Assembly (NCBI RefSeq): GCF_014196595.1
Contig: NZ_JACIEA010000001.1
Span: 1,234,546 to 1,298,545, forward strand
DNA length: 64,000 bases
Source of the DNA: Sphingorhabdus rigui
GTDB taxonomy: Bacteria; Pseudomonadota; Alphaproteobacteria; Sphingomonadales; Sphingomonadaceae
Direction: 5' to 3'
A program made the position numbers and the translations under genes. Of the stretch, positions 1-64,000 are shown in pieces (position 1 is the stretch's first letter; the number at the start of each line of letters is the position of its first letter). The notes under the pieces were generated by a model. The model was not told where the DNA came from and ran no database searches. It worked only from the letters and a program-made list of their open reading frames with translations.

Positions 1-1
1 G

Positions 2-484
2 ACCTTAGACGGCGCCGTGCAGGATGCGGCACGAAGCTCGTCGTTAGAAGGCGCGACTTCTTTAACCCAACAAGAACTTATCGATGAAGAGGTCGCGTCG
101 ACAATCCGTGAACTCGCGCCAGATGCTACCGTCAAAGTAAGCCGACGTTATTTCAAGACCTTTTCGACGGCCGCACTGGCACGCGCCGAAGAGGTTATCG
201 AACAATCACCTGGTAATTTGAAATGCGATCGCGGTGAAGCCTTTATGGATGCAAACGGAAACGGGGTTTGGGACGCCGACGGCGGATCCGACGGACAAGG
301 TGGCGCAAGGGATATCGTTATCATCACATTTAAGGTTAGTTACCCCCGGCTTTTTCCGTTGGCGGCAATGTTTGGCTGGCCGGCCAACGTCGAAATGGAA
401 TCAAACTCTATTCTCGCAAACCAGCCTTATGGTGACCAGACAGGCTATGGCAAACCTGTCCAAGTCAACTGCCCATCGGTGTAA
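2..484 (+). CDS. TadE-like pilus assembly protein, 5' truncated
   Basis: The reading frame is open from the first bases of the window to a TAA at 482-484, so the N-terminus lies outside. The first visible residues (TLDGAVQDAARSS) match the end of the TadE-type N-terminal helix, where a hydrophobic segment is normally followed by a small-residue stretch before the secreted domain. The rest is a soluble domain with two cysteines (KCDRGE, QVNCPS), compatible with a disulfide in the periplasm. TadE/TadG-like proteins are minor pilins of the tight-adherence (Flp pilus) secretion system. A second TadE-like gene follows 3 bp downstream, as usual in tad loci. A GTG at 17 is only an internal codon. 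The family call is inference from this fragment plus its neighbour. Confidence 0.7.
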   Translation, partial: TLDGAVQDAARSSSLEGATSLTQQELIDEEVASTIRELAPDATVKVSRRYFKTFSTAALARAEEVIEQSPGNLKCDRGEAFMDANGNGVWDADGGSDGQGGARDIVIITFKVSYPRLFPLAAMFGWPANVEMESNSILANQPYGDQTGYGKPVQVNCPSV

Positions 485-487
485 TAT

Positions 488-1213
488 ATGGAACATGAAT
501 ATCTTAGACAGTTCCGCCAGCTAAAGCGTAACGAAAGTGGTGTGGCGATGGTCGAGCTTGCGATATCCCTCCCCTTCTTCATCGGCTTGCTCGTAGGCGG
601 CGTCGAAACCGCAAATTATGCGTCCGTCGTCATGCAGATAAACCAGATTGCACTGCACACCGCCGATGCTGCAGCGCGTATTGGGACAACAACGCCGTCA
701 GCGAATAAAACCATTTCGGAAACGCAAATCAACGATGTTTTTCAAGGATCTTTGCGTGAGGGCACGCGCATCAGCCTTGGTGGAAATCACGACTACACCG
801 ATCCATCATCCGGCGTGAAGTCTACGCGCGGCAATGCCCGGATCATTTTATCCAGTGTTGAAGAGGTCGCTGCATTTGACGCTTCCGCTCCGCGATACCG
901 CATCCGGTGGCAACGCTGCGCCGGCTCGGCGAGTTTTTACAAATCAAACTACGGCACCACGTCGACCGCGACAAGCGTCACCGGAGTTGGCCCTGTTGGA
1001 CAGCAAGCATCCCCTCCCCCTGGAGGTGTACTGATGTTCGTCGAACTGCAATATTATTTTAAGCCAATGATCGTAAACGGTTTTTCGAAACTGACCGATA
1101 GGACGATCAGCCAAGTCGCATCCATGGTGGTGCGCGAGAACCGCGACACCGTTGGCCCCACTGGAAGCGACGGGATATACAATAATGAGAAGGCAACCGT
1201 CTCCGCCTGTTAA
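488..1213 (+). CDS. TadE/TadG-like pilus assembly protein
   Basis: A protein of 241 residues. After a charged N-terminal cytoplasmic segment comes the TadE signature: a Gly, then VAMVELAISLPFF and a hydrophobic helix to about residue 45, followed by an Ala-rich stretch (TADAAARIG). This is the type IVb pilin-like N-terminus of TadE family proteins, which insert in the inner membrane with a large periplasmic C-terminal domain. The remaining 190 residues are polar and include two widely spaced cysteines (RCAGSA and the C-terminal Cys). The ATG is 3 nt after the stop of the preceding tadE-like gene with no clear Shine-Dalgarno, suggesting translational coupling. The tad locus continues to the left of the window; the next gene on the right is unrelated and convergent. 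Confidence 0.75.
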   Translation: MEHEYLRQFRQLKRNESGVAMVELAISLPFFIGLLVGGVETANYASVVMQINQIALHTADAAARIGTTTPSANKTISETQINDVFQGSLREGTRISLGGNHDYTDPSSGVKSTRGNARIILSSVEEVAAFDASAPRYRIRWQRCAGSASFYKSNYGTTSTATSVTGVGPVGQQASPPPGGVLMFVELQYYFKPMIVNGFSKLTDRTISQVASMVVRENRDTVGPTGSDGIYNNEKATVSAC

Positions 1214-1235
1214 AGCGGGGACGGCGGATATCCCT

Positions 1236-2585
1236 CTAAAGACCTAGCGTTTTGCGCACGCCAGCAACAATCTTGTCGGCATTGATGAGCGTCGCCTTCT
1301 CAAGATTAGCTGCATAAGGCATCGGAACGTCTTCGTTCGTGATACGCAAGACGGGAGCGTCGAGATCATCGAAGCCCTGCTCCATACATACTGCAAGGAT
1401 TTCGCTACCAACCGAACACACCGGCCAGCCTTCTTCGGCCACGACCAAACGATTGGTTTTTGCAAGGCTCGCCAGCACGGTCTGCGTATCCAGCGGACGA
1501 ATGGTGCGCAGGTCGATGACCTCTGCGCTGATGCCTTCGGCCGCTAACGTGTCAGCTGCCTCCAATGACAGCCCCACGCCAATGGAATAGCTCACGATAG
1601 TTACGTCTGTGCCTTCGCGCATGATGCGTGCCTTACCAATCGGCAGCACATGGTCGTCCCCTGCGGGAACTTCAAACGTGCGACCATAAAGCAGCTCGTT
1701 TTCGAGGAAAACAACCGGGTCCTCGCAACGGATTGCGGCTTTGAGCAAACCCTTCGCATCTGCGGCATCATAGGGTGCGATAACAATCAGACCGGGCACG
1801 CTGGCGTACCATGGCGCGTAATTTTGGCTATGCTGCGCACCGACGCGCGCTGCGGCACCGTTTGGACCACGGAACACGATGGGGCAGCGCATCTGGCCAC
1901 CCGACATGTAATTGGTCTTTGCCGCCGAGTTGATGATGTGGTCAATCGCCTGCATCGCAAAGTTAAATGTCATGAATTCGATGACGGGGCGAAGCCCGCC
2001 CATCGCGGCGCCCGTTCCGATACCTGCAAAGCCATATTCGGTAATTGGCGTATCGATAACGCGGCGAGCACCGAACTCGTCAAGCAAGCCCTGCGTCACT
2101 TTATAAGCGCCCTGATATTCGGCAACTTCCTCGCCCATGACAAATACGCGGTCATCGCGGCGCATTTCTTCAGCCATTGCGTCGCGCAAAGCTTCACGCA
2201 AGGTAACAGACTGCATCGCAGCGCCATCGGTTGTGGCGGGCGCGGCCTTGGGAGCAACGGGAGCGACCGCAACCACGACCTCAGGTGCGGGCGTCGGTGC
2301 GGCGGCGGGCGCTGGGGTGGTTTTTGCTGGAGCCGCAGCCTCGTCATCGCTTGAGATAAGCGCAATCACGGTGCCGATCTTCACCCCGTCGGTGCCCTCA
2401 GGCACGGAAATGGATGTAATCACGCCTTCATCAACGGCTTCAAACTCCATCGTTGCCTTATCGGTTTCGATCTCCGCAAGGATATCGCCAGACTTCACTC
2501 TATCGCCTTCCTTAACCAACCATCTGGCAAGCGTGCCTTCTTCCATTGTTGGCGAAAGCGCGGGCATTTTCAGTTCGATTGCCAT
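1236..2585 (-). CDS. pdhB: Pyruvate dehydrogenase E1 component, beta subunit, with N-terminal lipoyl domain
   Basis: A protein of 449 residues. Residues 1-78 form a biotinyl/lipoyl domain with the modifiable lysine in [10 protein letters not shown]; an Ala/Pro-rich flexible linker follows to about residue 120; the rest is the transketolase pyrimidine-binding and C-terminal domains of E1 beta. It pairs with the alpha subunit to decarboxylate pyruvate with thiamine diphosphate and to acetylate lipoyl groups of the complex. A lipoyl domain fused to E1 beta is typical of alphaproteobacteria such as Zymomonas and Rhizobium. I place the start at the ATG at 2585, which overlaps the pdhA stop as TGATG; a TTG one codon upstream is less likely. 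The tight overlap indicates coupled translation and equal stoichiometry. Confidence 0.95.
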
Positions 2586-3655
2586 CAATATTGCTCCACC
2601 AACACGTCAGTATAAAGTTCGGACAAATCCGGTTCAGGCGATGCTTCCGCAAAATCAGCAGATTCATTCACGATTTTCCGGATTTCCTTCTCAATGGCCT
2701 TCAACTCGTCTTCGCCCACGCCAAGGTCGGCCAGATACGCCTTGCATCCCTCGATAGGGTCGCTGTTGTCTCGTACCGACTGCACTTCATCGCGGCTTCT
2801 GTACTTCGCCGGATCGGACATGGAGTGACCGCGATAACGGTACGTCTTCATTTCCAGCAACACGGGCCCCTTACCGCTGCGGACCCAATCCAATGCAACC
2901 TCGGCAGCACCGCGCACGGCGAGAATGTCCATACCATCAACCTGAATGCCCGGAATGCGGAAGCTTTCGCCCCGGCGGTACAATTGGTCCTCGGACGACG
3001 CGCGGTTTACGCTGGTGCCCATCGCATATTGGTTATTCTCGATGACGAATATGATCGGAAGCTTCCACAATTCCGCCATGTTAAAGCTTTCGTAGACTTG
3101 TCCTTGGTTGGACGCACCGTCACCGAAATATGCGAGGCACACCCCGCCATCGTTCGAATATTTGTGACCAAACGCAAGGCCAGCCCCCAGCGAGACTTGC
3201 GCGCCCACGATGCCATGGCCGCCGTAAAATTTATGCTCGGTCGAAAACATATGCATCGACCCGCCCTTGCCCCGCGAAATGCCCGCAGCACGACCAGTCA
3301 GTTCCGCCATGATCAGATTGGGATCAATACCATATGCCAGCATATGCCCATGGTCACGATAGCCCGTGATGACGCTGTCTTTGCCCGGTGTCAGCGCGGA
3401 TTGGAGTCCAATGGCGACGGCTTCTTGGCCGATGTACAAATGGCAAAAACCACCGATCAGACCTAGGCCATATAATTGCCCCGCTTTTTCTTCAAAACGG
3501 CGGATCAGCAGCATGTCACGATAGAATTTTAAAAGTTCTTCTTTCGTGGCCTTATATGGCTTTGGTTCGGTCGGACGCTCGCGGTTGGCGCGCGCGGCGT
3601 CTTCGCTCACACTGGCCTTCTTCGAAACAGATTTTTTCGCTGGGGTGGTTGCCAA
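2585..3655 (-). CDS. pdhA: Pyruvate dehydrogenase E1 component, alpha subunit
   Basis: A protein of 356 residues of the E1 alpha family. The thiamine-diphosphate motif runs from GDGASNQG to the Asn-rich ENNQYAMGT, and [10 protein letters not shown] is the phosphorylation-loop region conserved in these enzymes. The first 30 residues are a Lys/Ala-rich extension, common in alphaproteobacterial PdhA. No ATG or GTG lies near the conserved start; translation probably begins at TTG (3655-3653), with a good AAAGGAA Shine-Dalgarno centred about 9 nt upstream. It is the first gene of the pdhAB pair. The E2/E3 genes are not in the window. Confidence 0.95.
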
Positions 3656-3779
3656 AACAAGTTCCTTTGGTGGAATTTTATATGCGAATGCATTGTCGCC
3701 TAGTCAAAATCGACCGAGGTGAAAAGCGCTTTTCCGCAACGGAATGCACTGCATAGCTATTCATTCTATGACGAATGTA

Positions 3780-4091
3780 TCACTTTAAAGGAACGACAAC
3801 CTCGTCAGGCGCAACAACGTTCAATTCCTTGCGCATTAATTCGCCGGCCAAGTCAGGATCGACATTATCGCGGTCCAGAAGCAACTGCCGATTGCGCAGG
3901 GCATCGCGTTCCTTTTGTAATTTGGCCAGTTCAATCTTACGCTCACTCAGCGCCGCCCGATAATCCGTCCACGCAATGATGCCCGTTGGTCCCAGAAGTG
4001 CATAAGACGCAATACCCAGCAAAGCGACAAGCGCCAAAGCCGGCCCAATCACCGACTTCACATATTCAGGCTTTCGGTTTGAACGCACCAT
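3780..4091 (-). CDS. ftsB: FtsB/DivIC-like septum formation initiator
   Basis: A small bitopic membrane protein of 103 residues: a short basic N-terminus, one transmembrane helix at about residues 13-34, then a periplasmic coiled coil rich in Leu, Lys, Glu and Arg (about 42-75), and a short tail. This is the architecture of the FtsB/DivIC family, which forms a heterotrimer with FtsL and FtsQ and activates septal peptidoglycan synthesis. The gene lies just downstream of eno on the same strand, as ftsB does in many proteobacteria, which strengthens the call. The family is short and poorly conserved, so the assignment rests on architecture plus context. Confidence 0.8.
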   Translation of the reverse strand: MVRSNRKPEYVKSVIGPALALVALLGIASYALLGPTGIIAWTDYRAALSERKIELAKLQKERDALRNRQLLLDRDNVDPDLAGELMRKELNVVAPDEVVVPLK

Positions 4092-4137
4092 ATTCAGACA
4101 GAATCATATTTTCGCAAAAATGGCAAGAAAGGAGGGG

Positions 4138-5502
<1,365 letters not shown>

Positions 5503-5612
5503 TTAAATGTAATTTTATGGTGCTATAGTTGACTAAGGCACCGCCCGTACAAATATGAGATATAGCGGCGCCCATTTGAGTGCCCGCACTAAACCGATAG
5601 GAGCATATTCCC

Positions 5613-6164
5613 ATGGCCGAAACTGAAAAGCCAAAAGCGGCTGCGAAACCAGCGCCCGTGAAAAAAGCAACCGCCAAGCCTGCGGCTGCGAAGACAGCAG
5701 CAGTCAAGCCAGCCGCTTCCAAGGCCACAAAGCCCGCTGCGTCGACTTCAGCACCAAAGGCCGTGGCAAAGGCGCAGCCTGCCAAAGGCAAAACCGACGA
5801 CGTTAAATCCAAGGTCAAATCAGACATGAACGATTTCAAATCCAAAGCAACGGAAAGCGCGCGCGCCGCAGCTAAAAAAGGCAAGGACCGCGCGACGGAA
5901 GCGGTCGACAGCATTGGTAAACTTATTCGCGACAGCGCTGCGACCATCGATGACAATGTCGGTAAGCAATATGGCGATTACGCCCGTAGCGCAGCAGATA
6001 TGGTCGAAGGCTTCGCTGGCAAGATGGACGCAAAGGATGTCGACGCCTTGGCCGATGATGCCCGCCAGTTTGTCCGCAAAAGCCCGGCAGTTGCGGTTGG
6101 CGCTGCCGCGGCCATTGGCTTTGTACTCGCACGCCTCATTCGCTCTGGCGGCAAGGACGCCTAA
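5613..6164 (+). CDS. KAP-rich tail plus DUF883/YqjD-like membrane-anchored protein
   Basis: A protein of 183 residues in two parts. Residues 1 to about 65 are almost only Lys, Ala, Pro, Ser and Thr, resembling the histone H1-like tails of AlgP-type proteins. Residues 65-183 are amphipathic helices ending in a hydrophobic segment (AVAVGAAAAIGFVLARLI), then a short basic tail. The second part resembles the DUF883/ElaB-YqjD family, whose E. coli members sit in the inner membrane by a C-terminal helix and bind ribosomes. A Shine-Dalgarno (AGGAG) precedes the ATG. The next two genes fit yqjE and yqjK by position and topology. Nucleic-acid or ribosome tethering is inference from composition. Its composition mirrors the protein at 55652, with domain order reversed. 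Confidence 0.65.
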   Translation: MAETEKPKAAAKPAPVKKATAKPAAAKTAAVKPAASKATKPAASTSAPKAVAKAQPAKGKTDDVKSKVKSDMNDFKSKATESARAAAKKGKDRATEAVDSIGKLIRDSAATIDDNVGKQYGDYARSAADMVEGFAGKMDAKDVDALADDARQFVRKSPAVAVGAAAAIGFVLARLIRSGGKDA

Positions 6165-6210
6165 TTAGACAGCATTAGCAGCTTTGCAAAAGGCCGCTTT
6201 TGACCGATAA

Positions 6211-6618
6211 GTGAAACCAATGATTATGGATCAGCGTCAGGACGAATTGGTGGAGGATAGCCCGAAACCGGCAGAAGCGACCGCAAGCGAACAGGTTTCG
6301 TTGGTGATGGAAGACCTGCGCGCGCTGGTGAAGGCAGAAATGCAATATTACCGTTCGCGCCTTAATTACACGCGACATGTATTCCGATCGGCGTTCCTCT
6401 ATGGCGCGATTGCGGCGTTTGCACTCATCGGCGCGGCAATCGCGTTTGTGTTGGGGCTGGTGCTTACGTTGGCCCCATTAATTGGTCCGCTGGCGGCCAC
6501 GTTGGTTGTCACGTTCACCTTTATCGTCGTTGCGGTCATTTTTGGATCGCTGGCACGAAAATGGATGAGGAAAGTTTACTTTCCGGAAATGCAAGAGAAT
6601 GTCGACGATCTTACCTGA
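6211..6618 (+). CDS. Phage-holin-superfamily (DUF1469/YqjE-like) inner-membrane protein
   Basis: A protein of 135 residues with a polar N-terminal part including an amphipathic helix (LRALVKAEMQYYRSRL), two strong transmembrane helices at about residues 68-90 and 95-115, and a charged tail. This is the Phage_holin_3_6/DUF1469 layout of E. coli YqjE. Despite the family name no phage genes surround it. The GTG at 6211 is the longest start; ATG codons at 6220 and 6226 are equally possible. It lies between a DUF883-like gene and a small membrane protein gene that overlaps its end by 20 bp, so the three are probably one transcript. Confidence 0.7.
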   Translation: MKPMIMDQRQDELVEDSPKPAEATASEQVSLVMEDLRALVKAEMQYYRSRLNYTRHVFRSAFLYGAIAAFALIGAAIAFVLGLVLTLAPLIGPLAATLVVTFTFIVVAVIFGSLARKWMRKVYFPEMQENVDDLT

Positions 6619-6934
6619 AGACCCGGTTGTCACGGACCGCGAAAGCGTCATTCTGTCGAATGCAGAGCGGCGTAATCTTCGGCGTAAGCTTAAGGGCAGC
6701 ATCAACGTTGCTCAGGATGTCCTCAACCCCCGCAACCAAGTTCGCAAGCTGGTCGCGTTGAAAAAATCGCAGGCTAAAAAGGCTGCGGATGGGACCATCC
6801 AAGTCGTGAAGAGAAAAGCACCGCTTATCGGCATACTCGGCGCAGCCACATTATTGGTGGCCGCCCGCCGTCCGATTTCGCGTTGGATTTCACGCTTGCG
6901 AAAGAGTAAAACAAACACGCCCGTTGGCGATTGA
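6599..6934 (+). CDS. Small basic membrane protein in YqjK-like position
   Basis: A protein of 111 residues that I cannot assign to a named family with certainty. It has a basic N-terminal two thirds and one C-terminal hydrophobic segment (LIGILGAATLLVAA), followed by a strongly basic tail (RRPISRWISRLRKSK). It overlaps the YqjE-like gene by 20 bp and follows a YqjD-like gene, so by position and topology it corresponds to yqjK of the enterobacterial yqjDEK cluster. DUF3618-type proteins are a second possibility. The function is unknown; membrane association with a basic cytoplasmic face is the only safe statement. Confidence 0.55.
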   Translation: MSTILPEDPVVTDRESVILSNAERRNLRRKLKGSINVAQDVLNPRNQVRKLVALKKSQAKKAADGTIQVVKRKAPLIGILGAATLLVAARRPISRWISRLRKSKTNTPVGD

Positions 6935-6948
6935 TATAGGAACGAAAC

Positions 6949-7398
6949 ATGAGCAAGATTGGCGACAGCATTAAAACCGCAGCTGACAGCGCGAAAGACA
7001 GCCTTGCAAGCGCGAAAGCCAAAACGACGCAATCAAGCGCTGCGGCGCGCGTAAAGGCATCCGACATGTACGAAAAGGGCAAGGGCAAGACAAGCGACGG
7101 CATTGACAAAAATCCGTTGGCCATCGTTTTGGGCGGCATCGCGATCGGCGCAATCGTCGGTGCACTTTTGCCGCGCACGGAACGTGAAACGAAAGTTTTG
7201 GGCAAGGCTGGTAAAAAGCTGAACAAAAAGGCCCGCAAAATGGCTGAAGCCGCGAAAGCCGCCGGTAAGGACCAGGTCGAAAGCCTCGGCCTGAACGGCG
7301 ACGCGTTGCGTTTGCAATTTAGGGAGCTTGTCAGCAAAGCCGCAGTCGCTGTAAAGGCCGCGAGTCAGGCGGCAACGGATGCTGCCAAAGAAAAATAA
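6949..7398 (+). CDS. YtxH/DUF883-like Lys/Ala-rich membrane protein
   Basis: A protein of 149 residues. The N-terminal 45 residues form Ala/Lys/Ser-rich amphipathic helices, then one hydrophobic segment (NPLAIVLGGIAIGAIVGALLP, shown to its 20th residue as NPLAIVLGGIAIGAIVGALL), then a long Lys/Ala-rich helical domain. The layout resembles YtxH-like and DUF883 stress proteins. It is the fourth gene of a same-strand run beginning at 5613, separated from the previous stop by 14 bp, with a Shine-Dalgarno-like AGGAAC before the ATG. Its role is unknown; membership of a stress-linked envelope cluster is inference from neighbours. Confidence 0.55.
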   Translation: MSKIGDSIKTAADSAKDSLASAKAKTTQSSAAARVKASDMYEKGKGKTSDGIDKNPLAIVLGGIAIGAIVGALLPRTERETKVLGKAGKKLNKKARKMAEAAKAAGKDQVESLGLNGDALRLQFRELVSKAAVAVKAASQAATDAAKEK

Positions 7399-7410
7399 TT
7401 GGAAAACAGC

Positions 7411-7629
7411 GTGACCGACACAAAATTGCACCTCGTCTTTGGTGGACGGGTTGAAGACCCACAGACGTTGAAGTTTACGGATTTAGAAAAATTGGACATT
7501 GTGGGCATGTTTCCGGACTATGCCAGCGCAGAAGAAGCATGGCGCGCCGCCGCACAGCGCACGGTTGATGATGCCGAAATGAAATATGTCGTCGTTCATT
7601 TGCACAAGTTGCTGCAACCCGGCGCATAA
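7411..7629 (+). CDS. DUF4170 domain protein
   Basis: A protein of 72 residues containing KLHLVFGGRVEDP near the start and DDAEMKYVVVHLHKLL near the end, the conserved ends of the DUF4170 family, small soluble proteins widespread in alphaproteobacteria and without known function. I prefer the GTG at 7411, which has a GGAAAA Shine-Dalgarno 6 nt upstream; a TTG at 7399 in the same frame directly abuts the previous stop. It is the last gene of the plus-strand run 5613-7629 and ends 11 bp before a strong hairpin. Confidence 0.75.
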   Translation: MTDTKLHLVFGGRVEDPQTLKFTDLEKLDIVGMFPDYASAEEAWRAAAQRTVDDAEMKYVVVHLHKLLQPGA

Positions 7630-7640
7630 ATCCCGCATTG

Positions 7641-7671
7641 GACGTTACCCTGATCCCATCAGGGTGACGTC
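7641..7671. terminator. Hairpin between convergent genes, related to the repeat at 13760
   Basis: A 14-bp stem (arms at 7641-7654 and 7658-7671, one G:T pair) closes a 3-nt loop CCC. It lies between the convergent ends of the DUF4170 gene (7629) and the rhomboid gene (7678), a good place for a bidirectional terminator, although no long T-run follows on either side. The right arm contains TCAGGGTGAC, a 10-mer also present in the palindrome at 13760-13784, so it may be a member of a dispersed REP-like family used as a terminator. Confidence 0.6.
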
Positions 7672-7677
7672 AAAGCT

Positions 7678-8340
7678 TCAGGCGTTACGATAGCGCCAAA
7701 GCAGCAATGGCCGTGCCAGAGCTAGCCCCATCACAAAACCACCTATATGCGACCAGATGGCAATACCGACACCTAACCCCGGTCCGACAAAGCCCATCGC
7801 AAGGTTCAGGCCAATCCAAGCCAAGGTCAGATGGAGCGGCCGTGCGATCCCTGCAGGAATCGGCCCCCAAGGCTTTGGCTGCTTGTTCGGGAACAGCAAT
7901 ACATAAGCCCCAATGATACCCGATATCGCCCCGCTTGCGCCGATGGCAGGCGCCATCATATCCAATGACATCGGCAATTGCAGATAAGCCGCAAGCCACT
8001 CAGTAGCCGCAGCAGCATAAGCGGACACCATATACAGCGCCAAGAAGAGACCGCCGCCCAAAACGCGCTCAACCATTTTGCCGATAAGCAAAAGCATCAG
8101 CATGTTCATGATAACATGCGCGATCCCGCCATGCAGGAATGCGGCAGTCAACGGCGTAAGCAACGCGGGCACGAGAAATGTTATGCCCGCAAACGCAGAA
8201 CTATCACCGCTTAAACGGGCCGGGAAAAGCCCGCCAGCAACGACCGCATATTGCCACAAGGACGGCACCAACAAAATGGCAGCAATTGCCAGATTGATGA
8301 TGATCAGTGCGTGGGTGACAGGTCCGCGGGGAAACTGCAT
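7678..8340 (-). CDS. Rhomboid family intramembrane serine protease
   Basis: A protein of 220 residues with about six hydrophobic helices. The catalytic serine is visible in GASGAISG (Ser136) and the partner histidine in SHIGGF (His198), at the spacing expected for a rhomboid Ser-His dyad; HGGIAHVIMNM (about 70-80) is the conserved HxxxN-type segment of the second helix. Rhomboids cleave transmembrane segments within the bilayer; the substrate here is unknown. The gene lies 36 bp downstream of greA on the same strand and may be the last cistron of carA-carB-greA-rhomboid. There is no clear Shine-Dalgarno before the ATG. Confidence 0.88.
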   Translation of the reverse strand: MQFPRGPVTHALIIINLAIAAILLVPSLWQYAVVAGGLFPARLSGDSSAFAGITFLVPALLTPLTAAFLHGGIAHVIMNMLMLLLIGKMVERVLGGGLFLALYMVSAYAAAATEWLAAYLQLPMSLDMMAPAIGASGAISGIIGAYVLLFPNKQPKPWGPIPAGIARPLHLTLAWIGLNLAMGFVGPGLGVGIAIWSHIGGFVMGLALARPLLLWRYRNA

Positions 8341-8376
8341 GTCAAATATTACGGCGCTTCATCACGAAACGCACGT

Positions 8377-8853
8377 TCAGATGAACTCGATTTTGGATAC
8401 GAGATAAAATTTGTCACCCGATGGTACCGTCACTTCGACTTCATCGTCGGCGATACGCCCGATAAGCGCGCGGCCCAATGGCGAATTGTAGGAAATACGG
8501 CCGGCCTTCGCATCGGCTTCGGTTTCACCCACCAGCTGATACCGCACAGGCTTGTCGTTTTCGTCCAACAACGTCACCGTTGCACCAAAAACAATCTTGT
8601 CACCTGACAAAGTCGTCGGATCGATAATTTGCGCGCGGCCAATTTTGTCTTCAATTTCTGAAATCGCGGCTTCCACCTGACCCTGGCGTTCCTTGGCGGC
8701 GTGGTATTCGGCATTTTCCGACAGATCGCCATGCGCACGCGCTTCCTCGATTGCTTCCACAATCAATGGCCGCTCATCCCGAAGGCGCTTCAGGTCGGTT
8801 GTCAGCTTTTCATAGCCTTCAGCCAACATCGGATATTTCTCAAAACTCGCCAT
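8377..8853 (-). CDS. greA: Transcription elongation factor GreA
   Basis: A protein of 158 residues, the normal GreA length. The N-terminal coiled coil carries the tip motif [16 protein letters not shown] with the acidic residues that enter the RNA polymerase secondary channel; the C-terminal FKBP-like domain contains [10 protein letters not shown] and [13 protein letters not shown]. GreA stimulates transcript cleavage by backtracked RNA polymerase. A GAAGGG Shine-Dalgarno precedes the ATG. It follows carB by 97 bp on the same strand, the conserved alphaproteobacterial carA-carB-greA order. Confidence 0.97.
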
Positions 8854-8950
8854 CAGGCAAAACCCTTCGTCACAAAAACATCCCGACCGGAGAAATGATA
8901 ACCATCAATCCGATATGCAGTTCAATTGTCGGGGAAAGATACTGCTCGTG

Positions 8951-11900
8951 TTAATAATAGTCTTGAAGTGGCCGAACTTCAAGTTGCCGTTGCTGCAGCG
9001 CCGCAATCGCCTGTGCAACCGCAATGCTTCCTGCGGCTGTTGTATATTGCGAAACCTTGCCAACCAACGCGGAACGGCGGATTTCTTCGCTGTCTTTCAA
9101 GCTCTGCCAACCTTCGGTGGTGTTGAAGATCAGGTGGATTTCACCGTCTTTAATCTTGTCGACGATATGCGGGCGGCCCTGCGCGACCTTGTTCACGCGC
9201 TCGACCTCTATCCCTTGCGCCAGCAGATAATTTGCCGTTCCATCAGTTGCGCATACGGTAAAGCCGCACGCAATCGCCTGTTTGACGGCAGGGACGATAA
9301 CCGGCTTGTCCGTGTCTTTGACCGAAACGAACAGCTTCCCGCCCATCGGTGGCGGCATCCGCGCGCCGATTTGTGATTTGGCAAAGGCCGTCGCAAAGTC
9401 GCGATCGATACCCATGACTTCGCCTGTTGATTTCATTTCAGGCGACAGGACGGGGTCAACACCGGGGAAACGATCAAATGGGAACACCGCTTCCTTGACC
9501 GCGATATAATCGATGTCGAGGTTGATGGGAGGCAAGTCTTTCAGCTTTTCCCCCGCCATAACGCGCGCGGCGATCTTGGCGATGGGTGCGCCGATGGCCT
9601 TTGCGACGAAAGGCACGGTCCGGCTGGCACGTGGATTGACTTCAATCAGATACACCTCACCATCCTTGACCGCGAACTGAATGTTCATCAGGCCACGAAC
9701 ATGCAGGTTGACCGCGAGCAATTCGGTCTGGCGGCGGATTTCCGCAATGATATCATCGGGCAGGCTGTACGGCGGGATGGTGCAGGCGGAATCGCCGCTG
9801 TGGACGCCAGCCTCCTCAATATGCTGCAATATGCCGGCAACAACGACCTCGTCGCCATCGCACAAGGCATCAACGTCGACCTCAATGGCGTCCCGCAAAT
9901 AGCTGTCGATCAATACCGGCGAGTCGCCAGAGACGATCACTGCCGTTTGGATGTAATTTTCGAGCTGCGCCTGCGTATCGACGATTTCCATCGCACGCCC
10001 GCCAAGGACGTAGGACGGGCGCATCAGCACGGGGTAGCCAATATTCTCGGCAACCTTAATGGCTTCATCGCGGCTGCGCGCAATACCGTTTTCGGGCTGC
10101 TTGAGCTTCAGCTTGTTGATCAGCGCGGCAAAGCGTTCGCGGTCTTCGGCCAGATCGATGGCGTCGGGCGATGTGCCCAAAATCGGGATGCCAGCTGCCT
10201 CAAGCGCCTTTGCGAGGTTCAGCGGGGTCTGCCCGCCGAACTGGACGATGACGCCCTTCAGCGTACCATTCTGCTGTTCGACATGCAGGATTTCCAGCAC
10301 GTCTTCTGCTGTCAGCGGCTCGAAATACAAACGGTCGCTGGTGTCATAATCGGTCGACACGGTTTCCGGATTGCAGTTGACCATGATGGTTTCATAGCCC
10401 GCGTCCGCCAATGCAAAGCAGGCGTGGACGCAGCAATAATCGAACTCAATCCCCTGCCCGATGCGGTTCGGACCACCGCCAAGGATAACGACCTTCTCAC
10501 GATCCGTGGGCTGGCTCTCGCATTCCGGTGTGCCAAAGCTTGGGGCTTCATAGGTTGAATACATATAAGGCGTCTTGGCCTCAAACTCGGCGGCGCAGGT
10601 ATCGATGCGCTTGAACACGGGACGCACGCCCAATTTGTGGCGCAGTGCGCGCACTTCATCTTCGGTCACGGCGCCAGCAATCGCGCGCGCAGCCTGCATG
10701 GCAATGCCGGAACCACGGCGGACTGCGGTTTCCATGCCCGGGCGGATATTGACCGATTCCAGCGCCAGATAGGCAAGCCGCTTATCCGAAAAGCCCATGG
10801 CTTTCAGACGGCGAAGCGCCTCGGGCGTATTGGGCAAGCCGTTCGTCTTGACGTCATTTTCCGCCGAAACGATTTCTTCCAGCCGTTCAAGGAACCACGG
10901 ATCGAACTTCGCAATCGCGTGGATTTCGGCGACGCTCATGCCCTCGCGCAGCGCTTGCGCCGCGACCAACAGCCGGTCTGGCGTCGCACGGCTCAATTCG
11001 GCAGAAAGCTGGTCTTTCGATGCCCCCTTCAGCGCGTCGACATAATTGAAACCCGAAAGCCCGGTTTCCAGACCACGAAGCGCCTTTTGCAGGCTTTCGT
11101 GGATGTTGCGGCCAATCGCCATCACTTCGCCCACGGATTTCATCGCCGTGTGCAACAATGGCTCGGCACCTTTGAACTTTTCAAAGGCAAAGCGGGGGAT
11201 TTTGGTGACGACATAATCAATCGTCGGTTCGAACGACGCTGGCGTTGCGCCGGTAATGTCATTGGTGATTTCGTCGAGCGTGAAGCCAACCGCCAATTTC
11301 GCCGCAACCTTGGCAATCGGGAAGCCGGTGGCTTTCGATGCAAGCGCCGACGAACGTGATACGCGCGGGTTCATTTCAATAACAATCAGGCGGCCATCCT
11401 TCGGATTGACTGCGAACTGTACGTTGGAACCACCTGTTTCCACGCCAATTTCACGCAAGCACGCGATGCTCGCATTGCGCATGATCTGATATTCTTTGTC
11501 GGTCAGCGTCAGCGCTGGCGCAACCGTGATAGAATCGCCGGTGTGCACACCCATCGGGTCGATATTCTCAATCGAGCAAATGATGATGGCATTGTCCGCG
11601 CGGTCGCGCACGACTTCCATCTCATATTCTTTCCAACCGAGCAGCGATTCTTCAATCAGCACTTCGGTGGTTGGCGATGCATCAAGGCCGCCGGTGACGA
11701 TCTTGATGAATTCGTCGCGGTTATACGCGATACCGCCGCCCGTACCGCCCATGGTGAAACTTGGACGAATGATGGATGGCAGGCCCGTGCGTTCAAGCAC
11801 CTCCAGCGCTTCTTCCATCGAATGCGCAATGCCCGAACGCGCCGATTCCAGACCGATTTTGGTCATCGCGTCGCGGAACTTGATCCGGTCCTCCGCCTTG

Positions 11901-12271
11901 TCGATCGCTTCGGCATCCGCGCCAATCATCTCGACACCATATTTTGCCAGCGTGCCGTCGTTGAACAACGCCAAAGCCACGTTCAAAGCCGTCTGCCCAC
12001 CCATCGTCGGCAACACCGCGTCGGGGCGCTCTTTTTCAATGATCTTGGCAACGATTTCGGGCGTAATCGGCTCGACATAGGTCGCGTCGGCCATATCCGG
12101 ATCAGTCATGATCGTCGCCGGATTGGAATTGACGAGAATGATGCGATAGCCCTCTTCGCGCAACGCCTTGCACGCCTGCGTCCCCGAATAATCAAACTCG
12201 CACGCCTGCCCAATGATGATGGGGCCCGCGCCGATGATGAGGATGGATTTTATGTCAGTACGTTTGGGCAT
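8951..12271 (-). CDS. carB: Carbamoyl-phosphate synthase large subunit
   Basis: A protein of 1106 residues, slightly longer than the approximately 1075 of E. coli. It has two homologous ATP-grasp halves: the first begins [18 protein letters not shown], the second [16 protein letters not shown], each with its own carboxylate ligands ([12 protein letters not shown] and [12 protein letters not shown]). The C-terminal MGS-like allosteric domain starts near [11 protein letters not shown]. The enzyme makes carbamoyl phosphate from bicarbonate, ammonia (supplied by CarA) and two ATP, for arginine and pyrimidine synthesis. The gene lies 104 bp downstream of carA on the same strand; the gap contains a weak 6-bp stem (CACTCT/AGAGTG) but no clear terminator. 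Confidence 0.97.
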
Positions 12272-12375
12272 TTAATTCATATTTCCAAAGGCCCCAGCCG
12301 CACTCTCACGAATACGACAGAGTGTAGAGGATGGCAGTGCGCAGCACATGGAATAGAGGGCCCGCATTAGGCTAT

Positions 12376-13620
12376 TCACGCCATCATCCCCGCAAATTTT
12401 TCGAACAGATAATGGCTGTCCTGCGGGCCGGGTGATGCTTCGGGGTGATATTGCACCGAAAACGCTGGCTGGTCGGCGAGCTCGAAACCGCAATTGCTGC
12501 CGTCGAACAGGCTGATATGCGTCGCCTTGGCATTGGCGGGCAAGGTATCTGCATCCACGGCAAAACCATGGTTCATACTGGTAATTTCGACTGCGCCGTC
12601 GCTCAGGCGCTTGACGGGATGGTTCGCGCCACGGTGGCCCTGATGCATCTTCTCGGTCTTCGCGCCGACCGCGAGGCCAAGCATCTGATGCCCGAGGCAA
12701 ATGCCGAACAAAGGCTTTTTGGTGTCCAGCCACTGTTTAATAACTGGCACCGCATATACGCCCGTCGCAGCAGGGTCGCCGGGGCCGTTCGACAGGAACA
12801 GACCATCGGGCGCATGCGCCATGATTTCTTCGAACGTCGCGGTTGCGCTCACGATCGTGACGTCGCAACCAACATCAACCAGATTGCGCAGGATATTGTG
12901 CTTTATCCCATAATCGATGGCGACGACGCGGGGTTTTTTATTCCCCTCCCGCAGGCGGGAGGGGTTAGGGGTGGGCTGTTCCGCAGTCGAAGCGTTCAAA
13001 GGCCCACCCCCGGCCCCTCCCGCCTGCGGGAGGGGAGAAGTGTAGCCCGAACCCAGCTTCCAAAGCCCCTGATCCCAACCATAAGTCTGCAACGTCGTTA
13101 CATCCTTGGCAAGGTCCATACCTTCCAAGCCAGCCCACGCCTTTGCGCGTGCCAACAATGCAGGCACGTCGAAATCGCCACTCGCCGAATGTGCAATCAC
13201 GGCGTTTGGCGCGCCGGCAACACGGATTAGCCGCGTCAGCGCGCGGGTATCAACGCCCGAAATGCCAATGCGGCCATTGGCCTTCATCCATGCATCAAAA
13301 TGCTGTGTGCTGCGGAAATTGGATGGGTCGGTCACATCCTGACGCACAATTGCGCCAAGGGCATGCGGGTTCAGCGCCTCAACATCCTCGGGGTTTGTGC
13401 CGACGTTACCAATATGCGGAAAGGTGAAGTTGATGATCTGCCCCGCATAAGACGGGTCGGTCATCACTTCCTGATATCCGGTCATGGCGGTGTTGAAGCA
13501 GACTTCGCCGACGGCTTGACCTTCTGCGCCAAAGCCCTTGCCCCAGATGACTTCCCCGGACGCCAGAACCAATACCCCCGTCGCTCCAGAAGGCGCGCGC
13601 GAAGAAATGGGGTCGGCCAT
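12376..13620 (-). CDS. carA: Carbamoyl-phosphate synthase small subunit, with a repeat-derived in-frame insertion
   Basis: A protein of 414 residues. The N-terminal CPSase small-subunit domain occupies about residues 1-190; the class I glutamine amidotransferase domain starts at about 229 (RVVAIDYGIKHNIL), with the nucleophile Cys in FGICLGHQM and the His/Glu pair in YHPEASPGP. It hydrolyses glutamine and delivers ammonia to CarB. Residues 196-226 (PLPQAGGAGGG through PTPNPSRLREG) have no place in the family: they are encoded by a 93-bp inverted pair of palindromic repeats sitting exactly in the interdomain linker, in frame. Both domains otherwise look intact, so the product is probably functional. 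An AGGAG Shine-Dalgarno precedes the ATG. Confidence 0.95.
   Translation of the reverse strand: MADPISSRAPSGATGVLVLASGEVIWGKGFGAEGQAVGEVCFNTAMTGYQEVMTDPSYAGQIINFTFPHIGNVGTNPEDVEALNPHALGAIVRQDVTDPSNFRSTQHFDAWMKANGRIGISGVDTRALTRLIRVAGAPNAVIAHSASGDFDVPALLARAKAWAGLEGMDLAKDVTTLQTYGWDQGLWKLGSGYTSPLPQAGGAGGGPLNASTAEQPTPNPSRLREGNKKPRVVAIDYGIKHNILRNLVDVGCDVTIVSATATFEEIMAHAPDGLFLSNGPGDPAATGVYAVPVIKQWLDTKKPLFGICLGHQMLGLAVGAKTEKMHQGHRGANHPVKRLSDGAVEITSMNHGFAVDADTLPANAKATHISLFDGSNCGFELADQPAFSVQYHPEASPGPQDSHYLFEKFAGMMA
12943..12976 (+). repeat. 34-bp palindromic repeat, copy 1 (carA left)
   Basis: The copy starts with a hairpin of arms CCCCTCCCGC and GCGGGAGGGG around AG, then TTA, then GGGGTGGGC. It is inverted relative to copy 2 and in the same orientation as copy 3. 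It lies inside the carA coding region and encodes, on the minus strand, the PTPNPSRLREG part of the insertion. Confidence 0.95.
13002..13035 (-). repeat. 34-bp palindromic repeat, copy 2 (carA right)
   Basis: Read on the minus strand it has the same hairpin arms as copy 1, with CCG instead of TTA between the hairpin and GGGGTGGGC. It is inside carA and encodes PLPQAGGAGGG on the minus strand. Confidence 0.95.
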
Positions 13621-13759
13621 GATGGGGTCGCTCCTGTGAGACGGATTACAGCAATGTCGCTAAGGGATTGCGCCTAGAGACGGCGGGGGGATGCGTCAAT
13701 CTCAAACTCACCATCCCCGACGTGTTTCCGCATCTTACTTGTGGATGAAATGACATTAA

Positions 13760-13784
13760 GACCCTGAACCAAGTTCAGGGTGAC
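13760..13784. repeat. REP-like palindrome upstream of carA and yqeY
   Basis: The arms ACCCTGAAC and GTTCAGGGT flank a CAA centre, and the core extends to GAC at the right end. It lies in the 216-bp divergent region between carA (start 13620) and yqeY (start 13837), which otherwise shows no gene. The element shares TCAGGGTGAC with the hairpin at 7641-7671. Short palindromes of this CCCTGAAC...GTTCAGGG type are, from general knowledge, dispersed in sphingomonad genomes. A regulatory effect on the flanking genes is possible but not shown. Confidence 0.6.
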
Positions 13785-13836
13785 GGTTTGCCGCGGATTG
13801 GCTATCTGCGCAAAATACATATTCGGAAAGAACATT

Positions 13837-14289
13837 ATGATTCGTGATACCATCAAGGCCGCCCAAATTACCGCGATGAAGGCTGGCGAAAAAGACCGGC
13901 TCGCCGCCGTTCGCCTGATCCTTGCCAAAATCAAAGACCGCGATATCGAACTGCGCACCGCATCTCAGCAACCAGATGATGACGCGATGGTGGTTGAGGT
14001 CATGCAAAAGATGATCAAGCAACGCCGCGAATCCATCGCGCTATATGAACAGGGCGGACGCAATGAGCTGGCGGCGATTGAAGCCGCTGAGCTTGCAATC
14101 ATCGAAGACTTCCTGCCCGCACAAATGAGCGACGCCGAAACCAGCGCAGCCATCGAAGGTATCAAGGCCGAACTCGGCGCGGAATCCCTCAAAGACATGG
14201 GCCGTGTCATGGCGACCTTAAAAGAACGCCACGGCCCACAACTCGACATGAGCAAGGCAAGCGGCCTTGTGAAGGCGGCGTTGTCGTAA
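13837..14289 (+). CDS. GatB/YqeY domain protein
   Basis: A protein of 150 residues of the YqeY family, all-helical proteins related to the tRNA-binding tail of GatB (Asp/Glu-tRNA amidotransferase). The family core is visible: MIRDTIKAAQITAMKAGEK at the start, the IKQRRESIALYEQGGR stretch and EDFLPAQMSDAE. Its function is not settled; a tRNA-related role is proposed from homology. The start is the ATG at 13837 with GGAAAG upstream; an earlier in-frame start would run through the REP-like palindrome. The gene precedes dnaG and rpoD, a conserved order, but a DUF559 unit now separates it from dnaG. Confidence 0.92.
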   Translation: MIRDTIKAAQITAMKAGEKDRLAAVRLILAKIKDRDIELRTASQQPDDDAMVVEVMQKMIKQRRESIALYEQGGRNELAAIEAAELAIIEDFLPAQMSDAETSAAIEGIKAELGAESLKDMGRVMATLKERHGPQLDMSKASGLVKAALS

Positions 14290-14305
14290 CTTGGGCAACA
14301 TAACT

Positions 14306-14339
14306 CCCCTCCCGCAGGCGGGAGGGGTTGGGGGTGGGC
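14306..14339 (+). repeat. 34-bp palindromic repeat, copy 3 (left end of DUF559 unit)
   Basis: It has the same hairpin arms as the carA copies, with TTG before the GGGGTGGGC end. It starts 16 nt after the yqeY stop, so it could also act as a hairpin in the yqeY-dnaG message. Confidence 0.95.
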
Positions 14340-14349
14340 ATCCAGTGCA

Positions 14350-14754
14350 ATGGAAAGAGCATTCAACGCCAGAGATACGCGACGCGCTCGTGAGCTGCGC
14401 AAACAGGGCACGCCCGCTGAAATAAAATTATGGCAAAGCCTGTCGAAGCGCCAACTGCACGGGTTCAAATTTAGCCGTCAAATACCGATTGGTCCTTATT
14501 TTGCGGACTTTGTATGTAGGTCTGCAAAGCTCGTGGTCGAAGTTGATGGCTCTTCCCATGACTTGCAGGTCGAGTATGATTGCGCTCGAACAGAATTAAT
14601 CGAGGCTCAGGGATATCGTGTGATCAGATTTAGTAACATGGATGTGCTGCAGAACTTGGAAGATGTGCTGGGTACAATCGGTCGGGCTTTGACGGAAGTG
14701 TCGCTGCCCACCCCTAACCCCTCCCGTCTACGGGAGGGGAATAACTTCGCATGA
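14350..14754 (+). CDS. DUF559 (Vsr-like PD-(D/E)XK) endonuclease
   Basis: A protein of 134 residues. The DUF559 core is complete: TPAEIKLWQSL, then GFKFSRQIPIGPYFADFVC and KLVVEVDGSSH, and YRVIRFSNMDVL. Asp53, Glu64 and Asp66 with His70 match the catalytic positions of very-short-patch-repair-like nucleases, so it is probably active, although substrates of DUF559 proteins are unknown. Residues 120-131 (PTPNPSRLREG) are encoded by the right flanking repeat, the same peptide as in the carA insertion. The ATG at 14350 lies 10 bp after the left repeat; the stop overlaps the dnaG start as ATGA. The position inside yqeY-dnaG and the repeat bracketing suggest a transferred unit. Confidence 0.88.
   Translation: MERAFNARDTRRARELRKQGTPAEIKLWQSLSKRQLHGFKFSRQIPIGPYFADFVCRSAKLVVEVDGSSHDLQVEYDCARTELIEAQGYRVIRFSNMDVLQNLEDVLGTIGRALTEVSLPTPNPSRLREGNNFA
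14706..14739 (-). repeat. 34-bp palindromic repeat, copy 4 (right end of DUF559 unit)
   Basis: Read on the minus strand, the arms are CCCCTCCCGT and ACGGGAGGGG around AG. The closing pair is T:A where the other three copies have C:G, a compensatory double change that keeps the stem. It ends 11 nt before the dnaG ATG. Confidence 0.95.
14731..14740 (+). promoter_or_regulatory. Repeat-derived Shine-Dalgarno of dnaG
   Basis: The end of repeat copy 4 reads CGGGAGGGGA, and its GGAG/AGGGG lies 10-15 nt before the dnaG ATG at 14751. No other purine-rich Shine-Dalgarno is present, so ribosome binding for dnaG probably depends on the repeat or on coupling to the overlapping DUF559 stop. The same bases are sequestered when the repeat hairpin forms. 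Confidence 0.5.
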
Positions 14755-16607
14755 CCCTCACCCCGCAATGGCTTGATGAACTGCGGTCGCGGACAACGCT
14801 TTCCGCGTTGATTGGCCGCACCGTAAAGGTGACCAAAGCGGGGCGCGAGTTTAAGGCATGCTGTCCGTTCCATAATGAGAAGTCGCCAAGCTTCACGATC
14901 AATGATGAAAAAGGCTTCTACCATTGCTTTGGCTGCTCTGCGCATGGCGATGCCATTCGGTGGATGACCGACCAACGCGGCCTGTCGTTCATGGACGCGA
15001 TCAAGGAATTGGCCGCCGAAGCGGGGATGGAGGTCCCTGCCCCTGACCCCAAAGCCGCCCAGCGCGCCGAAAAAGCGAACAGCCTGTATGACGTGATGAC
15101 GTCAGCGCAGGACTGGTTCGTTGCGCAACTGCAAAGCCCCGATGGTGCAGTTGCGCGGGCCTATCTGAAAAAGCGCGGGTTCACCGAAAAAACCATCCGC
15201 GATTTCGGCTTCGGTCTGGCGCCCGATAATCGCACAGCATTGAAATCAGCGCTGAAACAATATGGCGATGCCATGCTGGTTGAGGCGGGGTTGCTGATCG
15301 CGGTTGAGGGCAAAGATCCTTACGACCGGTTTCGCGGCCGGCTGATGATTCCCATTCGCGACCCGCGCGGCCGCGTGATTGCTTTTGGTGGCAGGATATT
15401 GGGCGATGGTGAACCCAAATATCTCAATTCACCCGATACGCCTTTGTTCGACAAGGGGCGGACGCTCTACAATCTGGACAAATGCTCGCCCGCATCGCGC
15501 CAGACGGGCCGCGTTATCGTGGTCGAAGGCTATATGGACGTGATTGCGATTGCGCAGGCCGGCTTTGCTGACGCCGTTGCGCCATTGGGGACCGCACTGA
15601 CCGAGCAGCAAATCCAGATGCTCTGGCGCATGACCGAAAAACCGTTGCTGTGCTTCGACGGCGATTCAGCTGGCCAAAAAGCCGCGATGCGTGCGGCGTT
15701 ACGTGCCCTGCCCTTGCTAAAACCTGGGCACAGCCTTCAGTTCGTGACGTTGCCCGATGGGCAGGATCCGGACGACCTTGTGAAGGCATCGGGTGCAAAG
15801 GCCCTTACAGAGCTTCTGGAGGCGTCTGAGCCGCTTGTGGAGCGATTGTGGAAGGCGGAGATGTCTGCAAACCCACTGGACACGCCAGAGGACCGTGCGG
15901 GGCTTAAACAGCGCCTTGGTGTGCATATGGCAACTATCACGGACGGAGAAATCAAACGGCATTATGCCGATGCGTTTCGCGAACGGTTCGATAATCTTTT
16001 TGCGCAACGCAGAAACGCGCCGCCGGCCCGCTACGCCAACACGCCAAAACGCGATTGGCGAAAGCCGCAGATTTTGCCGCCCGGCGCAGAGACCAAGAGT
16101 TTCAATGCAAAGGGATCGGATTTCCTGGTGCAAGGTGTGCTTGGTGCATTGCTGCGTAATCCATCAATGATCCGGCAGCATCATGAAGCATTGAGTGACT
16201 TCGTTCCGACCGACCCGAATCACGCCGCTTTGCTCAACATCATGCTGAATGAATCTTTTGCCAAAGAATCGCTTGATACCGACGGCCTAATTACCATATT
16301 GGACGAGAAGTTGTATAATGTCGCATCGACGCTCCTCCACAGCAACGGCAAGGTATTTGCCTTCAACCGTGGGGAGTTCGGTTCGGGGGGCGACGGATTA
16401 TCCAGCGTTTCAAAAGATTTGGGTGAAGCTATCAGGCTGATGAAGCAGCGTCCCGCGCTCGAAGAAGCATTGGAACGCGCTACACGGTTGGCGAGTTTAG
16501 AGATGACGGAAGAAACTTTTGCCGAACAGCAAAGGTTACGTCACGAAAAGAAGGCATTTGACGATCGCATTATCGCATTTTTTAGGCGAGATGCGGACGG
16601 TTTATGA
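14751..16607 (+). CDS. dnaG: DNA primase
   Basis: A protein of 618 residues. The N-terminal CHC2 zinc finger is intact (Cys38, His41, Cys59, Cys62); the TOPRIM catalytic core follows, with VIVVEGYMDV and the acidic CFDGDSAGQKA; the C-terminal part is the helicase-binding region that docks DnaB. It synthesises RNA primers at the replication fork. The ATG overlaps the stop of the upstream DUF559 gene (ATGA). rpoD starts 18 bp after its stop, the conserved macromolecular-synthesis arrangement dnaG-rpoD. Its expression may have been altered by the repeat unit upstream. Confidence 0.97.
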   Translation: MTLTPQWLDELRSRTTLSALIGRTVKVTKAGREFKACCPFHNEKSPSFTINDEKGFYHCFGCSAHGDAIRWMTDQRGLSFMDAIKELAAEAGMEVPAPDPKAAQRAEKANSLYDVMTSAQDWFVAQLQSPDGAVARAYLKKRGFTEKTIRDFGFGLAPDNRTALKSALKQYGDAMLVEAGLLIAVEGKDPYDRFRGRLMIPIRDPRGRVIAFGGRILGDGEPKYLNSPDTPLFDKGRTLYNLDKCSPASRQTGRVIVVEGYMDVIAIAQAGFADAVAPLGTALTEQQIQMLWRMTEKPLLCFDGDSAGQKAAMRAALRALPLLKPGHSLQFVTLPDGQDPDDLVKASGAKALTELLEASEPLVERLWKAEMSANPLDTPEDRAGLKQRLGVHMATITDGEIKRHYADAFRERFDNLFAQRRNAPPARYANTPKRDWRKPQILPPGAETKSFNAKGSDFLVQGVLGALLRNPSMIRQHHEALSDFVPTDPNHAALLNIMLNESFAKESLDTDGLITILDEKLYNVASTLLHSNGKVFAFNRGEFGSGGDGLSSVSKDLGEAIRLMKQRPALEEALERATRLASLEMTEETFAEQQRLRHEKKAFDDRIIAFFRRDADGL

Positions 16608-16625
16608 CAGTATCGGGGAATTATT

Positions 16626-18659
16626 TTGGCAAGTCGCGTAAACGAGAATGAAGAAGATATGGTCGAAAACGGTGATGCGCCGCTGATTGACCTAAATGAT
16701 GCGACTGTCAAAAAACTGCTAGCCAAGGCAAAGCGCCGTGGTTTCCTGACCTATGACGAGTTAAATGCTGCCCTGCCGCAGGACCAGATGTCTTCGGAAC
16801 AGATCGAAGACGTCATGTCGGCCATCAATGACATGGGCGTGCAAATCGTCGAAAATGACGAAGCCGGCGAAGATGGCGAGGACGAGCAGGAAGAGGAAGA
16901 AGTCGAAACCGTCGACAACATCTCTGAAAACGATCCGCGCTCGCTGACCAGCACGGTCAAGAAAACCGGAACCGGCGAACGTACCGATGACCCTGTGCGC
17001 ATGTATTTGCGCGAAATGGGCGCGGTTGAATTGCTGTCCCGCGAAGGCGAAATTGCCATTGCAAAGCGGATTGAGTCGGGACGCGACACGATGATCCTGG
17101 GCCTCTGCGAGAGCCCGATCACCTTCCACGCCATTATTGACTGGTCGAACGCGCTTAACGACGGCGAAATGCAGCTGCGCGAGATCCTTGATCTTGACGC
17201 CATGTTGTCGAAGGCGCCCGAAACGCTGACCGACGACGAGGAAGAAGAAGGCGACGGAGAAATCAGCGAAAAAACCGCCGGGGTTTCTTACAAGGAAGAA
17301 GACGAAGTCGACGAAGAGCCGGAATCCGCGAGCGACGACGATGATATGACCGAGCGGCGTTCACGCCCGGTTGAAGAAGAGGAAGAAGACAACACCCTCA
17401 GCCTCGCGCAGATGGAAGAAGCACTAAAGCCTGCGGCCTTGGAGCGTTTTGCCAAGATCGCAACTTTGTTCAAGAAATTCTCGAACATTCAGCTTGAGCG
17501 CATGCGCGCCTTGAACGCCGGCGAAGAGTTTTCCTCAGCTTCCGAAAATAAGTATCACAAATTACGTGAAGAATTGACGGCTGAAGTCGAAAGCGTCCAG
17601 TTCCACGCGAACAAGATCGAATATCTGGTCGACCAATTATACTCGTTCAACCGTCGCTTAACCGCGCTTGGTGGCCAAATGCTGCGCTTGGCCGAGCGGC
17701 ACAAGGTTCCACGCAAGGCATTCCTCGACAGCTATATGGGCCATGAGCTCGACGAAAATTGGCTGACCGATGTTTCAAACCTCGACAAAAAATGGACGGC
17801 GTTCGCAACAAACGAAGCCGAAGGCGTTGAGCGCATTCGCAGCGAAATAGCGGACATTGCCGCGAATACCGGCATGTCGCTGGGTGAATTCCGCCGCATC
17901 GTCAACATGGTGCAAAAGGGCGAACGCGAAGCGCGTATTGCAAAGAAGGAAATGGTCGAGGCCAATCTGCGCCTCGTTATTTCCATCGCGAAGAAATACA
18001 CCAACCGCGGCCTTCAGTTCCTTGATCTCATTCAAGAGGGCAATATCGGCCTCATGAAGGCGGTCGATAAATTTGAATATCGCCGTGGTTACAAGTTCAG
18101 CACCTACGCAACATGGTGGATTCGTCAGGCGATTACGCGTTCGATTGCGGACCAAGCCCGCACCATCCGTATTCCCGTGCATATGATCGAAACGATCAAC
18201 AAGCTGGTGCGCACAAGCCGTCAGTTCTTGCATGAGCAAGGCCGCGAGCCGACGCCTGAGGAAATGGCCGAGCGCCTTTCCATGCCGCTAGAAAAAGTGC
18301 GCAAGGTCATGAAGATCGCGAAGGAGCCGATCTCACTCGAAACGCCGATTGGCGACGAGGAAGACAGCCATCTTGGCGACTTCATCGAAGACAAAAACGC
18401 GATCATTCCTGTCGATGCCGCCATTCAGGCGAACTTGAAGGAAACCGTGACCCGCGTTCTGGCGTCACTGACGCCGCGCGAAGAACGCGTGTTGCGGATG
18501 CGTTTTGGTATCGGCATGAACACCGACCATACATTGGAAGAAGTTGGTCAACAGTTCAGCGTTACCCGCGAACGTATTCGTCAGATCGAGGCAAAAGCGC
18601 TCCGCAAGCTGAAGCACCCAAGCCGCAGCCGCAAAATGCGCAGCTTCCTCGACCAATAA
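16626..18659 (+). CDS. rpoD: RNA polymerase primary sigma factor (sigma-70, RpoD)
   Basis: A protein of 677 residues. Visible are region 1.1 ([22 protein letters not shown]), region 1.2 ([21 protein letters not shown]), a long acidic non-conserved region (Glu/Asp runs at about residues 200-260), region 2 ([20 protein letters not shown] and [15 protein letters not shown]), region 3 and region 4 with the helix-turn-helix [14 protein letters not shown]. It directs housekeeping transcription. The best start is TTG at 16626, with CGGGGAA about 8 nt upstream, matching the length of related proteins; the first in-frame ATG (16659) would remove 11 residues before region 1.1. It lies 18 bp after dnaG and is probably co-transcribed. 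Confidence 0.97.
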
Positions 18660-18867
18660 GCGACCGTTTGCCGCATATCTATTTCTGAGCCCTTGAAATT
18701 ATGGACCGGATACTCGCCGCTACGTGCGGGTTTCCGGTAGCCATGGCAGGAATAGTGTGTACGCAATTTGGCGGGGCCAACGTTACAAAACGAAATGCGC
18801 GCCACCTGCCCAATACCCCCCGGCGTAAACTATTATATTGCATAACGCGGTGGGCCCACTTAACGAA

Positions 18868-18883
18868 TTAATCGTTCGATTAA
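18868..18883. promoter_or_regulatory. Inverted repeat TTAATCG-TT-CGATTAA upstream of the MoxR gene
   Basis: A perfect 7-bp inverted repeat with a 2-nt centre lies 17 bp before the ATG at 18900. It sits in the 240-bp gap 18660-18899 after rpoD, in which I find no gene; an AT-rich stretch (CTATTATATTGCATAA) about 30 bp upstream could be a -10 region. An operator is plausible; the regulator is unknown. Confidence 0.35.
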
Positions 18884-18899
18884 CAAACGGGGTTCGTCC

Positions 18900-19745
18900 A
18901 TGCGCTTTGAAGGCACTGATAATTACGTCGCAACTGATGATCTGAAAGTTGCCGTAAACGCAGCGACGCGGTTACGCCGCCCGCTTCTTGTTAAAGGCGA
19001 ACCCGGCACCGGCAAAACCGTTCTTGCACAGGAAATCGCAACCGCACTCAACGCGCCGTTGATTGAATGGAACATCAAATCCACGACCAAGGCGCATCAG
19101 GGCCTGTATGAATATGACGCCGTTGCCCGTTTGCGCGATAGCCAATTGGGCGATGAACGCGTTCACGACATCAAAAATTACATCAAGAAGGGTAAGCTTT
19201 GGGAAGCGTTCACCGCGCCTCAGCTGCCCGTTCTTTTGATCGACGAAATCGACAAGGCCGATATCGAGTTTCCGAACGACTTGCTTCAGGAACTCGATCG
19301 TATGGAATTCTTTGTGTATGAAACGCAGGAAACCGTAAAAGCGGTCGAGCGCCCGATCGTCATCATTACCTCGAACAATGAAAAGGAACTGCCTGACGCG
19401 TTTCTGCGGCGCTGTTTCTTCCATTATATCAAATTCCCTGACCGCACGACGATGCAGTCCATCATTGATGTCCACTTCCCCGGTATCCAAAAAATGCTGG
19501 TGTCGAAGGCCATGGACATTTTTTACGAAGTTCGGGACGTGCCCGGCCTCAAGAAAAAGCCAAGCACGAGCGAACTGCTCGATTGGCTAAAGCTGTTGCT
19601 GCACGAAGACATGCCACTGGATGTTCTGCAGTCGCGCGACCCAACAAAGGCCATTCCGCCACTTCACGGCGCGCTGCTTAAGAATGAGCAGGACGTGATG
19701 CTGTTTGAACGACTGGCCTTTATGGCACGGCGCCCAAATACCTAA
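18900..19745 (+). CDS. MoxR-family AAA+ ATPase
   Basis: A protein of 281 residues. Walker A is GEPGTGKT (33-40), Walker B is VLLIDEID (110-117), and sensor 1 is VIITSNNEKELPDAFLRRC, with the arginine-finger region following. MoxR ATPases act as chaperones with von Willebrand A domain partners, in metal insertion or activation of enzymes and in envelope stress. The cognate VWA gene is at 21295 on the same strand, but a chemoreceptor gene on the opposite strand lies between them. The subgroup resembles the ATPase usually paired with CoxE-like VWA proteins. The substrate cannot be read from the sequence. Confidence 0.9.
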   Translation: MRFEGTDNYVATDDLKVAVNAATRLRRPLLVKGEPGTGKTVLAQEIATALNAPLIEWNIKSTTKAHQGLYEYDAVARLRDSQLGDERVHDIKNYIKKGKLWEAFTAPQLPVLLIDEIDKADIEFPNDLLQELDRMEFFVYETQETVKAVERPIVIITSNNEKELPDAFLRRCFFHYIKFPDRTTMQSIIDVHFPGIQKMLVSKAMDIFYEVRDVPGLKKKPSTSELLDWLKLLLHEDMPLDVLQSRDPTKAIPPLHGALLKNEQDVMLFERLAFMARRPNT

Positions 19746-19757
19746 GCTGCGCATTAT

Positions 19758-21158
19758 TTAGACGCTGTAAGCGATTTCAAAATCGCCCCAGCGGCGTCCA
19801 TTTATGCGCAGTGGGACATATACGTTCCGCATGACCTTATATGAATGGCCGTCGCCTTCGTGGCGAAATACGGCCATCATATAGTCCTGCTCACTTGTTT
19901 TCGCCGGAATATCCACCGGATCCTGAATGACGCGGCCGTTGCGGCAATATTTTGTGTCATGCGCAATATCGCCCGTGGGTGGCCGCGACAGTTCTTTCAA
20001 CTGAACGGGTAAGAAGCCTTTAAGGCTGCTGCACACAACCGACGTTATTTCGTCGGGATTGCTGTCTTTGACGGCTTCAATAAATGGCTGCCAATGTTGT
20101 TCCGCCCATGGTGTAAGCTTCGATGTAAAGCGCGGCGGATTGCTGCCCTCGATGAGACGCAGATCGGTATCGAACAACGCCTCTAGCGTCAGCGTGCCAT
20201 CCGCGATTGCGGCCTCGGTCAATGCTTTCACTTCTTCGGCCTTTTGGCGGGCAAGCGCGACAAATTCGCTATCGCGCTTTGACAATCCGCTGTGCACAAT
20301 ATGGTCAAACATCTTGTTTGCCTGTATTTCCAGACCACCGATCTGGCTATGCGCACGCACAACAGCAGCGAACATTTCGCCATTGGCGCCTTCGACCGCA
20401 TCACGAACATTTTGCGAATCGACCAGCCCACGGTGAATTTGTGCGGTGCTGTCTGCAATCTCACGATTGTGGTCACCCACCTTGGCAACGACATCGCTCA
20501 CACCATAAATGAGCTCCTCAAGGCTCGCAAACTGCTCTTGCGCGGCGCCACTTGTCGATACACCTTCCTCGATTTCCACGACAAATTTCGCGGCTTCATG
20601 CGAAAGCGAGTTCACCGTTCCGGTTATTTCCACCGCAGCGCGCCGCGTATCATGCGCCAGCTTTTTGACCTCAGCCGCCACGACAGCAAATGTCTGCCCA
20701 GCTGCACCCGCCTTTTCCGCCTCAATCGCTGCGTTAAGCGCCAGCATGTTGGTCGTGCGCGCAATCGAATCAATCGATTGAGATACCCGCTTCACTTGCT
20801 CCATCGCTGCTGCAAAACCGGTGATATGCGAACCAAGGCTCATGATGAGACTGATGAGGTCTGAAAAGCTCGCCAGCGATAGCTGAACCGTGTCGTGCCC
20901 CGTCTTCAGCTTTGCGACAGCGGCTTCGGCGAAATTCCTTGCATCTCGGGTCGCCTGCGCAACCTCCGCGATGTCCGCATCAAGTGCTTGCGTCAGCTCG
21001 GTCATCTCGCCGTGCCTTGCCTTGAGCCAGTCTGCGGATTGTAGCGCCTGTTCGAGCACACCGGCCGCTTCGGCACAGCCAACGGTAACCTCACCGCATA
21101 TCTGCGCGGTTTCGTGGATCCAGTGGTTTTCATTCAATGCAATTTTTTCCATTTTCAT
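19758..21158 (-). CDS. Soluble methyl-accepting chemotaxis-like protein with C-terminal sensor domain
   Basis: A protein of 466 residues with no transmembrane helix. The N-terminal two thirds is a long coiled coil with the MCP signalling tip (SIARTTNMLALNAAIEAEKAG, here residues SIARTTNMLALNAAIEAEKA), the site that contacts CheA/CheW. The C-terminal part (about 300-466) is a globular region ending VPLRINGRRWGDFEIAY, which resembles the Cache-like ligand domain found at the C-terminus of some alphaproteobacterial soluble receptors. It probably senses a cytoplasmic signal and feeds a chemotaxis or chemotaxis-like pathway, but no che genes are in the window. It sits convergent to the MoxR gene (12 bp) and divergent from the VWA gene, interrupting that pair. 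AAGG lies before the ATG. Confidence 0.85.
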   Translation of the reverse strand: MKMEKIALNENHWIHETAQICGEVTVGCAEAAGVLEQALQSADWLKARHGEMTELTQALDADIAEVAQATRDARNFAEAAVAKLKTGHDTVQLSLASFSDLISLIMSLGSHITGFAAAMEQVKRVSQSIDSIARTTNMLALNAAIEAEKAGAAGQTFAVVAAEVKKLAHDTRRAAVEITGTVNSLSHEAAKFVVEIEEGVSTSGAAQEQFASLEELIYGVSDVVAKVGDHNREIADSTAQIHRGLVDSQNVRDAVEGANGEMFAAVVRAHSQIGGLEIQANKMFDHIVHSGLSKRDSEFVALARQKAEEVKALTEAAIADGTLTLEALFDTDLRLIEGSNPPRFTSKLTPWAEQHWQPFIEAVKDSNPDEITSVVCSSLKGFLPVQLKELSRPPTGDIAHDTKYCRNGRVIQDPVDIPAKTSEQDYMMAVFRHEGDGHSYKVMRNVYVPLRINGRRWGDFEIAYSV

Positions 21159-21294
21159 GGGTTCGGCACCTTGTTCTGTCGTTCGAAACGGGGCCTATCG
21201 CAATATGGTTATCACGGAGTTAACCGCCGGTTGTTGACGGCGCGTTTCGAAACAGCCAAAAGCTTTAACTGGTCAATTAAACAGGAGCCTGCCG

Positions 21295-22479
21295 GTGTTT
21301 TTCTCATTCATGGAAGAGTTGCGGTCCGCCGGTATATCCGCTTCGTTGAAGGAGCATCTGGCGCTGCTCGCCGCTTTGGATGCGGATGTTATCGACCAAA
21401 GCCCAGAAGAATTTTATTATTTGGCCCGCGCCACGCTGGTGAAAGACGAAGCGCTTTTGGACCGTTTCGACCAAGTATTTGGCAAGGTTTTCAAAGGTAT
21501 ATTCACCGAATACGGCCAGAACGATGTCGATGTACCCGCCGATTGGTTGAAAGCGATTGCCGAGAAATATCTGTCGCCAGAGGAAATGGCGAAGATCGAA
21601 AAAATGGGCAGCTGGGACGAGCTGATGGAGACGCTGAAAAAGCGGCTTGAGGAGCAGGAAAAGCGCCATGAAGGCGGCAACAAATGGGTCGGAACCGGCG
21701 GCACATCACCTTATGGCAATTCGGGCTATAATCCCGAAGGCGTCCGCATTGGCGGCGAATCCAAGCACAAGCGTGCTGTAAAGGTGTGGGACAAGCGCGA
21801 GTTCCAGAATCTCGACAACACGCGTGAGCTTGGCACCCGCAACATCAAGATCGCGATGCGCCGGCTGCGCCGCTTTGCCCGCGATGGCGCGGTTGAAGAG
21901 CTCGATATTGACGGCACAATCAATGGCACAGCACGCAAAGGCTGGTTAGACATTCAAATGCGCCCGGAACGTCGGAATGCGATCAAGGTATTGCTGATGC
22001 TCGACGTCGGCGGGTCCATGGATCCGTTTATCAAACTTTGCGAAGAACTCTTCAGTGCAGCCACGAGCGAGTTCAAAAACCTGGAATTTTTCTATTTCCA
22101 CAACTGCCCATATGAAGGCGTTTGGAAAGACAATAAGCGCCGGTTCAGCGAACGTACCCCGATGTGGGATCTGCTGCACAAATTCCCGCATGATTATAAA
22201 GTGGTCATGGTCGGCGATGCGTCGATGAGCCCTTATGAAATCACGCATCCCGGCGGGTCGGTGGAGCATTTCAACGAAGAGTCCGGTGCTGTCTGGATGA
22301 ACCGGATTACGAACACCTATCCCGCCACGGTCTGGCTTAACCCCGTGCCCGAAAAACAATGGGGCTATTCGCAATCCACGAAAATCATCAAGGAATTGAT
22401 GAACGACCGGATGTACCCGTTGACGCTGGAAGGTCTTGATGACGCCATGCGCGAGTTAAGCCGGAAGCACGGCCACTAG
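21295..22479 (+). CDS. CoxE-like von Willebrand factor A domain protein
   Basis: A protein of 394 residues. The N-terminal 230 residues are helical and charged; the VWA domain starts at about 230 with the MIDAS-like DVGGSMD (237-243), in which the usual first Ser of DxSxS is Gly, and a second acidic loop VGDASMSPYE. Such COG3552/CoxE-like proteins partner MoxR ATPases; the ATPase gene is at 18900. The GTG start at 21295 has AGGAG 8 nt upstream; an ATG at residue 6 is an alternative. It is separated from its presumed partner by a gene on the other strand, so co-expression must come from separate promoters or read-through. Confidence 0.85.
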   Translation: MFFSFMEELRSAGISASLKEHLALLAALDADVIDQSPEEFYYLARATLVKDEALLDRFDQVFGKVFKGIFTEYGQNDVDVPADWLKAIAEKYLSPEEMAKIEKMGSWDELMETLKKRLEEQEKRHEGGNKWVGTGGTSPYGNSGYNPEGVRIGGESKHKRAVKVWDKREFQNLDNTRELGTRNIKIAMRRLRRFARDGAVEELDIDGTINGTARKGWLDIQMRPERRNAIKVLLMLDVGGSMDPFIKLCEELFSAATSEFKNLEFFYFHNCPYEGVWKDNKRRFSERTPMWDLLHKFPHDYKVVMVGDASMSPYEITHPGGSVEHFNEESGAVWMNRITNTYPATVWLNPVPEKQWGYSQSTKIIKELMNDRMYPLTLEGLDDAMRELSRKHGH

Positions 22480-22489
22480 GGTCCTGACT

Positions 22490-23689
22490 CTAATATAGCA
22501 GATATTGCGCGCGTTTCTGTAGCCAATCCTGTTCATCAGCTGACGTCATTGCGTCCAGTTGATCGGGCGTGCTGTCGGGTGCATCCACCCATTCGCGCAA
22601 GGCGGGGCCACCGTTGATCACGTCAATGGCGAGCTTGCCGAATTCATATTCATACGGGAAGTCGCGCCACAGATCATATTCGGGATAAAGCCGCCGGATG
22701 GCCTTAAATGCCAATGCCTGAATCCGCCACGGTTGGAACGCGTCATGGTCATATGATGGACCTTCTGCGTGGATGTGCACACCATGACACAGTTGATGCA
22801 CATGCTTGTGGAATGTCGGTTCGAACCAAATTTCCCGAAGCGTGCAGCCAGCCAGCCATTGCGGCGCAAACGCCCGCATTTCGTCCATTACGTCGCGCGC
22901 GTTAATGTCAGGTGCACCGAATATCTCCAGCGGACGGGTCGTTCCCCTGCCCTCTGACAAATTTGCCCCTTCAAGCATCACCGTACCCGCATAAGCGCGC
23001 GCCATGTTGATGTTGGGTGCATTGGGGCTTGGGTTGATCCATATCCGATCGGCAGGCCAGCCATATCCGGGCGCTGCGTCTGGTTCATAACCCGCCATTT
23101 CAATAACGCGATAATCAACGTCAATCTTGTAATGATCGATAAACCAATGCCCGATCTCACCCAAAGTCATCCCATGCCGCATCGGCATCGGGCCCGCGCC
23201 AACAAAGCTCTCCCAACCCTTTTGCAGCGTCAGCCCTTCTACGGGACGACCCGCAGGGTTCGGGCGATCCAATACCCAAACCGATTTGCCATGCGCGGCA
23301 GATGCCTCAAGCACATACAGCAGCGTCGTAATAAAGGTATAAATCCGGCAACCGAGATCCTGCATATCGATCAGGATGACGTCAAAAGTCTCCATCGACT
23401 GGCTGGTAGGGCGCCGCACTTCGCCATAGAGGCTGAATATCGGGATCCCGAGCACAGGGTCGGTGAAGTCGGGTGACTCCATCATATTGTCTTGCTTGTC
23501 ACCCCGAAGGCCATGTTGGGGGCCAAAGGCAGCGGTGACATTGATATCGTCCAGCGCAGCCAGTGCATCCAATGCATGCGTCAGATCTGCTGTCACCGAC
23601 GCTGGATGGGCCAGTAACGCGACACGTTTACCCGCCAATGGCTTGCGAAGTTCTGGCTCCGTCAGGAGGCGATCAATTCCAAATTTCAT
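22490..23689 (-). CDS. namZ: DUF1343 exo-beta-N-acetylmuramidase (NamZ-like)
   Basis: A protein of 399 residues of the DUF1343 family, whose characterised member NamZ releases N-acetylmuramic acid from the non-reducing ends of peptidoglycan fragments. Family landmarks are FGPQHGLRGDKQDNM, VLIDMQDLGCRIYTF, LDRPNPAGRPVEG and the GRGTTRPLEIFGAP stretch. No clear signal peptide precedes FGIDRLL, so the site of action is uncertain. The start is the ATG at 23689, overlapping the stop of the upstream DOMON-like gene as ATGA. With amgK and murU elsewhere in this window it would supply MurNAc for recycling (inference). Confidence 0.85.
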   Translation of the reverse strand: MKFGIDRLLTEPELRKPLAGKRVALLAHPASVTADLTHALDALAALDDINVTAAFGPQHGLRGDKQDNMMESPDFTDPVLGIPIFSLYGEVRRPTSQSMETFDVILIDMQDLGCRIYTFITTLLYVLEASAAHGKSVWVLDRPNPAGRPVEGLTLQKGWESFVGAGPMPMRHGMTLGEIGHWFIDHYKIDVDYRVIEMAGYEPDAAPGYGWPADRIWINPSPNAPNINMARAYAGTVMLEGANLSEGRGTTRPLEIFGAPDINARDVMDEMRAFAPQWLAGCTLREIWFEPTFHKHVHQLCHGVHIHAEGPSYDHDAFQPWRIQALAFKAIRRLYPEYDLWRDFPYEYEFGKLAIDVINGGPALREWVDAPDSTPDQLDAMTSADEQDWLQKRAQYLLY

Positions 23690-24246
23690 GCCGCGGTTCG
23701 TGCCTCCAGTTGCAGGGCAAAGCAATCCTTATGATGAAAATCCGCTTTCCCGGGTGGGTGCGCGAGTGCCCAATAAGCGGTACGTCCGTCCTTGTCTGCA
23801 ATGACGGCACTGAACCCCGCCACCAAATCCACCGTTCGCAAAGATTCGGGCAGCGCTACTGTGACCGTCATTTCGAATATGCCCTCCCCCGCCGTGCACT
23901 TTATCTGCGGTGGCGCACAGGCCAGCTCCGTCATGCCTTCCCGGTATCCGGTAAAGGCATAGGCCGCCCATTGCCCCGACGGCGCGAAGTTGAATTCGGC
24001 ATAGCGGCCTTCATCGGTGCGGCCGCAAAACAATTCAAAACATGTGTCTTTCCAAAGTCCGTCCGTGCGTTCCGGTTGCGTAGCTTCCGGGAAGCGTATC
24101 TCCTCGATCAGCCCGTGCAGCGTGTATTTTATCTGCAAACGACCGTCTTCGGCGCGATCAATGTGCACTGCTATAGCCCCCACAAAGCCGCTTTCGCTCA
24201 GCGGATGACATTGCAGCACCGTTTCCGTCATCGAAATATTGGCCAA
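23686..24246 (-). CDS. DOMON-like domain protein
   Basis: A protein of 186 residues predicted to be mostly beta strands. Features include DGLWKDTCFELFCG, YAEFNFAPSGQWAAY and HHKDCFALQL, as in the DOMON-like/CBM9-related family of small proteins in sphingomonads. Related folds bind sugars or haem; the ligand here is unknown. It has no signal peptide. It is directly upstream of the NamZ-like gene with an ATGA overlap, so a role in muropeptide or glycan metabolism is likely by association. The divergent tyrS starts only 32 bp away; the ATG at 24246 may be replaced by the one at residue 6. Confidence 0.7.
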   Translation of the reverse strand: MANISMTETVLQCHPLSESGFVGAIAVHIDRAEDGRLQIKYTLHGLIEEIRFPEATQPERTDGLWKDTCFELFCGRTDEGRYAEFNFAPSGQWAAYAFTGYREGMTELACAPPQIKCTAGEGIFEMTVTVALPESLRTVDLVAGFSAVIADKDGRTAYWALAHPPGKADFHHKDCFALQLEARTAA

Positions 24247-24278
24247 TGTCGAAACTCCATGCTAGGCGCTGACGCGCT

Positions 24279-25505
24279 ATGACTGCTTATAAATCTGATC
24301 TTCTTCGCCAGCTTGATGCACGCGGCTACATCCACCAAACAACCGACGCGGCGGCGCTTGATGCGCTTGCGTCCAAAGAGATTGTTCCGGGATATATCGG
24401 CTTCGATGCGACTGCGCCATCGCTTCATGTCGGAAATCTGGTGTCCATCATGTTGCTGCGCCGATTGCAGCAGGCCGGACATAAGCCCGTCGTGGTCATG
24501 GGCGGCGGCACGACGCGTATTGGTGATCCGACGGGCAAAGACGAAGTCCGTAAGATGCTGACCGATGAAACCATCGAAGCCAACATATCGTCTATACGCA
24601 CGGCGTTTGAGCAGTTTTTAACCTTTGGCGATGGCCCGACCGATGCCGTTATGGTCAACAACCATGACTGGCTGGGTCAGCTTGGATATATCGGACTGCT
24701 GCAAGAGGTTGGCACCCATTTCACCGTCAACCGGATGCTGACATTTGATTCGGTCAAGCTGCGGCTTGAGCGCGAACAGCCCATGACCTTCCTCGAATTC
24801 AACTATATGATCTTGCAAGGATATGACTTCCGTCATCTCAGCAAGACGATGGGCGTCCGTTTGCAAATGGGCGGATCGGACCAATGGGGCAATATCATAA
24901 ACGGCATGGAATTGGCGCGCCGGATGGACGGTGCGGAGGTGTTCGGTCTGACAACGCCGCTTATTACCAAAGCCGATGGATCGAAAATGGGCAAGTCCGT
25001 CTCTGGCGCGGTCTGGCTCAATCGCGAACAGCTTCCTGATTATGATTATTGGCAGTTCTGGCGCAATACGGACGACCGCGATGTCGGCAAGTTCCTGCGC
25101 CTTTTCACTGATTTGCCGCTCGACGAAATCGAACGCTTGGAGTCGTTGGAAGGTTCCGAAATCAACATCGCCAAGATTGCACTGGCGAACGCGGCGACCG
25201 AATTGTGCCGTGGTGCAGAGGCATCTGCGCTTGCCGCTGAAACCGCACGAAAGACCTTTGAAGAAGGAACGTCAGGCGGCGATTTGCCAACGATTGACGT
25301 CAGTACAGAGATTTCGGTGATTGACGCGTTGGTGGCGCTAAATTTCGTGGCATCCAAAAAAGAAGCGCGCAGAATGATTCAAGGCGGCGGCGCACGAGTC
25401 GCTGATGCTGCTATTACGGACGAAAATGCGATGATTTCAGCGCAATCAGAGCCTGTGAAAATTTCCGCAGGTAAAAAAAAGCACGGCCTCATTCGCTTCG
25501 GATAA
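24279..25505 (+). CDS. tyrS: Tyrosyl-tRNA synthetase
   Basis: A protein of 408 residues, a normal length for bacterial TyrRS. Class I signatures are SLHVGN (HIGH motif) and SKMGKS (KMSKS motif); GFDATAPSLHVG and MGGSDQWGNI are TyrRS specific. The C-terminal S4 domain (VASKKEARRMIQGGGARV) binds tRNA. It charges tRNA-Tyr. It is divergent from the DOMON-like gene with only 32 bp between start codons, so promoters overlap. No strong Shine-Dalgarno is seen. Confidence 0.96.
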   Translation: MTAYKSDLLRQLDARGYIHQTTDAAALDALASKEIVPGYIGFDATAPSLHVGNLVSIMLLRRLQQAGHKPVVVMGGGTTRIGDPTGKDEVRKMLTDETIEANISSIRTAFEQFLTFGDGPTDAVMVNNHDWLGQLGYIGLLQEVGTHFTVNRMLTFDSVKLRLEREQPMTFLEFNYMILQGYDFRHLSKTMGVRLQMGGSDQWGNIINGMELARRMDGAEVFGLTTPLITKADGSKMGKSVSGAVWLNREQLPDYDYWQFWRNTDDRDVGKFLRLFTDLPLDEIERLESLEGSEINIAKIALANAATELCRGAEASALAAETARKTFEEGTSGGDLPTIDVSTEISVIDALVALNFVASKKEARRMIQGGGARVADAAITDENAMISAQSEPVKISAGKKKHGLIRFG

Positions 25506-25602
25506 ATGCGTCGGTAAATTTACGGAGCGTGACTTTACCAAATCTTTGGAACTTGGCGGTACGGTGATTGTCCAACATCAATTACCGCACGAGGCCGAAA
25601 AC

Positions 25603-25926
25603 ATGGCACATGCCCTTACGAACTCTGATCTGGATCTCCGCATCGCGGCCCGCCACCGCGCAAACCACACCGTCATAGCCGAGAGTAAATTGCGCGGGGA
25701 CACGCAAATTCACATTATTAATGTCTCGGCACATGGCTTCATGATTGACGATAACCCCGGCTTCGAACGTGGCGACCGCGTCGAGCTTCGGTTGCCCGTC
25801 ATTGGCAGAATCGAGGCACTGGTTATCTGGACGTCTGACAACCGCGCCGGTTTTCAGTTTGAACGCGTGTTACGTTTGCCCAATTTTCTTGGGCTGCTTG
25901 AAATTATCTCGCCAAAGCTGCGCTAA
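25603..25926 (+). CDS. PilZ domain protein
   Basis: A protein of 107 residues, essentially one PilZ domain. The cyclic-di-GMP motifs are visible: RIAAR (RxxxR) near the N-terminus and NVSAHGF (D/NxSxxG) about 25 residues later, followed by beta strands (RVELRLPVIGRIEALVIW). It is likely a c-di-GMP receptor; partner and output are unknown. I choose the ATG at 25603, which has a GAGG Shine-Dalgarno 8 nt upstream, over a TTG at 25546. Its stop overlaps the convergent recG stop. A perfect palindrome GTAAATTTAC lies upstream at 25514-25523. Confidence 0.82.
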   Translation: MAHALTNSDLDLRIAARHRANHTVIAESKLRGDTQIHIINVSAHGFMIDDNPGFERGDRVELRLPVIGRIEALVIWTSDNRAGFQFERVLRLPNFLGLLEIISPKLR

Positions 25927-27983
25927 CCGCCGCGAAGCGTCGCCACACCTGCATCTCGTTCAAACAGATAGAGAGCCACACGGGCAGCCTGCCCCCGCGG
26001 GCCATCAAGCCCGCCGTCGCGTTCCAACAAAAGCCGCGCATCGTCGGCTGCAACGCCGATGAGTTCACGCACTTGCTCTGGCGTGGCAACGCGAAACGGG
26101 CTGTCGCCCGATTGACGTGTTCCCAGCATTTCGCCGGCACCGCGCAGCTTAAGATCTTCCTCAGCGATACGAAAGCCGTCATTGGTTTCGCGCATAAGCG
26201 CAAGACGCGCACGCGCAGTCTCACCAATTTGCGTCGTACGGACCAGAATACAGACAGATTTCTCTGACCCGCGACCGACGCGACCGCGCAGCTGATGCAA
26301 TTGCGCAAGGCCAAAGCGATCCGCGGCCTCTATCACCATCAGGCTGGCATTGGGCACATCCACGCCGACTTCGATGACGGTCGTCGCCACAAGCAACCGG
26401 GTTTCACCCGCAACGAAGCGTTCCATTACCGCGTCTTTTTCCGCACCCCGCATACGCCCGTGCACCAACGCAACCTGCGGTCCAAAGCGCAAGCGGAGCA
26501 TTTCTGCGCGCTGCTCGGCGGCGGCAAGGTCGCTCTTGTCGCTTTCTTCAACCAACGGACAAACCCAAAACGCCTGTTTTCCGGCGGCGAGATGGCGCGC
26601 AACGCCGTCAATCAATTCAGCAAGCCTATCCTGCGACATGACGCGTGTTTCCACAGGCGTACGACCGGGCGGAAGTTCATCAAGGATCGAGCTGTCCATT
26701 TCGCCATAAGCCGCAAGCGCAAGGCTGCGCGGGATAGGCGTTGCCGTCATCACCAGCAGATGCGGAACACCCCTGCCCTTGCGCGATAGCATGAGCCGCT
26801 GGGAAACGCCGAAACGATGCTGCTCGTCGATAACGGCCACGGCGAGCGACTTGTAGGTCACGGCCTCTTGGAAAATCGCATGCGTGCCAACGAGGATGTG
26901 GATCGAACCGTCAGCCAGCCCCATCAACGTTGCTTCGCGCAGGCTGCCTTTCTCGCGGCCCGTTAGGATGGCAATATTCACGGGCATCCCCGCCAACAGC
27001 TTTTGAAGACCGGCATAATGCTGGCGCGCCAGAATTTCGGTTGGCGCCAACATCGCCGCCTGCATCCCCGACTCCACCGCACGCAGCAATGCCATGAGCG
27101 CAACCATCGTCTTGCCCGCGCCGACATCGCCCTGAAGCAAGCGCAACATGGGCCGTGATTGCGCCAAGTCCCCCTCAATTTCGGCAATAGCGCGCTGCTG
27201 CGCACCCGTGAGGGCAAATGGCAGCTTCAACAGCGAGATTAACGAGCCATCACCCGCCACGGGCACAGCAGTACGTTTGTCCATCGCCGCGCGGATAAGC
27301 CGCATAGCGAGCTGATTGCTGAACAGTTCATCATAGGCCAGCCTGTCCCGCACGGACTGGTCGTCCCTGCGGTGCACAGTTCCCATGGCAGCCGCCCAGT
27401 TGGGCCAGTTCCGGCCAGCGACCAAAGTTGGCTCAATCCATTCGGGCAGGTCCGGCACATCCTGCAATGCGGCCCCCGCAAGTTGGCCCATGCGTTTGTT
27501 GGTCAGTCCATCCGATAGCGGATAAATCGGCTCCGCAAGGCCAGGTGACGTATCGCTGTCGACGGGGACGACATGATCAGGGTGCACCATTTGCAATTCG
27601 TCGCCATAGCGTTCGAGCTTGCCCGAAATGATCCGTTTCTCACCAACGGGCAGTTGCTTGCGCGCCCATCCACCATTTCGGCCGAAAAAAGTGAGCGTCA
27701 GATAGTTTCCAGCGACATCCGCAACGAATATCCGCAACGGTGCGCGGGCGTTGTTGCTGTTGCGGTGGTCCATGACTGTAACGGTGACAATGATGTTGCT
27801 GCCGACATCGGCGACATCCAGCACGGAAACCGCTTTGCGATAGGTCCAGTTGGCCGGAAAATGATACAGCACATCCTTCACCCGCTCGAGCCCAAGGCGC
27901 TCGAGAGGCTTTGCCAGACCAGGGCCGACGCCCTTCATGGCGCGAACTTCTGCAAATAACGGATTGAGTATATCGGGACGCAT
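25923..27983 (-). CDS. recG: ATP-dependent DNA helicase RecG
   Basis: A protein of 686 residues. The N-terminal wedge/OB domain occupies about 1-200; the superfamily 2 helicase core has LLQGDVGAGKTMVALMALL (Walker A), VIDEQHRFGVSQR (DEQH box), LVMTATPIPRSLALA and the C-terminal LHQLRGRVGRG. RecG remodels stalled replication forks and Holliday junctions. It is divergent from sdhE-mfd, an arrangement conserved in alphaproteobacteria, and its 3' end overlaps the PilZ gene by a few bases. Confidence 0.96.
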   Translation of the reverse strand: MRPDILNPLFAEVRAMKGVGPGLAKPLERLGLERVKDVLYHFPANWTYRKAVSVLDVADVGSNIIVTVTVMDHRNSNNARAPLRIFVADVAGNYLTLTFFGRNGGWARKQLPVGEKRIISGKLERYGDELQMVHPDHVVPVDSDTSPGLAEPIYPLSDGLTNKRMGQLAGAALQDVPDLPEWIEPTLVAGRNWPNWAAAMGTVHRRDDQSVRDRLAYDELFSNQLAMRLIRAAMDKRTAVPVAGDGSLISLLKLPFALTGAQQRAIAEIEGDLAQSRPMLRLLQGDVGAGKTMVALMALLRAVESGMQAAMLAPTEILARQHYAGLQKLLAGMPVNIAILTGREKGSLREATLMGLADGSIHILVGTHAIFQEAVTYKSLAVAVIDEQHRFGVSQRLMLSRKGRGVPHLLVMTATPIPRSLALAAYGEMDSSILDELPPGRTPVETRVMSQDRLAELIDGVARHLAAGKQAFWVCPLVEESDKSDLAAAEQRAEMLRLRFGPQVALVHGRMRGAEKDAVMERFVAGETRLLVATTVIEVGVDVPNASLMVIEAADRFGLAQLHQLRGRVGRGSEKSVCILVRTTQIGETARARLALMRETNDGFRIAEEDLKLRGAGEMLGTRQSGDSPFRVATPEQVRELIGVAADDARLLLERDGGLDGPRGQAARVALYLFERDAGVATLRGG

Positions 27984-28043
27984 GACTAGGGCCGCTTATA
28001 ACCCGATAATCATTTCACGCCACCAGCATAAAGGATGCGTTAC

Positions 28044-28331
28044 ATGGACGCTGCCCCCTATCGTCGCAAACTGCATTATCGTGCACATCACCGTGGCACG
28101 CGCGAAGCGGACGCCATGGTCGGCGGCTTTTTCGACCAATGTTCGGCCAACTGGGGCGAAGCCGAATATGAATGGTTCGAACGTTTGATTGAAGAGGAAG
28201 ATGTCGACATCATGGCGTGGGCACTCGGCACTGCGCCGCCCGATCCTGCCTTTGCAGGGCCATTGATGGAGCAACTGATGCAGCTGAATTTCATCACGCT
28301 GCCTGAGGGGCTTAGCACCCAAACATCATGA
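28044..28331 (+). CDS. sdhE: Succinate dehydrogenase assembly factor SdhE
   Basis: A protein of 95 residues of the SdhE/Sdh5 (DUF339) family, which promotes covalent attachment of FAD to SdhA. The family motif is visible as HHRGTREADAM near the N-terminus (RGxxE), and the mid part YEWFERLIEEEDVDIMAW is typical. I place the start at 28044, with AAGGA 8 nt upstream; the ATG at 28035 overlaps that Shine-Dalgarno. The stop overlaps the mfd ATG (ATGA). It sits between recG and mfd as in many alphaproteobacteria. Confidence 0.92.
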   Translation: MDAAPYRRKLHYRAHHRGTREADAMVGGFFDQCSANWGEAEYEWFERLIEEEDVDIMAWALGTAPPDPAFAGPLMEQLMQLNFITLPEGLSTQTS

Positions 28332-31300
28332 TTGATTTGCAGCGGATCACAACCAGTCGCAACGCGCTGACGCTCGCGTCGGTGCCGCAGGGTTTTGCGC
28401 CGCTTCTGCTTGCCGACCTGACACGCGCGGCCAAAGCACGCACGCTGTACATCGCGCCTGATGAGGCGGCGATGCGGGCAATTGCCGACGCCGTGCCGTT
28501 TTTTGCGCCTGAACTTGAAATATTGATTCTGCCGGGATGGGATTGCCTGCCCTATGATCGCGCATCGCCCTCGGTTGCGGTCACGTCGCAGCGCATGTCG
28601 ACATTGCAAGCGCTTCAGCAGCCTGCAAAAAAGAAGCAGCTGGTGGTCACTACCATCGGTGCAGTCATCCAAAAATATGTCACGCCCTTCCGCATTCGCC
28701 AGACGGGCGAACGCTTGGCCGCTGGCCGCGAAATCAGCCGCGAACGGCTTGCATCATTGCTGCAGTCCAACGGCTATTTCCGCGTAGATACCGTTGCCGA
28801 CGCAGGCGAATTCGCGATCCGCGGAAGCATCGTCGACCTATTTCCCGCCGGAAGCGAAGTCGGCCTTCGCCTCGATTTCTTCGGTGACGAAATCGAAAGC
28901 ATCCGCCGTTTCAATCCGTCGGATCAGCGCAGCATCGACCAAGTCGAACATTTCGATATCTTGCCCGCGGTTGAAGCCCTCATGGACGAAGACGCGATTA
29001 AGCGTTTTCGTGTTGGCTATCGCGAACGCTTTGGCGTGACCGCAACGGGCGACCCGCTCTACCAGGCCGTCTCGGAAGGCCGCAGGCTTTCGGGCATGGA
29101 CCATTGGCTGCCATTGTTTGAAGAGCGCATGGCGACGATCTTTGACCATGTCGGGGACGACGCGCTTGTCATTCGTGACAGTGGCACGATTGCCGCGGGC
29201 CAATCGCGGCTGGACTCCATTACCGATTATCACGAAAACCGCGTGAAGGCGCAGGCGGCCGAACCCGGCAGCTATCGCCCCTTGCCGCCCGAGATGCTCT
29301 ATTTAAGTGGCGGCGAACTCGACCAGCTTTTCGACGATAATGCCGCGCACCTCATCACGCCATTCGCGCAGCCCGATTCCGCGAGCGTCATTGATTTCGG
29401 CATCACCGCAGCGCGCGATTTCGCACCGGAACGCACGCAGAAAGCCAATGTCTACGAAGCCGTCGCCGCGCATCTAAAATCGTTGCACAGCAAAAAGACC
29501 AAAACCATCATCGCGAGCTATTCCAATGGCGCACGCGAGCGGTTGAAGGGTTTGCTGGCCGATCATGGCGCGCCGTCCATCGTCGATGCGGACAGTTGGC
29601 AGCGAGCATTGGGCGTGGCCGCCGGGCGGACGGCAATGGTTGTGTTGCCACTGGACCATGGATTTTCAACGCCGGACATAGCCGTCTTAAGCGAACAGGA
29701 CATGCTGGGCGACCGGCTCGTGCGCCGGCAAAAGCGCCGTAAATCCGCCGATGCCTTCATGGCCGAACTTGCCGCGCTGACCCCCGGCGATCTCGTGGTG
29801 CATCAGGACCATGGTATTGGCCGTTATGAAGGCCTGATTTCGATACCCGTGGGCAACAGTCCCCATGATTGCGTTGCCCTGACTTATTCCGGCGGAGACA
29901 AGCTGTATGTCCCCGTTGAGAATATCGACGTTCTGTCACGTTATGGCTCCGACAGCGAGCATGTGTCGCTCGACAAGCTGGGTGGTGAGGCATGGCAGCG
30001 GCGCAAGTCGAAGCTGAAAGAACGCATCCGCGCAATCGCGGGTGATTTGCTCAAAACCGCTGCAGAACGCGCGCTTCGTCCGGGTTCCATCATTGAAGTC
30101 GATGGTCCCGCTTATGCCGGCTTTGTCGACCGTTTCCCGTATGAAGAAACCGAAGATCAGTTGCGCGTAATTGAAGAAGTGCTTCAGGATTTGTCCGCAG
30201 GCAAACCCATGGACCGGCTCGTGTGCGGCGATGTCGGCTTTGGAAAAACCGAAGTCGCCATGCGCGCGGCATTTGCAGCGGCGATGGCGGGTCTTCAGGT
30301 CGCGGTGATTGCGCCGACGACGTTGCTGGCGCGGCAGCATTATTCGAACTTTGCCGAACGTTTCCGCGGCCTGCCGTTAAAGCTCGGCCGGCTTTCACGG
30401 CTCGTACCGACCGCCGAAGCCACACAAACGCGTGAAGCGCTGGCGGATGGCACTTTGGATATCGTGATTGGGACACATGCCGTTCTTGCAAAGTCGCTTG
30501 CGTTCAAACGGCTTGGCCTCGTCATCGTGGACGAAGAACAACGGTTCGGCGTCAATCATAAGGAGCAATTGAAAGCGCTGAAGACCGACGTGCATATGCT
30601 GACGCTGACGGCGACACCGATCCCGCGCACGCTGCAAATGGCGATGTCGGGCTTGCGCGAGCTGTCCGTCATCCAGACGCCCCCTGTCGACCGTCTAGCG
30701 GTGCGTACCTATGTTATGCCTTGGGACCCCGTGGTGCTGCGCGAAGCATTGCTGCGCGAACATTATCGCGGAGGGCAAAGCTTCTTTGTCGTGCCGCGCA
30801 TAACCGATCTTACCGAGATCGAAGAATATCTGCGCACTGAAGTACCTGAAGTTAAATATGTCACCGCGCACGGGCAAATGTCACCGACGCAGGTCGAAGA
30901 ACGCATGAGCGCATTCTATGAAAAACGCTACGACGTCCTGCTGTCGACGACGATTGTCGAAAGCGGACTGGACATACCGAGCGCCAACACCTTGATCATT
31001 CACCGCGCCGACCGCTTTGGCCTTGCCCAATTATATCAGCTGCGCGGTCGCGTCGGGCGTTCGAAAACCCGTGCTTATGCCTATCTGACGCATGAGCCGA
31101 ATCGCGTACTGACCGAAACGGCCGAAAAGCGTCTGAAGGTGCTTGGTGATCTCGATAGCCTTGGCGCCGGGTTCCAGCTTGCGAGCCACGATCTCGACAT
31201 TCGCGGTGCGGGCAACTTGGTTGGCGATGAACAGTCCGGCCATATCAAAGAGGTCGGCTTTGAATTGTACCAATCGATGCTGGAAGAGGCGATCTTGGAA

Positions 31301-31813
31301 GCGCGCGCTGGCGCACATGGGCTCGCGAAACCGCGTGGCAGCTTCTCGCCGCAAATCACCATCGATGCGCCAATCCTCATTCCCGAAGATTATGTACCCG
31401 ATCTGTCGGTCCGCATGGCGCTCTATCGCCGTTTGAACGATCTCGAGGAAGGTCAGGACATCGAAGGATTCGCCGCGGAAATGACCGATCGCTTCGGCCC
31501 GATACCGGAACCAACGCAGAACCTGCTGAAGCTTATCCAGATCAAGCAAAACGCGCTCGTTGCGCAGGTCGCAAAAATAGAGGTCGGTGCCCGTGGTACG
31601 TTGGTCAGTTTCCATCAGGATACACCGCCTAATGTCCCAGGATTGCTCGCCTATGTCGACAAATTGGGCGAGACCGCAAAGCTGCGTCCCGACAGCAAGC
31701 TGGTTATCAACCGCATATGGGGCGACCCGGCAGCGCGGCTCAACGGCTGTTTGCAGCTGTCGCGCGGCCTTGCAAACCTTGCCCGCCGGCATGGTTCCCC
31801 TTCACGCCCATAG
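28328..31813 (+). CDS. mfd: Transcription-repair coupling factor Mfd
   Basis: A protein of 1161 residues. The order of domains is UvrB-homology region (about 1-350), RNA polymerase interacting domain (TPGDLVVHQDHGIGRYEGL onward), helicase with VCGDVGFGKTEVAMRAA and VIVDEEQRFGV, motif VI in QLYQLRGRVGRS, and the C-terminal TRCF domain. Mfd removes stalled RNA polymerase at lesions and recruits UvrA. The start ATG overlaps the sdhE stop. moaA follows about 80 bp downstream on the same strand. Confidence 0.97.
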   Translation: MIDLQRITTSRNALTLASVPQGFAPLLLADLTRAAKARTLYIAPDEAAMRAIADAVPFFAPELEILILPGWDCLPYDRASPSVAVTSQRMSTLQALQQPAKKKQLVVTTIGAVIQKYVTPFRIRQTGERLAAGREISRERLASLLQSNGYFRVDTVADAGEFAIRGSIVDLFPAGSEVGLRLDFFGDEIESIRRFNPSDQRSIDQVEHFDILPAVEALMDEDAIKRFRVGYRERFGVTATGDPLYQAVSEGRRLSGMDHWLPLFEERMATIFDHVGDDALVIRDSGTIAAGQSRLDSITDYHENRVKAQAAEPGSYRPLPPEMLYLSGGELDQLFDDNAAHLITPFAQPDSASVIDFGITAARDFAPERTQKANVYEAVAAHLKSLHSKKTKTIIASYSNGARERLKGLLADHGAPSIVDADSWQRALGVAAGRTAMVVLPLDHGFSTPDIAVLSEQDMLGDRLVRRQKRRKSADAFMAELAALTPGDLVVHQDHGIGRYEGLISIPVGNSPHDCVALTYSGGDKLYVPVENIDVLSRYGSDSEHVSLDKLGGEAWQRRKSKLKERIRAIAGDLLKTAAERALRPGSIIEVDGPAYAGFVDRFPYEETEDQLRVIEEVLQDLSAGKPMDRLVCGDVGFGKTEVAMRAAFAAAMAGLQVAVIAPTTLLARQHYSNFAERFRGLPLKLGRLSRLVPTAEATQTREALADGTLDIVIGTHAVLAKSLAFKRLGLVIVDEEQRFGVNHKEQLKALKTDVHMLTLTATPIPRTLQMAMSGLRELSVIQTPPVDRLAVRTYVMPWDPVVLREALLREHYRGGQSFFVVPRITDLTEIEEYLRTEVPEVKYVTAHGQMSPTQVEERMSAFYEKRYDVLLSTTIVESGLDIPSANTLIIHRADRFGLAQLYQLRGRVGRSKTRAYAYLTHEPNRVLTETAEKRLKVLGDLDSLGAGFQLASHDLDIRGAGNLVGDEQSGHIKEVGFELYQSMLEEAILEARAGAHGLAKPRGSFSPQITIDAPILIPEDYVPDLSVRMALYRRLNDLEEGQDIEGFAAEMTDRFGPIPEPTQNLLKLIQIKQNALVAQVAKIEVGARGTLVSFHQDTPPNVPGLLAYVDKLGETAKLRPDSKLVINRIWGDPAARLNGCLQLSRGLANLARRHGSPSRP

Positions 31814-31890
31814 CAGCGAAAAACTTTCCGAACCCTTTCGGCAAATTAATTCAGCTTGGTAGCGCAAGCATTTCCGCTTACATCGCAAAA

Positions 31891-32877
31891 ATGATCGACG
31901 GATTTGGACGCAGTATCGACTATTTACGGATATCGGTGACCGACCGTTGCAATTTCCGTTGCACATATTGCATGCCCGAAATGCAGAGCTTTTTGCCGCA
32001 TCCCGATTTGCTAAGCTATGATGAAATCGCAGCTTTGGTCGCTCGGTTTATAGACCATGGCATTCGCAAAATTCGCCTAACGGGTGGCGAACCGCTGGTT
32101 CGCCGTGACATTGCCGTTCTGATCAACGCCCTTGGGCAGCATGTGAAAAGCGGCGCGCTTGAAGAGTTGACGATGACGACCAACGGCAGCCGGTTGGAAC
32201 AATTCGCGCCCATTCTTGCCAGCGCTGGCATGAAACGTATCAATGTAAGCTTGGATACGCTCGACCCGGATCAGTTTAAGACGATCAGCCGGGGGGGAGA
32301 CCTCGACACGGTATTGAAGGGCATTCACGCGGCCAAAGCCCATGGCCTCGCCGTCAAAATCAACATGGTTGCCCTAAAGGGCGAAAATGAAGACGCGCTC
32401 ATGCCCATGGTGGCGTTTTGCGCGGAGCAGGGCTTTGATCTTACACTGATTGAAACAATGCCGCTTGGAACGGGCGTATCGGAACGCGAGGCGCAATATA
32501 TCTCGCTCGACGCATTCACCGCCCCCATCCGCCAACAATATGACCTGCATCCGCTGGCGCATAAAAGCGCTGGACCTGCCCGTTATTGGCGCGTCGATCC
32601 ATTGGGTCTGCGCCTGGGCCTTATCACGCCAATGAGCCAGAATTTTTGCGACCAATGCAACCGCATCCGCCTTACTACCGATGGCAAAATCTATATGTGC
32701 CTTGGGTCAGAACTGCACGTCGATTTGCGCAAAGCATTGCGCGAAGGCGTGCCTTCCGACGTCGACCATTTGCTTCAGACGGCTTTGCGGCTTAAACCCC
32801 AACGCCATGAATTTGAAAACCAATTCGCACAGCCTGACTTGAGGTTGACGCGACATATGAATGCTACAGGCGGATGA
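31891..32877 (+). CDS. moaA: GTP 3',8-cyclase MoaA
   Basis: A protein of 328 residues, a radical SAM enzyme of molybdenum cofactor synthesis that rearranges GTP with MoaC. The N-terminal cluster cysteines are Cys20, Cys24 and Cys27 (CNFRCTYC); the C-terminal cluster site is NFCDQCNRIRL with a later Cys (YMCLG), and the chain ends in Gly-Gly, required for activity in the family. The start is the ATG at 31891; the longer open frame overlaps mfd and is not similar to the family. Other moa genes are absent here. nadK follows with an ATGA overlap. Confidence 0.95.
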   Translation: MIDGFGRSIDYLRISVTDRCNFRCTYCMPEMQSFLPHPDLLSYDEIAALVARFIDHGIRKIRLTGGEPLVRRDIAVLINALGQHVKSGALEELTMTTNGSRLEQFAPILASAGMKRINVSLDTLDPDQFKTISRGGDLDTVLKGIHAAKAHGLAVKINMVALKGENEDALMPMVAFCAEQGFDLTLIETMPLGTGVSEREAQYISLDAFTAPIRQQYDLHPLAHKSAGPARYWRVDPLGLRLGLITPMSQNFCDQCNRIRLTTDGKIYMCLGSELHVDLRKALREGVPSDVDHLLQTALRLKPQRHEFENQFAQPDLRLTRHMNATGG

Positions 32878-33650
32878 CCCAATATACGCAACTTGCGATA
32901 ATATCGTCGGCGACGCCGCAGGCGCGTGAAGCCGAAGCACAACTTCGCGAAGTCCATGACTTTGTCTCGCTGGATAATGCCGACGCCGTAATCGTCCTGG
33001 GCGGCGATGGCCACATGCTGCAGGTTTTGCATCAATTGTTGGAAAGCCGCCGTGACATTCCTGCTTACGGCATGAACTTGGGCACAATCGGCTTCCTGAT
33101 GAACAGCTGGGATCTGCAAGACCTCCACAGTCGGCTGCAGCGCGCAAAGTCCTTCTCGGTTCGTCCCCTGACGGCAGATATTACAACCGTCAGCGGTCAG
33201 AAGTTCACATTACCCGCGATCAACGAAGTGTCGTTGCTGCGTGAAACCCGGCAAGCGGCCAAGCTCGAGATTTCTGTCAACGGCCGGGCGGTGATCCCGG
33301 AACTTATCAGTGACGGCATATTGGTATCCACGCCCGCTGGTTCGACCGCCTATAACCTTTCTGCAAACGGCCCCATCTTGCCGCTCGATTCGTCGTTGCT
33401 GGCACTGACGCCCATCAGCCCCTTTCGGCCCCGCCGTTGGAAAGGTGCCATTCTTCCAGACCGCTATGTCATCAAAATCAACATTTTGGAGGCCAGCAAG
33501 CGCCCCGTCAGCGCGGTTGCCGACCAGCGCGAGATCCGCGATATTGCGCAAGTAGAAGTGGCGTTAGACCGCAATCGATCACTCACGCTTTTGTTCGATC
33601 CCGAACATGCACTGGATGATCGCATTGCAATGGAACAATTTATTGTCTGA
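32874..33650 (+). CDS. nadK: NAD kinase
   Basis: A protein of 258 residues, the short form common in alphaproteobacteria. The catalytic loop is LGGDGHML, followed by GMNLGTIGFLMN and the NAD-binding STPAGSTAYNLSANGP. It phosphorylates NAD to NADP. The ATG overlaps the moaA stop (ATGA), so the two are co-translated. The tRNA-Asn gene follows 74 bp downstream with its own promoter. Confidence 0.95.
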   Translation: MTQYTQLAIISSATPQAREAEAQLREVHDFVSLDNADAVIVLGGDGHMLQVLHQLLESRRDIPAYGMNLGTIGFLMNSWDLQDLHSRLQRAKSFSVRPLTADITTVSGQKFTLPAINEVSLLRETRQAAKLEISVNGRAVIPELISDGILVSTPAGSTAYNLSANGPILPLDSSLLALTPISPFRPRRWKGAILPDRYVIKINILEASKRPVSAVADQREIRDIAQVEVALDRNRSLTLLFDPEHALDDRIAMEQFIV

Positions 33651-33665
33651 ACTGGCAATGGGCGC

Positions 33666-33695
33666 TTGCCAAATGCGAAAAAGCGCTGCTATAGG
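33666..33695 (+). promoter_or_regulatory. Predicted sigma-70 promoter of tRNA-Asn
   Basis: A -35 box TTGCCA (33666-33671) and a -10 box TATAGG (33690-33695) are separated by 18 bp. A GC-rich discriminator (CGCGCC) follows, as in stringently controlled stable-RNA promoters. The predicted start is near 33702, about 23 nt before the tRNA. Confidence 0.55.
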
Positions 33696-33724
33696 CGCGC
33701 CTCTGCCCGAGGATATCGGGCTGT

Positions 33725-33799
33725 TCCCTGGTAGCTCAGTGGTAGAGCAGTTGACTGTTAATCAATTGGTCGGGGGTTCGAATCCCTCCCGGGGAGCCA
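33725..33799 (+). tRNA. tRNA-Asn (anticodon GTT)
   Basis: The 75-nt gene folds as a cloverleaf. The acceptor arms TCCCTGG (33725-33731) and CCGGGGA (33789-33795) pair with one G:T; the D-arm contains GCTCAGTGGTAGAGC, the anticodon loop is CTGTTAA with GTT, and the T-loop is GGTTCGAATCC. The discriminator is G and CCA is encoded (33797-33799). It is a single tRNA gene after nadK. Confidence 0.96.
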
Positions 33800-33936
33800 T
33801 TTATGCCTGTTACGGCAATGAATAATATATATGTTATTCGATATCCGTTGGCGCACACCCAATTTCGATGCACTTTAGGCCAAGCCATTTAAACTGGTAT
33901 GTTGAACGCTACATTTTCATCGGTTAGGGTTTGAGC

Positions 33937-35076
33937 ATGACATACACATTATGGGGCTCAGCCCATTCTCTCTATACGGGCAAGGCGCGATCCTATCTCA
34001 TCAAAAAGGGCCTGCCTTTTCGCGAGCGCTATCCGTCCGATCCAGAGTTTGCCAGCAGGATACTGCCTGCGGTCGGTCATTTTGTTGTACCCGTGCTCGA
34101 AACGGACAATGGCGAGATTATCCAGGACAGTGGCGATATTATAGACTTTCTGGAGCAGCGCCATGCTGAGCCACCGCTCGAGCCCCAATCGTCCGTGCAA
34201 CAGTGGGTGTCGTTGATTTTTGATGCGTTTGGTTCGGAATATCTGCTGCCGCTGGCGATGCACTATCGCTGGTCCTACCGCGATGAGCAGGAAACATTTT
34301 TGCGTGCAGAATTCGGGCGCGCAATGGTCGCGGGGGTTGATCGCTCCGCACGGCGCGAATCTGCAGCACGGACGATGGAATTTTTTGCCGGCTTCTTACC
34401 CAATCTTGGTGTCTTTCCAGAAGTCATCGCTGCAATGGAAGATTCCTATCTGGCGCTAATCGACGCGCTGGATAACCATTTTCAGCATCATCCCTATTTG
34501 CTGGGCGGCAGGCCCTGCCGCGGCGACTTTGGCATGATGGCGCCGTTGTTTGCGCATCTCGGCCGCGATCCTGTTCCAGCCATGCTGATGAAGACAAAGG
34601 CACCCAACCTGTTCCGCTGGACGGAACGGATGAACGCTGTACCCATCAGCGACGGGGAATATCCCGGCTATGGTGAGGACTACTGCGGTCAGGACACCGT
34701 TCCCGAAACCCTCATTGCTGTGCTCAAAATTGTCTTTGCTGACTGGACACCCGGATTGAAAGCCGATGCCGACTGCTTCAATGCATGGGCGGCGCACAAG
34801 AAAGCTGGCGATGTGGTCTCGCGATCGGGAGAGCCGCAAATTCATCCAAATGTCGGGAAAGTGGAATATCCGTGGCGCGGCGTGACGATGAAGCGGGGCA
34901 GCGCGCCACATATGCTCTGGATGTTTGCCAGAGCACAAGACCTGGCGGCGGGCAGCGCAGGCGAAGCAGGCGAAAGACTGAATGCGCTGATTGAACAAGT
35001 CGGGGGCCAGGAAGCGATGGAACTCAGTCTTGCGAAGCGGATCATGCGCGATAAAAATATGCTGGTTCTTGCCTGA
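33937..35076 (+). CDS. Long glutathione S-transferase-like protein
   Basis: A protein of 379 residues, clearly longer than the usual 200-250 for GSTs. Residues 1-80 are a thioredoxin-like GST N-domain (TLWGSAHSLYTGKARSYL, VPVLETDNGEIIQDSGDIIDFLE, with the cis-Pro and the glutathione-contact Asp-Ser). An all-helical GST C-domain follows (YLLGGRPCRGDFGMMAPLFAHL), then about 130 extra residues with no recognised domain. The ATG at 33937 has AGGG upstream; a TTG two codons earlier is less likely. The gene is isolated between tRNA-Asn and a convergent permease gene. Substrate unknown. Confidence 0.82.
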   Translation: MTYTLWGSAHSLYTGKARSYLIKKGLPFRERYPSDPEFASRILPAVGHFVVPVLETDNGEIIQDSGDIIDFLEQRHAEPPLEPQSSVQQWVSLIFDAFGSEYLLPLAMHYRWSYRDEQETFLRAEFGRAMVAGVDRSARRESAARTMEFFAGFLPNLGVFPEVIAAMEDSYLALIDALDNHFQHHPYLLGGRPCRGDFGMMAPLFAHLGRDPVPAMLMKTKAPNLFRWTERMNAVPISDGEYPGYGEDYCGQDTVPETLIAVLKIVFADWTPGLKADADCFNAWAAHKKAGDVVSRSGEPQIHPNVGKVEYPWRGVTMKRGSAPHMLWMFARAQDLAAGSAGEAGERLNALIEQVGGQEAMELSLAKRIMRDKNMLVLA

Positions 35077-35149
35077 TACTCTTCACGGTTGAAGGCGGGA
35101 TTGTGCCAAAGCGACCGATAGTATTCTGTAGGTCCGCTCGCTCCTAATG

Positions 35150-35896
35150 TTACGAAAGCGCCTGCGCCTGCCAAAGCAGCCGTAGTGCGGCGTATCCGAC
35201 TAATATCGCGGTAAATGTGCGCAGAAGCCGCGGCGACAAATAGCGCATTCCGAATATGCTTCCGATTTGTCCGCCGACCAACACGGCAGCGAGTAACAGA
35301 CCATATTCCATCGCGGGCGCAGCAAGTGACTGTGCACCTGCCTTTATGACCTGCCCTGCCAGCCCTGCGGCCGAATTGATCAGGATATAGAGCGAAGCAA
35401 AGGCGGCGATGCGCCGTGCCTCCGCCCAGCGGATAAGGTGCAATATCGGCGCCATGAATATCCCGCCGCCAATCCCGGACAGACCAGCCAGCAGACCAAC
35501 GCCGCCAGAAATCGCCAACAGCAATGGCTTGGGCAACACCCGTGCCGACAGCTTTTCAGGCTGAAGCAGCAGGGCAATGGCAGATGCAAGTAATGCCCCG
35601 CCCAATATCGTAAGGAAAATCCATTGCTTCAGCGGCACAAGCCCGCCCAGAAACGCGAGAGGCGCGGATACCAGTAACAATGGCATGACCTGTGGCCAAG
35701 ACACCAACCCAGCGCGTATGAAGCGCATGCTGCCGCCCGTCACCACAATGATGTTGCATAATAACGCGATGACCGGAATTAGCCGATAATCAACGCCCCA
35801 CAGCGCCAGCAGCGCCGTATAGGTCGAACCCCCGCCAAAGCCGACCGAGGCGTACACAAAAGCGACGAAAGCGAAGAGTCCAGCCAACCAGATCAT
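35150..35896 (-). CDS. TSUP family permease (TauE/SafE-like)
   Basis: A protein of 248 residues with seven to eight hydrophobic helices. It has the duplicated TSUP motif: GFGGGSTYTALLALWG in the first half and GIGGGIFMAPILHLIRW in the second. The family exports or imports sulfite, sulfonates or other sulfur compounds; the substrate is not predictable. GGAGG lies 6 nt before the ATG. It is 24 bp downstream of secA on the same strand and may be co-transcribed by read-through. Confidence 0.88.
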   Translation of the reverse strand: MIWLAGLFAFVAFVYASVGFGGGSTYTALLALWGVDYRLIPVIALLCNIIVVTGGSMRFIRAGLVSWPQVMPLLLVSAPLAFLGGLVPLKQWIFLTILGGALLASAIALLLQPEKLSARVLPKPLLLAISGGVGLLAGLSGIGGGIFMAPILHLIRWAEARRIAAFASLYILINSAAGLAGQVIKAGAQSLAAPAMEYGLLLAAVLVGGQIGSIFGMRYLSPRLLRTFTAILVGYAALRLLWQAQALS

Positions 35897-35920
35897 CCCC
35901 GCCCTCCCCGTTCAATGCCT

Positions 35921-38650
35921 TTAATAAGCGCCGTGACAGTGCTTATACTTTTGCCCGGAACCGCAAGGGCATGGGTCGTTGCGACGCAAGTCCGGGTTGC
36001 CCGCAAACGGGTCGTTTGAACCCGATGCGGTCGCTGGGCGTGGGATCGTCGTCGTGACAAACCCAAGTGAACCAGCGTCGATGTCATTGCTGTCATCTTC
36101 ACCCGTGAACGGGTCGATATGTGTCGTCAAGAAATCCGGCAATTCAGGCAGTTGAGGCGGAACAAGCTCTTCTTCTGCGCGGAAGTCGTTGGTAGCGATT
36201 GTCTTGGTTACACCTTCACGAATGGCACCCAACATGCGTTCAAACAGGCCAAACGCTTCCTGCTTATATTCGTTGACGGGATTCTTCTGCGCATAAGCGC
36301 GCAAGTAAATAACCTGACGCAGGGCATCCAAAGTCGACAAATGCTCTTTCCAATGATGGTCGAGCGTTTGCAGCAAAATGCTTTTTTCGACCTGACGCCA
36401 TACGGTTTCGTCAAGATCGGCGCCCTTTGCCTTAAACCTGGCGGTCGCCATGTCGGCAATTCGGGTTTCAATGATTTCGGGCTCAAGGCCGTCTTCCTGC
36501 AACCAGCTATCGATGTCCGGAGCAAGCCCCAGAACTTCCGCACATTGCTGCTTCAGTCCATCAACATCCCATTGCTCGGGATAGGTACCTTCTGGACAGT
36601 GATCGCCAACCAGATTGTTGACTGTGTCGTTGAGCATATCCTCAATGATATCGTCGACGGCTTCTGCATCCATAATTTCGCTGCGCTGGTCGTAAATAAC
36701 CTTGCGCTGGTCGTTCATGACGTCGTCATATTCCACCAGCTGCTTACGGATATCGTAGTTCCGCGCTTCGACCTTGCGTTGTGCGGTTTCAATGGCTTTC
36801 GACAACCACTTGCCGCCGATGGCCTCGCCGTCTTCCAGGCTGGAATTCATCATGCGCGAGAATAATGTTTCCGAACCAAATATGCGCAGAAGATCATCAT
36901 CGAGCGAAAGGTAGAAGCGCGAGAGACCGGGGTCACCCTGACGGCCTGAACGGCCACGCAGCTGGTTATCGATACGACGGCTTTCATGCCGCTCGGTCGC
37001 GAGAACAAACAGGCCGCCCGCTTCGACAACCTTGGCTTTTTCAGTAGCTATTTCGGCTTTCAATGCTTCAATTGCGGCATCGCGCTCCGGGCCTTCGGGT
37101 ACTTCACCCAATTCATCTTCCAAACGGAATTCAAAGTTCCCGCCCAGCTGAATATCGGTGCCGCGTCCAGCCATGTTGGTGGCAATGGTTACGCTGCCGA
37201 AACGACCGGCTTGCGCCACAATACGCGCTTCGCTTTCGTGGAAACGCGCATTGAGCACGCTGTGCTTCACATTTTCCTTTTCCAGAAACTCGGAAAGCAA
37301 TTCGGACTTCTCAATGGAAACAGTACCAACCAAAACGGGCTGACCCCGCTCATTTGCTTCGCGAATAGTCTTGGCGATGGCGCCAAATTTGTCCTGCGTA
37401 TTTTTGTAGAACTGGTCGTCTTCATCAATACGTTGCACGGGCAAGTTGGTGGGGATTTCCACAACATTCAACTTGTAAATTTCGTGGAATTCGCCGGCTT
37501 CGGTGGCCGCGGTTCCGGTCATGCCCGACAATTTGGGATACATGCGGAAATAGTTCTGGAAGGTGATCGTTGCGAGCGTCTGGTTCTCTGGTTCGATCTC
37601 GACGCCTTCTTTGGCTTCGACCGCCTGATGCAGGCCGTTTGACCAGCGACGTCCGTCCATCATGCGACCTGTGAATTCGTCGATGATGATGACCTTGCCC
37701 TCTTTGACAATGTAATCAATGTCGCGCTTGAACATCACATTGGCTTTAAGTGCCTGATCCAGATGGTGCACAACCAAGGTGTTTTCATAGTCATACAGGT
37801 TAGTGCCGGTCAGCAACCCGGCACTCTCCAGCAAGCGTTCGGCCTTTTCCGTGCCGTCTTCGGTCAACGTGACGTTGCGGCTCTTTTCGTCTTTTTCATA
37901 ATCGCCGTCGTCGAGTTGAAGGACAACCGCATGCACCTGCATATATAATTCTGATTTATCATCGGTTGGGCCGGAGATAATCAGCGGTGTCCGCGCTTCA
38001 TCGACAAGGATCGAGTCCACTTCATCGACAATCGCAAAGTTAAATGGCCGCTGCACCATTTGTGCGCGTTCATATTTCATATTGTCGCGCAGATAGTCGA
38101 AACCAAGTTCATTGTTGGTCGCGTAAGTGATGTCGCAGTCATAAGCGGCACGGCGCTCATGCTCGGGAATGTTCGGAACAACCACACCCGTGGTCAGCCC
38201 AAGGAAGCCGTAAATCTTGCTCATCCATTCGGCGTCACGGCGCGCAAGATAATCGTTCACGGTTACAACATGCACACCCTTGCCTTCGATCGCGTTCAAA
38301 TAACACGCCAAAGTCTCGGTCAGTGTCTTGCCTTCACCCGTGCGCATTTCGGCAATTTCGCCACGATGGAGCACGATACCGCCGACCATCTGCACGTCGA
38401 AATGGCGCATACCCATGACGCGCTTCGAAGCCTCACGAACCGTCGCAAATGCCTCGGGCAAAATATCATCAAGCGTTTCGCCGGCGGTCAGGCGGTCACG
38501 GAAAATCTGGGTCTGCCCCTTCAACCGTTCGTCATCCATGACCGCAATTTCGTCTTCGAGCGCGTTGATCTTGTCGACGATCTTCATGATCGATTTGACG
38601 TAACGGTCGTTGGATGACCCAAACAAGGCTTTGGCAATTCCGCCGAGCAT
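35921..38650 (-). CDS. secA: Protein translocase ATPase SecA
   Basis: A protein of 909 residues, the usual alphaproteobacterial length. Walker A is [11 protein letters not shown], the DEAD-like box is [16 protein letters not shown], and the second nucleotide domain has [12 protein letters not shown] and [12 protein letters not shown]. The C-terminal SEC-C zinc site [16 protein letters not shown], which binds SecB, is complete. It drives preproteins through SecYEG. The ATG at 38650 has AAGGAA upstream; the frame extends seven codons further without support. Confidence 0.98.
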
Positions 38651-38739
38651 AACTAATTCCTTTAAAATCATGTGGGAGACGCGCGCAAAATGGCGCGAAA
38701 TAGGGTATTAAAAGGCGCACCGCAGCGGGTGCGGAGCCC

Positions 38740-39012
38740 CTACCCTAAAATAATATCGTGCCGATAAACGGGTGTGTCGGGTGCCAATGCAACGAACGCG
38801 ATGCTGCCTTCGACTGGCATCAGATGCACGCGCGCAGTCGGCGTCACATGCACCGGCTGCTCAAATGCTTTATCGGCTTCCTGAGCAGAAGCGGCAACGT
38901 AAGCCTGAACGGCGGCCGAATCCACTGACATGGACGATGAAGAAACGGGGCGCGCAGCCTCCGCAGCGGAAAAACCGCTCAACATCGCCAGTAAGTAAAT
39001 CAATATGCGCAT
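38740..39012 (-). CDS. Small secreted protein of unknown function
   Basis: A protein of 90 residues with a typical signal peptide (MRILIYLLAMLSGFSAAEA, cleavage probably after AEA). The mature 70 residues have no cysteine and no family I recognise; the centre reads VQAYVAASAQEADKAFEQP and the end HLMPVEGSIAFVAL. AGGG lies before the ATG. It is between secA and another small secreted protein gene on the same strand. It is reported as a real gene because of the signal peptide, Shine-Dalgarno and absence of a competing frame. Confidence 0.6.
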   Translation of the reverse strand: MRILIYLLAMLSGFSAAEAARPVSSSSMSVDSAAVQAYVAASAQEADKAFEQPVHVTPTARVHLMPVEGSIAFVALAPDTPVYRHDIILG

Positions 39013-39084
39013 ATATGGCCCTGTTCGGTGCTGTGGCGGGTATAGTTAGGCATGGCAGCAAAGTCCACACCCAAGGCGCGCGGC

Positions 39085-39303
39085 CTACTCACTGGCTACG
39101 CTGGTCTTCAAGTCTTCATGCTCCAGTGACATCCGGAACTTGATGCGTTTGGCCTGTGGCTTGCCGTCACTATCCAGAAACGGAGCGACATCACGGGTTC
39201 CACTAACAGTGCAAGCGAATGAAACCGGCGGAGGCGGCGCAGGTTTTTCGGCGTTTGTTTCGACCACAATTGATGCTAGCGCCAACACCGAATAGAAAAG
39301 CAT
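39085..39303 (-). CDS. Small exported protein of unknown function
   Basis: A protein of 72 residues. The N-terminus (MLFYSVLALASIVVETNA) is hydrophobic like a short signal peptide; a proline run (KPAPPPPVSF) and a basic C-terminal half follow, with one Cys (FACTVSG). The ATG at 39303 has GGGAG 8 nt upstream, better than the upstream in-frame start. No family is recognised. It is divergent from argJ with 48 bp between starts and upstream of a second small secreted protein gene. Confidence 0.5.
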   Translation of the reverse strand: MLFYSVLALASIVVETNAEKPAPPPPVSFACTVSGTRDVAPFLDSDGKPQAKRIKFRMSLEHEDLKTSVASE

Positions 39304-39351
39304 GTCTTTGTTCTCCCTGATCTGTCGGGGGTTTAGCAAAAGGTCTCTTAA

Positions 39352-40575
39352 GTGTTAGTAAAATCACCGCTCGCAAAACCATTTCCCATCATGCCCGAAA
39401 TCGCGGGTGCAACGCCCCGTGTGGCGCGTGCTGGGTATAAGGATTGGGGTCGCTGCGACTTAAGCTATATCGCGCTGGACGAAGGTACAACGGTCGCTGG
39501 CGTCACCACACAAAATATATGCTGCTCTGCCGAGGTCGACCTTTGCCGCGCGAATTTGGCGCATGGCCGCGCGCGCGCTTTGGTGGTGAATGCCGGGAAC
39601 AGCAATGCCTTTACCGGACAGCGCGGGAAGGACGCAGTAGACGCAATTACCGCGCAAGTTGCAGGCCATCTGAACTGCGATGCTTCGGAAATTTTCGTTT
39701 CGTCCACGGGTGTTATTGGCGTTCCCCTGCCCATCGATAAAGCGCAGTCTGGATTGCGCGCTGTTTTTGATGCGGCACCGTGCAGTTGGGAAGATGTGAC
39801 GCACACGATCGGCACCACCGACACCTTTGCGAAAGGCGCGACCGCAAGCGCCATGGTCGATGGCCGCAAAGTGCAGCTCGTGGGCATCATCAAGGGTTCA
39901 GGCATGATCGCGCCCGACATGGCAACTATGCTTGGCTATATTTTCACCGACGCCGCTGTCGACGCCGCTTTTTTGCAGCAGATGTTATCCGCTTCCAACA
40001 AAACCAGTTTCAGCTGTATCACCGTCGATAGCGACACATCGACCAGCGATACTGTGTTGGCATTTGCGACGGGGAAAGCAGGCAATACGCCACTTACGTC
40101 ATATGACGATGCGGGCGCGGACGCGTTTGCTGCGGCGCTGAATGACATCTGCCGTCAACTGGCGCATCTGGTTGTCCGCGATGGCGAAGGCGCGCAGAAG
40201 TTTATCGAAATCAATGTGTCCGGCGCTGCGAATGATGACAGCGCGCGGCGGATAGGCTTAGCCATTGCCAACTCGCCCTTGGTAAAAACCGCGATTGCGG
40301 GTGAAGATGCCAATTGGGGCCGCGTTGTCATGGCGGTTGGCAAGGCGGGAGAGCCTGCAAACCGCGACAGCCTATCGATCAGTTTCGGAGCGACGCAAGT
40401 TGCGCGCAATGGCCTAGCGGTCGCCGGATATGACGAAGCGCCGGTGGCGCAACATCTTAAGCAAAATGAAATTCAAATCGGCGTTGATCTTGGTATCGGG
40501 GCCGGGCGTGCAACGGTCTGGACCTGCGACCTAACCCACGGCTACATCAGCATCAACGCCGATTATCGCAGTTAA
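39352..40575 (+). CDS. argJ: Bifunctional glutamate N-acetyltransferase/amino-acid acetyltransferase ArgJ
   Basis: A protein of 407 residues. ArgJ transfers acetyl from N-acetylornithine to glutamate in the arginine cycle and is made as a precursor that cleaves itself before a threonine. The cleavage site is visible as APDMATMLGY (nucleophile Thr192); upstream landmarks are VVNAGNSNAFTG and VSSTGVIGVPLP. The GTG start at 39352 has AAAGG about 8 nt upstream; the ATG at residue 14 is an alternative. Its stop overlaps the convergent trxA stop by 2 nt. With carAB in the window, two steps of arginine synthesis are present. Confidence 0.95.
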   Translation: MLVKSPLAKPFPIMPEIAGATPRVARAGYKDWGRCDLSYIALDEGTTVAGVTTQNICCSAEVDLCRANLAHGRARALVVNAGNSNAFTGQRGKDAVDAITAQVAGHLNCDASEIFVSSTGVIGVPLPIDKAQSGLRAVFDAAPCSWEDVTHTIGTTDTFAKGATASAMVDGRKVQLVGIIKGSGMIAPDMATMLGYIFTDAAVDAAFLQQMLSASNKTSFSCITVDSDTSTSDTVLAFATGKAGNTPLTSYDDAGADAFAAALNDICRQLAHLVVRDGEGAQKFIEINVSGAANDDSARRIGLAIANSPLVKTAIAGEDANWGRVVMAVGKAGEPANRDSLSISFGATQVARNGLAVAGYDEAPVAQHLKQNEIQIGVDLGIGAGRATVWTCDLTHGYISINADYRS

Positions 40576-40892
40576 AGCGCAGCTTCCAACCAGCTTTTCA
40601 GCTGAGCCTTTGGCGCAGCGCCGACTTTCGTGTCCGCAATTTCGCCGCCTTTGAACAAGATCATCGTCGGGATGCCGCGCACGCCATATTTTGCTGGCGT
40701 ATCGGGGTGATCGTCAATGTTCAGCTTCACGATCTCGACCTGACCAGCGAGCTCTTCGCTGATTTCTTCAAGGCTTGGGCCAATCATTTTGCATGGACCA
40801 CACCATTCGGCCCAAAAATCGACCAATACGGGTTTGCCCGATGCCAGTACTTCTGATGCGAAATCATTATCGCCTACGGATTTGGTAGCCAT
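40572..40892 (-). CDS. trxA: Thioredoxin
   Basis: A protein of 106 residues with the active site WCGPCK (Cys31, Cys34), an N-terminal strand VLVDFWAEW and cis-Pro in GIPTMILF. It is the general cytoplasmic dithiol reductant. GGAG precedes the ATG at 40892. It lies 81 bp after addA on the same strand; trxA at the end of the addB-addA block is a conserved alphaproteobacterial order, though it has room for its own promoter. Confidence 0.97.
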   Translation of the reverse strand: MATKSVGDNDFASEVLASGKPVLVDFWAEWCGPCKMIGPSLEEISEELAGQVEIVKLNIDDHPDTPAKYGVRGIPTMILFKGGEIADTKVGAAPKAQLKSWLEAAL

Positions 40893-40973
40893 GTTTGTCT
40901 CCTTTGTTGCACCCCATGTATGCCCACCGCCAAATGCTGACAAGCGCCAAGGCAGATAGTTTTTGTTCTGCCG

Positions 40974-43900
40974 TCAAGAGGCAGGATAATAAGGTGCCAA
41001 TATCTCGTCCGAAAGCGTGATAAACCGGGCTGCGTGCGTAAACAGCAAAGCAACCTCAATCTTGCAATCGGGGAAAATCGTCCGCAGCGCCGCGTGATAA
41101 TGTGCCATTTGGCGCAAATGCGGAACCGGGACGCTATGTGCATCGCCGGGGACGCTTCGACCCGTTTTAAAATCGACAGCGCGCACCAATCCGGGTTCGA
41201 CGAGCAGCCGGTCGATGCGGCCATTGATAACGGTTTCGCCCACAACAGCCACAAGCGGAACCTCAGCGCGCGCAAGTGGACCGAATAACGCCGCACAGAC
41301 CGGATCGCCGACAACCGCGTTCACTTCGGCCAACAATTGGGCCGGATCGATATCATCGTTTCGTGCCTGAACTGCCAGCCATTGCTCCGCAGTTTTGAGC
41401 GACTCGCTATCCGTGATGCGTTCAAACAAAGCGTGGATCAGCTTCCCGCGGTTGGCGGCTTTGCGCATCGCTGCGTTTGCAGGGGCATCGCCATAATCGT
41501 CATCGTCAAGCCGCGATGGCACCAAAGGACGCGGTGGGCGCTGCTCAATAGGCGCAGGGGCGAATAGCCATTCGGGGCTGGCTGGCCGAGCTACCGTCGG
41601 CGATTGCTTTTTCGCAGAAGTTACCGGCGCCACCATCGACGCGCCTTCCGCGCCCACATGACGCATCACCCTGCCCCAGCGCATGTCGTCTTCCCAAATG
41701 CAACCGAGCGCCGTCATGCCTTTTTCAATCGCGGCGCACCAGCTTTCGGCAGGTGCCTCGCCCTTGCGGCTAATGCCCAACGACCCCGCCATAATCAGCC
41801 GCTCTTCCGCGCGCGTGATGGCCACATATAACAACCGCTTATGCTCCTGCAGTTCGCGGGTTTTCTGCATCTCGACAATGTCTTGCAAACGGCCTGACTG
41901 CTCACTTTTGCGAATGGGCAGCAACGGCGTGCGTTGCCCCTCGTCCATCAACAGCTCAACCGACTGATCGGGCTTTTTTGTGGGATCAGACGTGATGTCC
42001 GCCAAAATGACCACGGGTGCTTGCAAGCCCTTGGCACCATGGACGGTCATGACGCGGACTTCCTTGGTGCTGTTGTCGCTTTCGCGTTTGATTTCAATTT
42101 CGCCGCGGTCGAACCACGCCATGAACTTTTGCAGGCCACCGCGATGCTGTTGTTCGAACTGAAGTGCTGAGTTCAACATTTCTTCGATTGGCACCAAAAC
42201 CTCGCGTCCCAATCGGGCAGTAAATTTGCGCCGCGCGCCAATGGGTCCGGACAAAATCTGTTCGAGGAAGTGATATACGGTTGTGAAATCAGCCGCAGCC
42301 AGCATATCGCGCAACGGCGCAAGATCATCCGCAAGTTCGGGTTTCCCGCGGATATGCTGCCACAGGCTGCCCTCGCGATCGCCGACATAGCCATGAGCAA
42401 GCAACTGTTCCTGCGTCCACCCGATGATGGGCGAGACCAGCAAGCATGCAAGGCTCAGGTCGTCATTTGGCTGAAGCACAAATTTGATTGCTGCCAGCAG
42501 GTCTTGCACCACCAACGGCTGCAACAGCTTCAGCCTGTCGATGCCCGCAACCGCAACGTTGCGTTCGTGCAATTGCGCGACCAATAGCGACGCCATGTCA
42601 CCGCGGCTGCGCAGCAGGAACATGATGTCGCCCGGCTCCAAATGACGCCCCTGGCTTTCCAACCAAGGTTTCTCGTCGATGAGCGCCTTCGCATGATCGG
42701 CCAATCGTTCGGCCAGTGCGCGCTTTTCGTCGCTGAACCAGTCTTCTTCCTCATCCGACGCATCGCTGTCGCCCGCTGCGTTCGGCTTTGCGGATATGGG
42801 CTGCAAAAGCTCGACCATGCCGATGTCCGGTTTTTCGCTGTAATGCGGGTCAATGATATCGGTGATACCAAAATCGGCAGAACCAGACTCGTCGATCACC
42901 GCGTTTACAAAATCGAGTATCGGCGCGGTCGAACGGAAACTGCGCGATAAGGTGAGCCGTTTCAACTCGCTTCCGGCGGCATCAATGCGTTCGGCAAAAT
43001 AGCGTCCCGCTTCGTCATAACGTTCAGGTGCAGTCCCCTGAAAGCCGTATATCGCTTGTTTGAAATCGCCGACGGAAAACAGCGTGCGGGTCTTTTCGGG
43101 GTTGGCACCCATACCGCTGTAAAAATCGTCGCTCAGCGCGCTGATGATATCCCATTGCGCTTTGTTGGTATCCTGCGCCTCATCCACCAAGATATGGTCT
43201 ATCTGCTTGTCGAGCTTAAACCGGACCCATTGCGCCATTTGGCCATGCTGCAAAAGTTCGGCGGTGCGCCGGATCATATCGTCAAAATCAACCGCGCCGA
43301 TGGCATGTTTGGCGCGGCTATATTGCGCGGCAAATTCCTTGCCGATGCACAATGCCCGCGCCAGCCTGTCGGCATATTGCGCACGTGTCACTTCGCCCAA
43401 TAGTTGGTTCGTCCAGTTGAACATTTCGAGCGCGTGTTCGGCATAGACCTCCGTTGTCGGTGTATGTCCGCTCGTCGAAATCTGGGGATCACCCTTGGCC
43501 GTTGACCAACAGCGATGCAGATCGAGCAAGAGCGCCGCGCGTTCGGTCGGTGTTCGCGATAGCCAATCCTGAAGGACTGCCGCACGTTTGCCGCCGCGGC
43601 TATCTGCCTTGTTCTTGCCCCACAAAAGGTTGGCATCAATGACCGCCTGCAATGTCGCGCGTGGAATGCGCGCATCGGCAAAGGCATCTTCCAGCATATC
43701 CTCAACAGGACCATCGAAATGAACGCCTGCCAGTCGCCGTGCCCAGACCACCGCGCCGGCATCATTGGGGATCATGGTCATGACATCCGGCGATGCCGCC
43801 GCCCTGTGCAGGAATCGCAGCGCAGCGTCCTCACCCATATTCAGGGAAAGTTCCTGCAGGTCCGCGACCATTTTCGTGTCGCCGCGCGCTTCGGCTTCAA

Positions 43901-44408
43901 GCACCAGGTTGACCAATGCCTCGCGCAACAATTCTTGCTGCTCGCGTCCTTCAATCGGTTTGAATCCCGGAACCAATCCGGCTTCTTCGGGGAAGCTGCC
44001 AAGCAACGACTGACAGAAGCTATGGATGGTCAATATCTGTAAGCCACCACCCGGCGCGTCCAACACCTTTGCAAAAAGCTGGCGTGCGCGTTTTCGGGCA
44101 TCTGGTCCCGCGTTCGCGCCAATGGCTTCAAGGTCGTGAAACAACGCCCCATCTTCGCGTTGCACCCAAGACGCCAAAAGCTCATTAATCCGGTCCGCCA
44201 TTTCGGACGCGCCAGCCTTCGTAAAGGTGATGCACAATAGATTTTCAGGTTCGACGTCGCTTTCCAACAGCAACCGGATCACACGCGCCGTTAAAACCTG
44301 CGTTTTGCCGGTTCCTGCAGAGGCACTCAGCCAGATGTTATCACCGGGGATGACGGCGCTGCGCTGCGCCGGGATGAGTGGTTTCAGCGTCGGGGATTTA
44401 GAGGTCAT
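40974..44408 (-). CDS. addA: Double-strand break repair helicase AddA
   Basis: A protein of 1144 residues, a UvrD-type helicase fused to a RecB-like nuclease. Walker A is ASAGTGKTQVLTARV, motif II is LVDEAQDTNKAQWD, later helicase motifs include VMTVHGAKGLQAPVV and LYVAITRAEERL. The C-terminal nuclease has GRIDRLLVEPGLVRAVDFKTG with the catalytic Asp and Lys. With AddB it processes double-strand breaks for RecA. The ATG at 44408 overlaps the addB stop (ATGA). Confidence 0.95.
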   Translation of the reverse strand: MTSKSPTLKPLIPAQRSAVIPGDNIWLSASAGTGKTQVLTARVIRLLLESDVEPENLLCITFTKAGASEMADRINELLASWVQREDGALFHDLEAIGANAGPDARKRARQLFAKVLDAPGGGLQILTIHSFCQSLLGSFPEEAGLVPGFKPIEGREQQELLREALVNLVLEAEARGDTKMVADLQELSLNMGEDAALRFLHRAAASPDVMTMIPNDAGAVVWARRLAGVHFDGPVEDMLEDAFADARIPRATLQAVIDANLLWGKNKADSRGGKRAAVLQDWLSRTPTERAALLLDLHRCWSTAKGDPQISTSGHTPTTEVYAEHALEMFNWTNQLLGEVTRAQYADRLARALCIGKEFAAQYSRAKHAIGAVDFDDMIRRTAELLQHGQMAQWVRFKLDKQIDHILVDEAQDTNKAQWDIISALSDDFYSGMGANPEKTRTLFSVGDFKQAIYGFQGTAPERYDEAGRYFAERIDAAGSELKRLTLSRSFRSTAPILDFVNAVIDESGSADFGITDIIDPHYSEKPDIGMVELLQPISAKPNAAGDSDASDEEEDWFSDEKRALAERLADHAKALIDEKPWLESQGRHLEPGDIMFLLRSRGDMASLLVAQLHERNVAVAGIDRLKLLQPLVVQDLLAAIKFVLQPNDDLSLACLLVSPIIGWTQEQLLAHGYVGDREGSLWQHIRGKPELADDLAPLRDMLAAADFTTVYHFLEQILSGPIGARRKFTARLGREVLVPIEEMLNSALQFEQQHRGGLQKFMAWFDRGEIEIKRESDNSTKEVRVMTVHGAKGLQAPVVILADITSDPTKKPDQSVELLMDEGQRTPLLPIRKSEQSGRLQDIVEMQKTRELQEHKRLLYVAITRAEERLIMAGSLGISRKGEAPAESWCAAIEKGMTALGCIWEDDMRWGRVMRHVGAEGASMVAPVTSAKKQSPTVARPASPEWLFAPAPIEQRPPRPLVPSRLDDDDYGDAPANAAMRKAANRGKLIHALFERITDSESLKTAEQWLAVQARNDDIDPAQLLAEVNAVVGDPVCAALFGPLARAEVPLVAVVGETVINGRIDRLLVEPGLVRAVDFKTGRSVPGDAHSVPVPHLRQMAHYHAALRTIFPDCKIEVALLFTHAARFITLSDEILAPYYPAS

Positions 44409-47380
44409 GCCTGTTCCTCCGAAATCGACTGCCGACCATTCCATTCCTGCAACCGCATCAATTGGTCATAGTCACCATAATGCGCAAATTCAGGATGCAG
44501 CTTTGCGGTGAAGGGCGCATCGCCCAAAATCCATTGCGCGATAGCCTCTTCTGCTTGCGCGACGGCAAAGGCCACAAACTCCGTGCTTGCAGGCTTGTTA
44601 TCGCTCGGCCGCGTGCTCGTCGGGACTGCGATGTAACCAAAGCCTTTGTCCTTGTTTTTCGCTAGGCTCCAATATTCAAACTTGGTCGCCAGGCCCGCCA
44701 CACCTTTGATCGCCATCTGCTCGGCCATATAGCCGATGAGGCCAAGCTGGAGGGCAAAGCCTGCATTCACTTGCTTGGTCGATGGCGGCATGCCCGTCTT
44801 GTAATCAACGATCACCAGACTGCCGTCCGCAAGCCTGTCGATCCGGTCGACGCGGCCGTTCACGGTTATGCCCATGATGTCGACCTTGCCGGGTTGTTCG
44901 GCCACTGCGACAACGCGGCCATGGTCATGCATCTGCCTTTTGGTTTCTTCGGCCACCCAGCGCAGGCCGGCGGCAATGCGTGGTTGCCACAATGCACGTA
45001 ACAACGGATCCGTTGCCTCTTGTGCCAGCAAGTCGTCCACACGCTGCACGAGCTTATCGACGGCACAATTGTCTTGTTTGAACCACTGCTCCAACAGGTC
45101 ATGCACCAACGATCCGCGCCAAGCAAAGCTCGGTTCGGCATCGACCTTTTCGAGCACACGCAGGCCGAGAATGCGTTTTGCGTAAAATGAATAAGGGTCA
45201 GACTTCAGTTGGTCAAAATCCGTAACAGACAGACTAACCAATCGCTGCTGCGCCGAGGGACGTGGCAATGGGCGGCTTTCAAAGGGCACCTTATGGGCGG
45301 GTTCATCCAGCTGCGCTGCCAGCGCAAGAGACTGTTGGTCCCGTTCCATCTTGTCCGCCGTAAGCGCCTTTATCCGCAGCAGAAAGCGTGAGGCAACCGT
45401 TGGCCCGCCACGGTCACGCCGCGCACGCGTCAACAGCACTTCGCGACCACCCAATGCGGTCGCAAGATCATGCGCCGACAATCCGATATTCCGGTCCAAG
45501 GTTGGCAGTTTCAAATGCCGCCGGATGGCGGGTGCGAGCCAAGGGTCCGGCTGCGCTATTTGCGGCCATGTGCCCTCATTCAACCCTGAACAGATGATGA
45601 GGTCCGCCTGCTGCAATCGTGCTTCCAACAGGCCGTAAATGGCCACACGCGGATGTCCGCCATATGGGGGTCGCACCACCGCGCAGGAGAAGATTTCGTT
45701 AAACGTCGCCGCCAACCCCGTGGCATCGATACGTCCAAGCGTCGACAGGTCGCCGCCGCTGACTTCTTCCCACATCCGCCCAAGTTCACGACCACTTGCC
45801 CCGCGCCACACAGCGCCGTCGGTCAAGTTCGTCGCAACGTCGCGCAGTGCATCAATGATACAGCTGAACGGTTGCCCATCGACATTTTCGAGCGGCGCAA
45901 GGATTTGAAAAAAGCCCTGCCACCATTCAAGCAGCTCTGGCTTTGCTTTGCGGGCATTTTCCAACCGCCGCGTAATGGCACTCAGCCCAACACCGTTGGC
46001 GGTTCCCCGTAATTCGAGATCTAATAGCCGCACCTTATCGAGCCAATCGAGCCTGTCGGGCCCTGCAAACACCAAAGGGTGCTTGGCAATCGCCAATAGC
46101 GACGTGCCGGAAAACCGCCCCGAAATCGCGTCAACCAACGCGAGCGCCAGTGAGCCATTTGCTGTTTGCAAAAGCGGTATACCCGCGCTGTCGTCGACAT
46201 ATATGTCCCAACGACGCAGTTGCGCCGCAACACGGACCGCCAGCTCACGGTCAGGCGTTATCAGCGCGATCCGCTTTTCGGCCTGTTCCAACTCGCCGCG
46301 AATGCGCACCGCAATGGCCTTTGCTTCCAGCGCGCTGTCATCAGCCTCAAACCATTGCGTATGTGATAGCGCCTTGCGCGACGGTGCCAGTTCTTGCCAA
46401 CCCACGCTATGTTCAGGAAGGCAGAAAATTTCCGAAATGGTATCGGCCACGCGTTCGACGCGTGCCGTTGGCAACAAATCGATTTCGCTTCGGTCTATCC
46501 CCATTAGGTCGAGCAAATGTTTCAGGTGGAATTGGGGATGCACCTCAAAACTCCGGCGGCGCGTTGGCAAATTATCGGGTTCAACTGCCGCAGAAAGACT
46601 GTCCCAACGATCCGTAGCCAAGTCGAGGTCGACGCCGGGCAAAATGACATGCCCATTTGGAATGAGGGCAACACGGCGCAGCAATTTTGCGACGGCTTTG
46701 GCTGATGTAGTTATGCCAACCGCAATGATCGGCATGTCAAAACTGCTTTCAGCCAGACGGCGTTCCAACCCGGCCAGAAGCTTGTTTCGGCGTTCGGCAG
46801 GCCCCATCAATTTTCGCGCAGCAAGTTCGGCGCGATAGGCGGGCAAGATCGTCAAAAGCTGACCATAAGCACGTTGCCAATGCCCGGCGAGGTCAGCCTC
46901 GATTGCAATGTCGGACAACGCATCGAAGTCGACCAAATCGACCTCAAGCTCATCAATGAGCTCGGCCAGCTTGCGCGCCAAACGCAGCGCTTCAGCAGAC
47001 GACAAAAACGTACCTTGCGGCCGATGTTCCTGCGCCAACCGCGCCAACAGCATCAGCCGGTCAAACGATCCAATGACGGGCCAGATAATGTCTTCCGACG
47101 CAATGGGATCGAGCAATGGCCCCAATGCCTCGTCAAGTTGCATATCGCCAACCGCGACCATGCGGGGCAACAGCAAACCCGGTGCGGCTTGCCGGACGAA
47201 CGCCTCTGTCATGGCCTTGATGGCGCGGTTATTGGGTAGCAGCAATATTGTGCTGCTAACCGTGAGCGGGTCCTGCCCCGATGTCTGCAATATCCATTGC
47301 GCAGTTACGTCGCATAAATCGTTCCCAAGCGGGACGTTAAAAACGCGCACGCGCTGCGCCGTGGCGTTAACAGGCGCCAT
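44405..47380 (-). CDS. addB: Double-strand break repair nuclease AddB
   Basis: A protein of 991 residues. The N-terminal half is an inactivated helicase fold (STILLLPNNRAIKAM, where Walker A would be); the C-terminal half holds a RecB-like nuclease (GRVDRIDRLADGSLVIVDYKTG). It partners AddA. The ATG at 47380 overlaps the 3' end of the upstream uridylyltransferase gene by 14 nt; a longer open frame up to 47530 lies inside that gene and is rejected. Translation is thus coupled along murU-addB-addA. Confidence 0.94.
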   Translation of the reverse strand: MAPVNATAQRVRVFNVPLGNDLCDVTAQWILQTSGQDPLTVSSTILLLPNNRAIKAMTEAFVRQAAPGLLLPRMVAVGDMQLDEALGPLLDPIASEDIIWPVIGSFDRLMLLARLAQEHRPQGTFLSSAEALRLARKLAELIDELEVDLVDFDALSDIAIEADLAGHWQRAYGQLLTILPAYRAELAARKLMGPAERRNKLLAGLERRLAESSFDMPIIAVGITTSAKAVAKLLRRVALIPNGHVILPGVDLDLATDRWDSLSAAVEPDNLPTRRRSFEVHPQFHLKHLLDLMGIDRSEIDLLPTARVERVADTISEIFCLPEHSVGWQELAPSRKALSHTQWFEADDSALEAKAIAVRIRGELEQAEKRIALITPDRELAVRVAAQLRRWDIYVDDSAGIPLLQTANGSLALALVDAISGRFSGTSLLAIAKHPLVFAGPDRLDWLDKVRLLDLELRGTANGVGLSAITRRLENARKAKPELLEWWQGFFQILAPLENVDGQPFSCIIDALRDVATNLTDGAVWRGASGRELGRMWEEVSGGDLSTLGRIDATGLAATFNEIFSCAVVRPPYGGHPRVAIYGLLEARLQQADLIICSGLNEGTWPQIAQPDPWLAPAIRRHLKLPTLDRNIGLSAHDLATALGGREVLLTRARRDRGGPTVASRFLLRIKALTADKMERDQQSLALAAQLDEPAHKVPFESRPLPRPSAQQRLVSLSVTDFDQLKSDPYSFYAKRILGLRVLEKVDAEPSFAWRGSLVHDLLEQWFKQDNCAVDKLVQRVDDLLAQEATDPLLRALWQPRIAAGLRWVAEETKRQMHDHGRVVAVAEQPGKVDIMGITVNGRVDRIDRLADGSLVIVDYKTGMPPSTKQVNAGFALQLGLIGYMAEQMAIKGVAGLATKFEYWSLAKNKDKGFGYIAVPTSTRPSDNKPASTEFVAFAVAQAEEAIAQWILGDAPFTAKLHPEFAHYGDYDQLMRLQEWNGRQSISEEQA

Positions 47381-48095
47381 GCAGGCCCAAACGTTCTTCG
47401 GTGGCGGCAATTGCCGCGGGATAGCCGACATCAAACCACATTCCTTCGTGCACCAACCCCATGCACCGTCCCTCTGCAATGGCACGATCCCAAAAGACGT
47501 TGGTCGAAAAAACATCCGACGGTGGGTCAATAATCAGCTTTTTGGAAAGCAGCTGAATACCTGTCCAGACGTAAGGCGCAGTCGCGTCACCCACGCGACG
47601 CGACAGCCGGCCATCTGCGTCCATGTTAAAGTCACCAATGCCCTGGCTATTGTATGCCGTCGCCAAAGGCACCAGCAGCATCAGCACATCCATGCGTGCA
47701 GCATCCCAATGCGCCATCAGGCGCGAGATCGCATTCTCCCCGTCGTTGGTCCACCAATTGTCGGCATTCACGCAGATGAAAGGATCGTCCGAAATCATCG
47801 GCAATGCCTGAACCAGCCCGCCGCCTGTATCGCGCAGCAAATCGCGTTCATCGGATATCAACACGTCAAAATCCGTCGCATGGGCGGCAAGATGCGCTTC
47901 AATCTGGTCGGCGCGATAATGTGCGTTAACGACAATCTTGCCAACGCCGGCATCACGCAAATGATCCAGAACATGGTCGAGCAAAGCAACGCCGCCGACC
48001 TCAACCAATGGCTTTGGGCGGTCAGCGGTGAGCGGCATCATCCGCGTCCCCTTGCCCGCCGCCATGATCATTGCAGTGTTCACATGCTTAACCAT
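47367..48095 (-). CDS. murU: N-acetylmuramate alpha-1-phosphate uridylyltransferase (MurU-like)
   Basis: A protein of 242 residues, a nucleotidyltransferase with the signature MAAGKGTRMMPLTADRPKPL and the metal-binding Asp in CVNADNWW. The family includes MurU, which makes UDP-MurNAc from MurNAc-1-phosphate. The neighbour upstream is an AmgK-like kinase, exactly the pair that forms the anabolic MurNAc recycling bypass in Pseudomonas and Caulobacter. It overlaps amgK by 8 bp and addB by 14 bp. A mannose-1-phosphate guanylyltransferase role is the alternative reading but is less consistent with the context. Confidence 0.88.
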   Translation of the reverse strand: MVKHVNTAMIMAAGKGTRMMPLTADRPKPLVEVGGVALLDHVLDHLRDAGVGKIVVNAHYRADQIEAHLAAHATDFDVLISDERDLLRDTGGGLVQALPMISDDPFICVNADNWWTNDGENAISRLMAHWDAARMDVLMLLVPLATAYNSQGIGDFNMDADGRLSRRVGDATAPYVWTGIQLLSKKLIIDPPSDVFSTNVFWDRAIAEGRCMGLVHEGMWFDVGYPAAIAATEERLGLHGAC

Positions 48096-49083
48096 GCGTA
48101 ATGTCTAATGGGCTAAGGCTGCGGACTTCGGGAGGTATGTGGGCATCGAACCATTGCTTGACGTTCGCCAGCGCCGGGTGCGCTAAATCGCGTTCCAGCA
48201 AGCCCCACATGCGTGGCAAGAAGGACAAATATTTCTCCTTACCATCGCGCTTCCACAGCCGCGTAAATATGCCGATAATCTTGGTATTCCGCTGCGCACC
48301 CAGCAACGCATAGTTCGCGTCAAAGTCAGGCCCCGGATTGGCCGCCGTCAGATAATAAGCCAGCATGTCTGCCTCAAGCTCTGGGCGGACATCGCGCCGC
48401 GCGTCTTGCAGCAACGATACCAAATCATATGCAGGATGCCCCACCAGCGCATCTTGAAAATCAATGATGCCTTGTTCCCCATCATCAAGCAGCATGATGT
48501 TTTCAGCATGATAATCCCGCAAAACTGTCACATCCTGACAAGATGCCAATGGAGCCAGCGCATCAACCCACATCTGGTCAAATGTGTTCGCGTCAAAGGG
48601 GAGCCTCATCGCCGGCATATACCATTGGGTGAGCAGCTGCACTTCGCGCAGATAGGTCGCCATGTCATAAGGTTGCGCATCCGCTGCAGGAGTGCTTGCC
48701 AATCGCACAATCGTATCAATAGCGGCGCGGTATATCTTGGCCTCATCCTCTGGATGATCATCGAGATGTTCGCGCATCCTGCGGTCGCCAAAATCTTCAA
48801 GCAATACCAGTCCACGGGTCAGGTCCGTGCCGTAAATCTGTGGCGCCCGAAATTGATGCCCCGTCAAATATTGGGCAATATCGAGGAAGGGTTGCGGATC
48901 TTCATGCGGCGGCGGTGAATCCATCAATATAGCCTTGCCGCGCGCATCGGAATTGACGCGGAAATAGCGCCGGAAAGACGCATCGCCCGCCACCGGAGAT
49001 ATCTGCGCATCAGTCCAGCCGTGGCGCGTCAAAAATTCGTCCAGTCCAGCGGGCGGTACCATATCAGTTACGGGTGTCATCAT
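48088..49083 (-). CDS. amgK: N-acetylmuramate/N-acetylglucosamine kinase (AmgK-like)
   Basis: A protein of 331 residues with an aminoglycoside-phosphotransferase fold. The nucleotide loop region is SPVAGDASFRRYFRV, the catalytic loop RDYHAENIMLL and the metal-binding IIDFQDALVG. AmgK phosphorylates MurNAc or GlcNAc at the anomeric position, feeding MurU. The start could be at 49083, 49080 or at ATG 49062; the first overlaps the tsaE end by 20 bp. No clear Shine-Dalgarno, so translation is probably coupled to tsaE. Confidence 0.88.
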   Translation of the reverse strand: MMTPVTDMVPPAGLDEFLTRHGWTDAQISPVAGDASFRRYFRVNSDARGKAILMDSPPPHEDPQPFLDIAQYLTGHQFRAPQIYGTDLTRGLVLLEDFGDRRMREHLDDHPEDEAKIYRAAIDTIVRLASTPAADAQPYDMATYLREVQLLTQWYMPAMRLPFDANTFDQMWVDALAPLASCQDVTVLRDYHAENIMLLDDGEQGIIDFQDALVGHPAYDLVSLLQDARRDVRPELEADMLAYYLTAANPGPDFDANYALLGAQRNTKIIGIFTRLWKRDGKEKYLSFLPRMWGLLERDLAHPALANVKQWFDAHIPPEVRSLSPLDITHG

Positions 49084-49495
49084 TATCCATTTTCAAAGTC
49101 AAAATTCTGCTGCCGTCCGCTTGCGGCACGATATCGATTAAATGGCTGGGCTGCACATAGCCGCCGCCGAAGCGTTCCGCCCACTCCACCAGCGTTACGC
49201 GATCACTGCGTTCGGCGATGAGCCCTAATTCGTCCAAGTCGTCGATATTGTCCAAGCGATACAAATCGACATGGGCAACGGCAACCAAAACCTCTGGCGG
49301 GTCATAGCTATGCACGATGGCATAGGATGGGCTCGCCACTTCACCTTCAAATCCAAGGCCTGCCAATATGCCAGCGCACAATACGGTCTTTCCAGCGCCC
49401 AGCGGCCCGTTAATGGCGACCCAATCTGATGGCGACAATGTCTTCGCCAATTCGCGGCCATATTCGCGCATATCCAAATCGGTTGCGATCATCAT
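49064..49495 (-). CDS. tsaE: tRNA threonylcarbamoyladenosine biosynthesis protein TsaE
   Basis: A protein of 143 residues. It has Walker A GPLGAGKTVLCAGIL, the Ser-Pro-Ser-Tyr stretch ASPSYAIVHSY, the DLYRLD motif and LVEWAERFG, all characteristic of TsaE (YjeE). It is the ATPase that supports TsaBD in making the t6A modification at position 37 of ANN-decoding tRNAs. The start at 49495 overlaps the divL stop (ATGA); an ATG one codon later is equally possible. Confidence 0.94.
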   Translation of the reverse strand: MMIATDLDMREYGRELAKTLSPSDWVAINGPLGAGKTVLCAGILAGLGFEGEVASPSYAIVHSYDPPEVLVAVAHVDLYRLDNIDDLDELGLIAERSDRVTLVEWAERFGGGYVQPSHLIDIVPQADGSRILTLKMDNDDTRN

Positions 49496-51852
49496 GGCCG
49501 CGGCAACACCATGATAACCACAGTGCCTTCACCCGGCGCAGAATGTAGATGGAAGGTCCCACCGTGCGATTCAATAATCTGACGCGCCAACGGCAAACCC
49601 AAACCCTGCGTCATGGAACCGTTGCTATCCGCGTTCTTGGGAACCGCGTTATCGGAAGAAATGCGCTGGACATCTGCCTCGCGCATACCAGGCCCGTTGT
49701 CTGACACGACGAATTCAAGGGCATCGCCTTGCCAACGTGCAAGCATTAAAACCTGCCCACCGCTTTTATTATACCGGATCGCATTGTCCAAAGCCTGCCC
49801 CACCGCTTGCATAATCCGTTTCGGATCAAGCGCCATCTCTCCAGTACCGTTGCCCGCATCGACTTGTAGCTCAACCTCAGCCGCCTGTGCCATCGCCGCT
49901 TTGCTGTCCGCAATCTGCGCGACCAATGTCGGAACATCGGTGTGCTCGAGCGCGAGCGGCAACGCTCCGGCTTCAATTTGGCTGTAATCCAGAACTGTGT
50001 TGATCTGGTCGGACAAGCGGTCAGCGGATTGCAGAATGGCATCCACATATTCCTTCGCCTGATCGCTTAGGTCGCCCGCAATACCTTCTTTTAGCAGGTC
50101 CGCAAATCCACTGATGGATGTGAGTGGCGTTCGGAATTCGTAGCTCATATTTGCAAGGAATTTGCCTTTAATCGCATCAACCTCTTGCAAGGCGCTATTC
50201 CGGTCGCGCAGTGCTTGCTCGATTTTAAGGTTGTTCGACATATCCAACATCGTGAAAAGCGCATTGCCGTCTGGTAGTGGTACCGTCGCGATCTGGAACA
50301 TACGTCCGTCAGCAAAGACCGCCTTGCTCTTGCGCTGTTCGCGGCTTGACGACGTCATCCGAATGAGTTCACCCAAGGTGGTAATTTGCGATGGCTTTGA
50401 CAAAAGCTGGGCCATCCAAGGCAACAGTTCATCCAAACGCGGATGTTCAAGAAGCAGGTCGTCGTTCAGCCCCCAAGTTTCGGCAAATAAACGGTTCCAT
50501 ATACTAAGCCGGCCGTCAGCCGAGAATACTGCAATCGCTTCGAACAAATTGTCAAAGGTTGCGCTCCGGACGCGCAGCAAAATATCGCGCGCACTGGCCA
50601 GTTGCGCTTGCTCAGTGCGGTCTTCAAAAATCATTAACAGGCCGCCGTCCGGGATTGGCTGCGCCAAAACGCGCAAATGCGTTCCGTCAGGAAGTAGCCA
50701 GTTTTCTTCGTTGGGATCGGAGGTTCTAAACCAATCTTCACGCTCCCGACGCCAGGTTGGAAAGTCCCGGACCTCAGGTACCTTCCCATTTTCGCGCATA
50801 CGATCCAGTACACGCGCGAATTCCGGCTTTTCGGACAGCCATTGGTCACGGAAAGTAAACAGACTTTGGAAGGGCAAATTTGCGAAGGTCAACACATGGC
50901 GCGCGTCAAACTGGGCGACACCTGCTGACATCAGGTTCAAAAGGTCGCGCTGTGCTTCGGAAAGTTCGCGCACCTCGGACTTGGCATCAATTAAATCCTG
51001 AACATCGATCGCCAGCCCTGCAACGCCTGATTGACCCAAGGGGATATCAAACACGCGCAACTGGCGTCGTTCACCATTCAACGTCGCGGAAACAATTCGC
51101 TCACGCTGGGCGTCCGCAGCCATGGCTTCCGCTGCCCAATCAGCGGGGCTCTTACCCTTTTCAGGTTCCAGCAGTTCGATTCCCTCTTTAACCACTTGAA
51201 GGCCGTCCGTTGCGCCAACCGCATCAACATATGCATGGTTTACGAAGTGTAGGCGCATATCCGGACGTCGATGCCACATCGGAAGAGGTGCTGCTTCGAT
51301 TAGGCCAGCCAGTGCAGCAAATGCGGTGCGGGCCTCTTCCGATTCCTGCGTTCGCTTCTCAAGCTCGCGCAAACTATCGGTGGAATCGAAAAACCATAAC
51401 AAAGCTGCTCCATTGGGATAGATAGCTACATCGGCGATATTTCCGACAACTGTCAAACGACGTTCGGAACCTTTAATGGCCAACGCAAGGACAAAGGATT
51501 TTCCCGTACGCTGGGTCTCGCGCACTTTTGCATCAAGTGCCGCCATATCATCGATGGCAAGGCCAGCCTCATCATGCCCGCCCAAGTCCGAAAGCGTTGT
51601 CGCTGGCGTCATCAGCCCAAGCAATCTCGAAAACCGGTCTGGTGCCTCAAGTCGTCCATCGCTCTTCACCACGACCGGAAATGCAGGAGCGGTTTCAAGC
51701 AGCCTTCGTAGCCGCGACGTCTGACTTAACATTTTGCGCGATTCATTACGCAGGGACAGCCCGATCCAGATAGCGACTATGGCTCCGACGAGCCACAGCG
51801 CCATTAAAACCCCGATCAGTGCAATTGGCAGGCCGGTGCCTGTCATCGTCAT
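49492..51852 (-). CDS. divL: DivL-like cell-cycle pseudo-histidine kinase (Tyr in place of His)
   Basis: A protein of 786 residues. One N-terminal membrane helix (about 7-30) is followed by several PAS domains (to about 540), a HisKA dimerisation domain and an HATPase domain. The H-box reads ANMSYEFRTPL: Tyr571 stands where the phospho-accepting His should be, as Tyr550 does in Caulobacter DivL. The ATPase boxes persist (QALDNAIRY, VVSDNGPGM, GLGLPLARQII). DivL binds DivK and controls CckA, hence CtrA activity. The downstream order tsaE-amgK-murU-addB-addA-trxA also fits divL loci. AGGG precedes the ATG at 51852. The DivL name rests on the Tyr, the architecture and the context. Confidence 0.88.
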   Translation of the reverse strand: MTMTGTGLPIALIGVLMALWLVGAIVAIWIGLSLRNESRKMLSQTSRLRRLLETAPAFPVVVKSDGRLEAPDRFSRLLGLMTPATTLSDLGGHDEAGLAIDDMAALDAKVRETQRTGKSFVLALAIKGSERRLTVVGNIADVAIYPNGAALLWFFDSTDSLRELEKRTQESEEARTAFAALAGLIEAAPLPMWHRRPDMRLHFVNHAYVDAVGATDGLQVVKEGIELLEPEKGKSPADWAAEAMAADAQRERIVSATLNGERRQLRVFDIPLGQSGVAGLAIDVQDLIDAKSEVRELSEAQRDLLNLMSAGVAQFDARHVLTFANLPFQSLFTFRDQWLSEKPEFARVLDRMRENGKVPEVRDFPTWRREREDWFRTSDPNEENWLLPDGTHLRVLAQPIPDGGLLMIFEDRTEQAQLASARDILLRVRSATFDNLFEAIAVFSADGRLSIWNRLFAETWGLNDDLLLEHPRLDELLPWMAQLLSKPSQITTLGELIRMTSSSREQRKSKAVFADGRMFQIATVPLPDGNALFTMLDMSNNLKIEQALRDRNSALQEVDAIKGKFLANMSYEFRTPLTSISGFADLLKEGIAGDLSDQAKEYVDAILQSADRLSDQINTVLDYSQIEAGALPLALEHTDVPTLVAQIADSKAAMAQAAEVELQVDAGNGTGEMALDPKRIMQAVGQALDNAIRYNKSGGQVLMLARWQGDALEFVVSDNGPGMREADVQRISSDNAVPKNADSNGSMTQGLGLPLARQIIESHGGTFHLHSAPGEGTVVIMVLPRP

Positions 51853-51909
51853 GAAGCCCTTTAATTTACCCAGAACAAGCTAATGCCCAAATGCTTGCGC
51901 CGCGCAATG

Positions 51910-51943
51910 AAAAAAGCCCGCCACGTTTCCGCAGCGGGCTTTT
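51910..51943 (-). terminator. Rho-independent terminator of ahcY
   Basis: Read on the minus strand, the arms AAAAGCCCGC and GCGGGCTTTT form a 10-bp stem with a 12-nt loop, then more T residues (down to 51911). It lies 24-57 bp after the ahcY stop and before divL, so it ends the ahcY transcript and insulates divL. Confidence 0.88.
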
Positions 51944-51966
51944 CTTAGGTCTCGAAAGACGACGAA

Positions 51967-53361
51967 TTAATAACGATAATGGTCTGGCTTGAACGGACCT
52001 TCGGTCGATACGCCGATATAACCTGCTTGCTTGTCAGTCAGCTTGGTCAGCTTAACGCCAAGCTTTTCAAGGTGCAGCGTCGCAACCTTCTCGTCGAGAT
52101 GCTTTGGCAGAACATAGACTTGGTTTTTATAGTTTGCACCGTTGGTCCAAAGTTCGATTTGCGCGAGCACCTGGTTGGTGAAGCTTGCCGACATCACGAA
52201 GCTTGGATGTCCGGTTGCACAGCCGAGGTTGACCAAGCGGCCCTTTGCAAGAACGATGATCTGCTTGCCGTCTGGGAATTCAACCAGATCCGTGCCGGGC
52301 TTAACTTCATTCCAATGGTAGTTGGACAAAGCGGAAATCTGGATTTCACTGTCAAAGTGACCGATGTTGCACACGATGCTCATGGGTTTCATGTTCATCA
52401 TATGCTCGGCCGTGATCACGTCGGCGTTGCCCGTTGCGGTGCAGAAAATATCTGCGCGCTGTACGGCCTCTTCCATCGTGACGACTTCAAAACCCTCCAT
52501 CGCCGCCTGCAATGCGCAGATCGGGTCAACTTCAGTGACCATAACGCGCGCGCCACCATTGCGCAGCGACTGGGCCGAACCCTTGCCGACATCACCAAAG
52601 CCCGCAACACATGCAACCTTACCGGCCAACATCACGTCGGTGGCACGGCGTATGGCGTCTACAAGCGATTCCTTGCAGCCATAGAGGTTGTCGAACTTTG
52701 ACTTGGTAACGCTGTCGTTTACGTTGATCGCAGGGAATGGCAGTTCGCCCTTCTTTGCGATTTCATAAAGGCGATGCACGCCCGTCGTGGTTTCTTCCGA
52801 AACGCCCTTCAGGTTCTTCACGGTTTCCGTCAAATAACCCGGCTTCTTGGCAACAAATGCCTTCAGCGCGCGCTGGAATTCAACTTCTTCTTCATTTTCA
52901 GGGTCGCCAAAGGTTTCGCCGCGCTCAAGCTTTGCGCCCCAAAGCGCAAACATCGTCGCGTCGCCGCCGTCGTCGAGGATGATGTTCGCCGTGGTTTCGT
53001 CACCCCAATCGAAGATGCGACCGACATAATCCCAATAATCGGCAAGGCTTTCGCCCTTAATTGCGAACACAGGAATGTTTTGCGCGGCAATTGCCGCAGC
53101 TGCGTGATCTTGTGTCGAGAAAATGTTGCATGTGGCCCAACGGACATCTGCACCAAGCGCTGTCAGCGTCTCGATCAGAACCGCCGTCTGAATGGTCATA
53201 TGGAGCGAACCGACAATCCGCGCGCCCTTCAATGGCTGCGATGCGCCGAATTCTTCGCGCAGCGCCATCAGGCCGGGCATTTCGGTCTCGGCAATGTTTA
53301 TTTCTTTGCGACCGAAATCGGCCTCATTAATATCGGCAATGACATAATCGTTGAAAGCCAC
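51967..53361 (-). CDS. ahcY: S-adenosylhomocysteinase
   Basis: A protein of 464 residues. It hydrolyses S-adenosylhomocysteine to adenosine and homocysteine with bound NAD. Hallmarks are [15 protein letters not shown], the NAD site [15 protein letters not shown] and the C-terminal lysine/tyrosine region KPDHYRY. I place the start at GTG 53361 (GGAG 9 nt upstream), the point where similarity to the family begins; a TTG at 53424 in the same frame would add 21 basic residues without family support. It is a single-gene transcript, divergent from the peroxiredoxin gene and ended by a strong terminator. An inverted repeat at 53425-53444 may be an operator. Confidence 0.96.
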
Positions 53362-53424
53362 AGGCTTGGTCTCCGGGAGGTTTTTGATGCGACCGCCCTT
53401 AGCCGTAGCTTTCAACGAAATCAA

Positions 53425-53444
53425 ATATAAAGATTGCTTTATAT
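53425..53444. promoter_or_regulatory. Perfect inverted repeat upstream of ahcY (candidate operator)
   Basis: ATATAAAG and CTTTATAT flank a 4-nt centre ATTG. It lies 64 bp before the ahcY GTG in the 209-bp divergent region with the peroxiredoxin gene, where no riboswitch fold is evident. AT-rich repeats of this size suit dimeric winged-helix repressors; SahR, an ArsR-type regulator known to control methionine-cycle genes in Proteobacteria, is a candidate by inference only. The AT-rich core could also hold the ahcY -10 box. Confidence 0.5.
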
Positions 53445-53570
53445 GGCAATGCAGCCGGCTATTTCGTGATTTGAGGAACGCAATTTACGACTGAAGAGGA
53501 ACCGCTACTTGACTTGCCCGAGCGGGTCCCGGAATATGCGTCCAACCCCAATTTCAAAAGGAATCCAAAT

Positions 53571-54050
53571 ATGAGCATCTCCGTTGGCGACAAAATCCCT
53601 GACGTTAAGTTGGTAAAAGCGACCGCTGAAGGCCCGCAGCCTGTTCAATCCGCAGAATATTTCGCAGGCCGCCGCATTGCACTATTCTCGGTTCCCGGTG
53701 CATTCACACCAACCTGCTCTGCACGTCACCTTCCCGGCTTTGTTGAAAAGTCGGATGAGCTTGCCGCCAAGGGCATTGATGAAATCGCCTGCACCGCCGT
53801 GAACGACGCCTTCGTACTTGGCGCATGGAACAAGTCTGGCGGATCAGACGCGATCACAATGTTGGCAGATGGCAATGGCGATTTCGCGGCTGCACTTGGC
53901 CTCGAAATGGACGGTTCGGCATTTGGCATGGGCAAGCGCGGTCAGCGTTTCTCGCTTGTCGTCAATGACGGCGTCGTGGAACATGTGAATGTCGAAGCCC
54001 CCGGTGACTTCAACGTTAGCTCCGCCGAATATATGCTCGGTCAGCTTTAA
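53571..54050 (+). CDS. Peroxiredoxin, Prx5-like
   Basis: A protein of 159 residues of the Prx5/AhpE-like redoxin group. The peroxidatic site is PGAFTPTCSARHLPGF with Cys49; a second Cys (EIACTAVND, about residue 74) and a C-terminal region without a further Cys suggest a Prx5-type or glutaredoxin/thioredoxin-reduced enzyme. It reduces peroxides in the cytoplasm. The ATG at 53571 has AAGGA 8 nt upstream; the longer frame adds 19 residues without support. It is monocistronic: divergent from ahcY and ended by a strong terminator. Confidence 0.92.
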   Translation: MSISVGDKIPDVKLVKATAEGPQPVQSAEYFAGRRIALFSVPGAFTPTCSARHLPGFVEKSDELAAKGIDEIACTAVNDAFVLGAWNKSGGSDAITMLADGNGDFAAALGLEMDGSAFGMGKRGQRFSLVVNDGVVEHVNVEAPGDFNVSSAEYMLGQL

Positions 54051-54080
54051 TTTTACGAAAGCTTGCCCTTTTGGGTATTT

Positions 54081-54108
54081 AAAGGGAGGGGCAACCCTCC
54101 CTTTTTTT
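54081..54108 (+). terminator. Rho-independent terminator of the peroxiredoxin gene
   Basis: The arms AAAGGGAGGG and CCCTCCCTTT pair perfectly over 10 bp around GCAA and run into a T-tract (to 54108). It starts 30 bp after the stop of the peroxiredoxin gene and separates it from amn. Confidence 0.95.
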
Positions 54109-54143
54109 GTTGCGAAAATTGGAAAATTCGGTGATGTGTGTCC

Positions 54144-55589
54144 ATGCCTAGTGAACACGCTCAAAACATCATTAATCAACTCGTTACCGAATATGACGCC
54201 TCGGTAAAACGCTTGCAAATTGCACTCGCCCATTATTTGAAGGACCGAACACCGCCTTCATCCGACCAACGCGCCAACAATGATTTCTGTTACCCCGAAT
54301 TGGTCATAACCTACGCCGGTAAGCAGCGCGAGACGCAGTCCAACCTTGCATTTGGCAAGCTTGAAAAAGTCGGAACATTCCGGACCACAGTTACCAAGCC
54401 AGATTTGTTTGCAGAATATATCGGCGAGCAGCTCGATCTGCTGATGGAACAATATGAGCTGGAGATTTCCGTTGGCCGCAGCAAACAGGAAATTCCCTTC
54501 CCTTATGTTCTCGACGGGTCGGCCGATTTGGAACTGGGCACGGTTAGCCCTAACGAGCTCGCACGCCATTTCCCCACGACCGAGCTTGCCGACATTGGCG
54601 ATGAAATCGCCGACGGACTACTTCGGATCAAGGGCAATGCCAGCGCCCCGCTTGCGTTGTTTGACGGCCTGCGCACAGATTTCTCGCTTGCGCGCCTGCG
54701 CCATTATACCGGCGCGCCAGCCGAGGATGTGCAACATTACATCCTGTTTACGAACTACCACCGGTACGTGGATGAGTTTGTCAGTTGGGCATGCACGCAA
54801 GTTGGCAATGGCCGCTACACCGCCTTGTCGGGTGCTGGCGGTCTGTATGTCGACAAACCTACGGACAACGCGGCGCAGCTGGTTGCCGACAGCACTTGGC
54901 GGCGGCACCAGATGCCTGCCTACCATCTTATCGCGCCGGACAGGTCGGGTATTACCCTTGTTAACATCGGCGTTGGGCCTTCCAATGCCAAGACCATCTG
55001 CGACCATTTGGCGGTGCTACGCCCCGAAGCATGGTTGATGATTGGCCATTGCGGCGGCCTTCGTGAAACGCAGCGGATTGGGGATTATGTCCTGGCGCAT
55101 GCCTATCTGCGTGACGACCATATCTTGGATGACGTACTGCCACCCGAAATTCCAATTCCGCCAATCGCCGAAGTGCAGCAGGCACTGGCAAGTGCAGCAG
55201 AGCATGTTTCGGGGACCAGCGGTGCCAATCTGAAACGGCGCATGCGCACGGGCACAGTTGTCACGACCGACGACCGCAATTGGGAGTTGCGTTATTCGGC
55301 ATCCGCCCTGCGCTTTTCGCAAAGCCGTGCGATTGCCATCGACATGGAGTCCGCGACCATCGCAGCCCAAGGATACCGCTTCCGCGTGCCCTATGGTACA
55401 TTGCTATGCGTGTCTGACAAGCCGCTGCACGGCGAAATCAAGCTGCCGGGGCAAGCCAACCGTTTCTATGAAGAGGCTATCGCCGCCCATTTGCAAATCG
55501 GCATCCAGACATGCGAGCTGCTTCGGGAGGCGGGAAATAGCCTGCACAGTCGCAAACTTCGCGCCTTTAACGAACCGCCCTTCAGATAG
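54144..55589 (+). CDS. amn: AMP nucleosidase
   Basis: A protein of 481 residues, matching the family's size. The N-terminal 170 residues are the AMP nucleosidase-specific regulatory domain (RFHPTTEL-type region here as RHFPTTELADIGDEIADG); the C-terminal half is a nucleoside-phosphorylase fold with MIGHCGGLRETQRIGDYVLA and the substrate-contact AIDMESATIAAQGYRFRVPYGTLLCVSD (the key part is AIDMESATIAAQG). It splits AMP into adenine and ribose 5-phosphate, controlling adenylate pools. The ATG at 54144 is preferred over a GTG two codons earlier; no strong Shine-Dalgarno is present. Confidence 0.93.
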   Translation: MPSEHAQNIINQLVTEYDASVKRLQIALAHYLKDRTPPSSDQRANNDFCYPELVITYAGKQRETQSNLAFGKLEKVGTFRTTVTKPDLFAEYIGEQLDLLMEQYELEISVGRSKQEIPFPYVLDGSADLELGTVSPNELARHFPTTELADIGDEIADGLLRIKGNASAPLALFDGLRTDFSLARLRHYTGAPAEDVQHYILFTNYHRYVDEFVSWACTQVGNGRYTALSGAGGLYVDKPTDNAAQLVADSTWRRHQMPAYHLIAPDRSGITLVNIGVGPSNAKTICDHLAVLRPEAWLMIGHCGGLRETQRIGDYVLAHAYLRDDHILDDVLPPEIPIPPIAEVQQALASAAEHVSGTSGANLKRRMRTGTVVTTDDRNWELRYSASALRFSQSRAIAIDMESATIAAQGYRFRVPYGTLLCVSDKPLHGEIKLPGQANRFYEEAIAAHLQIGIQTCELLREAGNSLHSRKLRAFNEPPFR

Positions 55590-55651
55590 GGTCAGGAACG
55601 AAAACTCAAGCCAATGATTATCCCTAAAGCATAACCAAGGAGGTACGGCCC

Positions 55652-56128
55652 ATGCCGAAGAAACCCGAAAACACCGGACCGCTCAACAAGCTGCTAAATA
55701 CATTCCGCGCATTCGCCGACGGCTTAACTGGCGGCGCACGTTCGGTCGCGCAATCCGCGTCGACGACGGCAAAATCTGCTGTCGATCAAGCGTCCACCGC
55801 AGCTGCGACGGCTGGATCCGTAATCAAAGAAAACCCCGGCAAGACCGCTGCTGTTGCAGGCGCAGTTATCGCAACTGCCGCAGCCGCCGTCGCTGGCAAA
55901 AAGGTTTATGATCGCAAAACGGGTGGAGCAAAGGCACCGGCCAAGAAGCCAGCTGCCAAGAAGCCAGCTGCCAAAAAGCCCGTTGCTAAAAAAGCTGCGG
56001 TAACCAAGCCCGCACCGAAGGCTGCTGCGAAACCGGTGGCAGCAAAGGCACCGAAGCCAACTGCGGCCGCAAAGCCTGCACCAAAAAAGGCGGCACCGGT
56101 TAAGACGCCACCTAAGACTGCAGCTTAA
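55652..56128 (+). CDS. Membrane protein with histone H1-like KAP-rich C-terminal tail
   Basis: A protein of 158 residues in three parts: a polar amphipathic N-terminus (1-65), a hydrophobic segment (TAAVAGAVIATAAAAVAG, about 69-87), and a tail of 70 residues made nearly only of Lys, Ala, Pro with a few Thr/Val. The tail resembles AlgP/histone H1 C-termini and is partly encoded by 15-bp tandem repeats. Nucleic-acid binding at the membrane is inference. AAGGAGG lies before the ATG, a near-perfect Shine-Dalgarno, suggesting high expression. It is compositionally a mirror of the protein at 5613, whose KAP tail is N-terminal. No enzyme function is expected. Confidence 0.65.
   Translation: MPKKPENTGPLNKLLNTFRAFADGLTGGARSVAQSASTTAKSAVDQASTAAATAGSVIKENPGKTAAVAGAVIATAAAAVAGKKVYDRKTGGAKAPAKKPAAKKPAAKKPVAKKAAVTKPAPKAAAKPVAAKAPKPTAAAKPAPKKAAPVKTPPKTAA
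55940..55999 (+). repeat. 15-bp tandem repeat in the KAP tail
   Basis: Four consecutive 15-bp units start at 55940, 55955, 55970 and 55985. The first two are identical (GCCAAGAAGCCAGCT), the third and fourth diverge at several positions. Each encodes a 5-residue Ala-Lys-Lys-Pro/Ala-type unit, so length variation between strains would stay in frame. Confidence 0.8.
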
Positions 56129-56141
56129 TCAAAAACAAAAT

Positions 56142-56165
56142 GGCCCCGCCTTTAACGGCGGGGCC
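56142..56165. terminator. Bidirectional terminator between convergent genes
   Basis: The arms GGCCCCGCC and GGCGGGGCC form a perfect 9-bp stem around TTTAAC. T-rich sequence follows on both strands (TATTTTGG on plus; ATTTTGTTTTTG on minus), so it can end both the KAP-tail gene (stop 56128) and the M2 peptidase gene (stop 56174). Confidence 0.9.
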
Positions 56166-56173
56166 TATTTTGG

Positions 56174-58048
56174 TTACCAGCCCTTTTTCGCGCCCTTATT
56201 CTGCGCCTTGAGCCATTTCATGAGTGGGGCGAAATATTCCAACATTGGCTTGCCCGACATTTCGCGCGTTCCCGTGAATGCTTGCAACGCATCCGGCCAA
56301 GGCTTTGATGCCCCCATTTCCAGCATCGCATTCAATCGCGTGCCGACTTCTTTATTCCCATAGAATGAGCAACGATGAAGCGGGCCCTTCCAGCCCGAGA
56401 TATCGCAGGCCGCCTTATAGAATTGGAACTGCAAAATCCGCGCGAGGAAGTAGCGGGTATATGGCGTGTTACCGGGAATATGATATTTCGCGCCGGCGTC
56501 AAAACGATCCGCTGGGCGCTCGACCGGCGGGACAATGCCCTGATACTGCAAACGCAAGTCGGTCCAGCCCTTGTTGTAATTGGCTGGTGTGATGGAGCCG
56601 TTGAAGACGCCCCAGCGCCATTTGTCGATCAGCAATCCAAATGGCAGGAACGCAACCTTATCCATGGCTTGGCGCAGCAATAGTCCATTGTCCTTATCCG
56701 CTCCGGGAACCTTGCTGGCATCCAACAGGCCAATTTGCACCAGATAATTCGGCGTAATGGACAAAGCGACGGCATCGCCAATCGCTTCATGGAAACCATC
56801 ATTTGCGCCATTCAAATATAAATATGACTGCTTGTTATATGCACGCTGGTAATAATTATGCCCAAGTTCGTGGTGGATGGTCACGAAGTCATCGGATTTC
56901 ACCTTGATGCACATCTTGATGCGCAGATCGTCGACATTATCGATATCCCACGCAGAGGCATGGCAGACAACTTCGCGGTCGGCGGGTTTGATAAATTGCG
57001 CGCGATCCCAAAATGTCTTGGGCAATGGGGCAAAGCCAAGCGACGAGAAAAAGCCTTCGCCGACCTTGACCATATCTTTTTCCGCCTTGCCGCGATTGGC
57101 GCTGAAATCGCCGGCTTCGGTTTGCTTGTACCCCTTGGCAACCAGCAACGCGCCAATATCATATCCGATATCGCCAGCCCCCGGAGGCGCGACGACGTCA
57201 TAAATATTGCCCCATTCCTGTGCCCACATATTGCCCAACAGATCGGCGCGAATGGGTCCTGTCTTGGATTGGACCGCATCGCCATATTTCTTGTTTAGCT
57301 GGGTGCGGACATAAGTGTGCAATTCATCATAAAGCGGCTTAACCTCAAGCCACAATTTGTCCGTAAGCTTGGCAAAGTCATCTGCCGGCATATCATAGCC
57401 CGAACGCCACATCGCGCCGACATCTGCATAGCCCAGCTCGGTCGCGCCTTGATTGGCGATTTCAACCATCCGGGCATAATCCTTGCCCATTGGCGCGCCG
57501 ACATTGTCATGCCAGCTCACCCACATTTCTTTCAGTTCTTCGGGGTTGCGGCTTGATCCCATCGCAGCCTCAATATCGGAACCGTTGATTTCCTTGCCGT
57601 TAAGCGTGCCTCGGCCTTTGCCATAAGCGGACTGCAGTTTCGTGGTGATGGTGGCAAGTTCAGCCGCTGCACCCGCTGTCGTTGGCGCGGGCAGCACGAT
57701 TCCGCCGCGTAAGATATCAAGCTTGCGCTTGGTGTCATATGACAAGCCAGGAAGCGCCTGATACTTCGCCGCGTCCAAAGCGTACCGGACCGATTTTTCG
57801 GTGCCAATCTCGCCATAGCGTGCCGCAAGTGCATCGGTGTCGTCGGTAATATGGGTTGAGTTGATCCATGCAACGCGCCCAGCCTCAATCGAAAAATCAA
57901 ACAGGTCCTTTTCCGCAGCCGCGACGAAGGCATCTGCCTCAGCCACGGTCGGCGCAGATGACGCGGCAGAGGAATCCTGCGCCATGGCGACGGTCGGAAG
58001 GGAAAGTGAGGCAAATGCCAGCGCGGCGATTGATACAAGATTTTTCAT
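56174..58048 (-). CDS. Secreted peptidase family M2 (ACE-like dipeptidyl carboxypeptidase)
   Basis: A protein of 624 residues with a signal peptide (MKNLVSIAALAFASLSLP then AMAQ). The zinc motif HELGH is at residues 393-397 in IHHELGHNYYQRAY, and the third ligand Glu follows in DGFHEAIGDAVAL, the spacing of angiotensin-converting-enzyme-like M2 peptidases. These release dipeptides from the C-terminus of peptides; in bacteria they probably act in the periplasm on nutrient peptides. The ATG at 58048 gives the signal peptide its usual length; the upstream 15 codons are not needed. It is ended by the shared hairpin at 56142. Confidence 0.92.
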   Translation of the reverse strand: MKNLVSIAALAFASLSLPTVAMAQDSSAASSAPTVAEADAFVAAAEKDLFDFSIEAGRVAWINSTHITDDTDALAARYGEIGTEKSVRYALDAAKYQALPGLSYDTKRKLDILRGGIVLPAPTTAGAAAELATITTKLQSAYGKGRGTLNGKEINGSDIEAAMGSSRNPEELKEMWVSWHDNVGAPMGKDYARMVEIANQGATELGYADVGAMWRSGYDMPADDFAKLTDKLWLEVKPLYDELHTYVRTQLNKKYGDAVQSKTGPIRADLLGNMWAQEWGNIYDVVAPPGAGDIGYDIGALLVAKGYKQTEAGDFSANRGKAEKDMVKVGEGFFSSLGFAPLPKTFWDRAQFIKPADREVVCHASAWDIDNVDDLRIKMCIKVKSDDFVTIHHELGHNYYQRAYNKQSYLYLNGANDGFHEAIGDAVALSITPNYLVQIGLLDASKVPGADKDNGLLLRQAMDKVAFLPFGLLIDKWRWGVFNGSITPANYNKGWTDLRLQYQGIVPPVERPADRFDAGAKYHIPGNTPYTRYFLARILQFQFYKAACDISGWKGPLHRCSFYGNKEVGTRLNAMLEMGASKPWPDALQAFTGTREMSGKPMLEYFAPLMKWLKAQNKGAKKGW

Positions 58049-58102
58049 GAAGGGTTCCCGGAAAACAATATGTTCCGATGGTGAAACTTTCATGTGGCGG
58101 CG

Positions 58103-58630
58103 TCAACCCGCCCGGCGCGTTGTTCGTCGAATGTATAACGCCGTCAGCAGACCAAAAAACGTAACGAGAAATGCGATCGTTTTAACCGGCTGCGCAGTGG
58201 CTGCGACCCCGGCCAACAGGTCGCTGCCTTTCAGCATCATTATTTGAACACATTGGCATAATGTTTCGATGGCGTCAGCCGCGCCGCCAATAATAGCTGT
58301 CACGGCGATGGTCCAACCAAGCCGCCGCAAAGCAGGCTTTGATGATTGGGAAAATAAACGCCCGCCGCAATAGGCACCGAACGCATAAATCGCGATGTAG
58401 ACCAGGTCGATGGCCATGCCGAATCTCGCAAGATTCAAAACTCCGGCTGCTTGCCATGCCCCCTGGATAGCATCCACCCGCAAGGCCGTACCTGCGGTTT
58501 GATGGTCCCGCATGCCGAATGGTGAAATCTCATTTGAAAATGCCGGATTCATGGCGATCATCAGGGCAAGCAGCAACAGACCACTCAACCAAAATCGCCA
58601 AAAGCGACGCTCCAATTTACCTTCAGCCAT
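58103..58630 (-). CDS. Integral membrane protein of unknown function
   Basis: A protein of 175 residues with about four hydrophobic helices (at about 12-28, 66-86, 100-120 and 140-160 after the polar loop around the DHQTAGTALR segment). I recognise no family. The ATG at 58630 overlaps the stop of the upstream GNAT gene by 8 bp; the frame is open 14 codons further but that part lies inside the GNAT gene. It is the last of three overlapping genes (hydrolase, GNAT, this), so a shared transcript is likely. Confidence 0.6.
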   Translation of the reverse strand: MAEGKLERRFWRFWLSGLLLLALMIAMNPAFSNEISPFGMRDHQTAGTALRVDAIQGAWQAAGVLNLARFGMAIDLVYIAIYAFGAYCGGRLFSQSSKPALRRLGWTIAVTAIIGGAADAIETLCQCVQIMMLKGSDLLAGVAATAQPVKTIAFLVTFFGLLTALYIRRTTRRAG

Positions 58631-59201
58631 TGTGCTTCGATTCCAACAGCATGTCCGCCGCTTTGGCATCATTCAGGTTCATTCGGTAAATGACATGCGG
58701 CACTGGCGGCACGCCGTTAATCGCTTCGGGCACATATTCACCATCCAAGCGTGCGCCGATTTTCTCAATGGCGCGGCGCGAGCGCACATTTGTTGCGCCA
58801 ATATTGAACCGAACGCTGTCAAAAAATTGGAAAGCGTGGAAAAGCATGAGCGCCTTCATCTCGCGATTATAGGCTCCACCCCAATATGTGCGCGCAAGAA
58901 AGCTCCAGCCAATTTCAATCTCATTGCGGTCAGGTACGTAATGGCCATATCGGCTACCACCAATGATGCGGGTCGTCGCACGGTCGATAACCGCCAAGGC
59001 TCCGCGTGATGCCATCGCCCCCGCAAAATATTCACGAAACACGGGTTCTTTATACCGATCCCATGCCGGGTGTACTTCCCACAGCAACGGGTCAGAAGCC
59101 ACCGCATACATTGCGTCCCAATCACTTTCGGTCAATGGGCGCAGCAATAGGTTATCGCCAACCAATGTTGGTTGCAAATCGGCGTGGTCGGGCATCACCA
59201 T
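58623..59201 (-). CDS. GNAT family N-acetyltransferase
   Basis: A protein of 192 residues of the RimJ/RimL-like GNAT group. The N-terminus has NLLLRPLTESDWDAMYAVASDP, the acetyl-CoA-facing strand is EIEIGWSFLARTYWGGAYN, and NVRSRRAIEKIGARLDGEY is the conserved final motif. It probably acetylates a small molecule or protein N-terminus; the substrate is unknown. The start is at ATG 59201 or at ATG 59195, the latter overlapping the hydrolase stop as TGATG; I cannot decide. Confidence 0.87.
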   Translation of the reverse strand: MVMPDHADLQPTLVGDNLLLRPLTESDWDAMYAVASDPLLWEVHPAWDRYKEPVFREYFAGAMASRGALAVIDRATTRIIGGSRYGHYVPDRNEIEIGWSFLARTYWGGAYNREMKALMLFHAFQFFDSVRFNIGATNVRSRRAIEKIGARLDGEYVPEAINGVPPVPHVIYRMNLNDAKAADMLLESKHNG

Positions 59202-59950
59202 GTCGTCGTCAGCGCCGCTACAAACGCCTGACCCAGCTCAGGCTTGGTGACGGCACTCATGTGATTGCCGGGGACGGAGAACAGCTTTCCGTGGCGCAGG
59301 AGCGCAGCAAGAGCTGCGGCAGACCCGTTGTCATCATCTTGCTCGCCACACACTATGCCCACCGGCAAGTCCCAACTGGCAATCTCGGCTTCGCTAGTGT
59401 CGACAAACGTCTCCAATATATTGCGCAACGCCACTGGGTCGCCGCCCGTTGTCTTCAAAAATGCCTCGGCCATCCAAGCTGCCGTCCCTTTTTCATGGTG
59501 CCCCAGATTGTCGAAGACTTCACGAAAATGCGCGCCGCGATTTCCGGTTTGCGTCAGCCCTTGCAGACCCATTCCGGAAATGATTGCCTTCCCGGGCTGC
59601 GCGCCGCGCGCCAACATCCGCGCTACCGTTCGCCCGCCCAATGAATAACCGCCAAGGTCATAATCTTCGATCCCCAAATGCGCGAGCAATGCGAATTGGT
59701 CATCGGCCAATATGTCGGGCGGGTAACAGCTTGGCGCATGCGGCTTACCGCTGAGGCCATGGGCACGCAGGTCGGGCATGATGACGCGATACCCTGCGTC
59801 CGCCAAAGCCGCCGCATGGCCGTATTTGATCCAATTGGTGTCAGCCTCGGACATGAAACCATGGATGAGAAGTAAGGGGCGCCCCTGCCCCGTTTCACGC
59901 CAGGCGATTTCGGTGCCGTCGGTTGTTTCGAAACTGTTGGATGCAATCAT
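59195..59950 (-). CDS. Alpha/beta hydrolase
   Basis: A protein of 251 residues. The oxyanion segment is LLLIHGFMSEADTNW, the nucleophile elbow GYSLGGRTV (Ser), and the C-terminal catalytic His is in VPGNHMSAV, so the triad seems complete. Substrate unknown. The ATG at 59950 matches where the family domain begins and leaves 131 bp to the divergent marR start; an ATG at 60028 would add 26 residues. It heads a three-gene overlapping run. Control by the MarR protein across the divergent promoter is possible. Confidence 0.85.
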   Translation of the reverse strand: MIASNSFETTDGTEIAWRETGQGRPLLLIHGFMSEADTNWIKYGHAAALADAGYRVIMPDLRAHGLSGKPHAPSCYPPDILADDQFALLAHLGIEDYDLGGYSLGGRTVARMLARGAQPGKAIISGMGLQGLTQTGNRGAHFREVFDNLGHHEKGTAAWMAEAFLKTTGGDPVALRNILETFVDTSEAEIASWDLPVGIVCGEQDDDNGSAAALAALLRHGKLFSVPGNHMSAVTKPELGQAFVAALTTTW

Positions 59951-60055
59951 ATATTTGGGTCGTTCTTCTGTCGTCAGCGGATGTCTCTGGTTTGGCACGC
60001 GTAGATTGATCCGGAAAGTGTTTTCCATATTTTTGTGCGTCGCACCCAAAAATTA

Positions 60056-60084
60056 TTGCACATAATAAGCATAGCTATTATATG
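60056..60084 (+). promoter_or_regulatory. Candidate marR promoter with overlapping palindromic operator
   Basis: A -35 box TTGCAC (60056-60061) and a -10 box TATATG (60079-60084) are 17 bp apart. The spacer holds an imperfect palindrome at 60062-60081 with arms ATAATA and TATTAT, the size MarR dimers bind, so autorepression is likely. The predicted transcription start falls at or near 60091, an in-frame ATG of marR, which would give a leaderless message. All of this is inference from spacing. Confidence 0.45.
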
Positions 60085-60531
60085 GACAACATGAGCGATG
60101 ATTTAGGCTTTCTATTGGGTGATGCGGCGCGTTTGCTGCGGCGTTCTTTCGATGAGCGTGCCCGCGCCGTTGGCGTGACACGGCCACAATGGCGGGTGCT
60201 GGCGCTGCTGAAGCGCTTCGACGGAAGTGCGCAGGTTACGATGGCCGATATGCTTGACGTCGAACCGATCACGCTCGGAAGAATGGTGGATCGCCTTCAG
60301 GATGCGGGGCTCGTCGAACGCCGTGCGGACCCAAATGACCGCCGCACGTGGCGGCTGCACTTGACGGCAGAAGGCGAACAAAAAATTGAAGCTCTGCGGC
60401 CGACCGCACTTGCATTGTTTGACGATGCTTTGGCGGGCTTGGACGCAACGCAACGAACAGAATTGGAAGCAATGTTGAACGTCATTCGTGCCAACTTAAC
60501 CCGTAAACCGCATGAGGTGTCGAATGGCTGA
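60082..60531 (+). CDS. MarR family transcriptional regulator
   Basis: A protein of 149 residues (146 if the ATG at 60091 is used). The winged helix is visible: VTRPQWRVLALL, the recognition helix region VTMADMLDVEPITLGRMVDRLQDAGLVERR and the wing DPNDRRTWRLHLT. It is the first gene of marR-emrA-emrB and probably represses the operon until a toxic aromatic ligand binds. It overlaps the next gene by 8 bp. No Shine-Dalgarno is present before either start. Confidence 0.92.
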   Translation: MDNMSDDLGFLLGDAARLLRRSFDERARAVGVTRPQWRVLALLKRFDGSAQVTMADMLDVEPITLGRMVDRLQDAGLVERRADPNDRRTWRLHLTAEGEQKIEALRPTALALFDDALAGLDATQRTELEAMLNVIRANLTRKPHEVSNG

Positions 60532-61570
60532 GGCTGACCCAAAAATTGATGCTGGGACAACGGCCAAGACAAAGTCGCGACGCTTTGGCCGATTGGCGTT
60601 AATGGTTTCGGTTCCTTTGGTGCTCGTTGGCGGAGCAACCGCCTATTACATTGCCAACGACCATTATGTGTCGACCGACAATGCCTATGTCCAGCAAGAC
60701 AAGGTGTCCATTTCAGCTGAGGTTGGCGGACGCATCATCGATGTTGCTGTCCATGAAAATGATGTGGTGAAAGAAGGCGATCTGTTGTTCCGGATTGATC
60801 CTGAGCCGTATCGTATCGCCATCGAGCAAGCCGACGCCGCCATTGCCGCAGCGCAGGTTCGGGTTTCGTCGCTTCAAACGGAATATCAGAACACGAATGT
60901 TGGCATTGACAGCGCACGTGAAGATGTCGCTTTTTATGAAAAAGAATATCAGCGGCAATCCTCTTTGATGCAGGCTGGCTTCACCACCCGCGCTAGGTTG
61001 CAGGCCGCAGAACATGCCTTGTCCGACGCAAGGAGCCGCGTGGCCTCAGCGCTAGCCGACGCAACCAAGGCACGCGCCGCACTTGCCACAGGATCGGCGG
61101 CACCGGGAATAAACCCCGCAATTAAGGCTGGCCAAGCCCAACGCGAACAGGCCCTGCTGAACCTTTCGCGCACCGAAGTGCGCGCACCTATCGCAGGCGT
61201 CGTAAGTCAGGCCGATCGTTTGCAGCCTGGCCAAATGATGGTGCAGGGATTGCCCGGTGTGACGATTGTCGCCAGCAACAAAAGCTGGATTGAAGCCAAT
61301 TTCAAGGAAACCGATCTTGCGCATATGCGCGTTGGCCAACCTGCAGAGATAAGCTTCGACGCCTATCCCGACCTAAAGGTCCGCGGTAAGGTAGCAAGCA
61401 TTGGCGCTGGCACGGGGTCCGAATTTTCTGTCCTTCCGGCGCAAAATGCCAATGGCAATTGGGTCAAGGTAACGCAGCGCGTCCCTGTACGGATATCGAT
61501 TACCGACAAGCCGAAGCGTGCAATGATTGCAGGATTGTCGGCCCATGTCCGCATCGACACCGACAAGTAA
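60524..61570 (+). CDS. emrA: EmrA/HlyD-like membrane fusion protein
   Basis: A protein of 348 residues. A short cytoplasmic N-terminus and one membrane helix (about 25-43) precede the lipoyl-like half motif STDNAYVQQDKVSISAEVGGRI, a coiled-coil hairpin (about 100-200), the second lipoyl half EVRAPIAGVVSQ and a beta-barrel domain. It links the inner-membrane EmrB transporter to an outer-membrane channel not encoded here. GAGG precedes the ATG at 60524, which overlaps the marR stop. Confidence 0.93.
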   Translation: MAEADPKIDAGTTAKTKSRRFGRLALMVSVPLVLVGGATAYYIANDHYVSTDNAYVQQDKVSISAEVGGRIIDVAVHENDVVKEGDLLFRIDPEPYRIAIEQADAAIAAAQVRVSSLQTEYQNTNVGIDSAREDVAFYEKEYQRQSSLMQAGFTTRARLQAAEHALSDARSRVASALADATKARAALATGSAAPGINPAIKAGQAQREQALLNLSRTEVRAPIAGVVSQADRLQPGQMMVQGLPGVTIVASNKSWIEANFKETDLAHMRVGQPAEISFDAYPDLKVRGKVASIGAGTGSEFSVLPAQNANGNWVKVTQRVPVRISITDKPKRAMIAGLSAHVRIDTDK

Positions 61571-63101
61571 TCCGCTCGATCAAGCCGCTTATCCGGTCAA
61601 GAACAAGGCGCTTTTGACGCTTGCCGTCATGGGCGCGACGATTATCCAAATTCTGGATTCGACGATTGCCAACGTCGCCATCCCGCACATGCAGACCAGC
61701 CTTGGTGCGACGATGGACACCATCACCTGGGTGTTAACAAGCTACATCGTCGCCAGCGCGGTGGCCATGCCCATCACGGGTTGGCTTGCCGACAGGATCG
61801 GTTCACGAAATCTGTTTCTCGGCGCGGTTGCCGGGTTCATTCTCGCATCTATGCTGTGCGGCATTGCGACAAGCCTGACGGAGATGGTGGCGTTCCGTGT
61901 TTTCCAAGGTGTGTGCGCGGCATTCATTGGGCCGCTTTCCCAAACGATCATGCTGGATATCAATAAGCCGTCGGAGGCACCCCGCGCGATGTCCATCTGG
62001 GGCATGGGCATCATGATTGCACCAATATTGGGCCCAATGATTGGCGGCTGGCTGACCGAGAATTACAATTGGCGCTGGGTATTTTACATTAACCTGCCCA
62101 TCGGCATTCCGACGCTGGCCCTATTGTGGTGGCTATTGCCTTCACGCCCCATCAATCGCCGTGAACTGGACCGTTTTGGTTTTGCGATGCTCGCTATTGG
62201 CCTCGCCACCTTGCAGTTGCTGTTGGATCGCGGCCAACAGGAAGATTGGCTGCAAAGTTGGGAAATCATCATTGAGCTGTTGGTTGTCGTGGCGGCGCTC
62301 TGGATGTTTGCGATGCATCAGATGACGACTAATCGTCCGATGTTTGAACGGCTTTTGGTCACCGACCGCAACTTTTTTATCTCGCTAAATATGATGCTGT
62401 TGGTTGGCATGATGATGTTCGGTATCTTTGCGTTGCTGCCGCCTATGCTGCAGAATCTCTATGGCTATTCGGTATATGATACCGGCATATTATTGGCGCC
62501 CAGAGGTGTCGGCATCGTGCTCGCTATGTTCATCGCGGCGAAAGTTGGCGGTAAGGTAGATCCCCGCATCTTAATCTTCGCCGGCTTTTTGATGACTGCG
62601 GCATCGATGTGGATCATGACAAGCTGGTCTTTGAATATGGACTGGCACTTGATTGTGTACACTGGCTTGTTTCAGGGTTTTGGCATGGGCTTTGTCTTCA
62701 TCCCCCTGAACGGCGTCGCGTTTTCGACATTGCCCATGCGCCTGCGCACAGATGGCTCCAGCCTGCTTTATCTCTTCCGCAGTCTGGGTGGTAGCTTCGG
62801 CATCTCCATCATGACAACCATGTTGGCGCGCAACATGCAGACGAGCCATGAAGACCTGGCATCGCACGTCACGTCTTCATCTATGAGCGCAATTGACCCC
62901 GCGAGCGCCGACCGCCTTGGCGGGATCGGAGAGGCTGCATTGCACATGATGAACCTTGAAATCAACAGACAGGCCGCAATGATTGCCTATCTCGATGATT
63001 TCCAACTGATGATGATATTGCTGATCGTCATCAGCCCGCTGATCTTCTTTTTGAAGCCGGGTACAACCGCCCCCGGACAGCAGCCAGTGATGGCTGACTG
63101 A
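61545..63101 (+). CDS. emrB: EmrB/QacA-type DHA2 family drug transporter
   Basis: A protein of 518 residues with about 14 hydrophobic helices, the DHA2 layout of the major facilitator superfamily. Motif D1 is ILDSTIANVAIPHMQ, motif A GWLADRIGSRNLF and motif C APILGPMIGGWLTENYNWRW. It exports hydrophobic toxic compounds with proton antiport, together with the EmrA-like protein. The ATG at 61545 overlaps emrA by 26 bp and has AGGA 10 nt upstream. Confidence 0.94.
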   Translation: MSASTPTSNPLDQAAYPVKNKALLTLAVMGATIIQILDSTIANVAIPHMQTSLGATMDTITWVLTSYIVASAVAMPITGWLADRIGSRNLFLGAVAGFILASMLCGIATSLTEMVAFRVFQGVCAAFIGPLSQTIMLDINKPSEAPRAMSIWGMGIMIAPILGPMIGGWLTENYNWRWVFYINLPIGIPTLALLWWLLPSRPINRRELDRFGFAMLAIGLATLQLLLDRGQQEDWLQSWEIIIELLVVVAALWMFAMHQMTTNRPMFERLLVTDRNFFISLNMMLLVGMMMFGIFALLPPMLQNLYGYSVYDTGILLAPRGVGIVLAMFIAAKVGGKVDPRILIFAGFLMTAASMWIMTSWSLNMDWHLIVYTGLFQGFGMGFVFIPLNGVAFSTLPMRLRTDGSSLLYLFRSLGGSFGISIMTTMLARNMQTSHEDLASHVTSSSMSAIDPASADRLGGIGEAALHMMNLEINRQAAMIAYLDDFQLMMILLIVISPLIFFLKPGTTAPGQQPVMAD

Positions 63102-63110
63102 CGATAAGGC

Positions 63111-63758
63111 TTATCGCGCAACCAGCCCCTTTTGCTGCATCCGCCATACCGCCATATCAATGCGGTCCTGTCCAAAAAACGGCTCTCCGTCGAATACCAA
63201 AGTCGGGACACCCCAGTGCCCCGATGCTTCGAGAGACGCTTGGTTGGCCGCAATTTCGGTGTCGAGCGCATCAGCATCACTGATGGCTTCAGCATCCAGT
63301 TCAGCTAAGTCTAAACCTGCGCGCGTCGCTGCGCCAGCGAGATGGTCCCCTTCATGCCAGTTTTCGGCACCGCCCCAGATCAGGCGTGATACCTCATCAC
63401 AAAATGCGAGGCTTTTCCCGCGTCGCGCCGCTGCCTGTCCCAAGCGCGTCAGGCGGAAGATATAGGGCTGCTCATCAGCAATTTTGCGGGTGCGGACATC
63501 CTGCACAATCGGGTCGGGCCGTGGCGGGCCGAATGGAATGCCATGAAACTGCGCAACGCGGAACATATCGGTAAAGGTATAGCGCAACCAGTTCGGGTGG
63601 CTGCGTTCAAAAAAGTCCGGCTCACGCACCGCCAAAGGATAGACCGGACGCAAGTTGATGGTCAGGTCATATTGTTCGGCAAGCGCACGATAACGGCGCG
63701 TCGCCAGATAGCTATAGGGGCTGCGAAACGACCAAAAAACATCAGCTTGCAGCCCCAT
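63111..63758 (-). CDS. 2-hydroxychromene-2-carboxylate isomerase family protein (DsbA/GST-kappa fold)
   Basis: A protein of 215 residues. The N-terminal FWSFRSPYSYLATRR carries the Ser that replaces the thioredoxin Cys in this family, and the C-terminal GHWGVPTLVFDGEPFFGQDRI holds the cis-Pro loop. The family includes a glutathione-dependent isomerase of naphthalene degradation, but many members act outside that pathway; no degradation genes are nearby. It is convergent with emrB (9 bp gap) and 4 bp downstream of asd on the same strand. Confidence 0.88.
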   Translation of the reverse strand: MGLQADVFWSFRSPYSYLATRRYRALAEQYDLTINLRPVYPLAVREPDFFERSHPNWLRYTFTDMFRVAQFHGIPFGPPRPDPIVQDVRTRKIADEQPYIFRLTRLGQAAARRGKSLAFCDEVSRLIWGGAENWHEGDHLAGAATRAGLDLAELDAEAISDADALDTEIAANQASLEASGHWGVPTLVFDGEPFFGQDRIDMAVWRMQQKGLVAR

Positions 63759-63762
63759 ATAC

Positions 63763-64000
63763 TTATCCCTTTTTTAAATGCCGCCGTCCAAGCAGTTCGG
63801 CGATTTGCACCGCGTTCAGCGCGGCCCCCTTGCGCAAGTTATCGGAGACGCACCAGAACGCAAGACCATTGTCTACCGTCGGATCTTCGCGCACGCGGCT
63901 TACATAAGTCGCATCGTCGCCAGCGGCTTCAACGGGCGTTGTATAACCGCCATCTTCGCGCTTATCGATCAACATTATGCCAGGCGCCTCACGCAGGATG
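63763..64000 (-). CDS. asd: Aspartate-semialdehyde dehydrogenase, C-terminal part (5' end outside window)
   Basis: The minus-strand frame is open to the right edge and ends at 63763, giving the last 78 residues. The sequence includes DNGLAFWCVSDNLRKGAALN followed by AVQIAELLGRR, the conserved C-terminus of bacterial aspartate-semialdehyde dehydrogenase, and GGYTTPVEAAGDDATYVSR. The enzyme reduces aspartyl phosphate on the way to lysine, threonine and methionine. The internal ATG at 63975 is not the true start. It ends 4 bp before the HCCA isomerase gene on the same strand. Confidence 0.93.
   Translation of the reverse strand, partial: ILREAPGIMLIDKREDGGYTTPVEAAGDDATYVSRVREDPTVDNGLAFWCVSDNLRKGAALNAVQIAELLGRRHLKKG

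Follow-up and report, generated by a model that had tools for sequence, protein, structure and literature searches.

Most sampled DUF559 nuclease genes lie between inverted copies of a hairpin repeat, usually with three arms, and each group of nucleases has a repeat of its own. For both reasons, DUF559 may be the missing spreader of a known repeat class. We consider it reasonably probable that DUF559 is the cognate trans-acting partner of three-arm hairpin repeats of the TMECO/PIT type, and that gene-less repeat pairs are their dispersed, non-autonomous form. A broader reading is favoured somewhat less firmly: a second, non-homologous repeat-dispersal system would exist across bacteria, in which each DUF559 nuclease recognises a private triplex-capable repeat, spreads it as inverted pairs and acts as the missing partner of TMECO/PIT repeats in E. 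coli and elsewhere among bacteria.

The starting locus lies in the window, the whole 64,000-nt stretch of Sphingorhabdus rigui DNA that was analysed. Its DUF559 gene (14350..14754, + strand; 134 aa, I-Bth0305I/Vsr-like fold) has yqeY and dnaG as neighbours and stands between two repeats of type T1. The left repeat (14305..14340, +) and the right repeat (14705..14740, -), which is inverted and also has its tail towards the gene, are 36 nt each and 92% complementary, with 364 nt between them. An earlier note on this DNA had described two inverted hairpin repeats enclosing the gene, and these are real. Each arm alone forms a 9-bp hairpin (-11.3 and -11.4 kcal/mol, z -2.94 and -3.62). The left T1 repeat reads as a pyrimidine arm CCCCTCCCG, a loop, a purine arm CGGGAGGGG, TTG and a mirror arm GGGGTGGG towards the gene. 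The right repeat encodes the C-terminus of the nuclease, with the final residues PTPNPSRLREGNNFA coded by the repeat and a few bases beyond. Among the 50 window ORFs tested, only the DUF559 gene has a strong flanking inverted repeat. A second T1 pair of the window, gene-less and in frame, lies within the carA linker (12943-13033; left arm 12943..12976, +; right arm 13002..13033, -). The window also contains a palindrome, GACCCTGAACCAAGTTCAGGGTGACG, upstream of yqeY (13761-13786), and a similar one is present in locus L237 of genome G014.

The window ORF was assigned to DUF559 (PF04480) by profile search (E 7.7e-39, 132.4 bits against a curated cut-off of 20.6), and the 134-aa protein showed no extra Pfam domain except a weak relative of the same fold. 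Across 46 sequences, eleven alignment columns do not vary, among them E24, D53, E64, D66 and H70. The predicted structure (pLDDT 78.9) matched 3HRL (Foldseek E 2.8e-8), the I-Bth0305I catalytic domain 3R3P (E 1.1e-4, TM-score 0.77 on the target, 20% identity) and, weakly, Vsr 1CW0 (E 0.023); an EDxHD sequence profile matched the nuclease at E 0.039. Judged by this model, the I-Bth0305I homing endonuclease domain is the closest solved fold with a known role. A DUF559 gene is placed in the EDxHD homing family in the available text of PMC9403480. According to the accessible parts of PMC3943268, I-Bth0305I sits as a dimer on a target almost 60 bp long; by analogy, and as a suggestion only, such a dimer target of ~60 bp would suit two inverted repeats 50-70 bp apart. 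The Caulobacter DUF559 protein VsrA causes an SOS response in cells without a cytosine methyltransferase, and members of the family can thus act on cellular DNA; the authors of that work propose a role in mismatch repair (PMC12907096, available text).

Bracketing was scored as an inverted repeat between the upstream and downstream flanks with a score of at least 17. In a protein search, DUF559 turned up in 31 of 61 genomes (the window's own and 60 relatives). The 67 listed matches included three partial ones, which were left out, and 59 of the 64 analysed had enough flank. Fifty of these 59 genes were bracketed, compared to 0/26 outer windows, 0/26 dnaG genes, 0/27 yqeY genes and 0/1180 shuffles. 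A cross-phylum sample was taken by scanning genome contigs with protein patterns and comprised the best 80 of 563 relatives, mostly Pseudomonadota. It overlaps the first sample by at least one locus (L019 and L107 have identical repeats). Four of the 80 had too little flank, and L114, which contains a run of N, was dropped from the remaining 76. Bracketing was seen at 62 of the 75 loci and failed at 13, with 0/65 outer windows and 0/38 other ORFs in the same loci reaching the score. A laxer score of 14 admitted 4/65 cross-phylum outer windows and 8/1180 of the relatives' shuffles. The enrichment of DUF559 genes between such repeats, on which the earlier note had made its proposal depend, is thus borne out in both samples.

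Within the best 80 of 563, bracketed genes were found in Alpha- (28/32), Gamma- (12/12) and Betaproteobacteria (8/10), in Pseudomonadota of unknown class (1/1), in Rokuibacteriota (2/2), Chloroflexota (2/2) and Thermodesulfobacteriota (2/3), in Fidelibacterota, Binatota and Melainabacteria (1/1 each) and in unplaced genomes (4/6); Myxococcota (0/2), Bacteroidota (0/1) and Nitrospirota (0/1) had none. Five genes of the relatives' sample without a bracket (L026, L027, L037, L092 and L095, in G011, G013 and G036) occupy junctions common with bracketed relatives, and are possibly settled, non-mobile copies. DUF559 matches also occurred in three phage records (34-45% identity) and in 44 plasmid records, some of them chromosome-sized. 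Among eight plasmid regions examined, L230, L232, L233 and L234 had flanking inverted repeats scoring at least 17, and L227 (16), L231 (14.5), L228 (12.5) and L229 (10) fell below. On the cyanobacterial plasmids L228, L229 and L231, where brackets are weak or none, the DUF559 genes adjoin DUF1156 or BREX PglX, a possible defence context.

The flanking repeats follow a common plan. The purine arm was the inner arm in 115 of 117 hairpins near DUF559 genes of the relatives, and in 187 of 195 among the best 80 of 563. An inward mirror of this purine arm (at least 0.85) accompanied 84/115 and 139/187, respectively, compared to 13/115 and 12/187 after shuffling and 24/115 and 50/187 for an outward mirror arm. 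Triplex-type repeats (0.8) lay on both sides of 32/64 genes in the relatives and 51/80 among the best 80 of 563, and on one side only of a further 19 and 23, respectively; in control regions of 72 loci, there were three hairpins and zero triplex-type repeats. Where arms were asymmetric, a mirror copy of the purine arm was found more often than a direct copy (56 vs 31 of 81 in the relatives, 78 vs 62 of 109 among the best 80 of 563), a preference that is not exclusive.

This order of arms (pyrimidine arm, then loop, purine arm, short loop and mirror purine arm) is the plan that Holder et al. 2015 describe for intrastrand triplex motifs (PMC4666352, available text). The window repeat, GGGAGGGG TTG GGGGTGGG, has the three-arm purine-motif plan of TMECO/PIT, and the E. 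coli consensus CCCTCNCCC...GGGNGAGGG is not matched by its T1 letters CCCCTCCCG...CGGGAGGGG. We take Box C to be the same element as TMECO/PIT. PIT is the older name of the TMECO-type motif; E. coli has 23 TMECO, including five inverted pairs that always join type A with type B, so that these pairs too are inverted and have two different ends (PMC4666352, available text). Triplex formation was observed in vitro by CD and NMR, and the same text reports no support for a stable triplex in vivo. In the accessible parts of that paper, mobility-providing activities are said never to have been found around TMECO sites, whereas most DUF559 genes sampled here are bracketed by such repeats; the words endonuclease, nuclease and ycjD do not occur in its main text. 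Row 9 of its TMECO table (1,351,204-1,351,239) lies 168 bp from ycjD, the DUF559 gene of E. coli K-12 (1,351,407-1,351,760). A degenerate hairpin overlaps the 3' end of ycjD, and no triplex-type repeat was seen on its other flank, leaving repeats on one side only. A ycjD query was covered to at least 80% in 3333 of the 5426 genomes searched and had any match in 5375. Two E. coli strains (L223, L224) lack ycjD beside fabI and carry a TetR and efflux region in its place; no precise excision was seen in these two.

DUF559 clades are paired with repeat types, by association and by specificity. When eight repeat types were placed on the nuclease tree, 8 changes were needed (minimum 7, shuffled mean 30.8), and 0/200 shuffles were as low. 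That tree took 48 of the 64 genes, with types assigned by pattern and by eye: L082, L083, L091a and L097 were set by eye, L076, L081, L084 and L086, which fitted two patterns, were given a single type, and the unbracketed L037, L092 and L095 (one-strand T3 match) and L026 and L027 (one-strand T8 match) were left out. A second tree with these five rows in and the four by-eye rows out (49 rows) needed 7 changes. Both are quick trees, in which 14 of 44 and 14 of 45 inner branches are starred. G027 alone has nucleases with six repeat types (T1, T2, T3, T5, T6 and T7), and the second DUF559 gene of the window's own genome (570 kb) lies between repeats of another type, T2.

Units are largely inherited in place, and part of the agreement between type and tree therefore reflects common descent. 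Pure descent is disfavoured, because loci with a common flank hold different types and because the T4 flank of G022 sits on another contig. Eight loci share an upstream flank (68-77% at the nucleotide level between types), and their nucleases differ (46-57% identity); they comprise T6 (L025, L078), T8 (L019, L020), untyped bracketed (L018, L074) and unbracketed genes (L026, L027). Downstream of its T4 unit, G016 has a flank that in G022 lies on a contig other than that of G022's own T4 unit. T2 variants also differ at one common junction (L035/L036/L090, L087/L089 and L091a/L097; nucleases 45-49% identical).

In the window's own genome, short gene-less repeat pairs are dispersed rather than the whole unit. 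It holds ten good T1 copies and one poor match, compared to two for a backward-pattern control. These copies form five convergent pairs at ~818, 823, 1247.5, 1249 and 1549 kb, of which the third lies inside carA, the fourth encloses the DUF559 gene and four are gene-less. In G016, 44 of 57 T1 copies form 22 convergent pairs, with two outward pairs besides. The spacing of the convergent pairs falls into two classes (51-56 bp in 7, 67-70 bp in 15), and 21 of the 22 join two different end types (chance 0.48), as in E. coli. The strongest exception is the same genome, where no T1 nuclease was found despite its 57 copies; G026 (32), G035 (11), G030 (10) and G008 (7) likewise have T1 copies with no T1 nuclease found, and all five carry other DUF559 genes. 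Of 37 genus genomes, the seven that have a T1 nuclease contain 5-29 T1 copies each, and the remaining 30 contain 0-57, with at least five copies in five of them (Mann-Whitney p 3e-4).

Co-occurrence was also seen in 76 alphaproteobacterial genomes, with a strong DUF559 match taken as E below 1e-20, a cut chosen by the analyst. A T1-related repeat was present in 12/20 genomes with a strong match, 1/11 with a weak match and 0/45 with none. The resulting contrast (12/20 vs 1/56, p 5e-8) is uncorrected for kinship, as are those for at least three copies (8/20 vs 0/56) and for genomes of at least 3 Mb (10/15 vs 0/20); in some genomes with low counts, the copies next to the gene may be the only ones. 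Outward-facing pairs of the T1-related repeat, counted by eye, numbered seven in G069 and 7 of the 11 listed in G105. At L100 (G026, 674-3148), a glyS-like gene with apparently two T1-type in-frame inserts adjoins a T2 DUF559 unit; the names glyS and glyQ are our presumption from the protein letters.

The earlier note had proposed that the nuclease and its repeats move as a unit, and had asked for yqeY-dnaG junctions lacking it. Such junctions exist: of the 27 readable in the genus, 20 have no unit, five have one (G000, G014, G007, G027 and G002) and two have a lone degenerate hairpin (G008 and G025). G021 has the unit before dnaG at a contig edge, with the yqeY side cut off. Clean pairs of empty and filled sites did not emerge, and no exact junction could be drawn. 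A Sphingomonas parapaucimobilis record shows yqeY, a DUF559 gene with T1-type repeats and dnaG in the same order (73/121 identical residues to the window in the nuclease, 133/200 in the N-terminal part of DnaG). This record is probably from outside the genus, because its DnaG identity is below the 71-99% of most genus matches, which cover a longer stretch. Since the junction survey and this record both carry the unit, it looks old at yqeY-dnaG and often lost. Inheritance in place, with the unit lost repeatedly, explains much of its distribution there; a possible alternative reading is that it inserted more than once at a favoured site. Of the proposed mobility, then, the enrichment between repeats stands, and frequent hopping of the whole unit is not supported, since the unit looks mainly inherited in place. 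In dnaG of L067 (G021) and of G029 (G029:C9:40314-42152), an in-frame insert of ~0.9 kb follows residue ~61 (frames of 946 and 957 aa), and is probably an intein.

The motif ATAAC lies immediately left (14300..14304, +) and right (14741..14745, +) of the unit, and had been put forward as a 5-bp duplication. It was rejected as a target duplication and is judged a chance match: on the right side G014, the closest carrier of the unit (nuclease 98% identical), shows ATACG instead, and there is no clear enrichment over 96 bracketed units. Five-bp flanking duplications were present in 7/96 (shuffled mean 3.4, maximum 11) and 6-bp duplications in 4/96 (mean 1.0, maximum 4), the latter a weak excess. 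Among close relatives, another junction holds a T1 pair in G000, a T3 DUF559 unit in G008, nothing in G014 and G025, and other DNA in G015, G024 and G028. By eye, no duplication was found at the T1 pair of G000 that is absent from G014 and G025. The carA linker, also compared by eye, holds the T1 pair in G000, a T5-like insert in G029, a composite in G027 and another palindrome in G016, G025 and G032; from the sequences, this pattern reads as replacement, not plain insertion. In L188, L189 and L190 (G025, G032 and G016), the T1 pair is replaced by this other palindrome, around CTCGACACGAACGG. This inter-domain linker (window 12943-13033; L187-L191, L197) is a recurrent in-frame landing place of several palindromic repeats in different species.

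We hypothesize that the unit works as repeat, nuclease gene and inverted repeat, with the purine arms and tails pointing inward. In single-stranded DNA each repeat would fold to a hairpin, to which the mirror arm perhaps adds a third strand. The nuclease would cut at the repeats, possibly as a dimer that spans the two inverted copies, and host repair would then copy or re-insert the released pair. We know of no strand-transfer chemistry in a nuclease of the DUF559-type fold; the joining of the ends would therefore be left to host repair, which would produce ragged junctions without a fixed target duplication. Mobilisation by DUF559 is thus what we infer, as distinct from the pairing with repeats that is observed.

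To our knowledge, REP/RAYT is the only known system organised alike. REPtrons have an enzyme gene bracketed by repeats, short inverted pairs that are dispersed, repeats matched to the enzyme and vertical inheritance, and the DUF559 units are alike in these respects. In REP/REPIN systems with RAYT (TnpA-REP), the enzyme gene lies between inverted palindromic repeats (PMC8266576, available text); here too, inverted copies of a repeat flank it on both sides, and further copies are dispersed. The REPtron enzyme is, however, an HUH transposase, whereas that of the DUF559 unit is a Vsr-like nuclease, and the DUF559 repeats have a mirror purine arm where REPtron repeats have a GTAG tag (PMC8266576, available text). 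GTAG at the hairpin foot was absent, by eye, from the four window repeats and 12 nt on each side. A search for Y1_Tnp (PF01797) gave no match in the window's own genome and none in 9 of 11 others that have at least five repeat copies. Since both parts differ from REP/RAYT and two REPtron traits are lacking, the DUF559-repeat system is judged new in kind. MITEs are likewise short and dispersed with inverted ends, but MITEs and classical IS make a fixed-length target duplication, of which none is clear at DUF559 units, and the locus has no transposase of a known kind. The available text of the literature naming DUF559 (open-access, without bioRxiv and with few subscription papers) showed no link to repeats.

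The strongest rival is a homing-like selfish gene, which we regard as unlikely. The repeats would be older and independent, and the nuclease gene would invade repeat pairs by cutting and be copied in by repair. The fold of I-Bth0305I speaks for this, as does a genome in which one repeat pair holds the gene and four pairs of the same repeat do not. Homing into existing pairs fits poorly with the 22 readable yqeY-dnaG sites without the gene, 20 of which have no repeat and two a lone degenerate hairpin, and with nuclease types that are matched to repeat types instead of entering any pair. EDxHD homing endonucleases have a long multi-domain DNA-binding region, and their genes are often intron-borne (PMC3943268, accessible parts), whereas the window nuclease, with the same predicted catalytic fold, is a free-standing, repeat-bracketed ORF of 134 aa between yqeY and dnaG with no added DNA-binding region.

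Vsr, the very-short-patch repair endonuclease, nicks T:G mismatches. DUF559 could similarly be a repair enzyme linked to cytosine methylation, with the hairpins as mere terminators or insulators, a reading to which we give still less credence. The model is in the same fold class, with a weak match to Vsr, and Caulobacter VsrA stands behind an SOS response in cells without a cytosine methyltransferase (PMC12907096, available text). DUF559 genes have repeats on both sides, though, and plain terminators need no two-sided inner purine arm, no mirror arm and no type linked to clade. The other ORFs tested lack such brackets, and the same repeats are also dispersed as pairs, one of them inside a coding gene.

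Spread of the repeats by an unrelated enzyme (RAYT-type or another transposase), with DUF559 as a captured and kept passenger, is improbable. Some genomes rich in T1 repeats have no T1 nuclease, and 2 of 12 repeat-rich genomes carry PF01797 enzymes; the other ten, the window's own included, gave no PF01797 match, and a RAYT was rejected as the mover on this ground. A passenger would also not be expected between different repeat types in many phyla, as this family is among the best 80 of 563. Under autoregulation, the nuclease would regulate its own gene by binding the repeats on either side, and the dispersed copies would be by-products or decoys. This reading draws on repeats that abut the gene on both sides and on T1 encoding part of the protein end, but by itself leaves convergent, two-ended dispersed pairs unexplained and is very improbable.

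If DUF559 is the partner of these repeats, a family of unknown function would gain a role, an old repeat class would gain a mechanism and REP/RAYT would gain an independent counterpart with a different chemistry. In-frame repeat inserts in genes such as carA would also be explained. Should mobilisation fail, the pairing of DUF559 with its repeats would itself still call for an explanation.
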